In this document: positions 1-64,000 of the stretch, piece by piece | Layout of the letters: each line of letters begins with the position of its first letter | How positions within the stretch are numbered: the stretch's first letter is position 1 | Origin: Immundisolibacter sp. | GTDB taxonomy: Bacteria; Pseudomonadota; Gammaproteobacteria; Immundisolibacterales; Immundisolibacteraceae | Assembly (NCBI RefSeq): GCF_014359565.1 | Contig: NZ_JACIZD010000001.1 | Location: 310,001-374,000 of the forward strand | Direction: 5' to 3' | DNA length: 64,000 bases | Program-made: the position numbers and the translations under genes | Notes under the pieces: model-generated | The model's database searches: none | The model's input: only the letters and a program-made list of their open reading frames with translations | Told to the model about the DNA's origin: nothing

Positions 1-357
1 GTTGTTGTAGAAGATCTCGGCGAAGCTCGGCGCGATCACGGCGCGGATGCCGTAGTCGACCAGCGCCCACACGGCATGCTCGCGGCTGGACCCGCAGCCG
101 AAGTTGCGCCGCGCCAGCAGTATCTGCGCGCCGGCGTAGCGCGGCTGGTTGAGCACGAAATCCGGGTTCAGAGGCCGCCCCGAGCAGTCCTGCCCCGGCT
201 CGCCGTGATCCAGATAGCGCCACTCGTCGAACAGGTTCGGCCCGAAGCCGCTGCGCTTGACCGACTTTAAGAACTGCTTCGGGATGATGGCGTCGGTGTC
301 GACGTTGGCCCGGTCAATCGGCACCGCCAGGCCATTGATAGACGTGAATTTTTCCAT
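1..357 (-). CDS. leuD: 3-isopropylmalate dehydratase small subunit, 3' end outside the window
   Basis: Small subunit of isopropylmalate isomerase, which converts 2- to 3-isopropylmalate in leucine synthesis with LeuC. The visible 119 N-terminal residues begin [20 protein letters not shown] and contain the family signatures [13 protein letters not shown] and [17 protein letters not shown], which belong to the swivelling domain. The ATG at 357 is the natural family start. It lies 10 bases after the stop of a small lipoprotein gene, which in turn follows leuC, so the three look like one operon read leftwards. The C-terminus is cut by the window edge. Confidence 0.96.
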
Positions 358-367
358 GGTCGGGCGC

Positions 368-493
368 TTACTTGGCAGACTTCTCGATGGCCTCGCCACC
401 CTTCTGGATGTCCTTGCCGACTCCCTCGACGGTGTTGCAGGCGCCCAGCATCAGCAGCACACCCGCGGCAAGCAACAGTTTCAGAGCACGCAT
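368..493 (-). CDS. Entericidin A/B-type small lipoprotein
   Basis: A 41-residue protein with a lipoprotein signal peptide ([16 protein letters not shown]) and lipobox LGAC, so Cys19 would be lipidated. It continues into [20 protein letters not shown], the classic entericidin pattern with a short amphipathic helix after the cysteine. The start lies three bases after the leuC stop, and the stop is 10 bases before leuD, so it is embedded in the leu operon. Entericidins are bacteriolytic or antidote peptides in E. coli; the role here is unknown. I recall entericidin-like genes between leuC and leuD in other proteobacteria, which argues against a chance open frame. Confidence 0.85.
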
Positions 494-496
494 CGG

Positions 497-1906
497 CTAA
501 CCCTCAAGTTGGCGCACATCGACGAAACGACCGGCGACGGCGGCGGCGGCGGCCATCGCCGGGCTGACCAGGTGGGTGCGCCCACCCTGGCCCTGGCGGC
601 CTTCGAAATTGCGGTTGGACGTCGAGGCGCAGCGCTCGCCCGGCTCCAAACGGTCGGCGTTCATGGCCAGGCACATGGAACAACCGGCCTCGCGCCACTG
701 GAAACCGGCGGCGCGGAAGATCTCGTCCAGTCCCTCGGCCTCGGCCTGGCGCTTGACCAGGCCGGAGCCCGGCACGGCGAGCGCCAGGCGCACGTTGTCC
801 GCCACCTTGCGGCCCTTGAGCACCGCCGCGGCGGCACGAAAGTCCTCGATACGGCCGTTGGTGCAGGAGCCGATGAACACCTTGTCGATGCGCACGTCGG
901 TCAGCGCCGTGCCGGGCTGAAGGGCCATGTAGCCAAGCGCCAGGCGCATGCTCTCGGCGCGCGCGGGGTCGGTTTCGGAGGCCGGATCCGGCACGCGGCC
1001 ATCCACCGGCAGCACCATCTCTGGCGAGGTGCCCCAGGTCACCTGCGGCACCAGGCTGGCGGCGTCGATTTCAACCACGCGATCGAAGCGCGCATCCGGA
1101 TCGGACACCAGTTCCCGCCAGGCAACGGCGGCTTGCTCGAAGGCCGCGCCCTGCGGCGCAAACGGCCGGCCACGGACGTAGTCGATGGTGATGTCGTCCA
1201 CCGCCACCAGGCCGACTCGGGCACCGGCCTCGATGGCCATGTTGCACAGCGTCATGCGCCCTTCCATGGACAGCGCGCGCACCGCCTCGCCGGCGAACTC
1301 GATGGCGTAGCCGGTGCCGCCGGCGGTGCCGATGGCGCCGATGATGGCCAGGATCAGATCCTTGGCGTACACACCCGGCCCGAGTCGACCATCAACCCGC
1401 ACCAGCATGTTCTTGGACTTGCGCTGCGGCAGGGTCTGCGTGGCCAGCGTGTGCTCAACCTCGGAGGTGCCGATGCCGTAGGCCAGCGCGGCAAACGCCC
1501 CGTGCGTGGCGGTGTGCGAGTCGCCGCACACCACGGTCATGCCCGGCAGGGTCGCGCCCTGTTCCGGGCCGATGATGTGCACCACGCCCTGGCGTGGGTC
1601 GTTCATGCGAAATTCGGTGATGCCGAAGGTGTCGCAGTTGCGGTCCAGCGTCTCCACCTGCTCGCGCGACACCGGATCGGCAATGCCGGCACTGCGGTCG
1701 GTGGTCGGCACGTTGTGATCGGCCACCGCCAGATTGGCCGCCAACCGCCACGGCTTGCGGCCGGACAGCGCCAGGCCCTCGAAGGCCTGCGGCGAGGTCA
1801 CCTCATGGATCAGGTGACGGTCGATATACAGCAGCACCGAGCCGTCCGGCTCGGTGTGCACCACGTGGGAATCCCACAGCTTGTCGTATAAGGTCTTGCC
1901 GGCCAT
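497..1906 (-). CDS. leuC: 3-isopropylmalate dehydratase large subunit
   Basis: Catalytic large subunit of isopropylmalate isomerase, an aconitase-fold [4Fe-4S] enzyme of leucine synthesis. It has 469 residues, the usual length, starting [16 protein letters not shown] at the ATG at 1906. Visible signatures are [37 protein letters not shown] and the cluster-binding [14 protein letters not shown]; the three cysteines expected to hold the cluster are present. It is first in a leftward leuC-entericidin-leuD operon. The frame is open further upstream, but that extension has no LeuC character. The 177 bases upstream, shared with the divergent gene at 2084, must hold the promoter, but I see no clear hexamers. 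Confidence 0.97.
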
Positions 1907-2083
1907 GGCATTTACCGTGTGTTGCGCAGTGAAGCTCGTGTGCCCGCGGCGGGCTGGTTTAAAGTCCGCGCGCGGTGGACCGCCGGCCGCTCGACAAGCG
2001 CTGGGACCACTCCCAGAATAGCGCCGCCGTTCGGGGCGGGTCCCGCACGCATCTGACTCAGGACGATCAGGCCGGGCCGTGCC

Positions 2084-2485
2084 ATGACCTTTCGCGAACT
2101 CGCCATCTGGCTCGAAAACCAGCTGGGCACATGCCACCTGCTGGTGAACCGAGCGGCCAAGGAGCCGGCCGATCTGCTGCTGGCCACGGGGCTGCACGAC
2201 CGACTGGTGAACGAGCTGATGCGGGCAGTATACAAAAGCAACCGCTGCTACCACATCCGGGCCGCCATCCAGGCCGGGCCGACACTGGCCGCCCTGCAGC
2301 CGGTGCGCGAGAAGATCCTCGATCAGCCGACTACCGACCTGTCGACGGTGCGGTTTCTGGATGCATTCGATAGCGCCGTGCGGGCCGCCTTCGGGCTGTC
2401 ACAGATCCGGCGCGGCGAAGCGGGCGACGGCCCCGGCCAAATCATCCCGCTGCCGGGTTTGCGACGCCTGAAACAGGCCGGTTGA
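2084..2485 (+). CDS. Hypothetical protein, unknown function
   Basis: A 133-residue soluble protein starting [21 protein letters not shown] do not recognise a family. It looks largely alpha-helical, with no signal peptide or membrane segment and a loose proline- and glycine-containing tail. The codons are GC-rich at third positions like the neighbouring genes, and the frame is the only one here with normal composition, so I take it as real. It is divergent from leuC, and its last 44 bases overlap the 3' end of the convergent transporter gene. Nothing nearby suggests a function. Confidence 0.6.
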
Positions 2486-3623
2486 GCCAGGCCCACAGCC
2501 CGGCCGCGAGCAGCGCGGTCAGCGCCGCCAGTTCATACACGCGCACTGCGCCGGCGGAATCCCACAAAAAGCCGCTCACCACGCCGCCCAGCGCCCCACC
2601 GCCGCCCATGCACAGGCCGCTGTAGAGCGCCTGTCCGCGCCCCTGCAGTGCGGCCGGAAAGAAGCGCTGCACCTGCGCCAGCGCCGCCACATGAAAGGCG
2701 CCGAAGGTGGCCGCGTGCAGCAACTGCGCCGGCAGCAGCCAGGCCAGACTCCCCGCGCCGTGACCGATCAGCAGCCAGCGCAAGGCCGCCAGCAGCAGGC
2801 TGGCCATGAACACGCGCGAAGCGCCGATACGCGGCAGCAGCCGGGCCAGCGCCAGAAACACCCCGACCTCGGCCACTACGCCCAGCGCCCACAGGCCCCC
2901 GACCATACTGCGCGTGTAGCCCTGGTCCTCCAGAAGGATCGAGAAAAACCCGTAGTAAGGCCCGTGGCTGGCCTGCATCAGAAACGCCGCCGCCAGAAAG
3001 CCCACTGCCGCCGGGCTGCGCAAGGCGCCGCGCAGCGAGGCCTGCTCCTGCACGGCCGGCGGGCCGGGCCGGTCCGGCACCAGCAGGCTGCTGATGAGCG
3101 TCCCGGCCATGGTCGCCAGCAGTACCAGCAGCAGCGTGTCGAGCCCCGACCGCTCCAACAGCCAGCCGCCGCCCAGCACCACGCCGATGAAGCCGACCGA
3201 GCCCCACAGCCGGATGCGGCCGTACAGATTGCCGGTGCTGCCGAGGTGCCGCAGGGTGACGATCTCGAACTGCGGCAGCGCGGCGTTCCAGAAAAAGCCG
3301 AACGCCGCGGTGACCAGCGCCACCTGCCAGAAGCCCCGCGCCACGAACATGCCGCAGAAGATGAGCGTCATCAGCGCCGCCGCCAGGCGCACGACGACGA
3401 TGCGCCGCGGCATGCGATCGCCCACCCAGGCGCTGGCCCAGGGGGCGAGGATGCGCGTCAGCGTGCCGACCGCCATTAACTGGCCGATCTCCAGCGCGCT
3501 CATGCCGCGCCCGCGCAGGAACACGGTCCAGTACGGCACCATCGCGCCCAGGATGGCGAAGTAGCACAGGTAAAAGGCCGACAGCCGCCAGTAGGGCAGC
3601 GCCGGCCGCGCCTCAGTCGTCAA
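2442..3623 (-). CDS. MFS transporter, HcaT/phenylpropionate-permease-like family
   Basis: A 393-residue inner-membrane protein with about 12 hydrophobic helices. The N-terminus ([20 protein letters not shown]) and the segment [18 protein letters not shown] match the MFS branch that includes 3-phenylpropionate permease and nucleoside-symporter-like proteins. The substrate cannot be read from the sequence. The likely start is a TTG at 3623, giving an 11-base overlap with the end of aroC, so it is probably translated by coupling to aroC. No biosynthetic link to aroC is obvious; the pairing may only reflect shared transcription. Confidence 0.85.
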
Positions 3624-4713
3624 CCGCGCCGGGGATGATCGGGGTGCCCGACAGCACGCCCGTGTTTTGCGCCTGCTGGCGCAGCAGGTGGTCCATCAGC
3701 ACCAGTGCCAGCATGGCCTCGGCGATCGGCACCGCGCGGATGCCCACACACGGATCGTGGCGGCCGGTGGTCACGATGTCGGTGTCCGCGCCGTGCAGGT
3801 CCACCGTGCGGCCCGGCAGGCGGATGCTGGAGGTGGGCTTCAGCGCCAGGCTGACGCGGATGTCCTGGCCGCTGGAGATGCCGCCCAGGATGCCGCCGGC
3901 GCGGTTGCTCAAAAATCCGGCCGAGCTGATTTCGTCGCGGTGCTCGCTGCCCTTTTGCGTGACCACCTCGAAGCCGGCGCCGATCTCGACGCCCTTGACC
4001 GCGTTGATGCCCATCATGGCGTGCGCGATGTCGGCATCCAGGCGGTCGAACACCGGCTCGCCCAGGCCCGGCGGCACGCCGGTGGCGATCACGTTCACGC
4101 GCGCGCCGACCGAATCGCCGTCGCGGCGCAGCTGCGTGATGAGCGCTTCCAGCTGCGGCACGCGCGCCGGATCGGCACAGAAAAACGGGTTCTCGTGCAC
4201 CGCCGCCCAGTCGTTCAGGGCCAGCGCGATGTCGCCCATCTGCGCCAGATAGCCACGAATCAGAATGCCTCGGCCGGCCAGAAACTTGCGTGCCACGGCG
4301 CCGGCCGCCACCCGCGCCGCCGTCTCGCGGGCCGACGAGCGGCCGCCGCCGCGGTAATCGCGCAGGCCGAACTTCTGCTGATACGTGTAGTCGGCGTGGC
4401 CGGGCCGGAACTTGTCCTTGATCGCCTCGTAATCGCGCGAGCGCTGGTCGGTGTTGCGGATCAACAGGCCGATCGGCATGCCGGTGGTCAGGCCCTCGAA
4501 CACGCCGGACAGGATCTCCACCTGATCGGCTTCCTGGCGCTGGGTGGTGAAGCGGGACGTGCCCGGCCGGCGCCGGTCCAGGTCCGGCTGGATGTCGGCC
4601 TCGGTCAGCGGCAGGCCGGGCGGGCAGCCGTCGATGACGGCGCCCAGCGCGGGGCCGTGGCTCTCGCCGAAGGTGGTGACGGTAAACAGACGACCGAAGC
4701 TGTTGCCGGACAT
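3613..4713 (-). CDS. aroC: Chorismate synthase
   Basis: Converts 5-enolpyruvylshikimate-3-phosphate to chorismate, the last step of the shikimate pathway, using reduced FMN. It has 366 residues, typical length. Signatures include [20 protein letters not shown] at the N-terminus, [20 protein letters not shown] and [19 protein letters not shown], followed by [13 protein letters not shown] near the C-terminus. It starts at the ATG at 4713, 8 bases downstream of the CDF transporter stop, and overlaps the following MFS gene by 11 bases. tusA, cdf, aroC and the MFS gene thus form a tight leftward run. Confidence 0.98.
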
Positions 4714-4721
4714 GCGCAGGC

Positions 4722-5882
4722 TCAGGTAACGAAATGCACGGCAACGTCGGCGATGTGCGGCAGGTGCCGCAGCCGACCGCGCAGCTGCTCGGCCAGGGCA
4801 CTTGCCGCGGCCGCGTCCGGCGCCAGCGCCAGCGGCAGGTGCAGCTCGACGCCGATTCGGTCCGCATCGTAGTGCAGCACCACCCCTTGCAGCCGATCCG
4901 CGCCAGCCAGGCCGGCGATGGTGCTGCGAATCTGCGCCTCCACGTCAGCCCGCAGCGGCAGCGTGCGGCCGCGCTCGAAGGACTGGTCATCCTCGGTGTC
5001 GATGTGCACCAGCACGTCGCTGACCTCATCCAGGTCCGCGATCAGCCGCTCGCGGATGTGCTCGGCAATGCGATGCCCTTCCGACACGCTGATGTGCGGA
5101 TTGACCTGCACGTGCACGTCCACCAGCGCGTCCGGCCCGGCCTGGCGGGTGCGCAGCAGGTGCAGATCCTGCACGCCCTCGATGCCGCGGATGGCCTTGC
5201 GAATCACCGCCACCCGCTCGCGCGACAGGGCGGTGTCGGACAGCTCCGCCACGGATTGCCAGAGCAACTCCCAGCCAACGCGGGCGATCAGCACCGACAC
5301 GCCGATGGCGGCCACCGGGTCCAGATACGGCACGCCCAGCAGGCTGCCGCCCACGCCCAGCAGCACCACCAGCGAGGAGATCGAGTCCGTGCGCTGGTGC
5401 CAGGCATTGGCCTCCAGCATGCGCGAGCGCGTTTCCCGCCCGACGCGCAGGGTGTAGCGATAGATCCATTCCTTCAGACCGATGGCGATCACGGCCACCA
5501 GCAGTGCCACCGGCTCGGGCGCCAACAGCGGCTCGCCGCTTAGCAGGCGCTGGGCGGCACGCAGGCTGATGCCGGCGGCGGTTGCCAGCAGCACCGCACC
5601 CAGAAACACCGACACCAGCGTCTCGATGCGGCCATGGCCGTACGGGTGCTTGCTGTCCGGGGCGCGCGAGCCCTGGCGCGCGCCGTACAGCACCGCCATG
5701 TCGCTGAACAGGTCCGAAGTCGAATCGATGGCGTCGGCGATCAGCGCCTGCGAGTGGGCGAAGATGCCACCGGCAAACTTGATCACGGCCAGGAACAGGT
5801 TGATGCCGGCCGCGATCAGCGTCACCCGCCGCCCGGCCTGGTAACGGCTGCCGCCTTCAGGCTGGGCGCTGGTCGCCGGCAT
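4722..5882 (-). CDS. Cation diffusion facilitator (CDF) metal exporter
   Basis: Proton-coupled divalent metal exporter of the inner membrane. It has 386 residues: six hydrophobic helices in about residues 20-215, then a cytoplasmic CDF C-terminal domain. The transport-site pairs are visible as D53xxxD57 (DSTSD) in helix 2 and H162xxxD166 (HQRTD) in helix 5. This Asp-Asp/His-Asp set is typical of Zn/Fe/Cd-type CDF proteins related to FieF. The metal-proximal sequence [10 protein letters not shown] follows helix 2. The C-terminal part is longer than in FieF, with an extra region after residue 290. The start overlaps the end of tusA by 26 bases. Confidence 0.93.
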
Positions 5883-6108
5883 CGCCGCCCACCTCCAGGA
5901 TGATGGTCACCACGCCGTCGCGCTCGAAACTGTCGATGTGGCGGTGGCCGTTGATGCGGCACCAGGCGGGAATATCCGCCAGCACGCCGTGGTCGGTGCA
6001 CCGCACTTCCAGCACGTCACCCGGGGCCAGTTCGCGAATCTTCGCCTGCGTGCGCAGCACCGGCAACGGGCACAGGAGGTAGCGGGCGTCGAGGGTATGA
6101 TGGGCCAT
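5857..6108 (-). CDS. tusA: TusA-type sulfurtransferase
   Basis: Small sulfur-carrier protein that relays persulfide sulfur from cysteine desulfurase to tRNA thiolation and, in E. coli, influences molybdenum-cofactor sulfur supply. It has 83 residues starting MAHHTLDARYLLCPLPVLRT; the family CPxP motif holds the carrier Cys13. The open frame extends upstream, but those residues are outside the family pattern, so I use the ATG at 6108. The 3' end overlaps the CDF gene by 26 bases. mobA starts 88 bases away on the other strand, giving a divergent sulfur-carrier/molybdopterin pair. Confidence 0.93.
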   Translation of the reverse strand: MAHHTLDARYLLCPLPVLRTQAKIRELAPGDVLEVRCTDHGVLADIPAWCRINGHRHIDSFERDGVVTIILEVGGDAGDQRPA

Positions 6109-6196
6109 GGTCGTGGAGGGCCGTGACGGCGCAACGGTGCGCCTGCCGCCTCCCCGCAGCGCGCGAAGACAGCGCGAAAGGATAGCGCGTCGGCTC

Positions 6197-6832
6197 ATGC
6201 CCGGTCACCTTGCAGCCAGCCCCGAGTCAAAGCTGTCGACGACTGCCGTCACCGGCCTGATCCTGGCCGGCGGAGGCGGCAGGCGCCTGGGCGGCATCGA
6301 CAAGGGCCTGCTCGAACTCGACGGCGAACCGCTGGTGCAGCACGTGGCGCAGCGCCTCGTGGGCCAGGTCGGCACGCTGCTGCTGAGCGCCAACCGCAAT
6401 CTGGACCGCTACCGCGCACTCGGCTTCGCGCCACTTACCGACGATCCGTACCGCGACGCCGGCCCGCTGGCCGGCCTGCGGGCCGGACTTATGGCCTGTG
6501 CCACGCCCTGGCTGCTGGCGGTGCCCTGCGACATGCCGTTTCTGCCGGTCGATCTGGGCCAGCGCCTGCTGCAGGCCGCGCCAGCCGACGACCCGCGTGC
6601 CAGGGTGCCCTGGGACGGCCAGCGCCACCACTACGCCTGCCTGCTGCTGCCGCGCACCGCGCTGGCGCAGGTGGAAACCGCACTTGATTCCGGCCGGCGC
6701 AGCGTGCGCGAACTGCTGCACGCAATCGGCTGGATCGGCGTGGATTTTGCTGCATCGGACCCACAGGCCTTCTGCAACATCAATGCGCCGGCCGATCTCG
6801 CCGCCCTCGAATGCCCCGCGGAGTCCCCATGA
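6197..6832 (+). CDS. mobA: Molybdenum cofactor guanylyltransferase
   Basis: Transfers GMP to molybdopterin to give the guanine-dinucleotide cofactor. The 211-residue frame has the nucleotidyltransferase loop LILAGGGGRRLGGIDKGL at about residues 18-35, then DPYRDAGPLAGLRAGL and VPCDMPFLPVDLG, which contains the metal-binding Asp. I place the start at the ATG at 6197 because the longer upstream frame is Arg-rich and unlike the family. Its TGA overlaps the ATG of pyk (ATGA). The molybdenum hydroxylase at 53-56.7 kb belongs to the xanthine-oxidase family, which usually carries the cytosine form made by MocA, so a direct link is not certain. Confidence 0.92.
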   Translation: MPGHLAASPESKLSTTAVTGLILAGGGGRRLGGIDKGLLELDGEPLVQHVAQRLVGQVGTLLLSANRNLDRYRALGFAPLTDDPYRDAGPLAGLRAGLMACATPWLLAVPCDMPFLPVDLGQRLLQAAPADDPRARVPWDGQRHHYACLLLPRTALAQVETALDSGRRSVRELLHAIGWIGVDFAASDPQAFCNINAPADLAALECPAESP

Positions 6833-8256
6833 CTGTCCAGCGCCAGACCCGCATCGTCGCCACCCTCGGTCCGGCCACCGACCCGCCGGGCGTGCTCGCG
6901 CAGATGCTGCGCGCCGGCCTGAACGTGGCGCGCATCAATTTCTCGCACGGCCAGCGCGCCGACCATGAGCGACGCATCGCCGCCCTGCGCGCGGCGGCCC
7001 AGGAAGTCGGCTGCGACGTGGCCGTGCTGGCCGACCTGGCCGGTCCGAAGGTGCGCGTGCGCGGCTTCCGGGACGGGCCGATAAACCTGGTTGCCGGCGC
7101 GCACTTCTGCATCGACGCCTCGCTCGGCGAGCAGGACGGCGACATCAACGCCGTGGGCACCGACTATGCCGAGCTGGCACAGGACGTCGCGCCCGGCGAC
7201 CGCCTGCTGCTCAACGACGGCCTGATCCAGCTGCGCGTGCTTGCTGTGCAGGGCGAGGCCGTGCACTGCGAGGTCGAGGCCGGCGGCGTGCTCTCCAACC
7301 ACAAGGGCATCAACAAGCAGGGCGGTGGCCTGTCGGCCGGCGCGCTGACCGCCAAGGACCGCGAGGACATCCCCATCGCCGCGGCGCTTGAAGTCGATTA
7401 TCTGGCCGTCTCTTTCGTGCGCCGGGCACTGGACATCGAGCTGACGCGCGAGTTGCTGCGCGGCGCCGGCGGCCACGGCCGCATCGTGGCCAAGATCGAG
7501 CGCAGCGAGGCGGTGGCGGCGCTCGAAAGCATCGTCGAGGCGGCCGACGCGGTGATGGTGGCGCGCGGCGACCTGGGGGTGGAGATCGGCGACGCCGAGC
7601 TGCCCGGCGTGCAGAAACGCATCATCGCCGTGGCGCGCGAGCTGAACCGGCCCTGCATCACCGCCACGCAGATGATGGAGTCGATGATCGAAAACCCGGT
7701 GCCGACCCGCGCCGAGGTGCTGGACGTGGCCAACGCCGTGATGGATGGCACCGACGCCGTGATGCTGTCGGCCGAGACCTCGGTCGGCGCCTACCCGGTG
7801 CGGGTGATCGAAACCGTGGCACGGATTTGCCTGGGCGCCGAGCGCTACCCGGTCACCGAGCGCTCAGCGGCGCAGTTCGAGAGCCACTTCGCGCGTACCG
7901 ACGAGGCCATCGCCATGGCTGCCATGTACGTGGCACGCAATGGCCGCATCAGCGCCGCCGTGGCGCTCACCGATTCCGGCCATACCGCACTGCTGCTGTC
8001 GCGCCTGCTGCATGGCATCCCGATTTTTGCGATGACCGAACACGCCCGCACGCGCCGCCGACTGGCCCTGATGCGTGGCGTGACGGCAGTCAATTTCGAC
8101 CGTGGCGCGCGTCCCTACGAGCGGGTGGCACAGGACGCGCTGGAACTGTTGAAAGCCCGCGGCCTGCTCAGTACCGGCATGCGCGTGCTGATCACCAAGG
8201 GCGATCAGCCCGGCTCCGGGCGTTCCAATACCTTGCTGTTGATGGACGTGGGCTGA
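6829..8256 (+). CDS. pyk: Pyruvate kinase
   Basis: Makes pyruvate and ATP from phosphoenolpyruvate and ADP, the last step of glycolysis. It has 475 residues, as in bacterial type II enzymes. Motifs: RIVATLGPAT near the N-terminus, INFSHG, VMVARGDLGVEIG (metal and substrate binding), and the long signature with ITATQMMESM and VMLSAETSVGAYPV. The start ATG at 6829 overlaps the mobA stop in an ATGA junction. A short upstream in-frame alternative at 6811 lies inside mobA and adds nothing conserved. Confidence 0.97.
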   Translation: MTVQRQTRIVATLGPATDPPGVLAQMLRAGLNVARINFSHGQRADHERRIAALRAAAQEVGCDVAVLADLAGPKVRVRGFRDGPINLVAGAHFCIDASLGEQDGDINAVGTDYAELAQDVAPGDRLLLNDGLIQLRVLAVQGEAVHCEVEAGGVLSNHKGINKQGGGLSAGALTAKDREDIPIAAALEVDYLAVSFVRRALDIELTRELLRGAGGHGRIVAKIERSEAVAALESIVEAADAVMVARGDLGVEIGDAELPGVQKRIIAVARELNRPCITATQMMESMIENPVPTRAEVLDVANAVMDGTDAVMLSAETSVGAYPVRVIETVARICLGAERYPVTERSAAQFESHFARTDEAIAMAAMYVARNGRISAAVALTDSGHTALLLSRLLHGIPIFAMTEHARTRRRLALMRGVTAVNFDRGARPYERVAQDALELLKARGLLSTGMRVLITKGDQPGSGRSNTLLLMDVG

Positions 8257-8460
8257 GCGGGCAACGCCGCCCTGGCGCGAGCGACGGGCGCGCCCACACC
8301 TGAAGGCATCGAGGGCGCCGGCTCCAGGCACCGCGCAAGACAAGGAGCCACCATCGATCGCCGCAAAGCTTGCGCCCGGTTTCGCACCTGTTCGCCGCCG
8401 ATGTGGACAATTCGCGGCCGATGGCCAAGAATCCGCGGCCCACGCCCACCGGCAGCCCGC

Positions 8461-8907
8461 ATGGCCAAGATCCTGTTATTGCACGGCCCGAACCTGAACC
8501 TGCTCGGATGCCGCGAACCGGCCATTTATGGCCACGACACACTGTCCGACATCGACGCCCGGGCGACGGCGCAGGTCACCGCAGCCGGCCACGAGCTGCT
8601 TTGCCGGCAGAGCAACGCCGAACACCAGCTGATCGACTGGGTGCAGGCGGCGCCCGGCGAGGGTGTGGCGATCATCGTCATCAACCCCGGCGGCTACACG
8701 CACACCAGCGTCGCCCTGCGCGACGCGCTGGCGGCGGTGGCGCTGCCGTTCATCGAAGTTCACCTGTCGAACGTGGCGGCGCGCGAGCCGTTTCGCCGGC
8801 ACTCGTATTTTTCCGACCTGGCGCTGGGCACCATCAGCGGTCTTGGCGCGCTCGGCTACGAGCTGGCGCTGACCGCAGCGCTGCGCCGGCTTGGCAACCC
8901 AAACTGA
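8461..8907 (+). CDS. aroQ: 3-dehydroquinate dehydratase, type II
   Basis: Dehydrates 3-dehydroquinate in the shikimate pathway. It has 148 residues, the usual size of the dodecameric type II enzyme. Signatures: [12 protein letters not shown] at the start, [10 protein letters not shown] with the catalytic Tyr, [17 protein letters not shown], and [16 protein letters not shown] with the catalytic His. The ATG at 8461 gives the family N-terminus [10 protein letters not shown]. It is followed 16 bases later by accB; aroQ-accB-accC is a widespread proteobacterial operon. The 204 bases between pyk and aroQ hold no recognisable gene. Confidence 0.97.
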
Positions 8908-8923
8908 CAACCCAAGGATCCCG

Positions 8924-9355
8924 ATGGACATCCGCAAGATCAAGAAGCTCATGGAGCTGGTGGAACAATCCGGCATCAACGAGCTCGAGGTGCGCGAGGG
9001 CGAGGAGTCGATCCGCCTGAGCAAGGCGCCCGCCGGCGTGATGATGACGCCCGTGGCCGCGCCAGCGGCCGCGCCCGCCGTGGTGCCAGCAGCTGTTGCC
9101 GCGGCGCCGGCCCAGCCGGCCGGGTACACACAGACCGCCCCGATGGTCGGCACCTTCTACCGGGCACCGTCCCCGGACAGTCCGCCGTTCGTCGAGGTCG
9201 GCAAGCAGGTGGCGGCCGGGGACGTGATCTGCATCATCGAGGCCATGAAACTGATGAACCAGATCGAGGCCGACAAGGCCGGCGTGGTGGCCGCCATCCT
9301 GGTCGAGGACGGCCAGCCGGTGGAATTCGGCCAGCCGCTCGTCGTCATCGCCTGA
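8924..9355 (+). CDS. accB: Biotin carboxyl carrier protein of acetyl-CoA carboxylase
   Basis: Carries the biotin that shuttles carboxyl groups during malonyl-CoA formation. It has 143 residues: an N-terminal region [18 protein letters not shown], an Ala/Pro-rich flexible linker (about residues 44-66), then the biotinyl domain with [14 protein letters not shown], where Lys109 is the biotinylation site. The ATG at 8924 follows AAGGA seven bases upstream, a sensible ribosome binding site. An upstream in-frame start inside aroQ is less likely. accC follows 12 bases downstream. Confidence 0.97.
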
Positions 9356-9367
9356 CGGGCGCGCGCC

Positions 9368-10711
9368 ATGTTCTCCAAAGTGGTGATCGCCAACCGCGGC
9401 GAGATTGCGCTGCGCGTGCTGCGCGCCTGCCGGGAGCTGGGCATCGGCACGGTGGCGGTGCACTCCACCGCCGACCGCGAACTGATCCACGTGCGCCTGG
9501 CGGACGAATCCGTGTGCATCGGACCGCCGGAGCCGAGCAAGAGCTACCTGAACATCCCGGCCATCATCGCCGCCGCCGAAGTCACGGACGCCGAGGCCAT
9601 CCACCCCGGCTACGGGTTCCTGTCCGAGAACGCGCAGTTCGCCGAAAGCGTCGAGCAGAGCGGTTTCGTGTTCATCGGCCCGCGGCCGGACACCATCCGC
9701 CAGATGGGCGACAAGCTCGCCGCCATTGCCCTGATGAAGGAACTGGGCGTGCCGACGGTGCCCGGCTCGGGCGGGCCGCTGGGCGATGACGAGGCCGAAA
9801 ACCTGCGCATCGCCGCCGACATCGGCTACCCGGTGCTGATCAAGGCGGCCGGCGGCGGCGGCGGGCGCGGCATGCGCGTGGTGCATACGGAGGCTGCCCT
9901 GAACGGCGCCATCGCCACCACCGGCCGCGAGGCCGGTGCGGCCTTCGGCAACCCCGTCGTGTACATGGAAAAGTACCTGACCCAGCCGCGGCACATCGAG
10001 TTCCAGGTGCTCGGCGACGGCGAGGGCGCGGCCATTCACCTTGGCGAGCGCGACTGCTCCGTCCAGCGCCGCCACCAGAAGGTGATCGAGGAAGCGCCCG
10101 CGCCGGGCATCACCCAGGAGCAGCGCCTGCGCATGGGCGAGCTGTGCGCCAGCGTGTGCCGGCAGATGCGCTACCGCGGCGCGGGGACCTTCGAGTTCCT
10201 GTACGAGAACGGCGAGTTCTACTTCATCGAAATGAACACCCGCATCCAGGTGGAACACCCGGTGACCGAGGCGATCACCGGCGTCGACCTGGTGCGCGAG
10301 CAGCTGCGCATCGCGGCCGGCCTGGGCCTGGGCTACCGGCAGGAAGACATCACCTGGCGCGGGCATGCCATCGAGTGCCGCATCAATGCCGAAGACCCGG
10401 TCAGCTTCGTGCCCTCGCCGGGGCGGGTGACGCAGTTCCACGCACCGGGCGGGCCGGGTATTCGCTTCGACTCGCACCTGTACGACGGTTACGCCGTGCC
10501 GCCGAATTACGATTCGATGGTCGGCAAGCTGATCGCCCACGGCGCCGACCGCGACATTGCCCTGGCGCGCGTGCGCACGGCGCTGCTGGAACTGATCGTG
10601 GACGGCATCAAGACCAACACGCCGCTACATTTGCGCCTGGTCGACGAGGGCGATTTCCGCCGCGGCGGGGTCAGCATTCACTACCTGGAAAAGCTGCTGG
10701 CCAACGCCTGA
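9368..10711 (+). CDS. accC: Biotin carboxylase subunit of acetyl-CoA carboxylase
   Basis: ATP-grasp enzyme that carboxylates biotin on AccB. It has 447 residues, a normal length. Signatures: [20 protein letters not shown] at the N-terminus, [17 protein letters not shown], the glycine-rich ATP-grasp loop [34 protein letters not shown], and [20 protein letters not shown] with catalytic residues. It ends the aroQ-accB-accC operon and meets fmt tail to tail, with a GC hairpin between them. Confidence 0.98.
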
Positions 10712-10726
10712 TTTCGGATCAGGCCG

Positions 10727-10753
10727 GCGCCCCCCTCAACCTGGGGTGGGCGC
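10727..10753. terminator. GC hairpin between convergent accC and fmt
   Basis: GCGCCC at 10727-10732 can pair with GGGCGC at 10748-10753, with further C-G pairs inside. No U-tract follows on either strand. It begins 15 bases past the accC stop and includes the last codons of fmt, so it may serve both convergent genes. This is suggested by position and symmetry only. Confidence 0.35.
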
Positions 10754-11674
10754 TTCCAATTGCTCACCGGCCACCAGCTTTCGCCCGGCCAGGAATTCCC
10801 GCGCCGGCAACATGCGTCCGCCTTCCGGCTGCACATGGGTGAGCAACAGGCTGCCCGCGCCACAGGCCACCTCAATGCCCGACGGCCCGGCGCTGAGCAC
10901 CTGTCCCGGCGGTCCGCTGCCAAGGCCCAGCTGTGCCCCGCCGACACGCAGCCGCTGGCCTCGCCACACGGTCCACGCCAGCGGCACCGGGGCAAAGGCG
11001 CGCACGGTGCGTTCCAGCACTTGCGCCGGTTGCGTCCAGTCCAGCTGCGCCTCGCGCTTGTCGATCTTGGCGGCGTAACAGGCGCCCTCGGCCGGCTGGG
11101 GTGTGGCGACCGCGACACCGGCCTCGAGACCTGCCACCACCTCAATCAGAGCCTCCGCGCCGAGCTGGGCCAGGCGCTCGCGCAGGCTGCCGCCGGTGTC
11201 GTCCGGCAGAATGGGCGTCGCGCGCTGCAGAAACACCGGCCCGGTGTCCAGACCGACATCCATCTGCATGATGCACACGCCGGTCTGGGCATCGCCGGCC
11301 AGCAGCGCCCGCTCCACCGGCGCCGCACCGCGCCAGCGCGGCAGCAGCGAGCCGTGCACGTTGAGCGCGCCCAGGCGCGCCGCGCCCAGGATGGCCGGCG
11401 GCAGAATCAGGCCATAGGCCACCACCACCAGCAGATCCGGCGCGAAGGCCGACAGTTCGGCGACGGCCTCGGCCGTGCGCAGGCTGGCCGGCTGACGCAC
11501 CGCGAGTCCCGATGCCAGCGCCGCCTGTTTGACCGCCGATGGGTGCAGCTTGCGCCCCCGGCCCGCCGGGCGGTCCGGCTGCGTGTACACGGCGCGCACC
11601 GTGTGCCGGGCAGCCAGCAGTGCCTGCAGGCTCGGCACGGCAAACGGCGCCGTGCCGGCAAAGACGATGTTCAA
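10736..11674 (-). CDS. fmt: Methionyl-tRNA formyltransferase
   Basis: Formylates initiator Met-tRNA using 10-formyl-tetrahydrofolate. It has 312 residues. The N-terminus reads (M)[20 protein letters not shown], and the catalytic residues are in [15 protein letters not shown] (N105, H107) and MDVGLDTG (D143). No ATG precedes the conserved N-terminus closely; the best start is a TTG at 11674 that overlaps the def stop codon (TTGA). Upstream frame is open but not Fmt-like. The def-fmt pair makes and removes the formyl group and is a common operon. Confidence 0.96.
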
Positions 11675-12180
11675 GGACGTGCTTCGTCGCGCTGACGCTT
11701 GTCGGCCTTCTTGCGCAAGCGATCCTGCTTCAGGCGCGACAGGTAGTCCACGAACAGCTTGCCGTCCAGGTGGTCGATCTCGTGTTGCACGCACACCGCC
11801 AGCAGGCCGTCGGCGTCCATTTGCCGCGCCTCGCCGTCGAGGTCGAGATAGCTGACCGTCACCCGCAGGGCGCGCTCGACGGTGTCATACACGTCAGGCA
11901 CCGACAGGCAGCCTTCCTCGCACTCCTGGCTGCCGTCGCGGGCGACCACGCGCGGGTTGATCAGCACCCGCAGCTGGTCGTGCTCGGCGCTCAGATCCAT
12001 CACCACGACACGCTTTGCCACGCCGACCTGGGTGGCAGCAAGGCCGATGCCCTTGGCGGCATACATGGTCTGCGCCATGTCCTCGGCCAGCTGCCTGACC
12101 TGCGCATCGACGGCATCCACCGGGCGCGCCCGCTGGCGCAATCTCGGATCGGGATAGGTAAGTATGTCCAGCAGCGCCAT
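11671..12180 (-). CDS. def: Peptide deformylase
   Basis: Metalloenzyme that removes the N-formyl group from new proteins. It has 169 residues. All three family motifs are intact: [10 protein letters not shown] from residue 44, EGCLSVP with metal ligand Cys91, and HEIDH with His133, Glu134 and His137. The C-terminal tail is basic ([19 protein letters not shown]), as in other gammaproteobacterial Def1. The stop overlaps the fmt start. It is divergent from the lysM-dprA operon across 150 bases. A TTGACA at 12267-12272 lies there, but I see no matching -10. Confidence 0.97.
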
Positions 12181-12330
12181 GACCGTGGGAACAAGATTTA
12201 TCTGGGCTACACTGCGCCTGCCTTAAGGGTTTGCCTCAAGGCGATCGCGTGGGAACCGATATTCGGTTGACAGGCCGCGACCGATTCTTGGGTCAGGCGC
12301 GCCACCCATCATACTGGCCGGAACTTGCCC

Positions 12331-13356
12331 ATGACCAGACTTTGCCGTTCCCTGTTAGCTGTTCTGGCTGTCTTGCCGCTGCTGGCGCGCGCCGACGATC
12401 TTCAGTTGCGGCCCGACCACCCTGACGTTTACGTGGTGGTCCGCGGCGACACGCTGTGGGACATCTCCGGGCGCTTCCTGACCAAACCCTGGTACTGGCC
12501 GCAATTGTGGGGGGCAAACCCGCAGATCGCCAATCCCCACCTCATCTATCCCGGCGATCGGCTGCGCCTGGTGATGACGGCGGACGGCCCGCGCCTGATG
12601 CGCGACGGTCAGGGCCACGGCTCGGGTGGGATATCGCCGCAGGTGCGTGCGACGCCCATCGATACCGCCGTGCCGGCCATTCCGCTGGAGCACATTCAGG
12701 CCTTCCTGGAAGAAGCCGTGGTGCTGCACAGCAACCGGGCGGCTGATTTTGCATACGTTGCCTCGGCCGCGGACGAGCACATCGCGGTGGGCGCGGGCGA
12801 TCGGGTCTACGGCCGCGGTACCGCCGCACAGCCGGGCGAGTCGCTGGACATCTTTCGCATCGGCGAGGCCTACCGCGATCCGGAAAGCGGCGAAGCACTG
12901 GGTTACAACGGGCTGTTCATCGGTCGCGGCAACGTACAGCGTGCCGGCGATCCGGCCACCCTGTCCGTGGCACAGGCGCGCCGCGAGGTGCTCGCAGGCG
13001 ACGTACTGATACCGACCGACGACAGCCCGATGAAGGCGTCCTACATGCCGCATGTGCCGACCACGCCCCTGCGCGGCCATATCATCAGCGTCGTGGATGG
13101 TGTTTCGCAGATCGGCCAGTACAGCGTGGTGGTTCTGAGCCGCGGACAGCGCGATGGGGTGGAACTGGGCCACGTGCTGCAGGTGCGCCAGGTACCGCCG
13201 CCGATCGACGACCCGGTGACCCGCCAGCGCGTGCAGCCGCCCGGTGATCCGGCCGGCACGGTGATGGTGTTCCGGCTTTTCGAGCGGGTCAGCTATGCCC
13301 TGGTGATGACAGCCACCCGGCCCATGCACGTGCTGGACGAGGTCACGCCCCCCTGA
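12331..13356 (+). CDS. Secreted LysM-domain protein upstream of dprA
   Basis: A 341-residue exported protein. The N-terminus MTRLCRSLLAVLAVLPLLARA is a signal peptide, with likely cleavage before DDLQ. One LysM peptidoglycan-binding domain follows at about residues 35-85 (YVVVRGDTLWDISGRFL, then PHLIYPGDRLRL). The remaining 250 residues form the conserved C-terminal region seen in LysM proteins encoded next to dprA in gammaproteobacteria. I use the ATG at 12331 rather than the TTG two codons before. The TGA overlaps the probable CTG start of dprA. Role is likely cell-wall-associated, but unproven. Confidence 0.9.
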   Translation: MTRLCRSLLAVLAVLPLLARADDLQLRPDHPDVYVVVRGDTLWDISGRFLTKPWYWPQLWGANPQIANPHLIYPGDRLRLVMTADGPRLMRDGQGHGSGGISPQVRATPIDTAVPAIPLEHIQAFLEEAVVLHSNRAADFAYVASAADEHIAVGAGDRVYGRGTAAQPGESLDIFRIGEAYRDPESGEALGYNGLFIGRGNVQRAGDPATLSVAQARREVLAGDVLIPTDDSPMKASYMPHVPTTPLRGHIISVVDGVSQIGQYSVVVLSRGQRDGVELGHVLQVRQVPPPIDDPVTRQRVQPPGDPAGTVMVFRLFERVSYALVMTATRPMHVLDEVTPP

Positions 13357-14462
13357 CACCAACCGCCGCCGGCCTTGCCCTGGCCCGCGTACCCGGGCTG
13401 GGGATTGCAGCCTGGCGTCGCCTGCTGGCGGCGTTCGGTTCGCCGTCGTCGGCACTGGGCGCGCATCGCGCGGCGTTGCTGGACTGTCTGGGCGGCAGGA
13501 CGACGCTGGTGGACAAGATCCTTGCCGCGGGCGAAATGCCACCGCGCACCGACCTCGACTGGCTGCAGAATGGCCAGGACCGGCAGGCACTGTTTCTGGA
13601 CCAACCCGGCTATCCCCCACAACTGGCGCATATCGCGGACCCGCCGCTGGCGCTGCTGGTGGAAGGCGATGCCCGCTTGCTGCTGGCGCCCCAGATCGCC
13701 ATCGTCGGCAGCCGCAATGCCTCGCCGGCCGGCCGGGAGACCGCGTTTGCCATGGCCTCGGCGCTTACGCAATGCGGTCTGTTGGTAACGAGCGGCCTGG
13801 CCGAAGGCGTGGACGGCGCGGCCCATCGCGGCGCACTGTCCGGGCCCGGCCAGACGATCGCCGTACTGGGTACCGGACCGGACCGCGTCTATCCGCGCCA
13901 GCACCTGAATCTCGCCCAGGAAATCCGCCAGCGTGGCGTCCTGGTCAGCGAACAGCCGGTGGGCATGCCGCCGCGCAGCTTCAACTTTCCGCGCCGCAAC
14001 CGGATCATCAGCGGCCTGTCGCTGGGTGTGCTGGTGGTGGAGGCGGGCGCGCAAAGCGGCTCCCTGATCACCGCCCGCCTGGCGGCCGAACAAGGGCGCG
14101 AGGTATTCGCCATCCCGGGTGGCATCCACAACCCGCTGGCACGCGGTTGCCACGCGCTGATTCGCGATGGCGCCAAGCTGGTCGAGAACGTATCGGACAT
14201 TCTGGAGGAACTGCCGCCCTTCGAGCGGGGTCTGAGTCCGTTGTCCGCAGCACCGCCGGCCACCGACCGGCCGGCTGCGGCCACCAATCCGGTGCTGGCC
14301 AATATGGGCGACAGCCCGGTCAGTCTGGACCTGCTGGTGGCTCGCACCGGATTGACGGTGGCGGAAGTTTCCACCATGCTCTTGACGCTGCAACTGGATG
14401 GCCTGGTGACGGCCCTGCCCGGTGGCCTGTTTGGCCGCTGCGGTCCGCACCCGGCACGCTGA
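13353..14462 (+). CDS. dprA: DNA-processing protein DprA, probable CTG start
   Basis: DprA binds incoming single-stranded DNA and loads RecA in natural transformation. The Rossmann core is complete: IAIVGSRNASPAGRE, SGLAEGVDGAAHRGAL, IAVLGTGPDRVYPRQH, NFPRRNRIISGLS and GSLITARLAAEQGREVFAIPG, then a C-terminal winged-helix domain. The conserved N-terminal helical domain continues upstream of the first TTG (13476) as LALARVPGLGIAAWRRLLAA. No ATG, GTG or TTG occurs in frame before it; the only plausible start is CTG at 13353, inside the lysM stop (CTGA), with GAGGT nine bases upstream. That gives 369 residues, close to E. coli DprA. Confidence 0.93.
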   Translation: MTPTAAGLALARVPGLGIAAWRRLLAAFGSPSSALGAHRAALLDCLGGRTTLVDKILAAGEMPPRTDLDWLQNGQDRQALFLDQPGYPPQLAHIADPPLALLVEGDARLLLAPQIAIVGSRNASPAGRETAFAMASALTQCGLLVTSGLAEGVDGAAHRGALSGPGQTIAVLGTGPDRVYPRQHLNLAQEIRQRGVLVSEQPVGMPPRSFNFPRRNRIISGLSLGVLVVEAGAQSGSLITARLAAEQGREVFAIPGGIHNPLARGCHALIRDGAKLVENVSDILEELPPFERGLSPLSAAPPATDRPAAATNPVLANMGDSPVSLDLLVARTGLTVAEVSTMLLTLQLDGLVTALPGGLFGRCGPHPAR

Positions 14463-14470
14463 GGGTATCA

Positions 14471-14956
14471 ATGAAGGAATCCGTTCTCGACGTGTTGATG
14501 TTCCTGCTGGACAACTACAGCGAGGACGGCGCGATGGACGACGATGACCGCGATGAACTGGCCGGCCAGCTGGCCAGCATGGGTTTTGGTGAAGGGGAGA
14601 TCGACCATGCCTTCGACTGGCTCGAAAGCCTGGCGCAGGATGATGACACGGCCACCCAGACCGACTGCATACCCTGGAGCGACCATGCGCAGCGCCAGTT
14701 CTCGGCCCAGGAGCAATACCGCCTGACGCTGGAAGCGCGCGGCTTTCTGATCCTGCTGGGGCAGAATCCGATGGTCGACAGGCCATCGCTGGACCGCATC
14801 ATCGACCGCGCCATGGCGCTCGATCTGGACGAAATCGACCTCGACGACATCAAGTGGATCACGCTCATGGTGATCTACAACCGGCCGGACACGGCTCACC
14901 TGTATGCCTACATGGAAGAGCTGGCCCAACCGGATGCGCTGCGGCGCCTGCAATAG
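14471..14956 (+). CDS. smg: Smg family protein (DUF494)
   Basis: A 161-residue acidic protein starting MKESVLDVLMFLLDNYSEDG, the Smg/DUF494 N-terminus. Later segments ARGFLILLGQNPMVDRPSLD and LDLDEIDLDDIKWITLMVIYN also match. The biochemical role is not established; the family is nearly always encoded between dprA and topA in gammaproteobacteria, exactly as here. The ATG at 14471 lies 8 bases after the dprA stop. A longer upstream reading in the same frame is only a shadow of dprA. Confidence 0.95.
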   Translation: MKESVLDVLMFLLDNYSEDGAMDDDDRDELAGQLASMGFGEGEIDHAFDWLESLAQDDDTATQTDCIPWSDHAQRQFSAQEQYRLTLEARGFLILLGQNPMVDRPSLDRIIDRAMALDLDEIDLDDIKWITLMVIYNRPDTAHLYAYMEELAQPDALRRLQ

Positions 14957-15034
14957 CCCATCAGCCGCCCGCCTGGCGGCTGCCCCAGTCCGAATGACAA
15001 CAACCGCACCGCCACGGCGGGCGCTGCGCGAACC

Positions 15035-17335
15035 ATGAACCCAGCAAAAACCGTCGTCGTCGTCGAATCCCCGGCCAAGGCCAAGACCATCAAGAAGTAC
15101 CTCGGCCCCGGCTACGAGGTGTTTGCCTCCTACGGCCATGTCAGGGACCTGGTGGCCAAGGAAGGGGCGGTGCAAACCGAACACAACTTCGCCATGCGCT
15201 ACGAGGGCATCGAGCGCAATAACCGGCACGTCGATGCCATCGCCAAGGCGATGCGAAGTGCCGACCAGCTGCTGCTGGCCACCGACCCGGACCGGGAAGG
15301 CGAAGCCATCGCCTGGCATCTGGCGGAACTGCTGCGCGAGCGCAAGGTGCTCGCCGACAAGCCGGTGCATCGGGTGGTTTTTCACGAAATCACGCAGCGG
15401 GCGATCCAGGATGCGGTTGAGCACCCGGGCGAAATTTCCATGGACCTGGTCAACGCCCAGCAGGCTCGCCGGGCGCTCGACTATCTGGTGGGCTTCAACA
15501 TCTCACCGCTGCTGTGGAAGAAGATCCGCCGCGGTCTGTCCGCCGGGCGGGTGCAAAGCCCGGCGCTGCGCCTGATCGTCGAGCGCGAGGAGGAAATCGA
15601 GGCCTTCGTGCCGCGCGAGTACTGGACCCTGGATGCCACCGTCGCCAAGGGCAAGGCCGCCTTTGCCGCCAAACTGGCGCAGTTCGAAGGCGAGAAGATC
15701 GAACAGTTCAGCGTGGTCGACGCCGAGCGCGCCGGGCTGATCCGCAGCACCATCGAGCAGCAGGCCCAGGGCCGGCTGCAGGTAGCCGCCATCACCCGCC
15801 GCTCGCGCAAGCGCAACCCCGGCCCGCCGTTCATCACCTCCACCCTGCAGCAGGAAGCCTCCAAGCGCTTCGGCTTCACCGCCCAGCGCACGATGCGCAT
15901 CGCGCAGCAGCTGTACGAGGGCATCGACATCGGCAGCGGCCCGGTCGGCCTGATCACTTACATGCGTACCGACTCCACCAGCCTGGCGCAGGAAGCGGTA
16001 GCCGAGATCCGGGAGCTCATCGCCCAGCGATTTGGCAGCGACACGCTGCCCAAGTCGCCCAATGTGTTCAAGACCAAGAGCAAGAACGCACAGGAGGCCC
16101 ACGAGGCGATCCGGCCCAGCTCCGCGGCGCGCACGCCCGAGTCGGTGCGCGCGTACCTGAGCGCGGACCAGCTGAAGCTCTACACGCTGGTCTGGAACCG
16201 CACCATTGCCTGTCAGATGAACCCGGCGGTGATCGACACCGTGGCGGTCGACCTGTGCCCACCCGGCCATAAGCCGACGCTGCTGCGGGCGACCGGCTCC
16301 ACGGTGCGCGAGCCGGGTTTCCTGGCCGTTTACGACAACCGCGAGGATGGTGAGCAGGCCGATGCGAATCTGCCGGCGCTGGAGTTGGACGAGCTGGTCG
16401 AACTGCGCGCGCTCGAGGCGAACCAGCACTTCACCGAGCCGCCGCCGCGCTTCAACGAAGCCAGCCTGATCAAGGCGCTGGAAGAATTCGGCATCGGCCG
16501 GCCGTCGACCTACGCCAGTATCATCACTACGCTCCAGCAGCGCGAATACGTGCAGCTCGACGGCAAGCGCTTCATGCCCACCGACGTCGGTCGCGTGGTC
16601 AGCCGCTTTCTGACCGAGTTCTTCACCCAGTACGTCGATTACGACTTCACGGCCCGCCTGGAGGACGAACTGGACGCTGTGTCGCGCGGCGAGGCGGAGT
16701 GGGTACCGGTGCTGGAGCGCTTCTGGCAGCCGTTCCACGAGCGAGTGGTGCAGACCGAAACCTCGGTCGCGCGGCGGGACGTCACGCAGCAGCAGCTGGA
16801 CGAGGCCTGCCCCGAATGTGGCAAGCCGCTGGCGATACGGCTTGGCAAGCGGGGCAACTTCATCGGCTGCACCGCCTATCCGGAGTGCAAGTACACGCGC
16901 GACATCAAGCCGGCCACCGGCGAGCCGGAGCCGCCACTGGAGCTTCTGGACCGCAAGTGTCCGGAGTGTGGCGGCGATCTGGCCTACAAGCGCGGTCGCT
17001 ACGGGCGCTTCATAGGCTGCGTGAACTACCCCACCTGCAAGCACGTGGAGCCCCTGAACAAGCCCAAGGACACCGGCATCGGCTGCCCGGACTGCAAACA
17101 GGGCACGCTCATGGAGCGCAAGTCCCGCTACGGCAAGCTGTTTTATTCCTGCAGTCGTTACCCGGACTGCAAATACGCCGTCTGGGATCCGCCTCTGGCC
17201 CAGCCGTGCCCGAAGTGCGGACACGCCATCATGACCATCAAGACCACCAAGCGGCGCGGCGTCGAGAAACTGTGCCCCGACAAGGCCTGCGGCTATCGGG
17301 AACCGGCGCCGGAGCTGGCCGAAAGCGCCGCCTGA
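15035..17335 (+). CDS. topA: DNA topoisomerase I
   Basis: Relaxes negative supercoils. It has 766 residues. The N-terminal TOPRIM domain has TVVVVESPAKAKTIKKYLG and TDPDREGEAIAWHL; the active site is Tyr309 in GLITYMRTDST. The C-terminus carries four zinc-ribbon-like modules, each with paired CPxC/YPxC-type cysteines, beginning at CPECGKPLAIRLGKRG, CPECGGDLAYKRGRYG, CPDCKQGTLMERKS and CPKCGHAIMTIKTT. It is shorter than the E. coli enzyme (865 residues), mainly in the C-terminal region. It is convergent with gyrB, separated by 75 bases with a strong stem-loop. Confidence 0.98.
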   Translation: MNPAKTVVVVESPAKAKTIKKYLGPGYEVFASYGHVRDLVAKEGAVQTEHNFAMRYEGIERNNRHVDAIAKAMRSADQLLLATDPDREGEAIAWHLAELLRERKVLADKPVHRVVFHEITQRAIQDAVEHPGEISMDLVNAQQARRALDYLVGFNISPLLWKKIRRGLSAGRVQSPALRLIVEREEEIEAFVPREYWTLDATVAKGKAAFAAKLAQFEGEKIEQFSVVDAERAGLIRSTIEQQAQGRLQVAAITRRSRKRNPGPPFITSTLQQEASKRFGFTAQRTMRIAQQLYEGIDIGSGPVGLITYMRTDSTSLAQEAVAEIRELIAQRFGSDTLPKSPNVFKTKSKNAQEAHEAIRPSSAARTPESVRAYLSADQLKLYTLVWNRTIACQMNPAVIDTVAVDLCPPGHKPTLLRATGSTVREPGFLAVYDNREDGEQADANLPALELDELVELRALEANQHFTEPPPRFNEASLIKALEEFGIGRPSTYASIITTLQQREYVQLDGKRFMPTDVGRVVSRFLTEFFTQYVDYDFTARLEDELDAVSRGEAEWVPVLERFWQPFHERVVQTETSVARRDVTQQQLDEACPECGKPLAIRLGKRGNFIGCTAYPECKYTRDIKPATGEPEPPLELLDRKCPECGGDLAYKRGRYGRFIGCVNYPTCKHVEPLNKPKDTGIGCPDCKQGTLMERKSRYGKLFYSCSRYPDCKYAVWDPPLAQPCPKCGHAIMTIKTTKRRGVEKLCPDKACGYREPAPELAESAA

Positions 17336-17359
17336 AGGCTGCCCAGGCAGTGATCGGCG

Positions 17360-17404
17360 GGCATTGCGCACTGGCCACCGCACCGATGGCCAGCGCGCAG
17401 TGCC
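17360..17404. terminator. Long stem-loop between topA and gyrB
   Basis: Arms 17360-17377 and 17387-17404 pair over 18 positions with 16 Watson-Crick pairs and two G-T wobbles, around a 9-base loop. It fills most of the 75-base gap between the convergent topA and gyrB, so it can act on both transcripts. No T-run follows on either side, so it is not a textbook intrinsic terminator. Confidence 0.6.
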
Positions 17405-17410
17405 TGGACC

Positions 17411-20897
<3,487 letters not shown>

Positions 20898-20906
20898 CGA
20901 TTTCCT

Positions 20907-22010
20907 CTACAGCCGCATCGGCATGATGACGTAGCGATTGAACCCGCCGGCCGGCTCCGTCAGCAGGCAGCTGCTGCCCGGATCCGACAGGTGCAGCCGC
21001 ACCGACTCGCTGCGCAGGGCCGTCAGCACATCGATCAGGTAGCTGACGTTGAAACCGATTTCAAGGCTGGCACCGGCGTAATCGACTTCAAGTTCGTCCT
21101 CGGCGTCTTCGTTTTCCGCATTGTTTGCCGAAAGTCGCAACAGATTCGGTTCCAGCTGCAGGCGCACGGAGCGGTACTTTTCGTTCGCAAAAATGGCCAC
21201 GCGGTTCAGGGCATCGCGCAAGGCCAGACGGTCGATATCGAGCACCTTGTCCTGATTGCGGGGCACCACCCGCTCGTAGTCAGGAAAACTGCCGTCGATC
21301 ACCTTGGATTTGAACACGATGTCCGCAGCCGACAAGGTCAGGTGATCCACACCGACACACAGCCGCGCAGGGCTCTCGTCATCACTCAAAAGCCGCAGGG
21401 CCTCGATGACTGTCTTGCGCGGCACGATGATGCGCCGATTCAGTTCGGGTGCCAGTTCGAGCGGCAACTCCGTTATCGCCATGCGATGACCGTCGGTCGC
21501 CACCAGCCGCACCTTGCCGGCATTGATTTCGAACAGCATGCCGTTCAGGTAATAGCGCACGTCCTGTTGCGCCATGGCGAAGTGTGTTGCCTCGATGGCA
21601 CGTCGCAGATCCCGCTGCGGCAATTCGAGCACCAGCTCATCCGCCGTGACATCAATACCCGGAAACTCCGCCGCCGGCAGGATACTGAGACTGAATCGGG
21701 ACCGACCGGCGCGAACCGTGGCCCGATCGCCGCTGGCGTCGATCGTCAGCAGCGTACCGTCGGGCAGGGCACGGCACAGGTCGAGCAGCTTGCGCGCCGG
21801 CAGCGTCGTTGCTCCGGGAGCCACGCATTTGTCGAGCGTGCCGGGAACCGACAGTTCGACCTCGAGATCGGTCGCGGACAGACGAAACCCGTGCTCGGTA
21901 GCGGTCAGCAGCACGTTGGCCAGGATCGGCAGCGTCTGGCGGCGCTCGACCACCGCATGCGCAACCTGCAGGGGTGTCAGAAGCTGGTTGCGTTCCACGC
22001 TGATCTTCAT
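20907..22010 (-). CDS. dnaN: DNA polymerase III beta sliding clamp
   Basis: Ring clamp that tethers DNA polymerase to template. It has 367 residues in three similar domains. It starts MKISVERNQLLTPLQVAHAV and ends with the conserved tail YVIMPMRL. Other family segments include TVRAGRSRFSLSILPAAEFP and VRYYLNGMLFEI. It sits downstream of dnaA across a 214-base AT-rich gap that carries DnaA boxes. Confidence 0.98.
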   Translation of the reverse strand: MKISVERNQLLTPLQVAHAVVERRQTLPILANVLLTATEHGFRLSATDLEVELSVPGTLDKCVAPGATTLPARKLLDLCRALPDGTLLTIDASGDRATVRAGRSRFSLSILPAAEFPGIDVTADELVLELPQRDLRRAIEATHFAMAQQDVRYYLNGMLFEINAGKVRLVATDGHRMAITELPLELAPELNRRIIVPRKTVIEALRLLSDDESPARLCVGVDHLTLSAADIVFKSKVIDGSFPDYERVVPRNQDKVLDIDRLALRDALNRVAIFANEKYRSVRLQLEPNLLRLSANNAENEDAEDELEVDYAGASLEIGFNVSYLIDVLTALRSESVRLHLSDPGSSCLLTEPAGGFNRYVIMPMRL

Positions 22011-22067
22011 GGTCGACCTCGATTAAGTTCCATGTATTGAATATTTAAAGCTTATTAGTATTAGCGC

Positions 22068-22076
22068 TGTGGAAAA
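22068..22076 (-). promoter_or_regulatory. DnaA box, one mismatch
   Basis: TGTGGAAAA on the plus strand, that is TTTTCCACA on the minus strand, one base from the consensus TTATCCACA. It borders the AT-rich tract and a possible DnaA-trio run, as expected for an unwinding module. Confidence 0.6.
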
Positions 22077-22210
22077 CTGGGTAACTAAAAATAATCAATT
22101 TACATCAATGAGTTGAATTTAGTTTTGGCGATGTAAAAAAAGCAACAGACACGGTTAACAGTCCCTGACGGCCGCCGTTGACCACGCTTTCCCGACCCGC
22201 TGTCCAAGGC

Positions 22211-22219
22211 TTATCCACA
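22211..22219 (+). promoter_or_regulatory. DnaA box, perfect consensus
   Basis: TTATCCACA, an exact match to the high-affinity DnaA box, six bases from the end of dnaA and inside the probable oriC. Confidence 0.8.
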
Positions 22220-22224
22220 GGTTT

Positions 22225-23544
22225 TCAGCTGGTCAGGATGTGTCGAAGATTGATGTAGTCCGCGGCGATCGACTCGTCGTCGCGGCGCAGTTCCGTGACC
22301 CGCTCGCAGGCGTACAGCACCGTGGTGTGATCTCGCCCCCCGAACGCCGCGCCGATTTCCGGCAGGCTGCAGGAGGTCAGCTCCTTCGCCAGCGCCATGC
22401 CGACCTGGCGCGGGCGAACGAAGTTGCGCTTGCGGCTGCGAGCCGTCAGGTCGCTGCCGCGCAGCCGGTAGTACTCGGCTACCGCCTTGAGGATGGACTC
22501 TAGGGTCACCTGTCGATCCTGCGCCTTGATGATGTCCTTCAAGGCCTCGCGAGTCAGTTCCAGGCTGATCGGCGCATGTGTGAGCGTGGCATAGGCGATG
22601 ACCGTCAGCAGTGCGCCTTCGAGCTCTCGCACATTGGAATGCACCCGCTTGGCGATGAAAAACGCCACGTCCTGGGGCACGGTCTTTTTGGCCAGATCGG
22701 CCTTGCTGAGCAAGATGGCGACGCGGGTTTCCATGTCGGGCGGCTCGACCGCAACCGACAGCCCCCACCCGAAGCGGGACTTGAGGCGGTCTTCCAGGCC
22801 CTTGATATCGCGCGGATAACGGTCACAGCTCATCACCAGCTGGTTCTTGCTCTCCAGCATCGAATTGAACACGTGGAAGAACTCTTCCTGCGAGCGCTCC
22901 TTGCCGGCCAGGAACTGGATGTCATCCACCAGCAGCAGGTCCAGGTTTCGGTAGTAGGTCTTGAACGCGTCGATCCTGTTCTGTTGCAGCGCCGAAACCA
23001 TGTCCGACACGAACCGTTCGGCGGATACGTAGACGACCCGGGACTGCGGGCGCTGCGCGAGCACGGCGTTACCGATCGCGTGCAGCAGGTGCGTCTTGCC
23101 TAGACCCACACCGCCGTACAGCAGCAGCGGGTTGTACAGACCCCCCATGTTCTCGCTGACCAGCAGGGACGAGGCGCGGGCCAGGCGGTTGGATTTGCCT
23201 TCGATGAAGGCATCGAACCGCAGCGCCGGGTCCACGGCCGGGGCCGCCTGTCGCTTGCGCTTGTGCGGCGTCGCGGCGCCGTCGGGTGACGTCTTGACCG
23301 ACTCTGGCTGCGCGACGCTGCTGCCAATCTCCAGCGTCAGATTCAGGCCGCGCTCGGCCACCAGTTCCCGAATGCGCTCCTGGAACTGGGCGCTCACCTG
23401 TTCCAGCACGAACTGATTGGGAGCCAGCAGGCGCAGCGTGCCGTTGACCAGGCTTGCCTGCAGTGGCCGAATCCAGGTATTGAAAAGCTGCGGCGACAGC
23501 TCGCTCTCGAGCTGGGCGAGACAGCCCTGCCAGGTGTTCTTCAA
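22225..23544 (-). CDS. dnaA: Chromosomal replication initiator DnaA
   Basis: AAA+ initiator that melts oriC. It has 439 residues. Domain I begins MKNTWQGCLAQLESELSPQL and a variable linker covers about residues 80-105. The ATPase core has YGGVGLGKTHLLHAIGN (Walker A) and LLLVDDIQFLAGKERSQEEF (Walker B). Domain IV has ARSRKRNFVRPRQVGMALAK and GAAFGGRDHTTVLYACERV, the DNA-binding signature. The start is a TTG at 23544 preceded by GAGGG, so initiation may be tuned down. It is divergent from rpmH. Confidence 0.97.
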   Translation of the reverse strand: MKNTWQGCLAQLESELSPQLFNTWIRPLQASLVNGTLRLLAPNQFVLEQVSAQFQERIRELVAERGLNLTLEIGSSVAQPESVKTSPDGAATPHKRKRQAAPAVDPALRFDAFIEGKSNRLARASSLLVSENMGGLYNPLLLYGGVGLGKTHLLHAIGNAVLAQRPQSRVVYVSAERFVSDMVSALQQNRIDAFKTYYRNLDLLLVDDIQFLAGKERSQEEFFHVFNSMLESKNQLVMSCDRYPRDIKGLEDRLKSRFGWGLSVAVEPPDMETRVAILLSKADLAKKTVPQDVAFFIAKRVHSNVRELEGALLTVIAYATLTHAPISLELTREALKDIIKAQDRQVTLESILKAVAEYYRLRGSDLTARSRKRNFVRPRQVGMALAKELTSCSLPEIGAAFGGRDHTTVLYACERVTELRRDDESIAADYINLRHILTS

Positions 23545-23648
23545 GGGAGCCCTCGACGGAAAACCGATCCGGGTTCTGTGCGCCGGTGCGGTCGCCCAGT
23601 TTACCCCTGTCAGCGCCGCCGATGCGCCGCGCGTGCTCTGTTCACCGG

Positions 23649-23678
23649 TTGACCGGGTGAAGGCTAGACCGTTATGCT
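23649..23678 (+). promoter_or_regulatory. Candidate sigma-70 promoter for rpmH-rnpA
   Basis: TTGACC at 23649-23654 and TATGCT at 23673-23678, separated by 18 bases, lie 40 bases upstream of rpmH in the dnaA-rpmH divergent gap. Both hexamers are partial matches to consensus. Confidence 0.45.
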
Positions 23679-23717
23679 TCCGCCCCTTTTTGCCAGCCCT
23701 TTTTGGATGACGCGGTC

Positions 23718-23855
23718 ATGAAGCGTACGTATCAACCCAGCAACCTGCATCGCGCCCGCACGCACGGTTTTCGCGCCCGCATGCGCACCGTTGGTGGACG
23801 CAAGGTGCTGAACGCCCGTCGCGCCAAGGGCCGTCACCGCATCAGCTGCGTCTGA
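23718..23855 (+). CDS. rpmH: 50S ribosomal protein L34
   Basis: A 45-residue, very basic ribosomal protein, [20 protein letters not shown] followed by [20 protein letters not shown]. Every position of the L34 signature is present. It ends RISCV rather than the common RLSA or RLTV. Its TGA overlaps a CTG from which the RnpA frame appears to start, so the two products are probably coupled in translation. Confidence 0.98.
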
Positions 23856-24202
23856 TTCTGGCTGACCCGCCCCCCACGGGCTATCGGTTTACCCGCCAGC
23901 AGCGTCTGCTGGCGCCCCGTCAGTTCCAGGATGTATTCCGGCGTGGCCGGCGCCGGCGCCGGGGGGGGCTGGAAGTGATCACACTACGCAACGACGCCGG
24001 TCTGGCCAGGCTGGGCCTGGTGATTCCGAAACGCAGTGTGCGTCATGCGGTGCGCCGCAACGCCATCCGGCGCTGGGCGCGCGAATCGTTCCGCCAGCGC
24101 CAGCATGAACTGCCGGCAGTCGACGTCATCCTTCGCGTCCACAGTGCAGCCGTCACTCATGCCGATGTCGACGCGGCCCTCGCGCTGGAGATGGTCCCGT
24201 GA
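23852..24202 (+). CDS. rnpA: Ribonuclease P protein component, probable CTG start
   Basis: Protein cofactor of RNase P, which trims tRNA 5' ends. The conserved core is [20 protein letters not shown], then [20 protein letters not shown] and [12 protein letters not shown] with the RNR-type basic motif. The only ATG/GTG/TTG nearby is a GTG at 23975, which would delete the first conserved strand and helix. The frame is open back to CTG at 23852, overlapping the rpmH stop as CTGA, which gives 116 residues, the normal RnpA size; ATT (23855) or CTG (23858) are alternatives. I see no Shine-Dalgarno, so coupling to rpmH is likely. Confidence 0.93.
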
Positions 24203-24438
24203 GGCGTCTGCTGTTGGGCCTGCTGCACGCCTATAGAATTCTGCTGAGCCCGTTCCTGGGGCGCCGCTGCCGGTTTCATCCCAGTTGCTCGACCTACGCC
24301 GTGGTGGCGGTGCGCCGCTTCGGCGCCCGGCGGGGCGGCTGGCTGGCGATGAGGCGCGTGCTGCGCTGCCATCCCTGGCATCCGGGTGGGCTCGATGCGG
24401 TGCCCGAGCACTGGCCGCGCCGCCCCGCCTGTCGCTGA
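24199..24438 (+). CDS. yidD: Membrane protein insertion efficiency factor YidD
   Basis: A 79-residue protein with a hydrophobic, basic N-terminus ([20 protein letters not shown]) and the cysteine-containing signature [20 protein letters not shown], then [14 protein letters not shown]. YidD proteins assist YidC-dependent membrane insertion. It begins at a GTG that overlaps the rnpA stop (GTGA) and is followed 16 bases later by yidC, the standard order. Confidence 0.95.
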
Positions 24439-24454
24439 ATCAACCGGAATTACC

Positions 24455-26107
24455 ATGGAAACCGTGCGGCTCGTGCTGGTGACCCTGCTGCTGGTCATCA
24501 CCTTTTTCATCTACCAGGCCTGGCAGGCGCAGCGCCCGCAGCCGGTGCAGCCGCCGCCGATTGGACAGGGCACGCTGCCGACACCGGCGGTCAGCCAGAC
24601 AGCGCCGGTTCCAAGCGCTCCGGCGGCCGCGGCCGGGCCGGTCGCACCACCGGCGGCGCGCCCGTCCGGTACGCCGGTCGCGGTCAGCACCGACGTGATG
24701 AACGTGCAGATCGATACCGCGGGCGGCGACATCACGCGCCTGGACCTGACCGCCTACCGTGCCCACGCCGGGCCGGATGCCCCACCCTACAGCATTCTGG
24801 ATGCCGCCCCGCCGCGGCTGTTCGAGTCCCAGACCGGCCTGCTGTCGGCCGATGCCGGGCGCGCACCCGATCATCAGGCGGCGTTTACCGCCGCGGCCAA
24901 CAGCTATCAGCTCGCGCCCGGCGCCGACACGCTGGAAGTGCCGCTGTCCTGGGTCGATGCCGGCGCGGGCATCGAGGTGCGCAAGGTCTATCGGTTCGCC
25001 CGCGGCCGCTATGACATCGGCCTGCGCTACGAGGTGCGCAACACCGGCAGCCAGCCCTGGCAGGCCCAGCCGTACGCGCAGCTGATGCGCAGGAAAGGTG
25101 CCGATGCCAAGGGCAGCATGTTCATGCCGGCCTCGTTCCAGGGTGCCGTGTACTACAGCGCCGCCGACAAGTACCGCAAGATCGGCTACGCCGACATGCT
25201 CAAGACGCCGCTGGCGACCACGCTCAGCGACGGCTGGGTGGGCCTTTCCGAGCATTACTTCCTGGCCGCATTCCTGCTCACCCAGGGCCAGGCCCAGAAC
25301 TGCTACACCAAGGCGCTGGCGGACGAGCGCTTCCTGGTCGGCTGCATCGCCGGCCCGCTCAGCGTCGCGCCGGGCCAGACCGCCAGCTGGGAAACCCGCC
25401 TCTACGCCGGCCCAAAGGCGCAGGACAGCCTGGACGACGTCGCCCCCGGCCTGGCCCTGACGGTCGATTACGGCAAGCTGACCGTGCTGGCGCAGCCAGT
25501 GTTCTGGCTGATGCGCACCATCCACAATTTTGTCGGCAACTGGGGCGTGGCCATCATCCTGGTCACGCTGCTGATCAAGCTGGCGTTCTACCGGCTGTCG
25601 GCGGCCAGCTACCGGTCCATGGCACACATGCGCAAGGTGCAGCCCAAGATCATGGCCCTGCGCGAGCGCTACAAGGACGACCGCCAGCAGCTGAACGAAA
25701 AAATGATGGAGCTGTACCGCACCGAGAAGATCAACCCGCTCGGTGGCTGCCTGCCGATCGTGGTGCAGATTCCGGTGTTCATCTCGCTGTACTGGGTGCT
25801 GCTGGAGAGCGTGGAGCTGCGCCACGCGCCCTTCGTGCTGTGGATTCGTGACCTGTCGGGCGCCGATCCGTACTACGTGCTGCCGGTGCTGATGGGCATC
25901 TCGATGTTCCTGCAGCAGCGCATGACGCCGATGGCCGGCATGGAGCCGATGCAGCGGCGCATCATGCTGGCCATGCCGCTGGTGTTCACGGTGTTCTTCG
26001 CCCTGTTCCCGGCCGGGCTGGTGCTGTACTGGTTCGTCAACAACGTGCTGTCGATTTCCCAGCAGTGGTTCATCAACCGCCAGTTGGAGCGCAAGGCCGC
26101 GGCCTGA
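24455..26107 (+). CDS. yidC: Membrane protein insertase YidC
   Basis: Inserts and folds inner-membrane proteins, with or without SecYEG. It has 550 residues. An N-terminal signal anchor (METVRLVLVTLLLVITFFIY) is followed by a Pro/Ala-rich linker, a large periplasmic domain (about residues 80-340), and the conserved five-helix core from about residue 350. The core carries VGNWGVAIILVTLLIKLAFY, MRKVQPKIMALRERYKDDRQ and LGGCLPIVVQIPVFISLYW. The start is the ATG at 24455. The last codons are shared with the start of mnmE. Confidence 0.98.
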   Translation: METVRLVLVTLLLVITFFIYQAWQAQRPQPVQPPPIGQGTLPTPAVSQTAPVPSAPAAAAGPVAPPAARPSGTPVAVSTDVMNVQIDTAGGDITRLDLTAYRAHAGPDAPPYSILDAAPPRLFESQTGLLSADAGRAPDHQAAFTAAANSYQLAPGADTLEVPLSWVDAGAGIEVRKVYRFARGRYDIGLRYEVRNTGSQPWQAQPYAQLMRRKGADAKGSMFMPASFQGAVYYSAADKYRKIGYADMLKTPLATTLSDGWVGLSEHYFLAAFLLTQGQAQNCYTKALADERFLVGCIAGPLSVAPGQTASWETRLYAGPKAQDSLDDVAPGLALTVDYGKLTVLAQPVFWLMRTIHNFVGNWGVAIILVTLLIKLAFYRLSAASYRSMAHMRKVQPKIMALRERYKDDRQQLNEKMMELYRTEKINPLGGCLPIVVQIPVFISLYWVLLESVELRHAPFVLWIRDLSGADPYYVLPVLMGISMFLQQRMTPMAGMEPMQRRIMLAMPLVFTVFFALFPAGLVLYWFVNNVLSISQQWFINRQLERKAAA

Positions 26108-27441
26108 GCGCCCCCACGGACACCATCGCCGCCATCGCCACCCCGCCGGGCCGCGGCGGTGTCGGCATGGTGCGAGTGTCCGGCCCGGCGGCGACGGCAA
26201 TCTGCAGCGCATTGACCGGCCGCCTGCCGCCGCCGCGCCACGCCCAGCTCGCCACCTTCCGCGACGCCGACGGCCAGCCCATCGATCTGGGCCTGTGCCT
26301 GTACTTTCCCGCGCCGCACTCGTTCACCGGGCAGGACGTGGTCGAGTTGCACGGCCACGGCGGGCCGGTGGTCATGGACATGCTGCTGGCGCGCGTGCTG
26401 GCGCTGGGCGCGCGTCAGGCCGCGCCGGGCGAGTTCAGCCAGCGCGCGTTCCTGAACGACAAGCTCGATCTGGCGCAGGCCGAGGCCGTTGCCGATCTGA
26501 TCGACGCTGCCAGCACGGCCGCCGTGCGCGCCGCCCTGCGCAGCCTGGACGGCGCGTTCTCGCGGCAGATCGGCGCGCTGTCCGAGCGGCTGATCGAGCT
26601 TCGCGTACAGATCGAGGCCGGGCTCGACTTTCCGGACGAGGAACTCGACCTGCTGGCCGATGGCCGCCTGGCCACCGATGCCGCGCGTCTGGCCGATGAG
26701 CTGCGCGCCCTGGTCGGCCGCGCCGATGAGGGCCGCCTGCTGCGCGAGGGTATCAGCGTGGTGCTGGCCGGCGCGCCCAACGTCGGCAAGTCCAGCCTGC
26801 TGAACGCCCTGGCCGAGCGCGAGGCCGCCATCGTCACCGCCATCCCCGGCACCACGCGCGACGTGCTGCGCGAGTACCTGGCCATCGACGGCCTGCCGCT
26901 GCACCTGGTCGACACCGCCGGCCTGCGCGACAGCCACGACCCGATAGAGCAGGAAGGCATGCGCCGCGCGCGGGCCGAGATCGCCCGAGCCGATCAGCTG
27001 CTGTTCGTCACCGAGGCCAGCGCGCCGCAGCAGCCACCGCCGGAGCTGCTGGCGCAGGCCAGCGCCCTGACGCGCGTCATCAACAAGATCGACCTGACTG
27101 GCGAACCGCCCCGCACCGAGCCTGCGGGCGGCTGGACCGACGTGTACCTGTCCGTGCGCAGCGGCGCGGGCCTGGACCTGCTGCGCGCGCGTATCCGCGA
27201 AGCGGCCGGCTTTGCCGGCACCGAGGGCCAGTTCAGCGCCCGCCGCCGGCATGTCGAGGCCCTGCGCCAGGCGGCCGAATCGACCGCCCGCAGCGCCGAA
27301 TTGCTGGCCGGCCGCGCCGGCCCCGAACTGGCCGCCGAGGAACTGCGCCTGGCCCAGCAGGCGCTGGGCGAAATCACCGGCCAGGTCAGCAGCGACGATT
27401 TACTCGGCCGCATCTTCGCCAGCTTCTGCATTGGGAAATAA
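26104..27441 (+). CDS. mnmE: tRNA modification GTPase MnmE, probable CTG start
   Basis: GTPase that, with MnmG, makes the 5-carboxymethylaminomethyl modification at wobble uridine 34. Signatures: DTIAAIATPPGRGGVGMVRV at the N-terminus, FTGQDVVELHGHGGPVVMDM, G1 loop GAPNVGKSSLLNAL, and the C-terminal CIGK whose Cys is catalytic. The best alignment to known N-termini starts at CTG 26104, which overlaps the yidC TGA (CTGA), with AAGG seven bases before it, giving 445 residues. A GTG at 26065 within yidC would add 13 non-conserved residues and is the alternative. Confidence 0.96.
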   Translation: MSAPTDTIAAIATPPGRGGVGMVRVSGPAATAICSALTGRLPPPRHAQLATFRDADGQPIDLGLCLYFPAPHSFTGQDVVELHGHGGPVVMDMLLARVLALGARQAAPGEFSQRAFLNDKLDLAQAEAVADLIDAASTAAVRAALRSLDGAFSRQIGALSERLIELRVQIEAGLDFPDEELDLLADGRLATDAARLADELRALVGRADEGRLLREGISVVLAGAPNVGKSSLLNALAEREAAIVTAIPGTTRDVLREYLAIDGLPLHLVDTAGLRDSHDPIEQEGMRRARAEIARADQLLFVTEASAPQQPPPELLAQASALTRVINKIDLTGEPPRTEPAGGWTDVYLSVRSGAGLDLLRARIREAAGFAGTEGQFSARRRHVEALRQAAESTARSAELLAGRAGPELAAEELRLAQQALGEITGQVSSDDLLGRIFASFCIGK

Positions 27442-27492
27442 GGCCGTATCGACAATACTTGCGCGCTGTCCCACCCGGAATAACAACAGCCC

Positions 27493-29037
27493 ATGTCCGC
27501 CGACCTCGTCGCCATCGAAAACCGCCTCTGGGCCGCCGCCGACCAGCTTTGGGCCAACACGGGCCTCAAGCCCGCCGAGTTTTCCACCCCCGTGCTGGGC
27601 CTGATCTTCCTGCGCTACGCCGACAAGCGCTTTGGCGAAGCCGAGCAGCTGCTGGACACCAAAGGCATTCCGCCCGACGAGCGCGAGGCCATGGACTACC
27701 AGGCCGAGGGCGTGCTCTACCTGCCGCTGCAGGCGCGCTTCTCGCACCTGCTCACGCTCACCGAGGGCGCCAACCTGGGCCGCGCCATCGCCACCGCCAT
27801 GGAGCTGGTGGAAGCGCACAACCCCGAGCTGCAAGGCGTGCTGCCGCGCGGCTACAACCTGCTGCCCAACGCCACGCTGGTGGAGCTGCTGCGCCTGCTG
27901 GCGCCGCTGGACCTGGAGGGTGACGCCTTCGGCAAGGTGTACGAGTACTTCCTGGGCAACTTCGCGCTCAAGGAGGGCCAGAAGGGCGGCGTGTTCTACA
28001 CCCCCACCAGCATCGTGCGGCTGATCGTCGAGATCCTGCAGCCCTTCCACGGCCGCATCTTCGACCCCGCCTGCGGCTCCGGCGGCATGTTCGTGCAGAG
28101 CGCCGCCTTCGTGCAGCGCCACCAGAAGAACGCCACGCGCGAGCTGACCGTGTTCGGCACCGAGAAGGCCAGCGACACCGTCAAGCTGGCCAAGATGAAC
28201 CTGGCGGTGCACGGCCTGTCGGGCGACGTGCGCGAGGCCAACACCTACTACGAAGACCCGCACAAGGCGCTCGGCCGCTTCGACTTCGTGATGGCCAATC
28301 CGCCGTTCAACGTCTCCGGCGTGGACAAGGACCGGCTGAAGGACGACCCGCGCTTTGCGCTCGGCCTGCCGAGCACGGACAACGCCAACTACCTGTGGAT
28401 TCAGCTCTTCGCATCCAGCCTCAACGAGAACGGCCGCGCCGGCTTCGTGATGGCCAACTCGGCCGGTGACGCGCGCGGCAGCGAGCTGGAGATCAGGAAG
28501 AAGCTGATTCAGAGCGGCGCCGTGGACGTGATCGTCAGCATTGGCTCCAACTTCTTCTACACCGTCACGCTGCCTTGCACGCTGTGGTTTTTCGACCGGG
28601 CCAAGGCGCGCGGGCCGCTCAAGGACAAGGTGCTGTTCGTGGATGCGCGGCCGTTCTTCAAGCAGGTGACGCGGGCGATCCGGGAGTTCGCGCCCGAGCA
28701 ACTGGAGTTCCTCGCCAATGTGGTGCGGCTGTACCGGGGAGAGGCGCCAGAGTTCGACGAAGGCAGCAAGGCGATGCTGGGCGAGCACTTTGCCGGGAAG
28801 ACATACGCTGACGTGGCTGGGCTCTGTAAGGCTGCGACGCTGGCTGAGATTGAAGCGCAGGGTTGGAGCCTGAACCCAGGCCGGTATGTCGGGGTTGGCG
28901 CGCGCGCCGCAGACGAATTTGACTTCGCCGAACGACTAGAAGAGTTGAACGAGGAGCTAGAGTTGCTCAACGCCAGCGCGACTGAGTTGCAGGTGCGAAT
29001 ATCCGAGGGAGTAGCCGGTCTCTTGGAGGCACGATGA
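27493..29037 (+). CDS. hsdM: Type I restriction-modification system, methyltransferase subunit
   Basis: N6-adenine methyltransferase and common subunit of the type I complex. It has 514 residues: an N-terminal helical HsdM_N domain (about 1-135), the AdoMet motif [11 protein letters not shown] (DPACGSGG at 191-198) and the catalytic NPPF (269-272). The start [20 protein letters not shown] follows mnmE by 51 bases. The last 80 or so codons change to T- and A-ending codons, unlike the earlier part, and the frame ends in an ATGA overlap with hsdS. This suggests that the 3' end and hsdS were brought in together. Confidence 0.96.
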
Positions 29038-30314
29038 GCCGGGGGCCCTGGATTGATACCCCGCTATCGCGTATTACCTCAAAGATCGGTAGCGGTGCGA
29101 CGCCCCGCGGCGGCAAGGACTCATATAGGGGGGATGGGATCTCTCTCATACGCAGCCTGAACGTCTACGACTTCGAGTTCGACCGAAACAACCTCGCGCA
29201 CATCAACGATGCTCAGGCTGACCAACTGGCGAACGTGAAGGTGCAGCGCGGCGACATCCTCTTGAACATCACTGGCGCCAGCGTCGCGCGCTGCTGCATG
29301 GTGCCTGAAGATGTCCTGCCTGCAAGGGTGAACCAGCACGTCGCGATCATTCGGTGCGACCCGGACAAGGCGGACAACAGGTTTGTCTACTACTCCATCA
29401 ACAGCCCAGGCTACAAGCATCACCTCCTCACCCTTGCGCAGGGTGGTGCAACCCGTGAAGCATTGACGAAGCAAACTATCGAACAGTTCCAGGTCTCGCT
29501 TCCGCCGTTGCCAATCCAACGGCGCATTTCTTCCATCCTCGCTGCCTACGACGAACTGATCGAGAACAACACGCGGCGCGCCGCGATCCTGGAGGAGATG
29601 GCACGTCGCATCTACGAGGAGTGGTTCGTCCGCTTCCGCTTCCCCGGCCACGAGGGCGTGCGGATGGTCGAGTCCGAGTTGGGGTTGGTGCCGGAGGGGT
29701 GGGCACCTTGCCGCCTTGAACGGGTCTGCTCCCGCATGAACTCGGGCAATACGCCCTCTCGCAGCAACCCCGACTACTGGGACGGCGGCACGGTGGCTTG
29801 GTACAAGACTAAGGAACTATGGGACGGCTACCTCTTCGAGTCTGAGGAGAGAATCACGGAATTGGCAGTCGCGGAGAAGAAGAGCCGCGTCTTCGAGGCT
29901 GGAACGATCCTGATGGCAATCTACGGCTCACCCACGGTCGGCAGGCTGGGCATTACGACCGGCAGGTGTGCATGCAATCAAGCTGCACTCGGGATGCTTC
30001 CAGACCCCACCAAGGTCACGTTCTGGATGCTTTACTACACGTTGTTGGCGCTGCGAGTGGAGTTCAACAACAAGGCGCAGGGCGCGGCGCAACAGAACAT
30101 CAGCAAGGAGAAGGTCGCCGAGATGCCGTTCCTGCTGCCCGCGATGGAGACTCAGCGCCGATTCGATGAAGTCGTGGGACCGATGCAAGGGATGCTTCGC
30201 AATCTCCAGGAGCGCAACCGCAATCTGCGCACTACCCGCGACATCCTTCTGCCTAAGCTCATATCCGGTGAACTGAGCGTCGAGAACATTGAAATCGCAA
30301 GGGAGGCGCCGTGA
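29034..30314 (+). CDS. hsdS: Type I restriction-modification system, specificity subunit
   Basis: DNA-recognition subunit. It has 426 residues with the expected duplicated layout: TRD1 at about 1-155, a helical spacer with [23 protein letters not shown]2 at about 215-370, and a second helical repeat with [16 protein letters not shown] and [15 protein letters not shown]. Codon use is unlike the flanks: ATA, AGG, CTA, TCA and GGG are frequent, and overall GC is visibly lower. It overlaps hsdM (ATGA) and the Fic gene (GTGA), so all three are translationally coupled. The target sequence cannot be read from the protein. Confidence 0.95.
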
Positions 30315-31435
30315 GCGGACCCGTTCACTACCACCTGGGGCAGTTCCCGCCGGAGAAACTGGACTGGGAGCGGTTGATTCCACTGATCGGCCCTGCGAAT
30401 GCGGCGCTGGCGCGTTACGACGGCCTGCTGTCGGCCATCCCCAATGCCGGCGTGCTGCTGTCGCCGCTGACCACGCAGGAAGCGGTGCTGTCCTCGCGCA
30501 TCGAGGGCACGCAGGCGACGATGGGCGAGGTGCTGGAGGTGGAGGCCGGCGGCGAACCGGAGGGTATGACGGCACCGCGCCGTGCGGATGCGGAGGAAGT
30601 GCTCAACTACCGCCGGGCGATGCGCATCACCACCGGCGAGCTGGAGCACCGCCCGCTGTCCCAGCACCTGCTTCGGCAGGCCCACGCGGTGCTCATGGAG
30701 GGGGTGCGCGGCCGCGACAAGGCACCGGGCCAGTACCGACGCCAGCAGAACTGGATTGGCGAGCATAAGTGCGTGATCGAGGACGCGAGTTTCGTTCCCA
30801 TTCCGCAGGTGCAGCTCGCTCAGGGCATGGATGACTGGGAGCGATACCTGCTGCGTGCCGATGTACCGGACCCGCTGGTGCAACTGGCGCTGGCGCATGT
30901 GGAGTTCGAGGCCCTGCATCCTTTCGAGGATGGCAACGGCCGGCTGGGGCGCATGTTGATCCCGTTGTTCCTCTATAGCCGACGTCTGCTGAGCGGGCCG
31001 CATTTCTATGTGAGCGCGTACTTTGAGCAGCGGCGCGAGGAGTATTACGGCCGCCTGCGCGCCGTGTCCGCTGGCGGCGAGTGGACGGCGTGGTGCCTGT
31101 TCTTCCTGGAGGCGCTGCGCACGCAGGCGGTGGAGAACGAAGGCAAGGCGCGGTCGGTGCTGGCGCTGTACGAGCGGGTGAAGCTGCAGGTGGTGGACGC
31201 CACGCACTCCCAGCACGCGATCCGCGCCGTGGACTTCCTGTTCCAGACGCCGATCTTCAAGGGGCCGGACTTCACGGCCGGTGCGGGCATCCCGAGGCCG
31301 ACGGCGACGCGGATTCTGGGCCTGCTGCGGGAGGCCGGCCTGCTGCTGACCCTGCGCGAGGGGCGTGGACGCCGGCCGGGCTTTTTCGCGTTCCGGGAAT
31401 TATTGAACGTCGCCGAGGGACACGATGTGTTTTGA
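30311..31435 (+). CDS. Fic family protein (putative AMPylase) with C-terminal winged helix
   Basis: Probable nucleotide transferase that modifies target proteins with AMP. It has 374 residues. The catalytic motif HPFEDGNGRLGR (203-214) is complete, with the nucleophile-activating His203. An N-terminal inhibitory motif SxxxEG (S61, E65, G66) marks a class II, self-inhibited Fic. The C-terminus after about residue 290 looks like a winged helix, with ATRILGLLREAGLLL. Size and layout resemble Shewanella SoFic. The start is a GTG overlapping the hsdS stop. GC content returns to local normal at this gene. The target is unknown; its place between hsdS and hsdR suggests a role tied to restriction. 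Confidence 0.92.
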   Translation: MSGPVHYHLGQFPPEKLDWERLIPLIGPANAALARYDGLLSAIPNAGVLLSPLTTQEAVLSSRIEGTQATMGEVLEVEAGGEPEGMTAPRRADAEEVLNYRRAMRITTGELEHRPLSQHLLRQAHAVLMEGVRGRDKAPGQYRRQQNWIGEHKCVIEDASFVPIPQVQLAQGMDDWERYLLRADVPDPLVQLALAHVEFEALHPFEDGNGRLGRMLIPLFLYSRRLLSGPHFYVSAYFEQRREEYYGRLRAVSAGGEWTAWCLFFLEALRTQAVENEGKARSVLALYERVKLQVVDATHSQHAIRAVDFLFQTPIFKGPDFTAGAGIPRPTATRILGLLREAGLLLTLREGRGRRPGFFAFRELLNVAEGHDVF

Positions 31436-31525
31436 GGCTCATGCGCGAGTCATTCGGTGATTTGTGGATCATGAAAATTGTTTTGTGAGCCACAAATATC
31501 GTTGTTCTCAACTCGTGAGCCTCAA
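31432..31525. repeat. Concentric inverted repeat after the Fic gene
   Basis: Two nested dyads share one centre near 31478.5. The inner arms 31460-31476 and 31481-31497 pair over 17 positions with one mismatch and two wobbles. The outer arms 31432-31443 and 31514-31525 pair over 12 positions with one wobble. Four arms share a TTTGnGGCTCA-like core, so the array can also be read as two direct and two inverted copies. The left end covers the Fic stop codon. It could be a transcription terminator, an operator array or a cruciform-forming recombination site. Confidence 0.75.
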
Positions 31526-31536
31526 CTTTGGCGTGA

Positions 31537-31662
31537 CGACCGCTGCTGGCCGAGATGTCGCGCAAGGCGCTGATCACGGCGGATGGCAAGCGCGGGCCGG
31601 GGGCCGTGTGGCGGCTGTTGCCGGCTGGATTGGATAGGCTGGCGGCCGAAGCCGGGGCTTAG
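31537..31662 (+). pseudogene. Remnant of an unrecognised gene, C-terminal fragment
   Basis: A 41-codon open stretch between Fic and hsdR reads RPLLAEMSRKALITADGKRG and then GPGAVWRLLPAGLDRLAAEA, closed by TAG. A stop lies immediately upstream and there is no good start or ribosome binding site. It is GC-rich, unlike the AT-rich DNA on both sides, and looks like the basic C-terminal helix-turn-helix end of a larger protein. The 309 bases from 31436 to 31744 otherwise contain only the two inverted repeats. Function and origin are unknown. Confidence 0.45.
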
Positions 31663-31681
31663 CCAAGGATTTATCCAATCC
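31627..31681. repeat. Inverted repeat upstream of hsdR
   Basis: GGATTGGATA at 31627-31636 and its exact complement at 31672-31681 are separated by 35 bases. A further partial copy, TTGGATA, occurs at 31728-31734, just before hsdR. The spacing suits a DNA-looping or dimeric operator controlling hsdR, but no regulator is identified. Confidence 0.5.
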
Positions 31682-31744
31682 GAGGCTGCGAAATCAAACC
31701 AAATTATTGAATCAACAGTAATTTATTTTGGATAGGCGAGGCGA

Positions 31745-34700
31745 TTGAGCACTGATTCCAGCCAAGGCGCGAAGCATGTCGCGCGCGACGTCTCCGCAAG
31801 CTATGGCGAGCTGGCGCTCGTCGAGATGCCGGCGATCGAGCTGCTGACCTCGCTGGGCTGGAGTTTCAAGAACCTGTACGCCGAGACCTTCGGCGCGCAG
31901 GGCAGCGAGGGGCGCGAGAGCGAAACCCAGGTCATCCTGACGCGGCGCCTGCGCGCGGCGCTGGTGGCGCTGAACCCCGATCTGCCGGCCGACGCCTACA
32001 CGCAAGCTGTCGAGCAGCTCGCGCAGGACCGCTCCAAGCAGATCGCCGTCAATGCGAACCGCGATTTCTACCGGCTGCTGAAGGACGGCGTGCGGGTGAA
32101 GGTGCCCGACGAGCACGGCGGGCACAGCACCGAGACCCTGCGCGTCATCGACTGGGCCACGCCGGCCAACAATCAGTTCTTCCTGGCCTCGCAGATGTGG
32201 GTGGCCGGCGACATGTACCGGCGCCGCTGCGATCTGCTGGGCTTCGTCAACGGCCTGCCGCTGGTGTTCATCGAGCTGAAGAAGCCGGCCGTGCCGCTGA
32301 AAAGTGCCTTCGACGACAACCTGCGCGATTATCGCGGCCAGTCGGTGCCGCAGTTGTTCCACCCCAATGCATTCATCCTGCTCAGCAACGGCTCGGACAC
32401 CCGCGTGGGCACGCTGACCAGCGCCTGGGAGCACTTCTTCGACTGGAAGCGCGTGGATGACGAGGCCGAGGCTGGCAAGGTCTCGTTGGAGCGCGCACTG
32501 CGCGGGCTGCTGGAACCGGCGCGGCTGCTGGATTACATCGAGAACTTCACGGTCTTCGAGGAGGGCAAGGGCGGGCTGATCAAGAAGGTGGCCAAGAACC
32601 ACCAATTTCTGGGCGTGAACAAGTCCATCGCGCGGCTGGTGGAGTTGCGCGAGACCGAGAAGCAGGAGCGCAAGCGCCTGGGCGTGTTCTGGCACACGCA
32701 GGGCTCGGGCAAGAGCCTGTCGATGGTGTTCTTCACGCAGAAGGTGCTGCGCAAGGTGCTGGGCAGCGCCACCTTCGTGATCGTCACCGACCGCGAGGAG
32801 CTGGACGACCAGATCGCCAAGACCTTCAAGGCCACCGGCGCGACGGCCCGCGAGGAAGTGCGCGCCACCAGTGGCGAACACCTCAAAGAGTTGCTGCGCG
32901 GCAACGAGCGCTACATCTTCACGCTGATCCAGAAGTTCCGGAACGAGCCGGGGCAGCCCTACCCGCTGCTGTCGGAGCGCGCCGACGTGATCGTCATCAC
33001 CGACGAGGCGCACCGCAGCCAGTACGACATCTTTGCGCTGAATATGCGCAATGCCCTGCCCAATGCCGGCTTCATCGGCTTTACCGGCACGCCGCTGATC
33101 AAGGGCGAGGAGGAGCGCACGCGCGAGGTGTTCGGCGACTACGTCAGCGTCTACGACTTCGCCCGCTCCATCGAGGACGGCGCCACGGTGCCGCTGTACT
33201 ACGAGAACCGCATCCCCGAGGTGCAGCTCACCAACCAGGAGCTGAACCGCGACCTGGAGGCGCTGCTCGAAGCCGCCGAGCTGGACGAGGCGCAGGAGAA
33301 AAAGCTGGAGCGCGAGTTCGGCCGCGAGTACCACATCATCACCCGCGAGGATCGGCTGGAGGCCATCGCCAAGGATGTGGTGGCGCACTTCACTGGCCGC
33401 GGCTATCGCGGCAAGGCGATGATGGTGTGCATCGACAAGGCCACCGCGGTGCGCATGTACGACAAGGTGCAGGCGCACTGGCGGGCGCAGATTGCGCGGC
33501 TGAAACAGGCGCTGGAGTCTGCCCAGGGCGACGCCCGCGAGGCGCTGATCGCCCGCATCCGCCTGATGGAAACCACCGACATGGCCGTTGTGGTGAGCCA
33601 GGGCCAGAACGAGGTGGAGGACCTCAAGGCCAAAGGGCTCGACATCGTGCCGCACCGCCAGCGGCTACTGAAGGAAGCGCTCGACGAGAAATTCAAGGAC
33701 GAGGCCGACCCGCTGCGGCTGGTGTTCGTCTGCGCCATGTGGATCACCGGCTTCGACGTGCCGACCTGCTCGACCATGTACCTCGACAAGCCGATGCGGG
33801 CGCACACACTGATGCAGACCATTGCGCGCGCCAACCGTGTGGCGCCGGGCAAGGAGAGCGGCCTGATCGTGGACTACGTGGGCATCTTCCGCGCCCTGCA
33901 GAACGCGCTCGCCACCTATGCCCGGCCGGCGGCCGGTGCCGGCTCCGAGGGTGGCCATGAAGGCGGGCCGATTCTGGACAAGGCCGAGCTGGTGGCGGCG
34001 CTGCAGGCGGCGCTGGACGAAACGGTGCTGTTTGCCGGCGCGCGCGGCGTGCGGCTGGAGGCGATCGCCAAGGCGCAGGGCTTCGCGCGCATCGGCCTGA
34101 TCGACGATGCGGTGGAGGCCTTCCTGGCCAGCGAGGCCGAGAAAAAGCACTACCTGCAACTGGCCAGCCGCGTGGCGCGGCTGTTCAAGGCCATCCTGCC
34201 CGACGCCGCGGCCAACGCGCTGGCGCCGCTGGCGGTGCTGGTGGCTTATCTGGCGGCGAAGATCCAGGCGCTGGGCGAGCCGCCCGACATCTCGGCGGTG
34301 ATGAGCGATGTCGAAGCGTTGCTGAACGATTCCATCGCCACCGAGGGCTATCACATCGGCCCGGCCAGCCGGCCCGAGGCGCTGGTCAACCTGTCGGAAA
34401 TCGACTTCGCGGCGCTGCAAGCCCGGTTTGCCCAGGGCCACAAGCGCACCGAGGCCGAGAAGCTCAAGCGGCTGATCGAGGGCCGGCTGGCGCAGATGCT
34501 GGCGGTGAACGGCTCGCGCATCGATCTGGCCGACAAGTTCCAGCAGCTGATCGACGAGTACAACGCCGGCAGCCGCAACGTCGAAGAATTCTTCGACGGG
34601 CTCAAGGACTTTGTCGCGGCGCTGACCGCCGAGGAACAGCGCGGCATCGCCGAGGGCCTGACGGAGGAAGAGCTGGCGCTTTTCGACATCCTGACCAAGC

Positions 34701-34957
34701 CAGAGCCGGTGCTGACCAAGGCCGAGGAGGCCGAGGTCAAGAAGGTCTGCCGCGAGCTGCTGGCGACCCTGAAGCGGGAAAAACTGGTGCTGGACTGGCG
34801 CGAGAAGCAGCAGGCGAAAGCGGCGGTGATGCAGACCATGAAGGTCGAGATGCGTCGCCTGCCGGCGCAGTACACCAAGGATGTGCGTGCCGAGAAGATG
34901 GCGCGCGCCTACGCGCATGTGTACGACCACTATCCGGGGGCGGGCCGGAGTGCCTAG
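31745..34957 (+). CDS. hsdR: Type I restriction-modification system, restriction subunit
   Basis: Motor and nuclease subunit that translocates and cleaves unmodified DNA. It has 1070 residues. The N-terminal PD-ExK nuclease shows CDLLGFVNGLPLVFIELKK (D163, E177, K179). The helicase motor has HTQGSGKSLSMVFF (Walker A, 318-324), VIVITDEAHRSQYD (DEAH at 420-423) and GFIGFTGTPL. A long helical C-terminus would contact HsdM. The start appears to be a TTG at 31745 with GAGG just upstream; no ATG precedes the conserved region. It follows an AT-rich 80-base leader, so it may have its own promoter, separate from hsdM-hsdS-fic. Confidence 0.95.
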   Translation: MSTDSSQGAKHVARDVSASYGELALVEMPAIELLTSLGWSFKNLYAETFGAQGSEGRESETQVILTRRLRAALVALNPDLPADAYTQAVEQLAQDRSKQIAVNANRDFYRLLKDGVRVKVPDEHGGHSTETLRVIDWATPANNQFFLASQMWVAGDMYRRRCDLLGFVNGLPLVFIELKKPAVPLKSAFDDNLRDYRGQSVPQLFHPNAFILLSNGSDTRVGTLTSAWEHFFDWKRVDDEAEAGKVSLERALRGLLEPARLLDYIENFTVFEEGKGGLIKKVAKNHQFLGVNKSIARLVELRETEKQERKRLGVFWHTQGSGKSLSMVFFTQKVLRKVLGSATFVIVTDREELDDQIAKTFKATGATAREEVRATSGEHLKELLRGNERYIFTLIQKFRNEPGQPYPLLSERADVIVITDEAHRSQYDIFALNMRNALPNAGFIGFTGTPLIKGEEERTREVFGDYVSVYDFARSIEDGATVPLYYENRIPEVQLTNQELNRDLEALLEAAELDEAQEKKLEREFGREYHIITREDRLEAIAKDVVAHFTGRGYRGKAMMVCIDKATAVRMYDKVQAHWRAQIARLKQALESAQGDAREALIARIRLMETTDMAVVVSQGQNEVEDLKAKGLDIVPHRQRLLKEALDEKFKDEADPLRLVFVCAMWITGFDVPTCSTMYLDKPMRAHTLMQTIARANRVAPGKESGLIVDYVGIFRALQNALATYARPAAGAGSEGGHEGGPILDKAELVAALQAALDETVLFAGARGVRLEAIAKAQGFARIGLIDDAVEAFLASEAEKKHYLQLASRVARLFKAILPDAAANALAPLAVLVAYLAAKIQALGEPPDISAVMSDVEALLNDSIATEGYHIGPASRPEALVNLSEIDFAALQARFAQGHKRTEAEKLKRLIEGRLAQMLAVNGSRIDLADKFQQLIDEYNAGSRNVEEFFDGLKDFVAALTAEEQRGIAEGLTEEELALFDILTKPEPVLTKAEEAEVKKVCRELLATLKREKLVLDWREKQQAKAAVMQTMKVEMRRLPAQYTKDVRAEKMARAYAHVYDHYPGAGRSA

Positions 34958-35029
34958 TTAGCCGTATCGCCGTCCGCCGGCCGCCGCCGCCATAAGCCGG
35001 GCGCCGCGAGCGTTGGTTCCGAGGCGCCT

Positions 35030-36052
35030 TCAGTCGGCCAAGCCAAACGCTCCGGCCAGAAGTTCATACGACCGCTCGCGGTCGGCGTAGTGGTAGGTGA
35101 CGGTGACCACGCTGACTTCGTCGGTGCCGTACTCGGCGGCCTGCGCCTCGATCTGCTGGCGGCACTCGTCCGGCGTGCCGATGACGGAGTGATCGAGCAC
35201 GGCCTGGTACTGCGCTCGCTCGCCGGGGCCCATGGCCGACAGCAGGCGATCGACCTCGTCCGGGCTCGGCAGGTCGATGATTCGCCCGCGTGACAGGGCC
35301 TGGTAAATCCACATGCTGCGCGTGCTGGCGATGCGCATGGCCTCGTCCCGCGTGGGCGCGCACACGGCGGCCACGGCGATCATCACGCGCGGCTCTTGCA
35401 GGCTCTTGGACGGCTGAAAGGCGCGCCGGTAGGCCTCGACGATGGCCGGCGAGCGGGCGTGGGTGCCGATGAACAGCGCCAGCACGAAGCCGCTGCCAAG
35501 CTGGCCGGCCACCTCGGCGCTGCCGCCGCTGGAGCCGAGCATCCAGAACTGCGGCACGCCGCCGTCTTCCGGCACCAGGCGGATGCCGTGGAACGGGTGC
35601 TGTGGCGGCAGGTCGTTGTTCAGGTAACCCATCAGGTCGAACACCTGACGCGGGTAAAGGTCCGAGTTGATCGGCTGGCGCGGGTAGGCCAGGGCCGCCG
35701 TGGCCTGGCCATCGCCGCCCGGCGCGCGGCCCACGCCCAGATCGATGCGGCCCGGGTAGAGCACTTCCAGCATGCGGAAGGTCTCGGCCACTTTGTACGG
35801 TGGATAGTGCGGCAGCATGATGCCGCCGCTGCCGACCCGGATGCGCCGCGTGTGGGCGGCGATGTGGCCGATCAGGATTTCCGGGCAGGGGCCGGCGTAG
35901 CCGGGCGTGTTGTGGTGTTCGGCCAGCCAGTAGCGGTGATAGCCGAAGCGCTCGCAGGCCTGTGCCAGGCGCAGGCTGTCGTGCGGGCCGCGCGATGGGC
36001 GGCCGCCATCGTGGACGGGGGATTGGTCGGTGACGCTCAGTTTGATGGCCAT
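35030..36052 (-). CDS. LLM-class flavin-dependent oxidoreductase (luciferase-like)
   Basis: A 340-residue bacterial-luciferase-like TIM-barrel monooxygenase or reductase using FMN or F420. It starts MAIKLSVTDQSPVHDGG and contains RYWLAEHHNTPGYAGPCPEI, VGSGGIMLPHYPPYKVAETF and YPGRIDLGVGRAPGGD, all typical of the family branch often annotated MsnO8 or YhbW-like. The substrate cannot be predicted. It ends 72 bases from the convergent hsdR and lies head to head with the GNAT gene. Confidence 0.9.
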   Translation of the reverse strand: MAIKLSVTDQSPVHDGGRPSRGPHDSLRLAQACERFGYHRYWLAEHHNTPGYAGPCPEILIGHIAAHTRRIRVGSGGIMLPHYPPYKVAETFRMLEVLYPGRIDLGVGRAPGGDGQATAALAYPRQPINSDLYPRQVFDLMGYLNNDLPPQHPFHGIRLVPEDGGVPQFWMLGSSGGSAEVAGQLGSGFVLALFIGTHARSPAIVEAYRRAFQPSKSLQEPRVMIAVAAVCAPTRDEAMRIASTRSMWIYQALSRGRIIDLPSPDEVDRLLSAMGPGERAQYQAVLDHSVIGTPDECRQQIEAQAAEYGTDEVSVVTVTYHYADRERSYELLAGAFGLAD

Positions 36053-36114
36053 GGGAGTGGGTGCTGCCGTGTGCTTGAATGGCGGCCAGTTTAAACGCCC
36101 ACTCCGCTACCCCG

Positions 36115-36555
36115 ATGCCGCACTACACCATCACCCAGGTCCGCTGGCCGGAGCACGCCGCCGAACTGCTGGCGATCCGCCGCGCCGTGTTCGTCGACGA
36201 ACAGGGCGTACCGGAGGCGCTGGAGGTGGACGGCCGCGACGACGGCGCCTGGCATCTGCTGGCGCGCGATGCCGCCGGCCTGCCGGTGGGCTGCGCAAGG
36301 GTGTTGCCCGATGCCCACATCGGCCGGCTGGCGGTGCTGCACAGCGCGCGCGGGCAGGGCGTGGGACGCGATCTGCTGCTGGCCGCGGTGCGGCTCGCGC
36401 GGCGCCTGGGCATGGGCGATCTGTACCTGCACGCGCAGACCCGCGCGCGCGGCTTTTACGAAGCGGCCGGCTTCATCGCCGAGGGCGACGAGTTTCCCGA
36501 GGCCGGCATCGCGCATGTGCTGATGCGCCTGCCGGCCGGCACTGGCGCAGGTTGA
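36115..36555 (+). CDS. GNAT family N-acetyltransferase
   Basis: A 146-residue single-domain acetyltransferase, similar to the YjcF/ElaA type. The acetyl-CoA loop is HSARGQGVGRDLL; further signatures are FVDEQGVPEALEVDGRDDG near the N-terminus and YLHAQTRARGFYEAAGF. I choose the ATG at 36115 (MPHYTITQVRWPEHAAELL). It is divergent from the LLM gene and followed by a REP doublet. The acceptor substrate is unknown. Confidence 0.88.
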   Translation: MPHYTITQVRWPEHAAELLAIRRAVFVDEQGVPEALEVDGRDDGAWHLLARDAAGLPVGCARVLPDAHIGRLAVLHSARGQGVGRDLLLAAVRLARRLGMGDLYLHAQTRARGFYEAAGFIAEGDEFPEAGIAHVLMRLPAGTGAG

Positions 36556-36596
36556 TGGCATAGCCTGGGTTCGACGCCTCGATCAAGGATGCCGGG

Positions 36597-36693
36597 GTAG
36601 GAGCGGCCCATGGCCGCGACCGCAACACTTCCGATCAATCACACCGCTTCGCCCGGGGTATACGTCCGCGTCGCGGGCATGGCCCGCTCCTAC
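36597..36693. repeat. REP-type palindromic element doublet
   Basis: GTAGGAGCGGCCCATGGCCG begins the first copy (36597-36620), which is itself hairpin-forming. Its near-exact complement lies at 36670-36693, ending GGCCCGCTCCTAC. The GTAGGAGCGG head is the hallmark of REP/BIME elements in Pseudomonas, Stenotrophomonas and related genera, which are mobilised by RAYT transposases. No RAYT gene is in this window. The doublet sits in the 173 bases between the convergent GNAT and CoA-ligase genes. Confidence 0.8.
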
Positions 36694-36728
36694 ACGAGGA
36701 CCGTCTGCCGGGCCGCTTCGGTGGCGCC

Positions 36729-38207
36729 TCAGCCGCCGCGCAGCGCTTCCTTGTTGATCTTGCCGGTGCGCGAGCGGGGCAGGGATTCCTGGCGGATGGT
36801 CACCTGGCGCGGCACCTTGTAGTCGGCCAGCAGGCCGCGGCAGTGGTCCACGATGTCGCCCGCGGTCAGCGTGGCCCCCGGTTTGGGCACCACCACCGCC
36901 GTGACCGCCTCGCCCTTGAGGCCGCCGGTGATGCCGATGACCGCCACCTCGGCCACCTGCGGATGTTTGTAGATGGCGTCCTCGACCTCCGGCGCGTACA
37001 CCTTCAGGCCCGCCACGTTGATGACGTCCTTGAGGCGGCCCTGAATCCACAGGTAGCCGTCGGCGTCGAACATGCCGATGTCGCCGGTACGAAACCAGCC
37101 GTCCGGCATCATCTCGGCGGTCAGCGCCGGCCGCCTGAAGTAGCCCTGCATCAGGCTGGGGCCGGATAGCCACACCTCGCCGCTGTCGCCGGCCGGCACG
37201 TCGTGGCCCTCGTCGTCGACGATGCGCACGCCCGAGTAAGGCAGGCGCTGGCCGACGGCGCCGAATTTCTCGGGCGGGAAGCGCGCCGGACCCAGTACCA
37301 CCAGCGGCCCGGTTTCGGTCAGCCCATAGCCCGAGGCCAGGCCGATGTGCGGCCAGCGGGCGTGGAACTGGTGCAGCATTTCCGGCGAGGCGGTCATGCC
37401 GAAGGTGAGCAGGTACTTGAACTTTGGCAGCCGATGCTCGCTGCGCGTGTGCAACAGCGCGTGCGCCATTGGCGGCACCATGTGCGCCAGGGTCATGCCG
37501 TGGCGTTCGGCCTCGTCAAGGAAACGGGATGGCACGAAGCGGTCGAACACCAGCAGCGCCATGCCGCTGCGCATCGCGGTGCCCAGCATCATGGGGCCGG
37601 AGATGTGCGACATCGGCACCGCCAGGCCGTAGACATCACCGGGTCCGATGCCCAGAACATCGATCATGGCCTGCATCGAATACGTCAGCGCATCATGGCT
37701 GAGCATCACCCCTTTCGGGCCGCCGACGGTGCCGGAGGTGTAAAGCACCACCGCCGTTGTGGTGACGCCATTGAGCGCCTGCGGGGCGAGCGGCGCCGGG
37801 CGGCCGGTCTGTTCGACATCGGCCACCGTGTACAGATCGATCGCGCCCGCCTTCGCAGCCAGCGCCTCGCGGGCTGCGGCTTCGCTGCCATTGGCCACCA
37901 CCAGCAGCCGCGGCTGCAGGTCGGCCAGGATTTCGGCCAGTTCGTCGGCCTTGAGCACCGGGTCCAGCGGCACGAATACCGCGCCCAGGGCCACCGTGGC
38001 GTAGTAGCCGTCCGAGAACTCCGGCCCGTTTGGCAGCAGCATGGCCACCCGGTCGCCGGCCTTGACGCCCAGGCGCTGCAGGCCGTCCTGCCAGCGACCG
38101 GCGCGCTGCGCCAGCTCCCCGAAACTGAGGGCTTGGTCGTTGAACAGGAGCGCCGTGCCGTCGGGCCAGCGGCCGGCTGCGTCGATCAGTTCATGGGCGA
38201 TGTTCAT
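36729..38207 (-). CDS. AMP-dependent acyl-CoA synthetase/ligase
   Basis: Activates a carboxylic acid as acyl-AMP and then the CoA thioester. It has 492 residues. The P-loop is VLYTSGTVGGPKGVMLSHD (156-166), then SGYGLTETGP, WFRTGDIGMFDADGYLWIQG, RLKDVINVAGLKVYAPEVED, and RTGKINKEAL with the catalytic Lys483. The length suits medium-chain, aromatic or cyclohexane-carboxylate ligases; the exact acid is not predictable. Its start overlaps the end of the preceding acyltransferase gene by 17 bases, so the two form an operon. Confidence 0.93.
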   Translation of the reverse strand: MNIAHELIDAAGRWPDGTALLFNDQALSFGELAQRAGRWQDGLQRLGVKAGDRVAMLLPNGPEFSDGYYATVALGAVFVPLDPVLKADELAEILADLQPRLLVVANGSEAAAREALAAKAGAIDLYTVADVEQTGRPAPLAPQALNGVTTTAVVLYTSGTVGGPKGVMLSHDALTYSMQAMIDVLGIGPGDVYGLAVPMSHISGPMMLGTAMRSGMALLVFDRFVPSRFLDEAERHGMTLAHMVPPMAHALLHTRSEHRLPKFKYLLTFGMTASPEMLHQFHARWPHIGLASGYGLTETGPLVVLGPARFPPEKFGAVGQRLPYSGVRIVDDEGHDVPAGDSGEVWLSGPSLMQGYFRRPALTAEMMPDGWFRTGDIGMFDADGYLWIQGRLKDVINVAGLKVYAPEVEDAIYKHPQVAEVAVIGITGGLKGEAVTAVVVPKPGATLTAGDIVDHCRGLLADYKVPRQVTIRQESLPRSRTGKINKEALRGG

Positions 38208-39114
38208 GCCGTCCCTCCTTCATCTCGCTGCGGCGCGGCCGCCAGCGGTTGTGGTTCCACATCCATTGTTCGGGGTGCTGGCGCACCCAGCCGCCGAAAA
38301 TCCGGTGCAGCTCGGCCGTGATCGAGACCTCGTCGGCCTTGCGATCACCTGTTGCGGCAACCGTGAGCGCCGGCTCGAACACCAATCGGAAGCCATCCCC
38401 CACGCGCAGCGCACAGGCCGGCACGATGGCCGCGCCGGTGCGCAGGTGTAGCGAGGCCGTACCGGTCGCGCACCACGCAGGATGCCCGAGAAAATCCACC
38501 TTCACATCGGCCGAGCGCCGGTCGGCAACGATAAACAGAATGCCGTTGTCACGCAGCAACCGCAGGCAGGCGTGGGCATGTTCACGGCTCAGCGGCGTGT
38601 TGTAGAAGGTCAGCCCCATGCGGGTGACGGCCTCGGCCTCGGCCGCGTGCGCCACCGGGTTGCTGGGCAGGCGCAGCAGGGAGCCGGTGGCATGGCCGCG
38701 TTCGTTCAGGTAGCGCGGCAGCAGCGTCCAGCCGCCCAGATGCGCGGTGGCCAGCAGCACGCCCTTGCCGGCCGCCAGGGCAGCATCCAGGTGCTGCAGT
38801 CCCTCGACCTGGCACCAGTCGGCGATCGACAGGCCATGCCGTTGCGGCTCCCAGAACAGCTCGCCAAAACCGCGCGCCGAGTGCTCGAACACGCCCCGCA
38901 CGATGGCCCGCCGCTGGGCGACCGACAGCGTGTCGCCATACACCAGGCGCAGGTTGCGGCGCACCAGGCGACGCCAGCCGCCGCCAAACGGACGCATCGC
39001 CGCCGCCATCAGCAGGCACCAGCGGCGCAGCGCCGCCGGATTCGGCATGGCGCGGATGACGCCCACCAACGACCAGAACAGCAGCCGCTGCACGGCAAGG
39101 ACAAATGGGTTCAC
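38191..39114 (-). CDS. LpxL/HtrB-type lysophospholipid acyltransferase with altered motif
   Basis: Family members transfer acyl chains to lipid A precursors or other glycolipids at the inner membrane. The 307-residue frame starts at a GTG at 39114 (MNPFVLAVQRLLFWSLVGVI, a membrane anchor). The catalytic HxxxxD/E region reads TAHLGGWTLLP, so His125 is present but the acidic partner is Thr130. Other family features, such as LRDNGILFIVADRRS and VKVDFLGHPA, are intact. An in-frame ATG at 39225 would leave only 15 bases to the divergent gene and adds no family sequence. It overlaps the CoA ligase by 17 bases. Confidence 0.85.
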   Translation of the reverse strand: MNPFVLAVQRLLFWSLVGVIRAMPNPAALRRWCLLMAAAMRPFGGGWRRLVRRNLRLVYGDTLSVAQRRAIVRGVFEHSARGFGELFWEPQRHGLSIADWCQVEGLQHLDAALAAGKGVLLATAHLGGWTLLPRYLNERGHATGSLLRLPSNPVAHAAEAEAVTRMGLTFYNTPLSREHAHACLRLLRDNGILFIVADRRSADVKVDFLGHPAWCATGTASLHLRTGAAIVPACALRVGDGFRLVFEPALTVAATGDRKADEVSITAELHRIFGGWVRQHPEQWMWNHNRWRPRRSEMKEGRHEHRP

Positions 39115-39240
39115 GCGGTGATGGCCCGGACTGGCGACGGGAGGCCCGACCGGGCCGGGCCGCGGGGGCGAATTCGGTGCAATGATACCGGCGAGCACCG
39201 GCAGCAAGACCGGCAGACACAGCAAACCGAGGAGAAGGCG

Positions 39241-40095
39241 ATGCAGACGCTCACGTCAGAGGTGTACCTGGAAGGGCTCGTATTCGGCGAATGCCCGCGC
39301 TGGCACGGCGGCGCCCTGTGGCTGTCGGACATGTTCGGCGGGCGCGTGCTGCGCTCGACCGGCCCGGCGCAGGCCGAAACGGTACTCACGCTGCCCGGCG
39401 GGCGCCCGTCCGGGCTCGCCTTTCTGGACGACGGCAGTCTGCTGGTGGTGTCGATGCAGGACCGCAAGCTGCTGCGCCGCTGGCCGGACGGTCGGGTGGA
39501 GCCGTTCGCGGATCTGGCGCCGCACGTGACCGGCGACATCAACGACATGGTCCGCGCGCCCGATGGCGGGGTGTTCGTCGGCAACTTCGGCTTCGACCTG
39601 TTCGGCGGCGGCGAGGGCGGGCTGACCAACCTGCACCACGTCGATGCCCAGGGGCGCGTGCGGGAAGTCGCCAGCGAGCTCAACTTTCCGAACGGCATGG
39701 TGGTGACGCCCGATCGCAGCACGCTGATCGTTGCCGAAACCTTCGCCCACCGCCTGACGGCCTTCGACATCCGGGACGGCGGGCTGCACAACCGGCGGGT
39801 GTTCGCGACGCTGGGCGACTACGCGCCGGACGGCATCTGCCTGGACGCCGCCGGCGCGGTGTGGGCCAGCGCCTTTGTCGGCGATGCCTACCTGCGCGTC
39901 GAGCAGGGCGGCAGGATCACCCATCAGGTACCGACGCCCGGCCGGCGGGCGGTGGCCTGCAATCTTGGCGGCACGGACGGGCGCACGCTGTTCATGGTCA
40001 CCGCCGACACCGACGTCGAGCGCCTGGCCAAGGGTGACTCCAGCGCCCGAGTGGAAACCGTGCAGGTTCCGATTGCGGGGGCGGGCTCGCCCTGA
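39241..40095 (+). CDS. SMP-30/gluconolactonase-like beta-propeller protein
   Basis: A 284-residue six-bladed propeller of the SMP-30/LRE family, which includes metal-dependent lactonases. Expected metal ligands are visible in FGECPRWHGGALWLSD (Glu), LNFPNGMVVTPDRST (Asn) and YAPDGICLDAAG (Asp). The start is ATG at 39241 after GGAGAAGG. It begins a rightward run with the amidohydrolase and Rieske genes, so a lactone or ester intermediate of their pathway is a reasonable substrate, though this is inference. Confidence 0.9.
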   Translation: MQTLTSEVYLEGLVFGECPRWHGGALWLSDMFGGRVLRSTGPAQAETVLTLPGGRPSGLAFLDDGSLLVVSMQDRKLLRRWPDGRVEPFADLAPHVTGDINDMVRAPDGGVFVGNFGFDLFGGGEGGLTNLHHVDAQGRVREVASELNFPNGMVVTPDRSTLIVAETFAHRLTAFDIRDGGLHNRRVFATLGDYAPDGICLDAAGAVWASAFVGDAYLRVEQGGRITHQVPTPGRRAVACNLGGTDGRTLFMVTADTDVERLAKGDSSARVETVQVPIAGAGSP

Positions 40096-40139
40096 GGCTT
40101 GCCAAGGCGCCCGCCGGGTGCTATTCATCGGCTAAAACA

Positions 40140-40149
40140 AACGAACGTT
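40140..40149. promoter_or_regulatory. AACG-N2-CGTT dyad, possible operator
   Basis: A short inverted repeat AACGAACGTT lies in the 87-base gap between the SMP-30 and amidohydrolase genes. The same AACG/CGTT half-sites with a two-base spacer recur at 51432-51441. TetR-type regulators often use sites of this form. No regulator gene is in the window. Confidence 0.3.
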
Positions 40150-40182
40150 AGGCAAACGCCGCTTTGAGAGGAGCCCGCCCCG

Positions 40183-41265
40183 ATGGACGCCACCGCCCTG
40201 CGCCCGGCCGTCGACGCCGACGGCCACATCATGGAATCGCTGGCCGAAATGGCCGAGTACGCGCACCCGGCGGTGCGCGAGCTGTGTCTGAACCCGCAGA
40301 ATTTCTTTCGCACCCCGTTCCCGACGCTGGACGGCGTGCACTGGCCAAAGCCCTCGGCCTTCAAGGCCGAGCACGGCGTGATGGGCGATCAGGAACTGGC
40401 GAGCAAGCACCGCAAGGGCTCGGCCGAGGACTGGCTGGAGTTTCTGGCGAACGCCAACGTCGAGTACTCGGTGATGTACACCAGCGAGGGGCTGACGGTC
40501 GGCCAGATTCGCGAGGAGGAATACGCGGTCGCCGTGTGCCAGGCCTACAACGACTATGTGGCGGACCGCTACCGGCGCGTCAGCCCCAAGCTGCTGCCGA
40601 TGGCCCTGATCCCGATGCAAAAGCCGTCCGCGGCGGTGCAGGAACTGCGCCGGGCAGTCAAGGAGCTGAAGCTGCCCGGCGCCATGTTGCCCTCGACCGG
40701 CCTGCCGCTGGACCTCGGGCACGAGTACTACTGGCCGATCTACAAGGAAGCTGCCGATTTGGGCTGCGTGCTGGGTGTGCACGGCGGCTCCAACGTGGGC
40801 CTCGGCCTGGGCTCGGTCAACTCCATCCTGCCCTCGCACGTCGTCCACCACCCCATGGGGCTGATGATCGCGGCGGTGTCGATGATCCACAACGGCCTGT
40901 TCGAGCAATACCCCGGGCTGCGCGTGGCCTTCACCGAAGGCGGCTGCGGCTGGACCACGGTGCTGCTCGACCGCATGGCGCGCAACGCCGAGCTGGGCAT
41001 GATGGGCGCCTACCGCACCTTCGAGCACTACCTCGGCAACGGTCAGGTGTTGGTCGGCTGCGAACCGGGCGAAGGCACTCTGCCCTACCTGATCAAGCGT
41101 GTCGGGCCGGATGCGTTTGCCTTTTCCACCGACTACCCGCACGAGGTGGATTTCCGCGCCGTGCGCAAGGAAATCGAGGCCGCCTACGCCCAGCCGGACC
41201 TCACGCTGGACGAGAAAAACAAGCTGCTGGGGGACAACGCGCGTCGGTTTTTCAGGCTGATATAA
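40183..41265 (+). CDS. Amidohydrolase-2 family metal-dependent hydrolase/decarboxylase
   Basis: A 360-residue TIM-barrel protein of the ACMSD-like amidohydrolase family. Metal-site segments are VDADGHIMES at the start, LGVHGGSNVGLGLG in the middle and FSTDYPHEVDF near the end. ALIPMQKPSAAVQELRRAV is also typical. Such enzymes decarboxylate or hydrate ring-cleavage products. The ATG at 40183 is preceded by GAGAGGAG. It is followed 40 bases later by a Rieske oxygenase gene, which supports a joint catabolic role. Confidence 0.9.
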   Translation: MDATALRPAVDADGHIMESLAEMAEYAHPAVRELCLNPQNFFRTPFPTLDGVHWPKPSAFKAEHGVMGDQELASKHRKGSAEDWLEFLANANVEYSVMYTSEGLTVGQIREEEYAVAVCQAYNDYVADRYRRVSPKLLPMALIPMQKPSAAVQELRRAVKELKLPGAMLPSTGLPLDLGHEYYWPIYKEAADLGCVLGVHGGSNVGLGLGSVNSILPSHVVHHPMGLMIAAVSMIHNGLFEQYPGLRVAFTEGGCGWTTVLLDRMARNAELGMMGAYRTFEHYLGNGQVLVGCEPGEGTLPYLIKRVGPDAFAFSTDYPHEVDFRAVRKEIEAAYAQPDLTLDEKNKLLGDNARRFFRLI

Positions 41266-41305
41266 GCGCCGGTTCGGCGCTCGCGTTTCAGGAGGAGGAA
41301 CCCTG

Positions 41306-42523
41306 ATGAAACCCAACGACACCCTGCCGGCCTCATTGCCACGCTGGCCGGCGGCGTTCAACCAGGTGCCCAAGTGGGCATTCGAGGATGCCGACGTGTT
41401 CGCCCTGGAACACGAGCGCATCTTTCGCGGCCCGGTCTGGCACCCGGTGGCGCACGACGCCGAGTTGCCCAAGCCCGGCGATTACAAGACCGTTACCGTG
41501 GGCCGCACGCCGCTGTTGATCATTCGCGGCGACGACGGCGTGGTGCGCGCCTTCCACAACGCCTGCACGCACCGCAGCACGCGCCTGGCGATGGCCTTTC
41601 GCGGTCACAGCGGCGACATCGAATGCCCCTACCACCGCTGGGTATTCGATACCCGTGGGCAATTGCGATCGTGCCCGGGTGAGGCCGAGTTCCCGCCGGA
41701 CTTCAAACGCGCCGACTACAACCTGGCCGCGCCCCGCACCGGGACTCACATGGGCCTGCTGTTCGTGAGCCTGCATGCCAGTCCGCCGCCGTTGATGGAC
41801 TGGATGGGCCACATGGCAGGGCCGGTCAGGGATGCCCTGGGCGGCGATGGCCGGCTGACGCTGCTGGGTTATCAGAAGGTCCGCTATCAGTCCAACTGGA
41901 AGGTCTACATCGACAACGACGCCTTCCACGCGCCGCTGCTGCACGCCGCGTTTCGCATCCTGCGCTGGCAAGGTGGCAGCGGGCGCCAGAGCCGCTTGCC
42001 GGCCGGACACATGATGATCCTGTCCGAGGTGGCGGCCCAGCCCAGTGACGGCGGGCTGCTGCGCGACCCGAGCGTGATCGGCTACCAGGGCGGCGCTGAA
42101 CCGCGCAACAAGGCGCCGGCCCAGGCGGCCGGTTCCAGCCTGTTGGCCTTCTGGCCGCTGACGGCGATCGCAAACCACCTCGACATCTTCAACATTCGTT
42201 ATGCAAACCCGGTCGGGCTGGACCAGGTCGAGGTGCATTACGCCTACTTCGCCCACGCCGATGACGACGCCGACATGGTGCGCCACCGCCTGCGCCAGTC
42301 ATCGAACATGATCGGTCCGAGCGGCTTCGTGAGCCTGGAGGACGCCACCGTATTCCTGCGCATTCAGCAGGCGCTGGACACTGACCCGTCGACCACCTTC
42401 TTCCTGAAGGGGTACCGCGAGGGCGCCGACCTGACCGAGACCAAGCAGAACGACGAGGCGCCCAACGCCCTGTGGTGGGAGCACTACCGGCAGTTGATGG
42501 GTTTTGTGCGCGAGGAAGCCTGA
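41306..42523 (+). CDS. Rieske non-heme iron oxygenase alpha subunit
   Basis: Aromatic-ring-hydroxylating or related oxygenase, catalytic subunit. It has 405 residues. The Rieske [2Fe-2S] ligands are C87xH89 (CTHRS) and C107xxH110 (CPYHRW). The mononuclear iron site shows D205xxH208xxxxH213 in DNDAFHAPLLH, with a later acidic candidate in SLEDATVFLRIQ. The ATG at 41306 follows AGGAGGAGG, a very strong ribosome binding site. No beta subunit, ferredoxin or reductase gene is nearby, so electrons must come from elsewhere. Substrate is unknown. Confidence 0.93.
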   Translation: MKPNDTLPASLPRWPAAFNQVPKWAFEDADVFALEHERIFRGPVWHPVAHDAELPKPGDYKTVTVGRTPLLIIRGDDGVVRAFHNACTHRSTRLAMAFRGHSGDIECPYHRWVFDTRGQLRSCPGEAEFPPDFKRADYNLAAPRTGTHMGLLFVSLHASPPPLMDWMGHMAGPVRDALGGDGRLTLLGYQKVRYQSNWKVYIDNDAFHAPLLHAAFRILRWQGGSGRQSRLPAGHMMILSEVAAQPSDGGLLRDPSVIGYQGGAEPRNKAPAQAAGSSLLAFWPLTAIANHLDIFNIRYANPVGLDQVEVHYAYFAHADDDADMVRHRLRQSSNMIGPSGFVSLEDATVFLRIQQALDTDPSTTFFLKGYREGADLTETKQNDEAPNALWWEHYRQLMGFVREEA

Positions 42524-42534
42524 AAACGTTCCGA

Positions 42535-42561
42535 GCGCCTCGCCACAGGCGCGTTTCGTTT
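42535..42561 (+). terminator. Candidate intrinsic terminator after the Rieske gene
   Basis: GCGCCT (42535-42540) pairs with AGGCGC (42547-42552) around a 6-base loop and is followed by GTTTCGTTT. It begins 12 bases after the stop. It is the best T-rich-tailed hairpin I noticed in the window. Confidence 0.55.
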
Positions 42562-42591
42562 GCTGCGGGCGCCGCGCGGCGGCGATCGGCC

Positions 42592-43056
42592 TCAGGCCCC
42601 TGGGGTGGGCGCGTCGGTCGGGGCGTCCAATGGTGGCACCGGCCGTGGCCGGCGCTGCTCGTCGACGGCGACGAAGGTGGCGGTCGCTTCCGTGACCTTG
42701 ACCACCTGTCCTAGCTCTGCGGCGCGCTCGGCGAAGGCCTCCAGCTGCAGCGTCAGGGAGGTGCGGCCGACCCGCACCACGCGGCCGTAGCAGCTGAGCA
42801 GGTCGCCCACGTAGACGGGGTGATGGAACTCGAAGGCGTTCATAGCCACGGTGACGACCCGGCCGCCGGCGCGGCGGCTGGCGAGGATGCCGCCGGCCAG
42901 GTCCATCTGCGCCATGATCCAGCCGCCGAAGATGTCGCCGGCGGGATTGGTGTCGGCCGGCATGGCCAGCACGCGGATGGCCGGCTCGGTGCCGGCAAGG
43001 ACTGGATCGACCACGCGGGTGCCTCTTGATACGGTGGGGATTGCCCCCATCTTCAT
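42592..43056 (-). CDS. Hotdog-fold acyl-CoA thioesterase (YciA-like)
   Basis: A 154-residue single hotdog-domain thioesterase. Family sequence includes RVLAMPADTNPAGDIFGGWI, MAQMDLAGGILASRRAGGRV and VAMNAFEFHHPVYVGDLLSC; the Asn-Asp/Gly catalytic region is the PADTNPAGDIFGG stretch. It hydrolyses acyl-CoA esters in this family. It has a Pro-rich C-terminus. It is transcribed leftwards and lies between the Rieske gene and the tRNA. Confidence 0.92.
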   Translation of the reverse strand: MKMGAIPTVSRGTRVVDPVLAGTEPAIRVLAMPADTNPAGDIFGGWIMAQMDLAGGILASRRAGGRVVTVAMNAFEFHHPVYVGDLLSCYGRVVRVGRTSLTLQLEAFAERAAELGQVVKVTEATATFVAVDEQRRPRPVPPLDAPTDAPTPGA

Positions 43057-43095
43057 GCTTACGCAACATCCGGGCCGGTTGATTCGGCTGTCGGA

Positions 43096-43171
43096 TGGCG
43101 CTCCCTAGGGGACTCGAACCCCTGTTTTCGCCGTGAGAGGGCGACGTCCTGGGCCACTAGACGAAGGGAGC
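43096..43171 (-). tRNA. tRNA-Glu (anticodon CTC)
   Basis: The minus strand folds into a full cloverleaf of 76 bases including an encoded CCA. Acceptor GCTCCCT pairs with AGGGAGC. The anticodon stem TCGCC/GGCGA encloses loop CTCTCAC, giving anticodon CTC. The T arm AGGGG-TTCGAGT-CCCCT is standard, and the body matches E. coli tRNA-Glu closely. It decodes GAG, the favoured Glu codon in GC-rich genomes. Confidence 0.96.
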
Positions 43172-43195
43172 CGGTGGCGTCAAAGGCAAGCTGAT

Positions 43196-43201
43196 ACTAT
43201 A
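43196..43201 (-). promoter_or_regulatory. Candidate -10 element of the tRNA-Glu gene
   Basis: Reads TATAGT on the minus strand, one base from TATAAT, 25 bases before the tRNA 5' end. The matching -35 region is weak. Confidence 0.45.
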
Positions 43202-43272
43202 GCCCACACACGTCCTGTTGCGACAGGCGGGCACTGCGCCCGCCCCCGGGACGCTCCCTCAACACGAGACCT

Positions 43273-44601
43273 ATGCCGGAACCCTCCCTCGGCCCGCCCC
43301 GCATCCTGCCCCGCAGCGAACATTCCATTTCCCGCGCGCACATCAGCAAGAGCGCGCTGAACGTCCTGTATGGCCTGCACAAGGCCGGTTACGAGGCCTG
43401 TCTGGTCGGCGGTGGCGTTCGCGATCTGCTGCTGGGCGTCACGCCCAAGGACTTCGACATCGCCACCAGCGCGTTGCCCGAGCAGGTGCGCGCCACCTTC
43501 CGCAACAGCCGGCTGATCGGCCGGCGCTTTCGCCTGGCGCATGTGCACTTCGGGCCGGAGATCGTCGAGGTGGCCACCTACCGCGCCTCGCACGACAAGG
43601 CCGAGGACGAAGCCGATGCCCGCCTGGACGGAGATCGCATCCTGCGCGACAACGTCTACGGCACGCGCGAGGAAGACGTGATTCGCCGGGACTTCACCGT
43701 CAACGCGCTGTACTACCGCATCGAGGACTTCTCGCTCATCGATCACGTCGGGGCGCTGGAGGACATCGACAAGCGCCGCCTGCGCACCATCGGCGATCCC
43801 GAGGCCCGCTACCGCGAGGATCCGGTGCGCATGCTGCGCGCCGTGCGCCTGGCAGCAAAGCTGGAGCTGACCATCGAACCGGCCACCGAAGCGCCGCTGT
43901 TCGAACTCGGTTATTTGCTCGAAACGGTGCCGCAGGCGCGCCTGTTCGATGAGACGGTCAAGCTGCTGCTGTCCGGGCATGGCATTCGCAGCTACGAACA
44001 GCTGAGTCGCTACCGGCTGCTCGATTACCTGTTCCCGGTGGAGTCCGCGGCGCTGGCGCCGGAGCGTGACCGGCTGATCCGCGCCGCGCTGACCAACACC
44101 GATCAGCGGGTCGCTGCCGGCCTGCCGGTGACACCGGCGTTCCTGATCGCGGTTTTGTTGTGGGAGCCGCTGCAGGAAGCGATGGCGCATCAACTGGTGC
44201 GCGGCGTGTCCGAACACGATGCCTTGATCAAGGCGCAGGAAGACGTGCTGCGCACGCAAAACGACCTGCTCGCGGTGCCCAAGCGCTTTACCCTGCCGGC
44301 GGCCGAAATCTGGTCCCTGCAAAGCCGGCTGCAACGCCGTCGCCAGCCCGACCGCTTGCTCGGCCACCCACGGTTTCGGGCGGCCTTCGATTTCCTGGCC
44401 TTGCGTGCTCAGTCCGAGCCGGATCTGCAGTCTGTGGTCAATTTCTGGGCCGCCCGTCAGGAAGGACTGGACCTGCCGATCGAAGTCGAAACCGACGGCG
44501 AGTCCCCCGACGGCGCGCCACCGCGCCGTCGCCGCCGTCGGCGTGGTCGGCGGCGCGGCGCCCAGGGCGCCTCTGCGCCACCGGCCGCCGCCGACGTATG
44601 A
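43273..44601 (+). CDS. pcnB: Poly(A) polymerase I
   Basis: Adds poly(A) tails to RNA and so promotes decay. It has 442 residues. The nucleotidyltransferase core is YEACLVGGGVRDLLLGVTPK followed by DFDIATSALPEQV with the DxD metal pair, then RRDFTVNALYYRI and DPVRMLRAVRLAAKLEL. The C-terminus has a long arginine run (PPRRRRRRRGRRRG) like that of gammaproteobacterial PcnB and likely binds RNA. The stop overlaps the folK start (ATGA). Confidence 0.96.
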   Translation: MPEPSLGPPRILPRSEHSISRAHISKSALNVLYGLHKAGYEACLVGGGVRDLLLGVTPKDFDIATSALPEQVRATFRNSRLIGRRFRLAHVHFGPEIVEVATYRASHDKAEDEADARLDGDRILRDNVYGTREEDVIRRDFTVNALYYRIEDFSLIDHVGALEDIDKRRLRTIGDPEARYREDPVRMLRAVRLAAKLELTIEPATEAPLFELGYLLETVPQARLFDETVKLLLSGHGIRSYEQLSRYRLLDYLFPVESAALAPERDRLIRAALTNTDQRVAAGLPVTPAFLIAVLLWEPLQEAMAHQLVRGVSEHDALIKAQEDVLRTQNDLLAVPKRFTLPAAEIWSLQSRLQRRRQPDRLLGHPRFRAAFDFLALRAQSEPDLQSVVNFWAARQEGLDLPIEVETDGESPDGAPPRRRRRRRGRRRGAQGASAPPAAADV

Positions 44602-45128
44602 AAGCTTGGCCGGCGTTCATCGGCCTGGGCGCGAACCTTGAGGATCCGGCCGGGCAGATCGAGCGTGCGCTGGGCGCCATCGCCAGCCTGCCGCTGACCA
44701 CGCTCGTGAAGCGTTCAGCCCTGTACCTCAGCCGCCCCATGGGGCCGGCCGATCAGCCGGATTACGTCAACGCGGTCGCGCAGGTGGACACCGGCCTGCC
44801 GGCCGCCGAGTTGCTGACCGAATTGCTGGCCATCGAGCGCCGCCAGGGCCGGCAACGCTGCGCCGATCAGCGCAACGGGCCGCGCACGCTGGATCTGGAC
44901 CTGCTGCTGTACGCGGACCTCGTGAGCGACGATCCGGCCCTGACCCTGCCGCACCCCGGGGCCCACGAGCGGGACTTCGTGCTGGTGCCGCTGGCCGAGA
45001 TTGCGCCGCGGCTGGTCATTCCCGGTCGCGGGCGGGTCAGTGAGCTGCTCGCCGGCTGCATGGACCACGGCCTGTGTCGCTATGACCAACCGGCCGCGGT
45101 CGCCACTGCGGCCGCGCTTGCGGGCTGA
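44598..45128 (+). CDS. folK: 2-amino-4-hydroxy-6-hydroxymethyldihydropteridine pyrophosphokinase
   Basis: Pyrophosphorylates the pterin precursor of folate. It has 176 residues, starting MKAWPAFIGLGANLEDPAGQ. Signatures: LYLSRPMGPADQPDYVNAV and the HPPK motif NGPRTLDLDLLLYADL, with the metal-binding DLDLLLY. pcnB-folK-panB-panC-panD is a common gammaproteobacterial order. The ATG at 44598 overlaps the pcnB stop. Confidence 0.96.
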   Translation: MKAWPAFIGLGANLEDPAGQIERALGAIASLPLTTLVKRSALYLSRPMGPADQPDYVNAVAQVDTGLPAAELLTELLAIERRQGRQRCADQRNGPRTLDLDLLLYADLVSDDPALTLPHPGAHERDFVLVPLAEIAPRLVIPGRGRVSELLAGCMDHGLCRYDQPAAVATAAALAG

Positions 45129-45145
45129 CCCCTCTTCATTAGAAT
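45118..45145 (+). promoter_or_regulatory. Candidate promoter upstream of panB
   Basis: TTGCGG (45118-45123) and TAGAAT (45140-45145) with a 16-base spacer lie between folK and panB. The -10 is a five-of-six match; the -35 is weak. Confidence 0.4.
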
Positions 45146-45190
45146 GTCGCGCCCCGCAGCCCGCCCGGGCTGCCGCGAGGAGCCAGTGCC

Positions 45191-45985
45191 ATGGCCGTCA
45201 CCCTCGATACCCTGCGCAAGATGAAGCAGGCCGGCCAGCGCATCGCCTCGCTGACCGCTTACGACTACTCCTTCGCCCGCCTGCTGGAAGCCGCCGCCGT
45301 CGACGTGGTGCTGGTCGGCGATTCGCTGGGCAACGTCATCCAGGGTCAGGCCACCACGGTGCCGGTGACGCTGGACGAAATGGTCTATCACACCCGTTGC
45401 GTGGCGCGCGGCCTGGAGCGGGCCTTGCTGCTGGCCGATCTGCCGTTCCTGAGTTATCAGGAAAGCCCGGTGCAGGCGCTGCGCAGCGCCGGCCGGCTGA
45501 TGAAGGAAGGCCTGGCACACATGGTCAAGCTGGAGGGCGGTGCCGCGATGGCGCCGACGGTCGAGTTTCTGGTCGAGCGCGGCGTGCCGGTATGCGGCCA
45601 CCTGGGCCTGACGCCGCAGTCCGTGCACCAACTGGGCGGCTACAAGGTGCAGGGCCGTGGCGAGGCGGCGGCGCAGCGCTTGCGCGACGACGCGCTGGCC
45701 CTGCAGCAGGCCGGCGCCGCGCTGCTGGTGCTCGAGGCCGTGCCGCGCGCCCTGGCGGCGCAGCTCACCCGCGACCTTGCCATCCCCACCATCGGTATCG
45801 GCGCCGGCGTCGACTGCGACGGCCAGGTCCTGGTGTTGCAGGATGCGCTGGGCATGAATCCGGCCCCGGCGCGCTTCGTGCGCAATTTCCTGAAGGGTCA
45901 CGACGACCTGGGCGCGGCGCTTGCGGCCTACGTGCAGGCGGTCAAGGACGGCAGTTTCCCGGCCGCCGAGCACGGTTACGACTGA
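45191..45985 (+). CDS. panB: 3-methyl-2-oxobutanoate hydroxymethyltransferase
   Basis: First committed step to pantothenate: makes ketopantoate from 2-oxoisovalerate and methylene-THF. It has 264 residues. Motifs: [55 protein letters not shown], and [20 protein letters not shown]. The last base of its TGA is the A of the panC ATG (TGATG), so the two are coupled. Confidence 0.98.
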
Positions 45986-46854
45986 TGCTGCAGACCAGCG
46001 ACGCGGCAACCCTGCGCGCCATGCTGCACGGCTGGCGAGCGGCCGGTGAGCGCGTCGCCTTGGTGCCGACCATGGGCAACATCCACCAGGGTCATTTGCG
46101 CCTGGTCGATGCTGCCCGCGCGCAGGCGGCGCGGGTGGTGGTCAGCGTGTTCGTGAATCCGACCCAGTTCGATCGCCCGGATGATTTTGATCGCTACCCC
46201 CGCACGCTGGATGCCGACGCCCAGGCGCTGGCCGGTCGCGGCGCGGACCTGCTGTTCACGCCCGATGTCGAGACTCTGTACCCGCACGGCCTGGATCTGG
46301 CCGCCTACGTCGAGCCGACGCACAGCGCCCAGCCGCTGGAGGGCGAGTTCCGGCCCGGCCATTTCCGCGGCATGGCCACCGTGGTGACCAAGTTGCTGAA
46401 TCTGGTGCAGCCGGATTGCGCCGTGTTCGGCGAGAAGGACTACCAGCAGCTCGCCGTGGTGCGCGCGGTGGTGCGCGAGCTGCTGCTGCCGGTCGAGATT
46501 ATCGGTCTGCCCACCGTACGCGAGGCCGACGGTGTGGCCATGAGTTCGCGCAACCAATACCTCACGCCGGCCGAGCGCGCACTGGCGCCGCGCCTTTATC
46601 AGGCGCTGCAGGCGGCGGCCCGCGAGGGCGCGGCGGTCGACGCGCCGCTGCCCGCCATCGAGGCTTACCACACGGCAGCCCTGAACGACGCAGGTTTCCG
46701 TGTTGAATATTTTCGTTTTCGCAATGCACAATTGGCGCCCCCCGCGCCGGCCGACGGCCGACGTGTGGTATTAACCGCTGCCTGGCTGGGGAAGGCCAGG
46801 CTGATCGACAACCACCCGTTCGATGTCGCCCGCGGCCAGGGAACGCCGGGCTGA
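45985..46854 (+). CDS. panC: Pantothenate synthetase
   Basis: Joins pantoate and beta-alanine using ATP. It has 289 residues. Motifs: LVPTMGNIHQGHLRLVDAA (HxGH nucleotide site), VSVFVNPTQFDRPDDFDRYP, FRPGHFRGMATVVTKLLNL, FGEKDYQQLAVVRA and EADGVAMSSRNQYL. Starts at the ATG at 45985 overlapping panB. Upstream open sequence in this frame is a shadow of panB. Confidence 0.98.
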   Translation: MLQTSDAATLRAMLHGWRAAGERVALVPTMGNIHQGHLRLVDAARAQAARVVVSVFVNPTQFDRPDDFDRYPRTLDADAQALAGRGADLLFTPDVETLYPHGLDLAAYVEPTHSAQPLEGEFRPGHFRGMATVVTKLLNLVQPDCAVFGEKDYQQLAVVRAVVRELLLPVEIIGLPTVREADGVAMSSRNQYLTPAERALAPRLYQALQAAAREGAAVDAPLPAIEAYHTAALNDAGFRVEYFRFRNAQLAPPAPADGRRVVLTAAWLGKARLIDNHPFDVARGQGTPG

Positions 46855-46887
46855 TCGTCCACACGCCAGTCACCGCAGGTACAGGCA

Positions 46888-47268
46888 ATGATTCAGTACA
46901 TGCTGAAGGCCAAGCTGCACCGGGTCACCGTGACCCGGGTCGAGCTTGACTACGAGGGCTCGTGCGCCATCGATGCCGACCTTCTGGACGCAGCCGGCAT
47001 CCGCGAGTACGAGCAGATCGACATCTACAACATTGCCAACGGCGAGCGGTTCACCACCTATGCCATCCGCGCCGAGCGCGGCAGCCGCGTCATTTCCGTC
47101 AACGGCGCCGCCGCCCACAAGGCGAGCGTCGGCGACAAGGTCATCATTGCCGCCTACTGTGGCCTGGATCGTGCCGAGGTGCTGATTCACAAACCGCGCC
47201 TCGTGTATGTGGACGCCAACAACGGCATCACCCGCATCGGCAACGACATTCCGGAACAGGCGGCCTGA
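46888..47268 (+). CDS. panD: Aspartate 1-decarboxylase proenzyme
   Basis: Makes beta-alanine for pantothenate. It has 126 residues. The self-cleavage site Gly24-Ser25 lies in [12 protein letters not shown] and would yield the pyruvoyl group on Ser25; Lys9 and Tyr58-region residues ([14 protein letters not shown]) are present. It completes a panB-panC-panD block, 33 bases after panC. Confidence 0.98.
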
Positions 47269-47341
47269 GCCGTCGACTCCTGCCCGGCCGGTGTGGCCGC
47301 CGCTCGGCAGATCCCTTCAAGGCCGCATCGGGCGCATTTGA

Positions 47342-47524
47342 GATCATAAAAGCGCAAAGTCACCGCTCATCGGCCTGCTGTGGGCCGGGCGCACCCGCCT
47401 GCGGCCGATCATGATGACCACGCTGTTCGGGCTGCTGATCTCGACCCTGGTGACGCTCAGCTTCACGCCGTGCCTGCTCCGATTGCTGCGCCGCGATGGC
47501 CCGCAGACAGTGCACCCGGCGTGA
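47342..47524 (+). pseudogene. RND efflux transporter relic with internal deletion
   Basis: The frame reads LIGLLWAGRTRLRPIMMTTL directly joined to FGLLISTLVTLSFTPCLLRL, then stops. In AcrB/CusA-type transporters the RPIxMTT and the later G(G)LLxSTLxTLxxxPxL segments are separated by about 40 residues, so this is the C-terminal end with an internal deletion. There is no start codon or ribosome binding site, and no other RND sequence nearby. It accounts for most of the 323-base gap between panD and the next gene. Confidence 0.7.
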
Positions 47525-47591
47525 CGCGCCAACTCGCTGCCACCGGGGGGGCGGTGCTACCCTGCCGCGCCGCACCTGGCTCACTGATCCG

Positions 47592-47969
47592 ATGTACCCA
47601 CCTCGACTGCCGCTGTTCCTGCTCGCCGCCTACGGCCTGATCGTGCTGGGCGAAGGCGCCTCGAGCGCGCTGCACAGCGGCGTCGGCACCGACCTGTCGC
47701 GGGCCGTCATCACCGTGGCTGGCGTGCTGTGGCTGCTGCACGGCCTGCGGCGCACTCAGGCCTGGGCCTGGTGGCTGGCGACCGGCGGTGCGACGGTGTT
47801 TCTGATATCGGTCAGCACCGCGCTCGTGATGGCCGGATTGGCCGGCCAACGGCCCAACCTGCCGCCGTCGCTGTATGCCAAGAGCGCGCTGCTGCTGGGC
47901 GCCGCCTGCCTGCTGCTGCTGCCGGCCAGCCGGCGCCGCTATCTGGGCCGGCGCGACGCGGCATCCTGA
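47592..47969 (+). CDS. Small four-helix membrane protein, unknown function
   Basis: A 125-residue protein starting MYPPRLPLFLLAAYGLIVLG. Four hydrophobic segments are visible: about residues 5-20, 36-50, 57-80 (AWWLATGGATVFLISVSTAL) and 97-112 (ALLLGAACLLLLPAS). I do not recognise a family. It starts a tight rightward group of five small genes; the next starts 4 bases after its stop. Confidence 0.65.
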   Translation: MYPPRLPLFLLAAYGLIVLGEGASSALHSGVGTDLSRAVITVAGVLWLLHGLRRTQAWAWWLATGGATVFLISVSTALVMAGLAGQRPNLPPSLYAKSALLLGAACLLLLPASRRRYLGRRDAAS

Positions 47970-47973
47970 TACC

Positions 47974-48570
47974 GTGTTCGGGCAAACGCTGGCGCAGCGC
48001 CTGGCGCGACGCTATCGCCGCGAAGGCGATGCCTATCTAGTGGAAGTGCACCTGCGCGAGCTGCGGGCGCTGTTCAACTCGCTCGACCCGGCGCCGTTCC
48101 TGGACAAGGACCTGGACGATGAGGCCGAGCAGTACATCGTCGGCGCGGTGGAGGAATTCCCGCTCGGGACGCCGCTGAAGCTGGTGTTCCACGTGCCGGC
48201 CACCACACCGGACGACCCCGGCCCGGCGTTGCTGGCGGACAGCATACGTGGCTATTTCGACTACCGGGCGGCGCACGCCGGGCGGCGGCTCGATCTGCTG
48301 CTGCGCCAGGGGCGGCTGTCGCTGTTGATCGGCGTCGGTTTTCTGTTTGCCTGCCTGGGTGCGCGCAGCGTGGTGGTCGGGACCTTGACCGGCACCCTGC
48401 GCGACATCCTGGCCGAGGGCCTGCTGATCAGCGGCTGGGTCGCCATGTGGCGGCCGCTGCAGATATATCTTTACGACTGGTGGCCGCTGGTCCGCCACCT
48501 GCGGATACTGCGCAAGATTCGCGACCTGCCGGTGCAGCTGCGTGTCACCGGCCGGCCGCCCGCCCGGTGA
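47974..48570 (+). CDS. Conserved-looking membrane-anchored protein, unknown function
   Basis: A 198-residue protein, probably from a GTG at 47974. The first 110 residues look cytoplasmic, with AYLVEVHLRELRALFNSLDP and EAEQYIVGAVEEFPLGTPLK. Two hydrophobic segments follow, LSLLIGVGFLFACLGA and LLISGWVAMWRPLQIYLYDW, and a basic tail ends it. I do not know a function; similar uncharacterised proteins seem familiar. It is coupled to its neighbours by 4-base spacing upstream and 5 downstream. Confidence 0.7.
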   Translation: MFGQTLAQRLARRYRREGDAYLVEVHLRELRALFNSLDPAPFLDKDLDDEAEQYIVGAVEEFPLGTPLKLVFHVPATTPDDPGPALLADSIRGYFDYRAAHAGRRLDLLLRQGRLSLLIGVGFLFACLGARSVVVGTLTGTLRDILAEGLLISGWVAMWRPLQIYLYDWWPLVRHLRILRKIRDLPVQLRVTGRPPAR

Positions 48571-48575
48571 TATTG

Positions 48576-48869
48576 ATGCCCGCCTACCTGATCTACCGCG
48601 CCCACGTGCACGACGCCGACGCCTACCGCGCCTACATGGCGCGCACGCCGGACGCCATTGCCGCCTTCGGCGGACGGTTCCTGGCCCGCGGCGGCGCGAC
48701 GCTGACCCTGGAAGGCGAGCCCGAGACGGCGCGCGTCATCATCGTGGAATTCCCGGACCTGGCCGCCGCACAGGCCTTCTACGATTCGGACATCTACCGG
48801 GCGGCGATACCGTTTCGCCAGGGCGTGGCGGACGTGCAGATGGTGGTCGTGGACGGGCTCCGGACGTGA
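48576..48869 (+). CDS. DUF1330-type small protein (dimeric alpha-beta barrel fold)
   Basis: A 97-residue protein starting MPAYLIYRAHVHDADAYRAY and containing PDAIAAFGGRFLARGG and RVIIVEFPDLAAAQAFYDSD, the DUF1330/ferredoxin-like dimeric barrel pattern. Biochemical role is not established. The TGA overlaps the GTG of the next gene (GTGA). Confidence 0.85.
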   Translation: MPAYLIYRAHVHDADAYRAYMARTPDAIAAFGGRFLARGGATLTLEGEPETARVIIVEFPDLAAAQAFYDSDIYRAAIPFRQGVADVQMVVVDGLRT

Positions 48870-49219
48870 GCGACGCCGGCTTTGCGGTGCTGCGCACCGG
48901 CCTGCTGCTGACCCTGTCGAACGTGTTCATGACCTTCGCCTGGTACGCACACCTGCGCGATCTGCAGCACAAACCATGGCTGCTGGCGGCCCTGATCAGC
49001 TGGGGCATCGCCCTGTTCGAGTACCTGCTGCAGGTGCCGGCCAACCGCCTGGGTTACGGTCCGCTCAGCCTGGCGCAGCTGAAGGTGATGCAGGAGATCA
49101 TCGCGCTGTCGGTGTTCGTGCCGTTCGCGGTGTTCTACATGCACCAGCCGCTGCGGCTGGATTACCTTTGGGCGGCGCTGTGCCTGATCGGGGCCGCGTA
49201 TTTCATCTTTAGAGGTTGA
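48866..49219 (+). CDS. DMT-type small membrane protein (DUF486)
   Basis: A 117-residue protein of four hydrophobic helices. LSNVFMTFAWYAHLRDLQHK, LISWGIALFEYLLQVPANRL and LKVMQEIIALSVFVPFAVFY match the DUF486 branch of the drug/metabolite transporter superfamily. Start is a GTG overlapping the preceding stop. Substrate unknown. Confidence 0.85.
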   Translation: MSDAGFAVLRTGLLLTLSNVFMTFAWYAHLRDLQHKPWLLAALISWGIALFEYLLQVPANRLGYGPLSLAQLKVMQEIIALSVFVPFAVFYMHQPLRLDYLWAALCLIGAAYFIFRG

Positions 49220-49223
49220 GACC

Positions 49224-49514
49224 ATGAAAATCCGGCCAGCGCTGATCCTGATGGCGGCATGTGTGCTGGCGCAGGGAGCCTGGGCCGGCATACGCTGCGG
49301 CAGCAAGCTGATCGATGTCGGCGATTTTTCGGCCTATGTGCTCAGGCAGTGCGGTGAGCCCCAGTCCCGGCAGGTCGTGTCCGGCGCCGTCGGCGCGGAC
49401 AGCCCGCTGGTCGAGCAGTGGGTCTACGACTTCGGGACCAGCAAGCCCTTGCGGGTGCTGACCTTCGTCGGCGGGCGCCTGCAGCGGATCGAAGACGGCG
49501 GCCGGCCTCGCTGA
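49224..49514 (+). CDS. Secreted DUF2845-type protein
   Basis: A 96-residue protein with signal peptide MKIRPALILMAACVLAQGAW, probably cleaved after AWA. The mature part begins with IRCGSKLIDVGDFSAYVLRQ and CGEP, then LVEQWVYDFG and LRVLTFVGGRLQRIEDGG, which is the DUF2845 pattern with two cysteines. Periplasmic; function unknown. It ends the group of small genes. Confidence 0.82.
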   Translation: MKIRPALILMAACVLAQGAWAGIRCGSKLIDVGDFSAYVLRQCGEPQSRQVVSGAVGADSPLVEQWVYDFGTSKPLRVLTFVGGRLQRIEDGGRPR

Positions 49515-49537
49515 GGGAAGCTGACAAATCCATCCTG

Positions 49538-49563
49538 GATTTTCCAGCGCCATTGGGAAAATC
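49538..49563. repeat. Short inverted repeat after the DUF2845 gene
   Basis: GATTTTCC (49538-49545) and GGAAAATC (49556-49563) are perfect complements around 10 bases. A second small hairpin, CGCAGC-TTT-GCTGCG, follows a few bases later. Together they may end the small-gene transcript, though T-runs are absent. Confidence 0.35.
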
Positions 49564-49701
49564 GGGTAGCGCAGCTTTGCTGCGCGATGATCGCCCGGCG
49601 TAGCCAGGCTCCCCAGTTTTCCGATGGTTTACGGCGTTTCCCGATCCGACGGCCGTTGACTCAGGCCTCGTCCCGCACAAAGCCCATCGCCTTTCTATAC
49701 C

Positions 49702-49734
49702 ACTCCCGGCGCGGCACCATGCCGCGCCGGGAGT
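49702..49734. terminator. Perfect 14-bp hairpin between convergent genes
   Basis: ACTCCCGGCGCGGC (49702-49715) and its exact complement (49721-49734) flank a 5-base loop. It lies 15 bases beyond the stop of the DUF1329 gene and about 190 bases beyond the DUF2845 gene, so it probably terminates the former. No T-run is present. Confidence 0.5.
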
Positions 49735-49749
49735 CCTTGCTCGGATGCC

Positions 49750-51201
49750 CTACCGCACGCCGAACTTGCGAAGACCGGCCGGGGTATACAGCTCCGGATC
49801 CGGTCGACCCTTGGCGGTGAAGTCCGGCGGCGCGGCCGTGCCCTGCGGACCGACGTTGTAGAAGGAGTTGAGCGCCGAGTGCCGGCCGGAGATGAGGTCG
49901 GAGTGGTCGTCACCCCAGAAATAGGGCAGCGGCACGTTGTAGAAATTCATCAGATAGGACTCGGTCACGCGCCACAGATCGCCGCGGGCGTCGAACATGT
50001 CGCCGAGTGCGCCGTCCCAGCTGTCCTCGTCGATATAGGCGAAACGGTGCGGCGACAGGTGGCGAAAGCCGGGCTTCAGCGTGGCCTCCACCACCCACAC
50101 GCGGTGCAGTTCGTAGCGCTTCAGGTCCGGGTTGTTGTGGCCCTTCATGACGATGTCTTTGAAAGTCAGCCCCGGCTGGGCGAGCTTGTAGCTGTTGTAG
50201 GGGATGAACATTTCCTTGCGCTGCAGCGGCCCGTACTCGTACCACTCCTCCTGGCCGGTCAGCCAGAACACCCAGCGCGAGTCGCCCGTGCGCAGGCCGT
50301 CCGAGCCGGTGCCGGGGCTGTCGTAGAAGCCGATTTCCGGCGCCTTGCGCACCCGGCGCTGACCCGGCACGTACAGGTAGGCGTCGAAGGTGGTGTCCTG
50401 CAGGTACAGGCAGGCGCTGAAGATGGTGCCGGCGGTGCGCGGCGGTGCGAGGTCCTCCTGCGAGGCGCACAGGCCGCCGCCGCCCAGCCGGGTGAAGCGT
50501 TCATGCGTCAGCGGGGCGTCACCGCCGGCGTCCGGGCCGATCCATAGCGGCATCAGGAAACGGTCGAGCTTGACCTGTTCGGCGTAGCTGCCGTCCGGGA
50601 AGGCGTTGTAGCCATAGGCCGTTGCGGTATACCACTTACCGACGAAGCGGAAGGTGTGGTTCCACATCACCTCGGCGGCGTCGTTGGGGATCGGGAAGAA
50701 CACCCCCGGCTTCCAGGTATCGGACGCCAGGCAGCGCGTTTCGCGGTTCGGGCCGGGCGAGGGCTTGCACCAGTCGGCTCGGGTGGCGTTGTACAGCGAA
50801 TTGTCGTAGTGCCATTGTGGAAACGACGCGCTGCGGCGACTCGGATACACATTCATCTTGTATGTGTCCGGGTACTTCTTGAACATCGCGATCTGCCCCG
50901 GCGTGAGCTTGTCGGCGTACTGCTGATAGTTCTGCGCCGTGATCGTGAACAGAATCTTGTCGTCGGCGTAGGGGTCGATGTACCAGTCGCCCTCCTTGTA
51001 GCCGGCTGGCGGCGTCTTGATTCCCCCCTCCCAGGCCGGAATCGTCCCGTCCGCGTTGCCGGCCCGGATGGCGCCAAACGGCGTCAGTTCGGTGCCCTCG
51101 AGTCCCAGCTTTGCCGCTTCCTCGGGCGACACCTTGGCGACCGCTCCGGTCGCCAAGACCGCGCCAACCGCCAGAAAAACGCAATTGCGCCGTATATGCA
51201 T
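49750..51201 (-). CDS. Exported DUF1329 family protein
   Basis: A 483-residue protein with signal peptide MHIRRNCVFLAVGAVLATGA, likely cut after VAKVS or nearby. The mature start SPEEAAKLGLEGTELTPFGA and the segments AGNADGTIPAWEGGIKTPPA and SPHRFAYIDEDSWDGALGDM are characteristic of DUF1329, an outer-membrane lipoprotein-sorting-like family found with catabolic and porin-like genes. Function is not proven. The ATG at 51201 is chosen because it gives the signal peptide. It is divergent from an AAHS transporter, suggesting uptake of a shared substrate. Confidence 0.88.
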   Translation of the reverse strand: MHIRRNCVFLAVGAVLATGAVAKVSPEEAAKLGLEGTELTPFGAIRAGNADGTIPAWEGGIKTPPAGYKEGDWYIDPYADDKILFTITAQNYQQYADKLTPGQIAMFKKYPDTYKMNVYPSRRSASFPQWHYDNSLYNATRADWCKPSPGPNRETRCLASDTWKPGVFFPIPNDAAEVMWNHTFRFVGKWYTATAYGYNAFPDGSYAEQVKLDRFLMPLWIGPDAGGDAPLTHERFTRLGGGGLCASQEDLAPPRTAGTIFSACLYLQDTTFDAYLYVPGQRRVRKAPEIGFYDSPGTGSDGLRTGDSRWVFWLTGQEEWYEYGPLQRKEMFIPYNSYKLAQPGLTFKDIVMKGHNNPDLKRYELHRVWVVEATLKPGFRHLSPHRFAYIDEDSWDGALGDMFDARGDLWRVTESYLMNFYNVPLPYFWGDDHSDLISGRHSALNSFYNVGPQGTAAPPDFTAKGRPDPELYTPAGLRKFGVR

Positions 51202-51537
51202 CACCGTCCTCCTCATGCAACAAACCAGCACCGTGCAGGTGCGCCATGTGCGCATCAGGCAATGCCGGCCATCCATGGCCGAGGAGGCTCAGATCCTTGG
51301 GTTCCTCGAAAATCCGGGCGCCGGACGGATTGCTCCGCTCGGCACTTCTCGTCAGCCTCCCCGCCCTCGCCTGGAAATCCGTTTTTATAGTTCGGACACG
51401 GTCGATGCTGGCACTGGCCGGCAGTCATGTCAACGGTCGTTCAGTTAAGGTCGGCCGTCGACCAACGGACCAGGCGGTCGGCCGCAGCCGGCTGCTATGC
51501 TGCACAGTAGGACATCGTTGGGGGGAGGGGTAGAGGC
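51202..51537. other. 336-base divergent gap with no gene
   Basis: No open frame here looks real. On the minus strand there is a TTGACA (51428-51433) and, further on, a TATAAA (51384-51389), but they are not paired at normal spacing. A TATGCT at 51496-51501 may be a -10 for the MFS gene. The AACG-N2-CGTT dyad at 51432-51441 overlaps the TTGACA. Confidence 0.4.
51432..51441. promoter_or_regulatory. AACG-N2-CGTT dyad, possible operator
   Basis: AACGGTCGTT, the same half-site pair and spacing as the dyad at 40140-40149. It overlaps a minus-strand TTGACA, a position where a repressor could block transcription of the DUF1329 gene. Confidence 0.3.
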
Positions 51538-52872
51538 ATGAACGCCGGCGCGCGTCAGGGTTTGCCGCAGTGGTTCGATCAGGCACGCTTTGGCGCCTAT
51601 CAGGTGCGCGTGGTGCTGTTGTGCTTTCTGGTCACCACCTTCGATGGCTTCGATACGCAGGCGATCGCCTTCACCGGGCCGGCGCTCGCACAGGCGCTGG
51701 GTGTGGGGCCGCGTGGGCTGGCACCCATCGTCACGGCGGGCGTGGCCGGCATGGCGCTCGGCGCGGTGCTGTTCGGGCCGCTGGGCGACCGTTACGGCCG
51801 ACGCGCGGCGGTGTTGCTGGCAACGGCCGTGTTCGGTGTGTTCTCGCTGCTGACGGCTTTTGCCGTCGATGTCGAGCAGCTCATGGTGCTGCGTTTCCTG
51901 ACCGGCATCGGCATGGGTGGCGCGGCGCCGAACGTGTATACGCTGGCGTCGGAGTTCTCGCCCCATCGCCACCGCGGGCTGGTGATGCTGCTGGCCGGGC
52001 TCGGCTTGCCGGTGGGCGCCATCTTGGGTGGCCTGATCGCCGGGCAGGTCATCCCGGCCTGGGGCTGGCAGGGCGTGTTCGTGCTGGGCGGCGCAGCGCC
52101 GCTGCTGTGCCTGCCGCTGCTGTGGATTCTGTTCCCGGAATCGCCTTACTACCTGGCGCGACGCAATCAGCAGTCGGCACTCATAGCTTTGCTGGCGCGG
52201 GTGGCGCCCGCCGCTGCGCCGACCGCCGATACGGTGTTCACGCTGCCGGAGGCGCCGACCCGCGTCGGTGCCGCGGCCTTGTTCTCGCCGGCCCTGCGGC
52301 ACAACACGCTGGCCATCTGGGGCACCTATTTTTTCAACTGGGTGGCCTGGTTCGGGCTGGTGCTGTGGATTCCGTCGGTGCTCACCGCCGCCGGCCTGCC
52401 CCGGGAACAGGCCGGCCTGGCGACGGTGACGCTCAATGGCGCGGCGCTGGTGTTCATGCTGCCGCTGGCCTGGCTGTTGCCCAAACTGCCGGTACGCCGG
52501 GTCATCCTGCTGCTGCTGGCAGGCGCGGTGCTGGTGTCGCTGATGCTCGCGCGGGCCGGCGGCAACTGGCCGCTGGTGTTCGCGCTGGTCGGGCTCAGTG
52601 GCCTGTGCGTAGGCGGTCCGCAGATTGCCCTCAACTATCTGGCGGTGTCCATTTATCCGACCGCAGTGCGTGCCAGCGGGGTCGGCTGGGCGATCGGCAT
52701 GGGGCGCCTGGGTACGGTGGCGGGTGGCGCGGCCGGCGGACTGGTGCTGGCGGACTTCGGCCCACAGGGGTTTTTCCTGGCCCTGATCGTGCCGCTGGCG
52801 CTCGCCATCTTGGCCGCGTTGCTGGTACGCAGCGCCGATCATTCCGGCCCCGGTGACAACATCGGCGACTAG
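51538..52872 (+). CDS. MFS transporter, aromatic acid:H+ symporter (AAHS) type
   Basis: Inner-membrane importer of aromatic or similar acids by family. It has 444 residues and 12 helices. The first helix carries the AAHS hallmark TTFDGFDTQAIAFTGPAL, followed by the MFS motif FGPLGDRYGRRAAVLLA and the RFLTGIGMGGAAPN region. The ATG at 51538 follows a GGGGGGAGGGG tract. It is divergent from the DUF1329 gene and 132 bases upstream of the molybdenum hydroxylase genes, which suggests import of their substrate. Confidence 0.92.
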   Translation: MNAGARQGLPQWFDQARFGAYQVRVVLLCFLVTTFDGFDTQAIAFTGPALAQALGVGPRGLAPIVTAGVAGMALGAVLFGPLGDRYGRRAAVLLATAVFGVFSLLTAFAVDVEQLMVLRFLTGIGMGGAAPNVYTLASEFSPHRHRGLVMLLAGLGLPVGAILGGLIAGQVIPAWGWQGVFVLGGAAPLLCLPLLWILFPESPYYLARRNQQSALIALLARVAPAAAPTADTVFTLPEAPTRVGAAALFSPALRHNTLAIWGTYFFNWVAWFGLVLWIPSVLTAAGLPREQAGLATVTLNGAALVFMLPLAWLLPKLPVRRVILLLLAGAVLVSLMLARAGGNWPLVFALVGLSGLCVGGPQIALNYLAVSIYPTAVRASGVGWAIGMGRLGTVAGGAAGGLVLADFGPQGFFLALIVPLALAILAALLVRSADHSGPGDNIGD

Positions 52873-53004
52873 TTGCTAGAGTCCGCAACTTGGGTATTAC
52901 TGCACGCTGGCGCGACGCGCGGCAGGCCGTTGCCTTTCCACCACCATCCCGCCGCACAAGGCGGGATTCTGCCCACCCAGATCAGAGAAGGAGTCAAAAC
53001 GCCT

Positions 53005-53877
53005 ATGCACAGCTTCGATTACGCGGCGCCCACGTCGCTGGGCGAGGCTCTCACGCTGCTGGCGGGGGCGCGCGGCAATGCCCGCGTGCTGGCCGGCGGC
53101 ACGGACCTGATCGTCAACATGCGCGTCGGCCGGCGCAAGCCGGGCCTGGTGGTGGATGGCAAGCGCATTCCGGAACTGAACGAGCTGTCGCTGACCGCCG
53201 ACGGCCTGACGCTGGGTGCCGCCGTGTCCTGCCGGCGCGCCTACGAGCACGCCGAGGTGGCCAAACGCTACCCGGCACTGGTCGATTCCATGAGCCTGAT
53301 CGGCAGCGTGCATATCCAGGGCCGCGCCACGGTCGGCGGCAACCTGTGCAACGCGGCCCCCAGCGGCGACTCCATCCCGACCCTGATCGCGCTGGGCGCG
53401 GTGGCGCGGGTGCTCGGGCCAAACGGAACCCGTGAAGTGCCCGTCGAGGACTTCTGCGTGGCCCCCGGCAAGACCTGCCTGGCCGACGACGAACTGCTGG
53501 TCAGCGTGTTCATCCCGGCGCCGACGGCCAACAGTGGCGCCCACTATCTGCGCTTCATTCCGCGCAACGAGATGGACATCGCCATCGCCGGCGCCGGCGT
53601 GAGCGTGGTGCTGGACGCGGCCAAACAGAACTTCGTTTCGGCGCGCATCGCGCTGGCATCGGTCGGCCCGACGCCGATCTTCGCCCGCGAAGCCGGCGCC
53701 CTGCTGGCCGGCAAGCCGATCAGCGAGGATAGCATCCAGCTTGCCGCGGATTCCGCGCAGGCGGTCGCCAGGCCGATTACCGACATGCGCGGCACGATCG
53801 AGCAGCGCAAACATCTGGTCAAGGTGCTCACGGCCCGCGCGCTGCGCGGCGCCATCGAGCGTGCAAAGGGAGCTTGA
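53005..53877 (+). CDS. Molybdenum hydroxylase FAD-binding (medium) subunit
   Basis: Electron-transfer FAD subunit of a xanthine-oxidase-family enzyme. It has 290 residues. FAD-binding signatures are VLAGGTDLIVNMRVG and TVGGNLCNAAPSGDSIP. The CO-dehydrogenase-flavoprotein C-terminal domain follows. It lacks the cysteine-rich insertion that holds the [4Fe-4S] cluster in 4-hydroxybenzoyl-CoA reductase, so that enzyme is unlikely. The start ATG at 53005 follows GAAGGAG. Gene order is FAD, FeS, Mo subunit. Confidence 0.94.
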   Translation: MHSFDYAAPTSLGEALTLLAGARGNARVLAGGTDLIVNMRVGRRKPGLVVDGKRIPELNELSLTADGLTLGAAVSCRRAYEHAEVAKRYPALVDSMSLIGSVHIQGRATVGGNLCNAAPSGDSIPTLIALGAVARVLGPNGTREVPVEDFCVAPGKTCLADDELLVSVFIPAPTANSGAHYLRFIPRNEMDIAIAGAGVSVVLDAAKQNFVSARIALASVGPTPIFAREAGALLAGKPISEDSIQLAADSAQAVARPITDMRGTIEQRKHLVKVLTARALRGAIERAKGA

Positions 53878-53881
53878 AGCC

Positions 53882-54361
53882 ATGGCAAAGAAAACACACG
53901 TCGAAACAACCCTCAATGGCGAAGCGCTGGAATTTCTGGTCGAGCCGCGGCAGAGCCTGCTCGAATCCCTGCGCGACGTGGTGCACATGACCGGCACCAA
54001 GGAAGGCTGCAACGACGGCAACTGCGGCGCCTGCAGCGTCCTGCTCGACGGCGTGCTGGTGAATTCCTGCTGTGTGCTGGGCGTCGAGGCACAGGGCCGC
54101 ACCATCGAGACCGTCGAGGGCCTTGGCACCGCCGACAATCTGCACCCCTTGCAGCAGGCGTTTCTGGAAGAAACCGGCATGCAGTGCGGAATCTGCACGC
54201 CGGGCTTCCTGATGGCGTCCAAGGCGCTGCTGCAAAAAACACCCAATCCATCCGAGGACGAGGTTCGTCTGTGGCTGGCCGGCAACCTGTGTCGCTGCAC
54301 CGGCTATGACAAGCTGGTGAGGGCGGTCCTGAAAGCCAGTAAGGCAATGGAGGCTGCGTAA
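53882..54361 (+). CDS. Molybdenum hydroxylase [2Fe-2S] (small) subunit
   Basis: A 159-residue iron-sulfur subunit. The plant-ferredoxin-type cluster ligands are C43, C48, C51 and C63 (GCNDGNCGACSVLLDG, then NSCC). The second cluster uses C102, C105, C137 and C139 (QCGICTPGF and LCRCTGYDKL). All eight are in place. The ATG is 5 bases after the FAD-subunit stop; its TAA shares its last A with the ATG of the large subunit (TAATG). Confidence 0.96.
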   Translation: MAKKTHVETTLNGEALEFLVEPRQSLLESLRDVVHMTGTKEGCNDGNCGACSVLLDGVLVNSCCVLGVEAQGRTIETVEGLGTADNLHPLQQAFLEETGMQCGICTPGFLMASKALLQKTPNPSEDEVRLWLAGNLCRCTGYDKLVRAVLKASKAMEAA

Positions 54362-56679
54362 TGAACATGGAACCCGAATACAAACCCCGTCAGTGGCGTG
54401 TGCTGGGTACGACTCCGGTACGCCGCGACGGTATCGACAAGGTCACCGGCCAGGCCAAGTTTGGCGACGACGTGCACCTGCCGGACATGCTGCACGGCAA
54501 GGTAGTGCGCAGCCCGCATCCGCACGCTCGCATCAAGCGCATCGACATCAGCAAGGCGATGGCCCTGCCGGGCGTCAAGGCGGTCATCACCGGTGCGGAT
54601 TTTCCGCCGCTGAACCAGGCCGTGGTGGCGGCCGGCGAGGGCGGCAGCGTTAGCATGCAGGACATCGCCGACAACTGCATCGCCAAGCACACCGTGTTCT
54701 ACGACGGCCACGCCGTGGCCGCCGTGGCGGCCGAGAATCCGCACGTGGCCGAGGAAGCCGCGGCGCTGGTCGAGGTCGAGTACGAGATCCTGCCGTTCAT
54801 CCAGGATGTGCGCGAGGCGGTCAAGGACGGCGCGGTGGTGCTGCACGACGACTACGTGCCCGGCGCCTTCCTGTTCCCGACCCAAAAGGCGCTGCCCAAT
54901 GCCGGGCGCCTGCAGCTGGCGGCCGGTGACGTGGAGCAGGGCTTCAAGGATGCCGACATCGTGGTGGAGCGGGAATACACCACCGCCACCGTGCACCAGG
55001 GCTACATCGAGTCGCACATCACCACCTGCCGCTGGGACAGCGACCAGCACCTGACGGTGTGGACCTCGACCCAGGGCGCGTTTGCGATTCGCGATTTTCT
55101 GGCTTCCATCCTGAACCTGCAGCTGTCGCAGATCCGCGTCATCCCGATGGAGATCGGCGGCGGTTTCGGTGGCAAGGACGTGGTCTATCTGGATCCCCTG
55201 GCGGCGCTGCTGGCCAAGAAGACCGGCCGTCCGGTGAAGATGGCCATGACCCGCGCCGAGGTGCTCAAGGCCACCGGCCCGAGTTCGGGCACTTACTGCC
55301 GCGTGAAGATCGGCTGCAAGAAGGACGGTACGCTGGTTGCGGCCGACCTGTACCTGCTGTTCGAGGCCGGCGCCTACCCGGGTGGCCCGATCGCGCCCGG
55401 CGCCCTGTGTGCGCTGACCCGCTACAACATCCCGAACGTGGTCATCGACGGCTACGACGTGATGCTGAACAAGCCCAAGATCAAGCCGTACCGTGCACCC
55501 GGCGCCACCCAGGCGAACTTCGTGGTCGAGACGGTGATCGACGAGCTGGCCGAGAAATGCGGCCTGGATCCGATCGACTTTCGCCTCAAGAACGCCACCG
55601 TCGCAGGCGATCGCCTGATCATCGGCATGCCGGTGCCGCCGATCGGTACCGTCGAGATGCTGCAGGCGGTCAAGAAGCACCCGCACTACACGGCACCGCT
55701 GGGCGGCCCGAACCGCGGTCGCGGCGTTTCCTACGCCTTCTGGTTCGGCGCGGGTCTGACCTCCAGCTGTGAGATCCACGTCAACGCCGACGGCACCATC
55801 AACCTGGCCACCGGCTCGGCTGACCTGTCCGGCACGCGCATGACCCTGGCCATGCAGGCGGCCGAGGCGCTGGGCGTGCCGCTGAGCGACATCAGCTCCA
55901 GCGTGTCCGATACCGACTCCATCGGCTACACCTTCCAGTCGGTCGGCAGCCGCACGACCTTCGCCACCGGCTACGCCATCATCAAGGCGGCGCAGCTGGT
56001 GCTCGAGCAAATGAAAAAGCGCGTGGCGATGATCTGGGAGGTCGATGTCGCCGACGTCGACTGCACGGTGGAGACCGCCGGCGTGGCCGATTTCGTCGAC
56101 CGCAACGACCCGCACCGGCGCATGCACTTCAAGGAAGTGGCGGCGCGCATGGACGAGACCGGCGGGCCGATCTCGGCCGATTTCACTGCCAACCCGCATG
56201 GCGTCGGCTTCCAGATCGCCGCCAACATCTGCGACGTGGAAGTGGACCCGGAAACCGGCAAGGTGCAGATCCTGCGCTTCACCGCCTTCCAGGACGTCGG
56301 CAAGGCCGTGCATCCGGACTATGTGGCCGGGCAGATGCAGGGCGGCGCCGTGCAGGGCCTCGGCTGGGCGCTCAGCGAGGGCTACTGGTACAACAAGGAC
56401 GGCCGCCTGGCCAACGCCAGCCTGCTCGATTACCGCATGCCGACCGCGCTGGACGTACCGATGATCGACACCGTCATCCTGGAGACCCCCAATCCGGGCC
56501 ATCCGTTCGGCATCCGCGGTGCCGGCGAGGTGCCGATCGTGCCGCCGCCGGCAGCGGTTGCCAATGCCATCTACAACGCCGTGGGCGTGCGCATGACCAC
56601 CCTGCCGATGGCGCCCGGTGCGGTCCTGGAAGCCCTGTGGGCCAAGGAAGGCAAGCACGCCTCGGTGAAGGTGGCCTGA
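54361..56679 (+). CDS. Molybdenum hydroxylase molybdopterin-binding (large) subunit
   Basis: Catalytic subunit of a xanthine-oxidase-family hydroxylase or dehydrogenase, acting on an unknown N-heterocycle, aldehyde or CoA thioester. It has 772 residues. Cofactor loops include MEIGGGFGGKDVVYLDPLAA and KPYRAPGATQANFVVE. The catalytic glutamate is Glu723 in GIRGAGEVPIVPPPA. The CO-dehydrogenase active-site loop with VAYRCSFR is absent. It follows the FeS gene with a 1-base overlap and precedes a MoaD-like gene by 7 bases. Confidence 0.95.
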   Translation: MNMEPEYKPRQWRVLGTTPVRRDGIDKVTGQAKFGDDVHLPDMLHGKVVRSPHPHARIKRIDISKAMALPGVKAVITGADFPPLNQAVVAAGEGGSVSMQDIADNCIAKHTVFYDGHAVAAVAAENPHVAEEAAALVEVEYEILPFIQDVREAVKDGAVVLHDDYVPGAFLFPTQKALPNAGRLQLAAGDVEQGFKDADIVVEREYTTATVHQGYIESHITTCRWDSDQHLTVWTSTQGAFAIRDFLASILNLQLSQIRVIPMEIGGGFGGKDVVYLDPLAALLAKKTGRPVKMAMTRAEVLKATGPSSGTYCRVKIGCKKDGTLVAADLYLLFEAGAYPGGPIAPGALCALTRYNIPNVVIDGYDVMLNKPKIKPYRAPGATQANFVVETVIDELAEKCGLDPIDFRLKNATVAGDRLIIGMPVPPIGTVEMLQAVKKHPHYTAPLGGPNRGRGVSYAFWFGAGLTSSCEIHVNADGTINLATGSADLSGTRMTLAMQAAEALGVPLSDISSSVSDTDSIGYTFQSVGSRTTFATGYAIIKAAQLVLEQMKKRVAMIWEVDVADVDCTVETAGVADFVDRNDPHRRMHFKEVAARMDETGGPISADFTANPHGVGFQIAANICDVEVDPETGKVQILRFTAFQDVGKAVHPDYVAGQMQGGAVQGLGWALSEGYWYNKDGRLANASLLDYRMPTALDVPMIDTVILETPNPGHPFGIRGAGEVPIVPPPAAVANAIYNAVGVRMTTLPMAPGAVLEALWAKEGKHASVKVA

Positions 56680-56686
56680 GACCGGA

Positions 56687-56953
56687 ATGGCGAGCGTCTG
56701 GATCCCCGCCACCCTGCAGCACCTGACAGGTGGCGAGGCGGTGGTTCAGGCGCCCGGCAGCACGGTGCGCGAGCTCGTGTCCCGGCTAGACCAGACCTAT
56801 CCCGGACTGAAGGCGGCCATCGTGCAGGACGATGGCCGCCTGAAACCGGGCGTTGCCGTGGCGGTCGACGGCTACGTCACCAGCCTTGGCCTGTTCCAGC
56901 CGATCAAGGAACACAGTGACGTCCAGTTCGTGCCCGCCATCGGTGGTGGCTGA
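56687..56953 (+). CDS. MoaD/ThiS-family sulfur carrier protein
   Basis: An 88-residue ubiquitin-fold protein starting MASVWIPATLQHLTGGEAVV and ending FVPAIGGG. The C-terminal Gly-Gly is the thiocarboxylate site of MoaD and ThiS. In the middle, VRELVSRLDQTYPGLKAAIV and GVAVAVDGYVT are typical. It is 7 bases after the molybdenum enzyme, so it may supply sulfur for that enzyme's cofactor or for a linked pathway. No MoaE or MoeB is beside it. Confidence 0.87.
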   Translation: MASVWIPATLQHLTGGEAVVQAPGSTVRELVSRLDQTYPGLKAAIVQDDGRLKPGVAVAVDGYVTSLGLFQPIKEHSDVQFVPAIGGG

Positions 56954-57596
56954 GGCAGGGCCTGTTGCATGCTCGTGCCTGCCGCGGCGGGCTTCCTTCG
57001 GCGGTGGCGGGCGGTCGTGGGCGGGCGCGTTGTTGGTGTTGTGGCTGGCCACCCTCGGGCTGGCCGGATGCGGCCACGCACCGGCGCGAACCGGCTTGGC
57101 TGCCCCGCCCGCAGCTCCCTACCAGGACAACCTGCTGGCGGCCGAAATAGCGGCATCGATGATCGGCACGCCGTATCGCGCCGGCGGCGATCGGCCGCGT
57201 GAAGGTTTCGACTGCAGCGGCCTAGTCAGGTATTCCTATCGCCTGCTGGGCCTGGATCTGCCGCGCACGGCCGATGCGCAGCGGGCGGCCACGCAGCCCG
57301 TGGCCGAAGGCGCGCTGGCCATCGGCGACCTGCTGTTTTTCCGTATCAATGGCGCCATCAGTCATGTCGGCATTTATTACGGCGACGGCGAGTTCGTGCA
57401 CGCACCCTCGAGCGGCAAGGTGGTCATGCGCAGTCGGCTCGATGAACCCTACTGGCGGGCACGCCTGGACGCGCGCGGTCGACCGCTGCCGGGGCTTCAG
57501 GGCAGTGCCGGCAGCAGCCCGCGCAGCAGTTCCGGGGTGCTCACCAGCGCGGGCAGGTCGGCGGCGGCCACCGGCGCGCTGAGCAGGAATCCCTGA
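56943..57596 (+). CDS. NlpC/P60-family lipoprotein endopeptidase
   Basis: Probable outer-membrane lipoprotein that cuts peptidoglycan stem peptides. The lipobox is GLAGC in LLVLWLATLGLAGCGHAP. The catalytic Cys is in EGFDCSGLVRYSY and the His in NGAISHVGIYYGDGEFVHAP. The start is unsure: GTG at 56943 or 56946, overlapping moaD, gives an unusually long pre-cysteine region; later TTG codons are possible. The last 30 residues (after about RGRPLPG) go beyond the usual domain and overlap the 3' end of the convergent GGDEF-EAL gene by 100 bases. Confidence 0.85.
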   Translation: MVAEAGPVACSCLPRRASFGGGGRSWAGALLVLWLATLGLAGCGHAPARTGLAAPPAAPYQDNLLAAEIAASMIGTPYRAGGDRPREGFDCSGLVRYSYRLLGLDLPRTADAQRAATQPVAEGALAIGDLLFFRINGAISHVGIYYGDGEFVHAPSSGKVVMRSRLDEPYWRARLDARGRPLPGLQGSAGSSPRSSSGVLTSAGRSAAATGALSRNP

Positions 57597-59584
57597 CAGT
57601 AATCACAGCCGCGCTGGCGCAGAAACTGGAGTTGTTCCGCGTTCTCGACGCCTTCGGCAACCACTGACAGGCCAAAGGTTCGTCCGATGGCGATCAGCGC
57701 CTCCACCAGCTGGGTGCTCAGGGTGTCGTGCGGCAGGCCGGCAACCAGGCTGTGGTCTAGCTTCAGGCTGCGGATGGGCAGGCTGCTTATGTTGCGCAGC
57801 GACAGCATGCCTTGGCTGACATCGTCGACCGCGAGATACATGTCGGTGGCCGCGGTCACGTCACCGAGCGCGCGGCCCAGTTCCTGCGCCATGATGCTTT
57901 CGCTCACTTCCAGGCGCACGGCGGCGCTGGTCAGGCCGTGGCTGTGCAGCACGCGCCGGAAACGGCCGGCAAAATCGGCGCGCCGCAGCTGCGCGGCCGA
58001 CAGGTTGGCGCAGACAAAGAAATCCTCGCCCAGCACCCAGCGCCACTGCGCCAGTTGCGCGCACAGGCGGTCCAAAACCCAGTCGCCGATCTCAAGGATC
58101 AACCCGCTGGTTTCGGCAACGTCCAGAAACTGCGCCGGATGCAACACGCCAACGCCCGGTCGATGCCAGCGCAGCAGCGCCTCCGCACCGACGAAACGCG
58201 CGCGCTGCAGATCCAGCAGTGGCTGGTAGAGCAGTTCGAACTCGCCGCGCAGCAAGCCCTGCTTGAGGCCGGCCGTGAGTTCCTGACGGCGCTGCGAGAC
58301 GGCGTCGGCGTGTGTCGAAGCCACGCGGTAGGCGCCGCGCCCGCTGCGCTTGGCCGCGTACATGGCTTCATCGGCCACCCGCAACAATCCCTCGGCGTCA
58401 CTGGCATGATCCGGATACACCGCAACGCCGATGCTAAGACCCAGCTGCAACGTGCGGCCGGCGGCCTGCAGCGGGGCATCGAGCGCGCCGAGTACACGCT
58501 CGGCGATGCGGCTTTCGAATCCGGGTGGAAAGCTTTCGGCCAGCATCACCAGTTCATCTCCACCCACCCGCGCCAGCAGCTCGCCCGAACGGCGTACCGC
58601 GGTCAGGCGTTGCGCCACAGCGACCAGCACGGCGTCGCCGACGTCGTGGCCGAAGGTGTCGTTGATCTGCTTGAAACCGTCCAGATCCAGATACAGCACC
58701 GCCACCCGACCGCTGTCGCGATCGGCACGCGCCAGTGCCGAGTCGAGCTCCTGGTGCAGGCGCACCGCGTTGGGAAGCCCGGTCAGTGTGTCGTGTTCGG
58801 CGCGAAACTCCAGCGCCCGGGCGGCCGCACGCCGCTCGGTCGCATCGTGCAGACTCACCACCGCGGCGCCGCCGGCCTGCGGTAGCGGGCGGATTTTCCA
58901 CTCCAGCGTGCGGCCGTCGGGCGCGGTCCATTCCTGGAGTCCCTGGCGATCGCCGTTCAGGTTCAATTGGTGGCCGTGCAGATCGGCCTGGGTCTTGCCC
59001 AGCAGTCGACCGGCGGCTGGGTTTGCCAGGGCGACCCGCTGATCCGCTTCCAGCAGCAGCACGCCGTCCGGATTGGCCGCGAAGGCCAGGTTGATCTGCG
59101 CCTGCCTGAGCGCGGCCAGCAGCTCGCCGCGGCCGAAATCACGCCGCAGCCAGACGCAGCCGGTCGGCAATCGGTCGTCGAGCACGCTGGCCTCGTCGGG
59201 CGGCTCGTCCAGCACCAGCAGCAAAGGCAGCTCAGGGGCGAGTGTGGCCAGGTCGCAATCCGGCAGCGCGCGCGTCAGCCCATCCAGGGACCAGGCGGCC
59301 AGGAGCACGGCGTCAGCCTTGATGGTCTGCAGCGCCGCAGACAGGTGCTGGGCGTCGACCGGATGCAGATCGATGGCAACCGTGGCGGTCGACGCCAGGC
59401 GCTCGGACAGGCTTTCACCCGTGCGCACGGCCGTATCCGCAAATAGGATCCGCCAGTGCTGCCGATGGCCCTCGTACGACGACAAACTCAGCTCCCTCGT
59501 GGACCGGGGACGTTTCCCGGAGCGCGCTATCCGCAGGCCGCCCGCGCCGGCCAGCCGATTTCGATACAGGCACAATGAGGGCAT
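57497..59584 (-). CDS. GGDEF-EAL cyclic-di-GMP protein with receiver-like and PAS domains
   Basis: A 695-residue signalling protein. Layout: a receiver-like domain at about 45-160 without a clear phospho-Asp set, a PAS domain at about 168-250, GGDEF at about 265-420 and EAL at about 435-680. The synthase site reads GGDEL (341-345) and the inhibitory site reads RSGE in place of RxxD (332-335). The EAL domain keeps E468-A-L, Asn in CANLSAAQ, D587-D588, K608, E644 and Q664, but loop 6 is DDVSQG instead of DDFGTG. A phosphodiesterase role is more likely than synthesis. The true start may lie some 35 residues in. Confidence 0.92.
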   Translation of the reverse strand: MPSLCLYRNRLAGAGGLRIARSGKRPRSTRELSLSSYEGHRQHWRILFADTAVRTGESLSERLASTATVAIDLHPVDAQHLSAALQTIKADAVLLAAWSLDGLTRALPDCDLATLAPELPLLLVLDEPPDEASVLDDRLPTGCVWLRRDFGRGELLAALRQAQINLAFAANPDGVLLLEADQRVALANPAAGRLLGKTQADLHGHQLNLNGDRQGLQEWTAPDGRTLEWKIRPLPQAGGAAVVSLHDATERRAAARALEFRAEHDTLTGLPNAVRLHQELDSALARADRDSGRVAVLYLDLDGFKQINDTFGHDVGDAVLVAVAQRLTAVRRSGELLARVGGDELVMLAESFPPGFESRIAERVLGALDAPLQAAGRTLQLGLSIGVAVYPDHASDAEGLLRVADEAMYAAKRSGRGAYRVASTHADAVSQRRQELTAGLKQGLLRGEFELLYQPLLDLQRARFVGAEALLRWHRPGVGVLHPAQFLDVAETSGLILEIGDWVLDRLCAQLAQWRWVLGEDFFVCANLSAAQLRRADFAGRFRRVLHSHGLTSAAVRLEVSESIMAQELGRALGDVTAATDMYLAVDDVSQGMLSLRNISSLPIRSLKLDHSLVAGLPHDTLSTQLVEALIAIGRTFGLSVVAEGVENAEQLQFLRQRGCDYCQGFLLSAPVAAADLPALVSTPELLRGLLPALP

Positions 59585-59654
59585 TGTCCGGCATGCCGAT
59601 CCGCGGCCATTGGCCGGAAGGACAAGCCAGCCATCGCATCGGGAGCAGTCGCGG

Positions 59655-60527
59655 ATGAATCCGGCCGGGAGCAGTCAGTTCGAACACGACAGCCGCTTCG
59701 TGCACGCCGGAAAGGGCGTGTATGAGGGCGAGCTGTCCGCCGCCTGGGCCATCGGCGCCGTGCCCAACGGCGGCTATGTCATGGCGGTTGCGTGCCGGGC
59801 GCTGGCCGCGGCGCTCGACCTGCCGCATCCGGCGAGCATGACCGGCCATTACCTGGCCCCCACCGAAGCCGGCCCGGTACGCATAGAAACCCAGATCATC
59901 CGCCGTGGGCGCCGGATCAGCGTGGCGACGGCGCGGCTGGTGCAGGGCGACCAGGAACGGGTGCGCTTCACGGGCGCCTTTACCGATTTTGCCCTCAGCA
60001 CCGGCATCGACCTGACCACAGTATCACCGCCCGAGATATCCGAAGTTGCCGCTTGCGTGCCGATGGCGGGACTCACACCGTATCCAGTTGCCATTCACGA
60101 CCGGATACTCGCGCGTTTGGACCCGGCCACCGCCAGCCACTGGCACAGCGGCGATCCGGCGGCCGACACGCAGCTTCGCGCCTGGCTGGGCTTCGCTGAC
60201 GGCGCCGATCCGGATGTGTTCTCGCTGCCCCTGTTTGCCGACGCACTGCCGCCACCGCTGTTTCGGCGGGTGGGCTTCAGCGGCTGGGTGCCGACGGTGG
60301 AACTGACGGTGCACGTGCACCGCGTGCCGGCGCCCGGCCTGCTGCGGGCGCGCTTCGTCACCCGCCACGTCACCGGCGGATTGCTGCATGAGGACGGTGA
60401 ACTGTGGGACAGCGCCGGCCAGCTGGTGGCCTTGTCACGGCAGCTGGCCATCATCAACGGGGCGGCAGCGGCCCGGGAAAGCGAGCGTTCGAAGCCGGTC
60501 GGCGCGCCGCCGGAAGGTGCGGCATGA
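59655..60527 (+). CDS. TesB-like acyl-CoA thioesterase family protein
   Basis: A 290-residue double-hotdog protein. The N-terminal hotdog has AAWAIGAVPNGGYVMAVACR and PASMTGHYLAPTEAGPVRIE; the C-terminal hotdog has RVGFSGWVPTVELTVHVHRV and GLLHEDGELWDSAGQLVALS. This matches thioesterase-like proteins related to TesB found with fatty-acid and steroid catabolism. The ATG at 59655 lies 70 bases from the divergent GGDEF-EAL gene. Confidence 0.85.
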   Translation: MNPAGSSQFEHDSRFVHAGKGVYEGELSAAWAIGAVPNGGYVMAVACRALAAALDLPHPASMTGHYLAPTEAGPVRIETQIIRRGRRISVATARLVQGDQERVRFTGAFTDFALSTGIDLTTVSPPEISEVAACVPMAGLTPYPVAIHDRILARLDPATASHWHSGDPAADTQLRAWLGFADGADPDVFSLPLFADALPPPLFRRVGFSGWVPTVELTVHVHRVPAPGLLRARFVTRHVTGGLLHEDGELWDSAGQLVALSRQLAIINGAAAARESERSKPVGAPPEGAA

Positions 60528-60582
60528 GAGCGATCCGGCTTTCCGGCCCGCCCCGCCAACGGGTGCGGTGAGGCGCTAAAGC

Positions 60583-61941
60583 CTAGGCGCCGGTGTCGGT
60601 CGGCGCCTTGATTTCGCCGCGCAGGCCAAGCTCCACCTGGATGCGACGGGCGACGCGTTCGGCGTGCTGGCGATCGTCGAATGGTCCGGCGGTTACCTGA
60701 TGGCGGCCGGCGAATGGCCGGTGCGAGGCCGGTACCGGCGGACCCAGGTGTCGCAGCTGCGCCACCAGCTTGCGGGCATTGTTCTCGCCGCTGTAGTCGC
60801 CCAGGTCCAGATACCAGGCATCCTGTGGCGGAGTCGGTGCTGGCGGCGCGAGCGCCTGCTGGGCCGGCGCGGCATACAACGGGGCCGTGGCCAGATAGGC
60901 GCTTTGGTCCGGTGCCTCGCGCAGCACCGGCAGCGGATATCCGGGCTGCGCCTGCACGTAGGTACGCACGCGGCCCCAGTCGACGTCGGCGTCGCTGCGG
61001 CCCCGGGCAGCCAGCGCCTTGCGGATGGCAACCGCGGCGACGGCTTCGCCGGCGCTAGCCGTCATGGCATGTTCTTCCAGCGGCCGGTGCACCTCCAGCA
61101 GCAGCTGGTCGCCCTGCCAGCCGGCCAGGATGGGTTGATCCACGACGGTCAGATCGGAGCCGACCTCCGCCTGGTCGTACAGCCGGGTGATGTCCTCCGG
61201 ATACAGCTGCAGGCAGCCGTGGGTGACCCGCAGTCCGGTACCGGACGGTTTGTTGGTGCTGTGAATGATGTAGGTCGGCCATCCCAGATCCAGCACGTGC
61301 GTGCCGATCGGGTTGTCCGGCCCGCCTGGCACCACGGCCGGCAAGGGGTCACCACGCAGCGCATGCGCCCTGCGCACGGAGGCTGGCACGCGCCAGTCCG
61401 GGTAGGCCCGCTTGCGGGTCACGCGCGTAGTGCCAAGAGGCGTCGGATACTCCTCGCGGCCCACGCCGATGGGATAGCTCACCACCCGCCGCCTGCCGGC
61501 GGCATCCGGTGGCAGGAAATGAAACAGCCGCCGGGCCGCGACATTGGCGACCAGCCCGCTGCGCGGTGCGTCCGGCAGTATCTGTGCCACCGGTAACACG
61601 ACCTCGCGACCGTCTCCGGGCAACCACACATCCACGCCGCGATTGGCCCATTCCATCTCGTCGTAGCCCAGGTGAAAGCGCCTGGCGATGTCGAGCAGAG
61701 TCTCGTCGCCGCGTACGCGCGTCACCTGGGTCGTGCCGAGCACCTGTTGCGCAGGCGCCAGATCGAAGATCAGCTGCGGGCCGGGCGATGCCGCGCGCGC
61801 TGGCGCGGCGATCTTGGGTGCCGCAGGCGGCAGCGGAACGACCGGCTCTTTCATGCAGCCGGTGAGCAGCAGCGAAAGCAACAACAGGCCTGGCAGGCAG
61901 GCCTTGCCGGCGTTCAGGCGGTCGGTTGCCCGCTCAGGCAT
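60583..61941 (-). CDS. L,D-transpeptidase lipoprotein with SPOR domain
   Basis: A 452-residue periplasmic lipoprotein. The signal peptide ends in lipobox LTGC (Cys29). A LysM-like segment (GDETLLDIARRFHLGYDEME) is followed by a YkuD catalytic domain at about 130-290 and a C-terminal SPOR domain at about 375-445. The active site reads IIHSTNKPSG and VTHGCLQLYPEDI, with His227, His241 and Cys243; the usual SHGCIRM has become THGCLQL, losing the Arg. The ErfK/YbiS group attaches lipoprotein to peptidoglycan or makes 3-3 crosslinks. The start overlaps the preceding small gene by 8 bases. Confidence 0.92.
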   Translation of the reverse strand: MPERATDRLNAGKACLPGLLLLSLLLTGCMKEPVVPLPPAAPKIAAPARAASPGPQLIFDLAPAQQVLGTTQVTRVRGDETLLDIARRFHLGYDEMEWANRGVDVWLPGDGREVVLPVAQILPDAPRSGLVANVAARRLFHFLPPDAAGRRRVVSYPIGVGREEYPTPLGTTRVTRKRAYPDWRVPASVRRAHALRGDPLPAVVPGGPDNPIGTHVLDLGWPTYIIHSTNKPSGTGLRVTHGCLQLYPEDITRLYDQAEVGSDLTVVDQPILAGWQGDQLLLEVHRPLEEHAMTASAGEAVAAVAIRKALAARGRSDADVDWGRVRTYVQAQPGYPLPVLREAPDQSAYLATAPLYAAPAQQALAPPAPTPPQDAWYLDLGDYSGENNARKLVAQLRHLGPPVPASHRPFAGRHQVTAGPFDDRQHAERVARRIQVELGLRGEIKAPTDTGA

Positions 61942-62245
61942 TGCCGACGTTGCGGTCGAAGGGTGAGTGGAAATACGAGCTGTCCTCGGCCGATTCGCGC
62001 GCCTCGCCGAGCAGCTGCTGCAGGCGCATTTCGGCGGTGGCCATCTCGGCGCAGGAGCGGCACGACGGGTCGGCGCAGGGCTGATGCGTATACAGCCAGA
62101 AATGCACGATCCCGGACAGCATGCCGGACGCGATTTCCCAGGCATCGGCCTCCGGGTTGGCGTCCAGGAACTCGTTGCCCAGAGCGACCACGCGGTCGGC
62201 AACGTCGTCGAACAGGGAGTCGGAATCGGAGTCGGCGGGGTTCAT
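61934..62245 (-). CDS. Hypothetical acidic protein with Cys pair motif
   Basis: A 103-residue protein starting MNPADSDSDSLFDDVADRVV. It contains IASGMLSGIVHFWLYTH and then CADPSCRSCAEM, a possible metal- or disulfide-binding cluster, and ends with SSYFHSPFDRNVGNA. No signal peptide. I do not recognise it. It is coupled by overlap to the L,D-transpeptidase gene, so a role with that enzyme is possible. Confidence 0.7.
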   Translation of the reverse strand: MNPADSDSDSLFDDVADRVVALGNEFLDANPEADAWEIASGMLSGIVHFWLYTHQPCADPSCRSCAEMATAEMRLQQLLGEARESAEDSSYFHSPFDRNVGNA

Positions 62246-62323
62246 GGTGATAGCCCTCGCAGGCATGGCGGCAACGGCGTGCATTCTAGCGCCGCCCGGC
62301 CCGCACGGACCGATCGCCGGGCC

Positions 62324-63193
62324 TCACACCGGCGGGCGCAGCGGACCGAGGTGGCCCCAGAAGCTGATGTCGTCGTACTCGACCACCTGCCAGCTTTCCT
62401 GATCGTCGATGGTGCGCCCGCCGCAACCGTATTCCAGTTCGAAGCCCGACGGGGTCATCGTGTAGAACGAAACCACCTCGTCGTTGGTGTGCTTGCCCAG
62501 CGACATGGTCACCGTGCGGCCCTGGCGCAGGGCCAGTTCGTTGGCCATGCCGACGTCGTCGAGCGAGTTCGCCTCGATCATGATGTGGTGGAACACGTCC
62601 TGCGGGCCACCCAGCAGCGCAAGGCTGTGGTGACGCGCGTTCAGATGCATGAAATAGGCCATGGACTGCACCGGCTTGATGAAGATGTAGTCGGACATCT
62701 TGAGCCCGATGACGGCGTAGAAAGCCATCATGGCCTCGACCGAGCGGGTCATGAACACCACGTGCCCGAGACCCAGCTCGCCGGTCTTGAAGCCGCCGAA
62801 CTGGCGCGCCGGCGTGAACGGGCAGCCGCTGAGCTGGCCATAGAACAGCTCCACCCGGTTGCCGCCCGGGTCGGTGAACACGCGCAGATCCACCACCCTG
62901 CGGAACGCACGCTCCGCTTCGGTGCCTTCAGCCGCCGGATAGCCCAGCGCCGTCAGCTCGGCCGTCAGGCGCTCGAGTTCGGCGCGCGTGCCGACGTCCC
63001 AGCCGCTGTAGGCAAAGCCAGGCGTGGCCGACTTGTGGATGGCAAAGCGGTGGTGCTTGCCGTCCATGCGCAGGCGCAGCGCATCGGCGGTCTGATCGAC
63101 CGCCTGCATGCCCAGCACGCCGGTGGCGTACAGGCGCCAGTCGTCCAGATCGGTGGCGTTGAAGCCGACATAGCCGAGCGTGTGCAGACTCAT
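62324..63193 (-). CDS. Type I extradiol dioxygenase (VOC family)
   Basis: Cleaves a catechol-type ring next to the diol. It has 289 residues: two VOC domains as in 2,3-dihydroxybiphenyl dioxygenase. Iron ligands fit His144 (LGHVVFM), His202/203 (FHHIMIEA) and Glu254 (FELEYGCGG). Nearby conserved residues include RHHSLAL, KHTNDE and SFYTMTPSG. It is followed 33 bases later by an alpha/beta hydrolase of the type that cleaves the ring-opened product, a classic meta-cleavage pair. The natural substrate is unknown. Confidence 0.93.
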   Translation of the reverse strand: MSLHTLGYVGFNATDLDDWRLYATGVLGMQAVDQTADALRLRMDGKHHRFAIHKSATPGFAYSGWDVGTRAELERLTAELTALGYPAAEGTEAERAFRRVVDLRVFTDPGGNRVELFYGQLSGCPFTPARQFGGFKTGELGLGHVVFMTRSVEAMMAFYAVIGLKMSDYIFIKPVQSMAYFMHLNARHHSLALLGGPQDVFHHIMIEANSLDDVGMANELALRQGRTVTMSLGKHTNDEVVSFYTMTPSGFELEYGCGGRTIDDQESWQVVEYDDISFWGHLGPLRPPV

Positions 63194-63226
63194 GGGTTTC
63201 CTCTCCGGTGCAAATGCGTTGGGCGC

Positions 63227-64000
63227 TCAAGCCCGCAGAAAATCGAGATGCAGCTGGTTGAACAGCTCCGGCTCTTCCCACTGCGGCCAGTGGGCGCTGT
63301 GCTCCAGCACCACCAGGCGGGCGTCCGGAATGTGGCGCATGGCCTCCTGGGCCAGTTCCACCGGCTGGCCGGGATTGTGGCGCGTCCACAGCACCAGGGT
63401 TGGACATTGGATGTCCTTCATCAGCTCGGGTCGCATCCACTGCGCGGTCCAGGCGTCGTCCACCACCCGGCCCAGTGTGGACACGGCGATCTTGCCCATG
63501 TGCTGCTGCATGCCCGGCTGCGCATAGATGGCATAGCGGATGGCCACCACCTCGTCGGTGAGGGTCTTGTCCGGTTCGGCCATCAGCCAGGCCATGCGCG
63601 CGCGAACCGCATCCATGGTCAGGTTGCCAGCGGCTTTCTTGGACCGCTCCAGGGCGTCGATCAGTTCCTGTTTGCCCTTGGCGTTGGGCGGCGCCAGGAT
63701 GCCAGTGTTCAGCACCAGCTTCTTGACCCGCTGCGGCTGGCGGATGGCGGTCCAGGCCGACACCATGGCGCCCAGGGATTCGCCCGAAAGACACGCGCTG
63801 TCGGCACCGACGGCGTCCATGAAGGCCAGCAGGTGGTCGGACCACACCTGCATGGTGTAGTCGCCGTCGTAGTGGTCGGTATAGCCGTGGCCGAGCATGT
63901 CGATGGCGTAGACGTGGAAATGCTTGGCGTGCGCGGCCAGATTGCGCATGTAGGCCTCGGCATGGCCGCCGGTGCCGTGCAGGAAGATCAGCGGCGGGCC
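63227..64000 (-). CDS. Alpha/beta hydrolase, meta-cleavage product hydrolase type; 5' end outside the window
   Basis: Likely carbon-carbon bond hydrolase that acts after the extradiol dioxygenase. 257 residues are visible. The window edge cuts it just before GPPLIFLHGTGGHAEAY, the oxyanion-hole region. The nucleophile is in CLSGESLGAMVSAW, and the catalytic His is in LEHSAHWPQWEEPELFN. The acid Asp is probably near PTLVLWTRHNPGQP, where the usual Asp position reads His-Asn, so its identity is unclear. It is upstream of the dioxygenase gene on the same strand. Confidence 0.9.
   Translation of the reverse strand, partial: GPPLIFLHGTGGHAEAYMRNLAAHAKHFHVYAIDMLGHGYTDHYDGDYTMQVWSDHLLAFMDAVGADSACLSGESLGAMVSAWTAIRQPQRVKKLVLNTGILAPPNAKGKQELIDALERSKKAAGNLTMDAVRARMAWLMAEPDKTLTDEVVAIRYAIYAQPGMQQHMGKIAVSTLGRVVDDAWTAQWMRPELMKDIQCPTLVLWTRHNPGQPVELAQEAMRHIPDARLVVLEHSAHWPQWEEPELFNQLHLDFLRA

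Follow-up and report, generated by a model that had tools for sequence, protein, structure and literature searches.

The question raised by this locus is where translation of dprA begins, and why it should begin there. In the window, which is the whole stretch of 64,000 nucleotides of Immundisolibacter DNA that was analysed, dprA follows a LysM-domain gene (lysM) whose 3′ end reads GTC ACG CCC CCC TGA, with the last codon CCC at 13351–13353 and the stop codon TGA at 13354–13356. A preliminary description placed the dprA start at a CTG inside the lysM stop codon. This is confirmed: CTG at 13353–13355 overlaps the TGA, and the pair displays the four-base stop/start overlap of NTGA gene pairs, here CTGA (Table 1). 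The description also held that no ATG, GTG or TTG is found upstream, even in the region overlapping lysM, and none is present between the stop at 13245 and the TTG at 13476. The dprA frame is open from the stop at 13245, and the 35 open codons 5′ of the CTG are devoid of ATG, GTG, TTG, CTG, ATT, ATC and ATA. The length given for the protein, 369 residues, agrees with the 369 codons of 13353–14459, which are followed by a stop codon at 14460–14462.

Table 1. Coordinates of features at and around the lysM–dprA junction of the window
Feature	Positions	Strand	Remarks
Upstream LysM-domain gene lysM	12331..13356	+	Open reading frame with TTG 12325 or ATG 12331 as start; ends CCC TGA
GAGGT, Shine-Dalgarno-like	13339..13343	+	9 bases 5′ of CTG
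CTGA, dprA CTG start on lysM TGA stop	13353..13356	+	4-base overlap
dprA coding sequence from CTG	13353..14462	+	369 codons; PF02481, PF17782, TIGR00732
TTG, first in-frame canonical codon of dprA	13476..13478	+	Rejected as start

The GAGGT motif is found at the distance from the CTG that was first described. It is present in all three genus members compared, though it is encoded by conserved LysM residues. The run of C residues, which had been placed at 13347–13352, is at 13348–13353; the last of its six Cs is the base with which the CTG begins. An insertion or deletion within it cannot alter the dprA frame downstream. Folds of 100 nt at the junction from the three genus members gave z-scores of 0.42, −0.59 and 1.46, which provide no support for a conserved RNA structure.

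The downstream protein is a member of the DprA family, with matches to PF02481 (E 9e-71; 237.8 bits against a cut-off of 29.6), PF17782 (E 9e-20) and TIGR00732 (236.9 bits, above the cut-off of 191.15). It shares with DprA/Smf proteins the Rossmann domain (PF02481), the winged helix (PF17782) and probably an N-terminal helical region, and the initiation codon alone is unusual. Read from the CTG, the N-terminus is MTPTAAGLALARVPGLG. The preliminary description assigned the DprA N-terminal helical domain to the region upstream of the TTG at 13476. The alignments agree with this in position, as the N-terminal domain PF21102 matches residues 6–37 and the closest solved structure, PDB 3maj, aligns from residue 10, but the PF21102 match (E 0.0008; 19.5 bits) is below its cut-off of 22. 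The upstream protein carries a LysM domain (PF01476, E 2e-9) and is presumably TsaP-like.

Two other genomes of the genus offer a comparison, G001, a single contig whose DprA is 93% identical to that of the window, and G002, with 80% identity. CTGA occupies the same position in each of them, and neither has a canonical codon upstream; thus the codon is found in three of three genus members, and the conserved protein has no canonical codon from which it could start. The three junction sequences, acgcccccCTGA, acgaccccCTGA and gtgccgccCTGA, differ in their C-runs, and CTGA is constant. A comparison of the window (locus L001) with G002 (L003) gives 6/6/21 differences at codon positions 1/2/3 over the 40 codons that follow the CTG, with 15 synonymous and seven non-synonymous codons, as is typical of selection on the dprA frame. 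The 35 codons that precede it differ by 3/1/11 when read in the lysM frame and by 12/3/1 in the dprA frame. The selected reading frame switches from lysM to dprA at the CTG. The closer pair, L001 and L002, has too few differences to reveal the switch (4/2/5 after the CTG).

These comparisons bear on two simpler readings of the locus, both of which had been proposed as possible refutations of a CTG start. The six-C run at the junction is the kind of place where a sequencing or assembly error might conceal a normal dprA start. However, G001, an independent genome in one contig, and G002 both have the same CTGA despite different C-runs. The relatives thus refute an error, the chance of which is practically negligible. 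The other reading has DprA begin at the TTG at 13476, the first canonical codon in frame; the product would have 328 residues and would lack the N-terminal helical domain, with the Rossmann and winged-helix domains intact. Yet this TTG is not kept in G002, where the codon is CTG, and dprA-frame selection acts on the 40 codons upstream. In addition, canonical codons are likewise absent upstream of the domain in the CTG-dprA loci of family f152, described below. Initiation at the TTG is therefore very improbable. DprA very probably initiates at the CUG at 13353, judging from the lack of any other start, the conservation of this codon, the frame switch at the CTG and the invariant C in other families. 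When the window was scanned for further CTG starts by comparison with G001 (frames in which synonymous changes outnumber non-synonymous ones ahead of the first canonical codon, judged by eye), the other candidate frames were short and antisense to larger coding frames, and are therefore read as shadows of these.

How common the absence of a canonical start is was assessed in a survey of 209 dprA loci, five of them duplicates (204 distinct; L117 and L287, and L182 and L227, are the same place). The set comprises seven loci from the order, 75 of the 80 in the first match set, 27 from a second match set and 100 of the further matches listed with the latter; partial loci L029, L057, L065, L072 and L085 were dropped. 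ATG, GTG and TTG are all missing in 15 of the 209 loci from 30 codons before to two codons after the conserved LAL motif, and in 17 when the scan stops four codons before the motif. The 17 consist of six from the window's family, three from family f62, two from f4, one from f152, two from Methylobacillus and the singles L034, L134 and L209. When genes flanking dprA were tested in the same manner as controls, each had a canonical start (loci without one: topA 0/40, def 0/72, fmt 0/64, smg 0/70). Within f62, f152 and f4 the controls gave 0/84 for topA and 0/34 for def, and 1/82 for smg, where a chance motif hit in L246 is followed by stops. A search of plasmids gave a single topA match only.

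Two minor observations come from the same survey. In L034, a Thiobacillaceae metagenome-assembled genome, the only dprA start that fits the N-terminus is a CTG, which precedes the conserved motif by four codons; this could be an indel or a genuine oddity. Eight of the dprA matches listed (G220, G139, G118, G247, G069, G051, G152 and G130) contain one in-frame stop, possibly because the alignment overruns the true end.

Three of the surveyed genomes were expanded to their families, f62, f152 and f4, and the sets analysed are the best-scoring 30 loci from 39, 61 and 57 genomes. Plasticicumulans belongs to f62, as L271 shares a 1500-base stretch with the Plasticicumulans locus L075. Among the best-scoring 30 loci, lysM and dprA overlap by four bases in 26 in f62 and in 22 in f152, and every one of these overlaps is CTGA (26/26 and 22/22). 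Neither the open frame upstream of the CTG nor the stretch from it to four codons before the LAL motif contains a canonical codon in 20 of the 26 f62 loci and in all 22 of f152. Four of the remaining six f62 loci have an upstream canonical codon in the open frame, and L253 and L273 have a TTG at codon −10. Where the overlap is missing, canonical starts are mostly at hand: ATG or GTG is available in all four such f62 loci (L271, L272, L277 and L278), and seven of the eight f152 loci without a four-base overlap have a canonical codon within 30 codons. In L237 of f152 the CTG is kept within a longer overlap. A Shine-Dalgarno motif is absent from 24 of 26 CTGA junctions in f62 and from 22 of 22 in f152. 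The CUG start of dprA, conserved in the window's genus and at the same overlap in two further families, is well supported by sequence and larger in extent than first noted.

The C of CTGA is also the third base of the final CCC codon of lysM. A change to CCA, CCG or CCT would be silent in LysM and would convert the dprA start to ATG, GTG or TTG. The final lysM codon is CCC in 26 of 26 f62 loci and in 21 of 22 in f152, the other being CGC, and CCC constitutes 33% (f62) and 26% (f152) of the other prolines in these genes. In f152 the last wobble base is the only invariant column among 32 fourfold-degenerate columns of the upstream gene, and in f62 it is one of four among 46, in a test that took CTGA loci only and in which shared ancestry acts on both sides of the comparison. 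The CTGA filter removed just four (f62) and eight (f152) loci, since no other four-base overlap is found there. In the window's genus, 48 of 119 fourfold lysM sites (∼40%) differ between L001 and L003, and the retained C, seen in three species, would be only mildly informative taken alone. Other lineages have CCA-TGA, CCT-TGA or CCG-TGA at the same junction, with ATG, TTG and GTG starts, or CCA-TAA. Thus a weak codon is not required at this overlap.

Family f4 has a different arrangement. The upstream stop is ∼12 bases before the dprA start, and the genes do not overlap. In 14 of 31 rows, codon −14 is a CTG preceded by an AAGGA-like motif (L303 was dropped from the set because of a wrong frame). 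Within L279–L307 the same homologous codon is TTG in three relatives and ATG in one, and it is on this basis that codon −14 is marked as the start. The family thus provides a ready set for the study of start-codon evolution, with CTG, TTG and ATG switching at one homologous position.

The sister genus g2 (L004, L005 and L006) also has no ATG, GTG or TTG before the conserved start region of dprA. In L006 an ATT overlaps the lysM stop (TAATT) and follows GGAG; L005 has ATC, ATC and CTG as candidate codons; L004 displays no clear candidate, and CTG is thus not clear in every g2 member. The possibility that the start was lost once, in an ancestor of the whole family, was considered and set aside. 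As g2 is apart from the window's genus on the DprA tree and its codons differ, a common origin is not claimed. In two Methylobacillus loci (L011 and L016, at about position 2962) ATAA overlaps the TAA stop of lysM with GGAG five bases before it, suggesting that dprA there starts at ATA.

On a FastTree phylogeny of 140 DprA proteins, CTG users are scattered among users of canonical codons, with f62, f152, f4 and the window's genus at different places. At least 14 changes between canonical and non-canonical labels are needed on this tree, whose deep forks are weak. In L008 and L009, the rows closest to the window's genus, an ATG could serve as the start. A repeated origin of the CTG start is likely, but not settled, from this distribution.

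How might such a start function? CUG constitutes 0.024% of bacterial starts and has 0.86% of the efficiency of AUG, according to a published account (PMC11497404). A CUG without a Shine-Dalgarno motif should hardly initiate alone. The CUG at 13353 would be decoded by the initiator tRNA as formyl-methionine, and ribosomes that complete lysM would reinitiate at the overlapping CUG of CUGA, perhaps aided in the window's genus by the GAGGT nine bases upstream. Translation of dprA is probably coupled to that of lysM by this termination–reinitiation. Because CUG is very poor for independent initiation, synthesis of DprA would be largely tied to translation of LysM and kept low; a low output is what we infer from the codon. 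The conservation of the codon tilts the balance slightly towards selection keeping the dprA start weak. Its retention suggests that the cell has to avoid LysM-independent production of DprA, or else has to hold DprA at a low level. Taken as a whole, the account of a CUG start, reinitiation from lysM and a retained weak codon seems quite likely. A broader version, which we put at just short of an even chance, is that in several gammaproteobacterial families selection holds dprA on a CUG at the lysM stop, as a filter that almost never lets free ribosomes start, admits only those that have just finished lysM and fixes a low ratio of DprA to LysM. If true, the strength of the following gene depends on a silent base in a proline codon, and evolution holds this one-base control at its weakest setting.

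The CTG may, on the other hand, be the start and yet be merely tolerated: coupling would make the codon unimportant, with the C kept by chance, ancestry or codon bias. The variety of codon and stop combinations at this junction in other lineages speaks for this, as does the placement of CTG users in separate clades among canonical users. But a codon of no consequence should also appear as ATG, GTG or TTG, and A, G or T is found at this base in none of the 48 four-base overlaps of f62 and f152; CCC, moreover, is a minority proline codon in both families. We regard mere tolerance as rather unlikely. A quite different reading dispenses with initiation at the CTG, in that a −1 ribosomal frameshift on CCC would join LysM and DprA and the CTG would be read as leucine within the fusion. 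Ribosomes can pause at a proline codon that precedes a stop, and dprA is in the −1 frame at every CTGA junction, both of which would suit a frameshift. However, the base before CCC, which would pair in a −1 slip, varies (G18 C7 A1 in f62; C14 G3 T3 A2 in f152). In f4 there is no overlap between the two genes, and the frame offset of the upstream stop varies. Furthermore, the LysM N-terminus resembles a signal peptide, so a fusion would be expected to export DprA. A frameshift is very improbable, and initiation at a retained, weak CUG remains the preferred reading.

Parts of this arrangement have precedents. Conserved near-cognate starts are found in infC and pcnB, both with AUU, and that of infC is autoregulated by IF3. 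The dprA codon resembles these in being conserved, poor in initiation and possibly regulatory; it differs in its position on a stop codon and in its recurrence across separate lineages of a single gene. NTGA is the most frequent spacing of gene pairs, and coupling by reinitiation has been demonstrated for pairs that overlap (PMC6728339, PMC12548453). The lysM–dprA pair shares with them the overlap of start and stop codons in two co-oriented genes, but has C as its N, which does not vary at this junction in two families and one genus, and the CTGA junctions of the two families are mostly without a Shine-Dalgarno motif. No CUG case of an NTGA overlap was found in the accessible portions of these two papers, and a literature search found no paper that combines dprA, CUG and initiation codon.

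To our knowledge, common gene finders do not offer CUG starts. As CUG is also rare as a start, annotations of dprA in these families probably truncate the gene or misplace its start. The junction constitutes a natural experiment, in that one silent base toggles between AUG, GUG, UUG and CUG with the upstream protein untouched, and all four are present in relatives. The role of start-codon strength during reinitiation thereby becomes directly testable.

A reason for linking the two proteins may come from Acinetobacter baumannii, where efficient transformation requires the LysM-domain protein TsaP and is impaired in dprA mutants as well (PMC8811193). If the LysM protein of the window is TsaP, this would provide a reason to link LysM and DprA. 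A further feature of the LysM protein is that its C-terminal residue is proline in many lineages (CCC, CCT, CCA or CCG before the stop), whichever start codon dprA has. A terminal proline can slow termination, and perhaps slowed termination at this residue might favour reinitiation.
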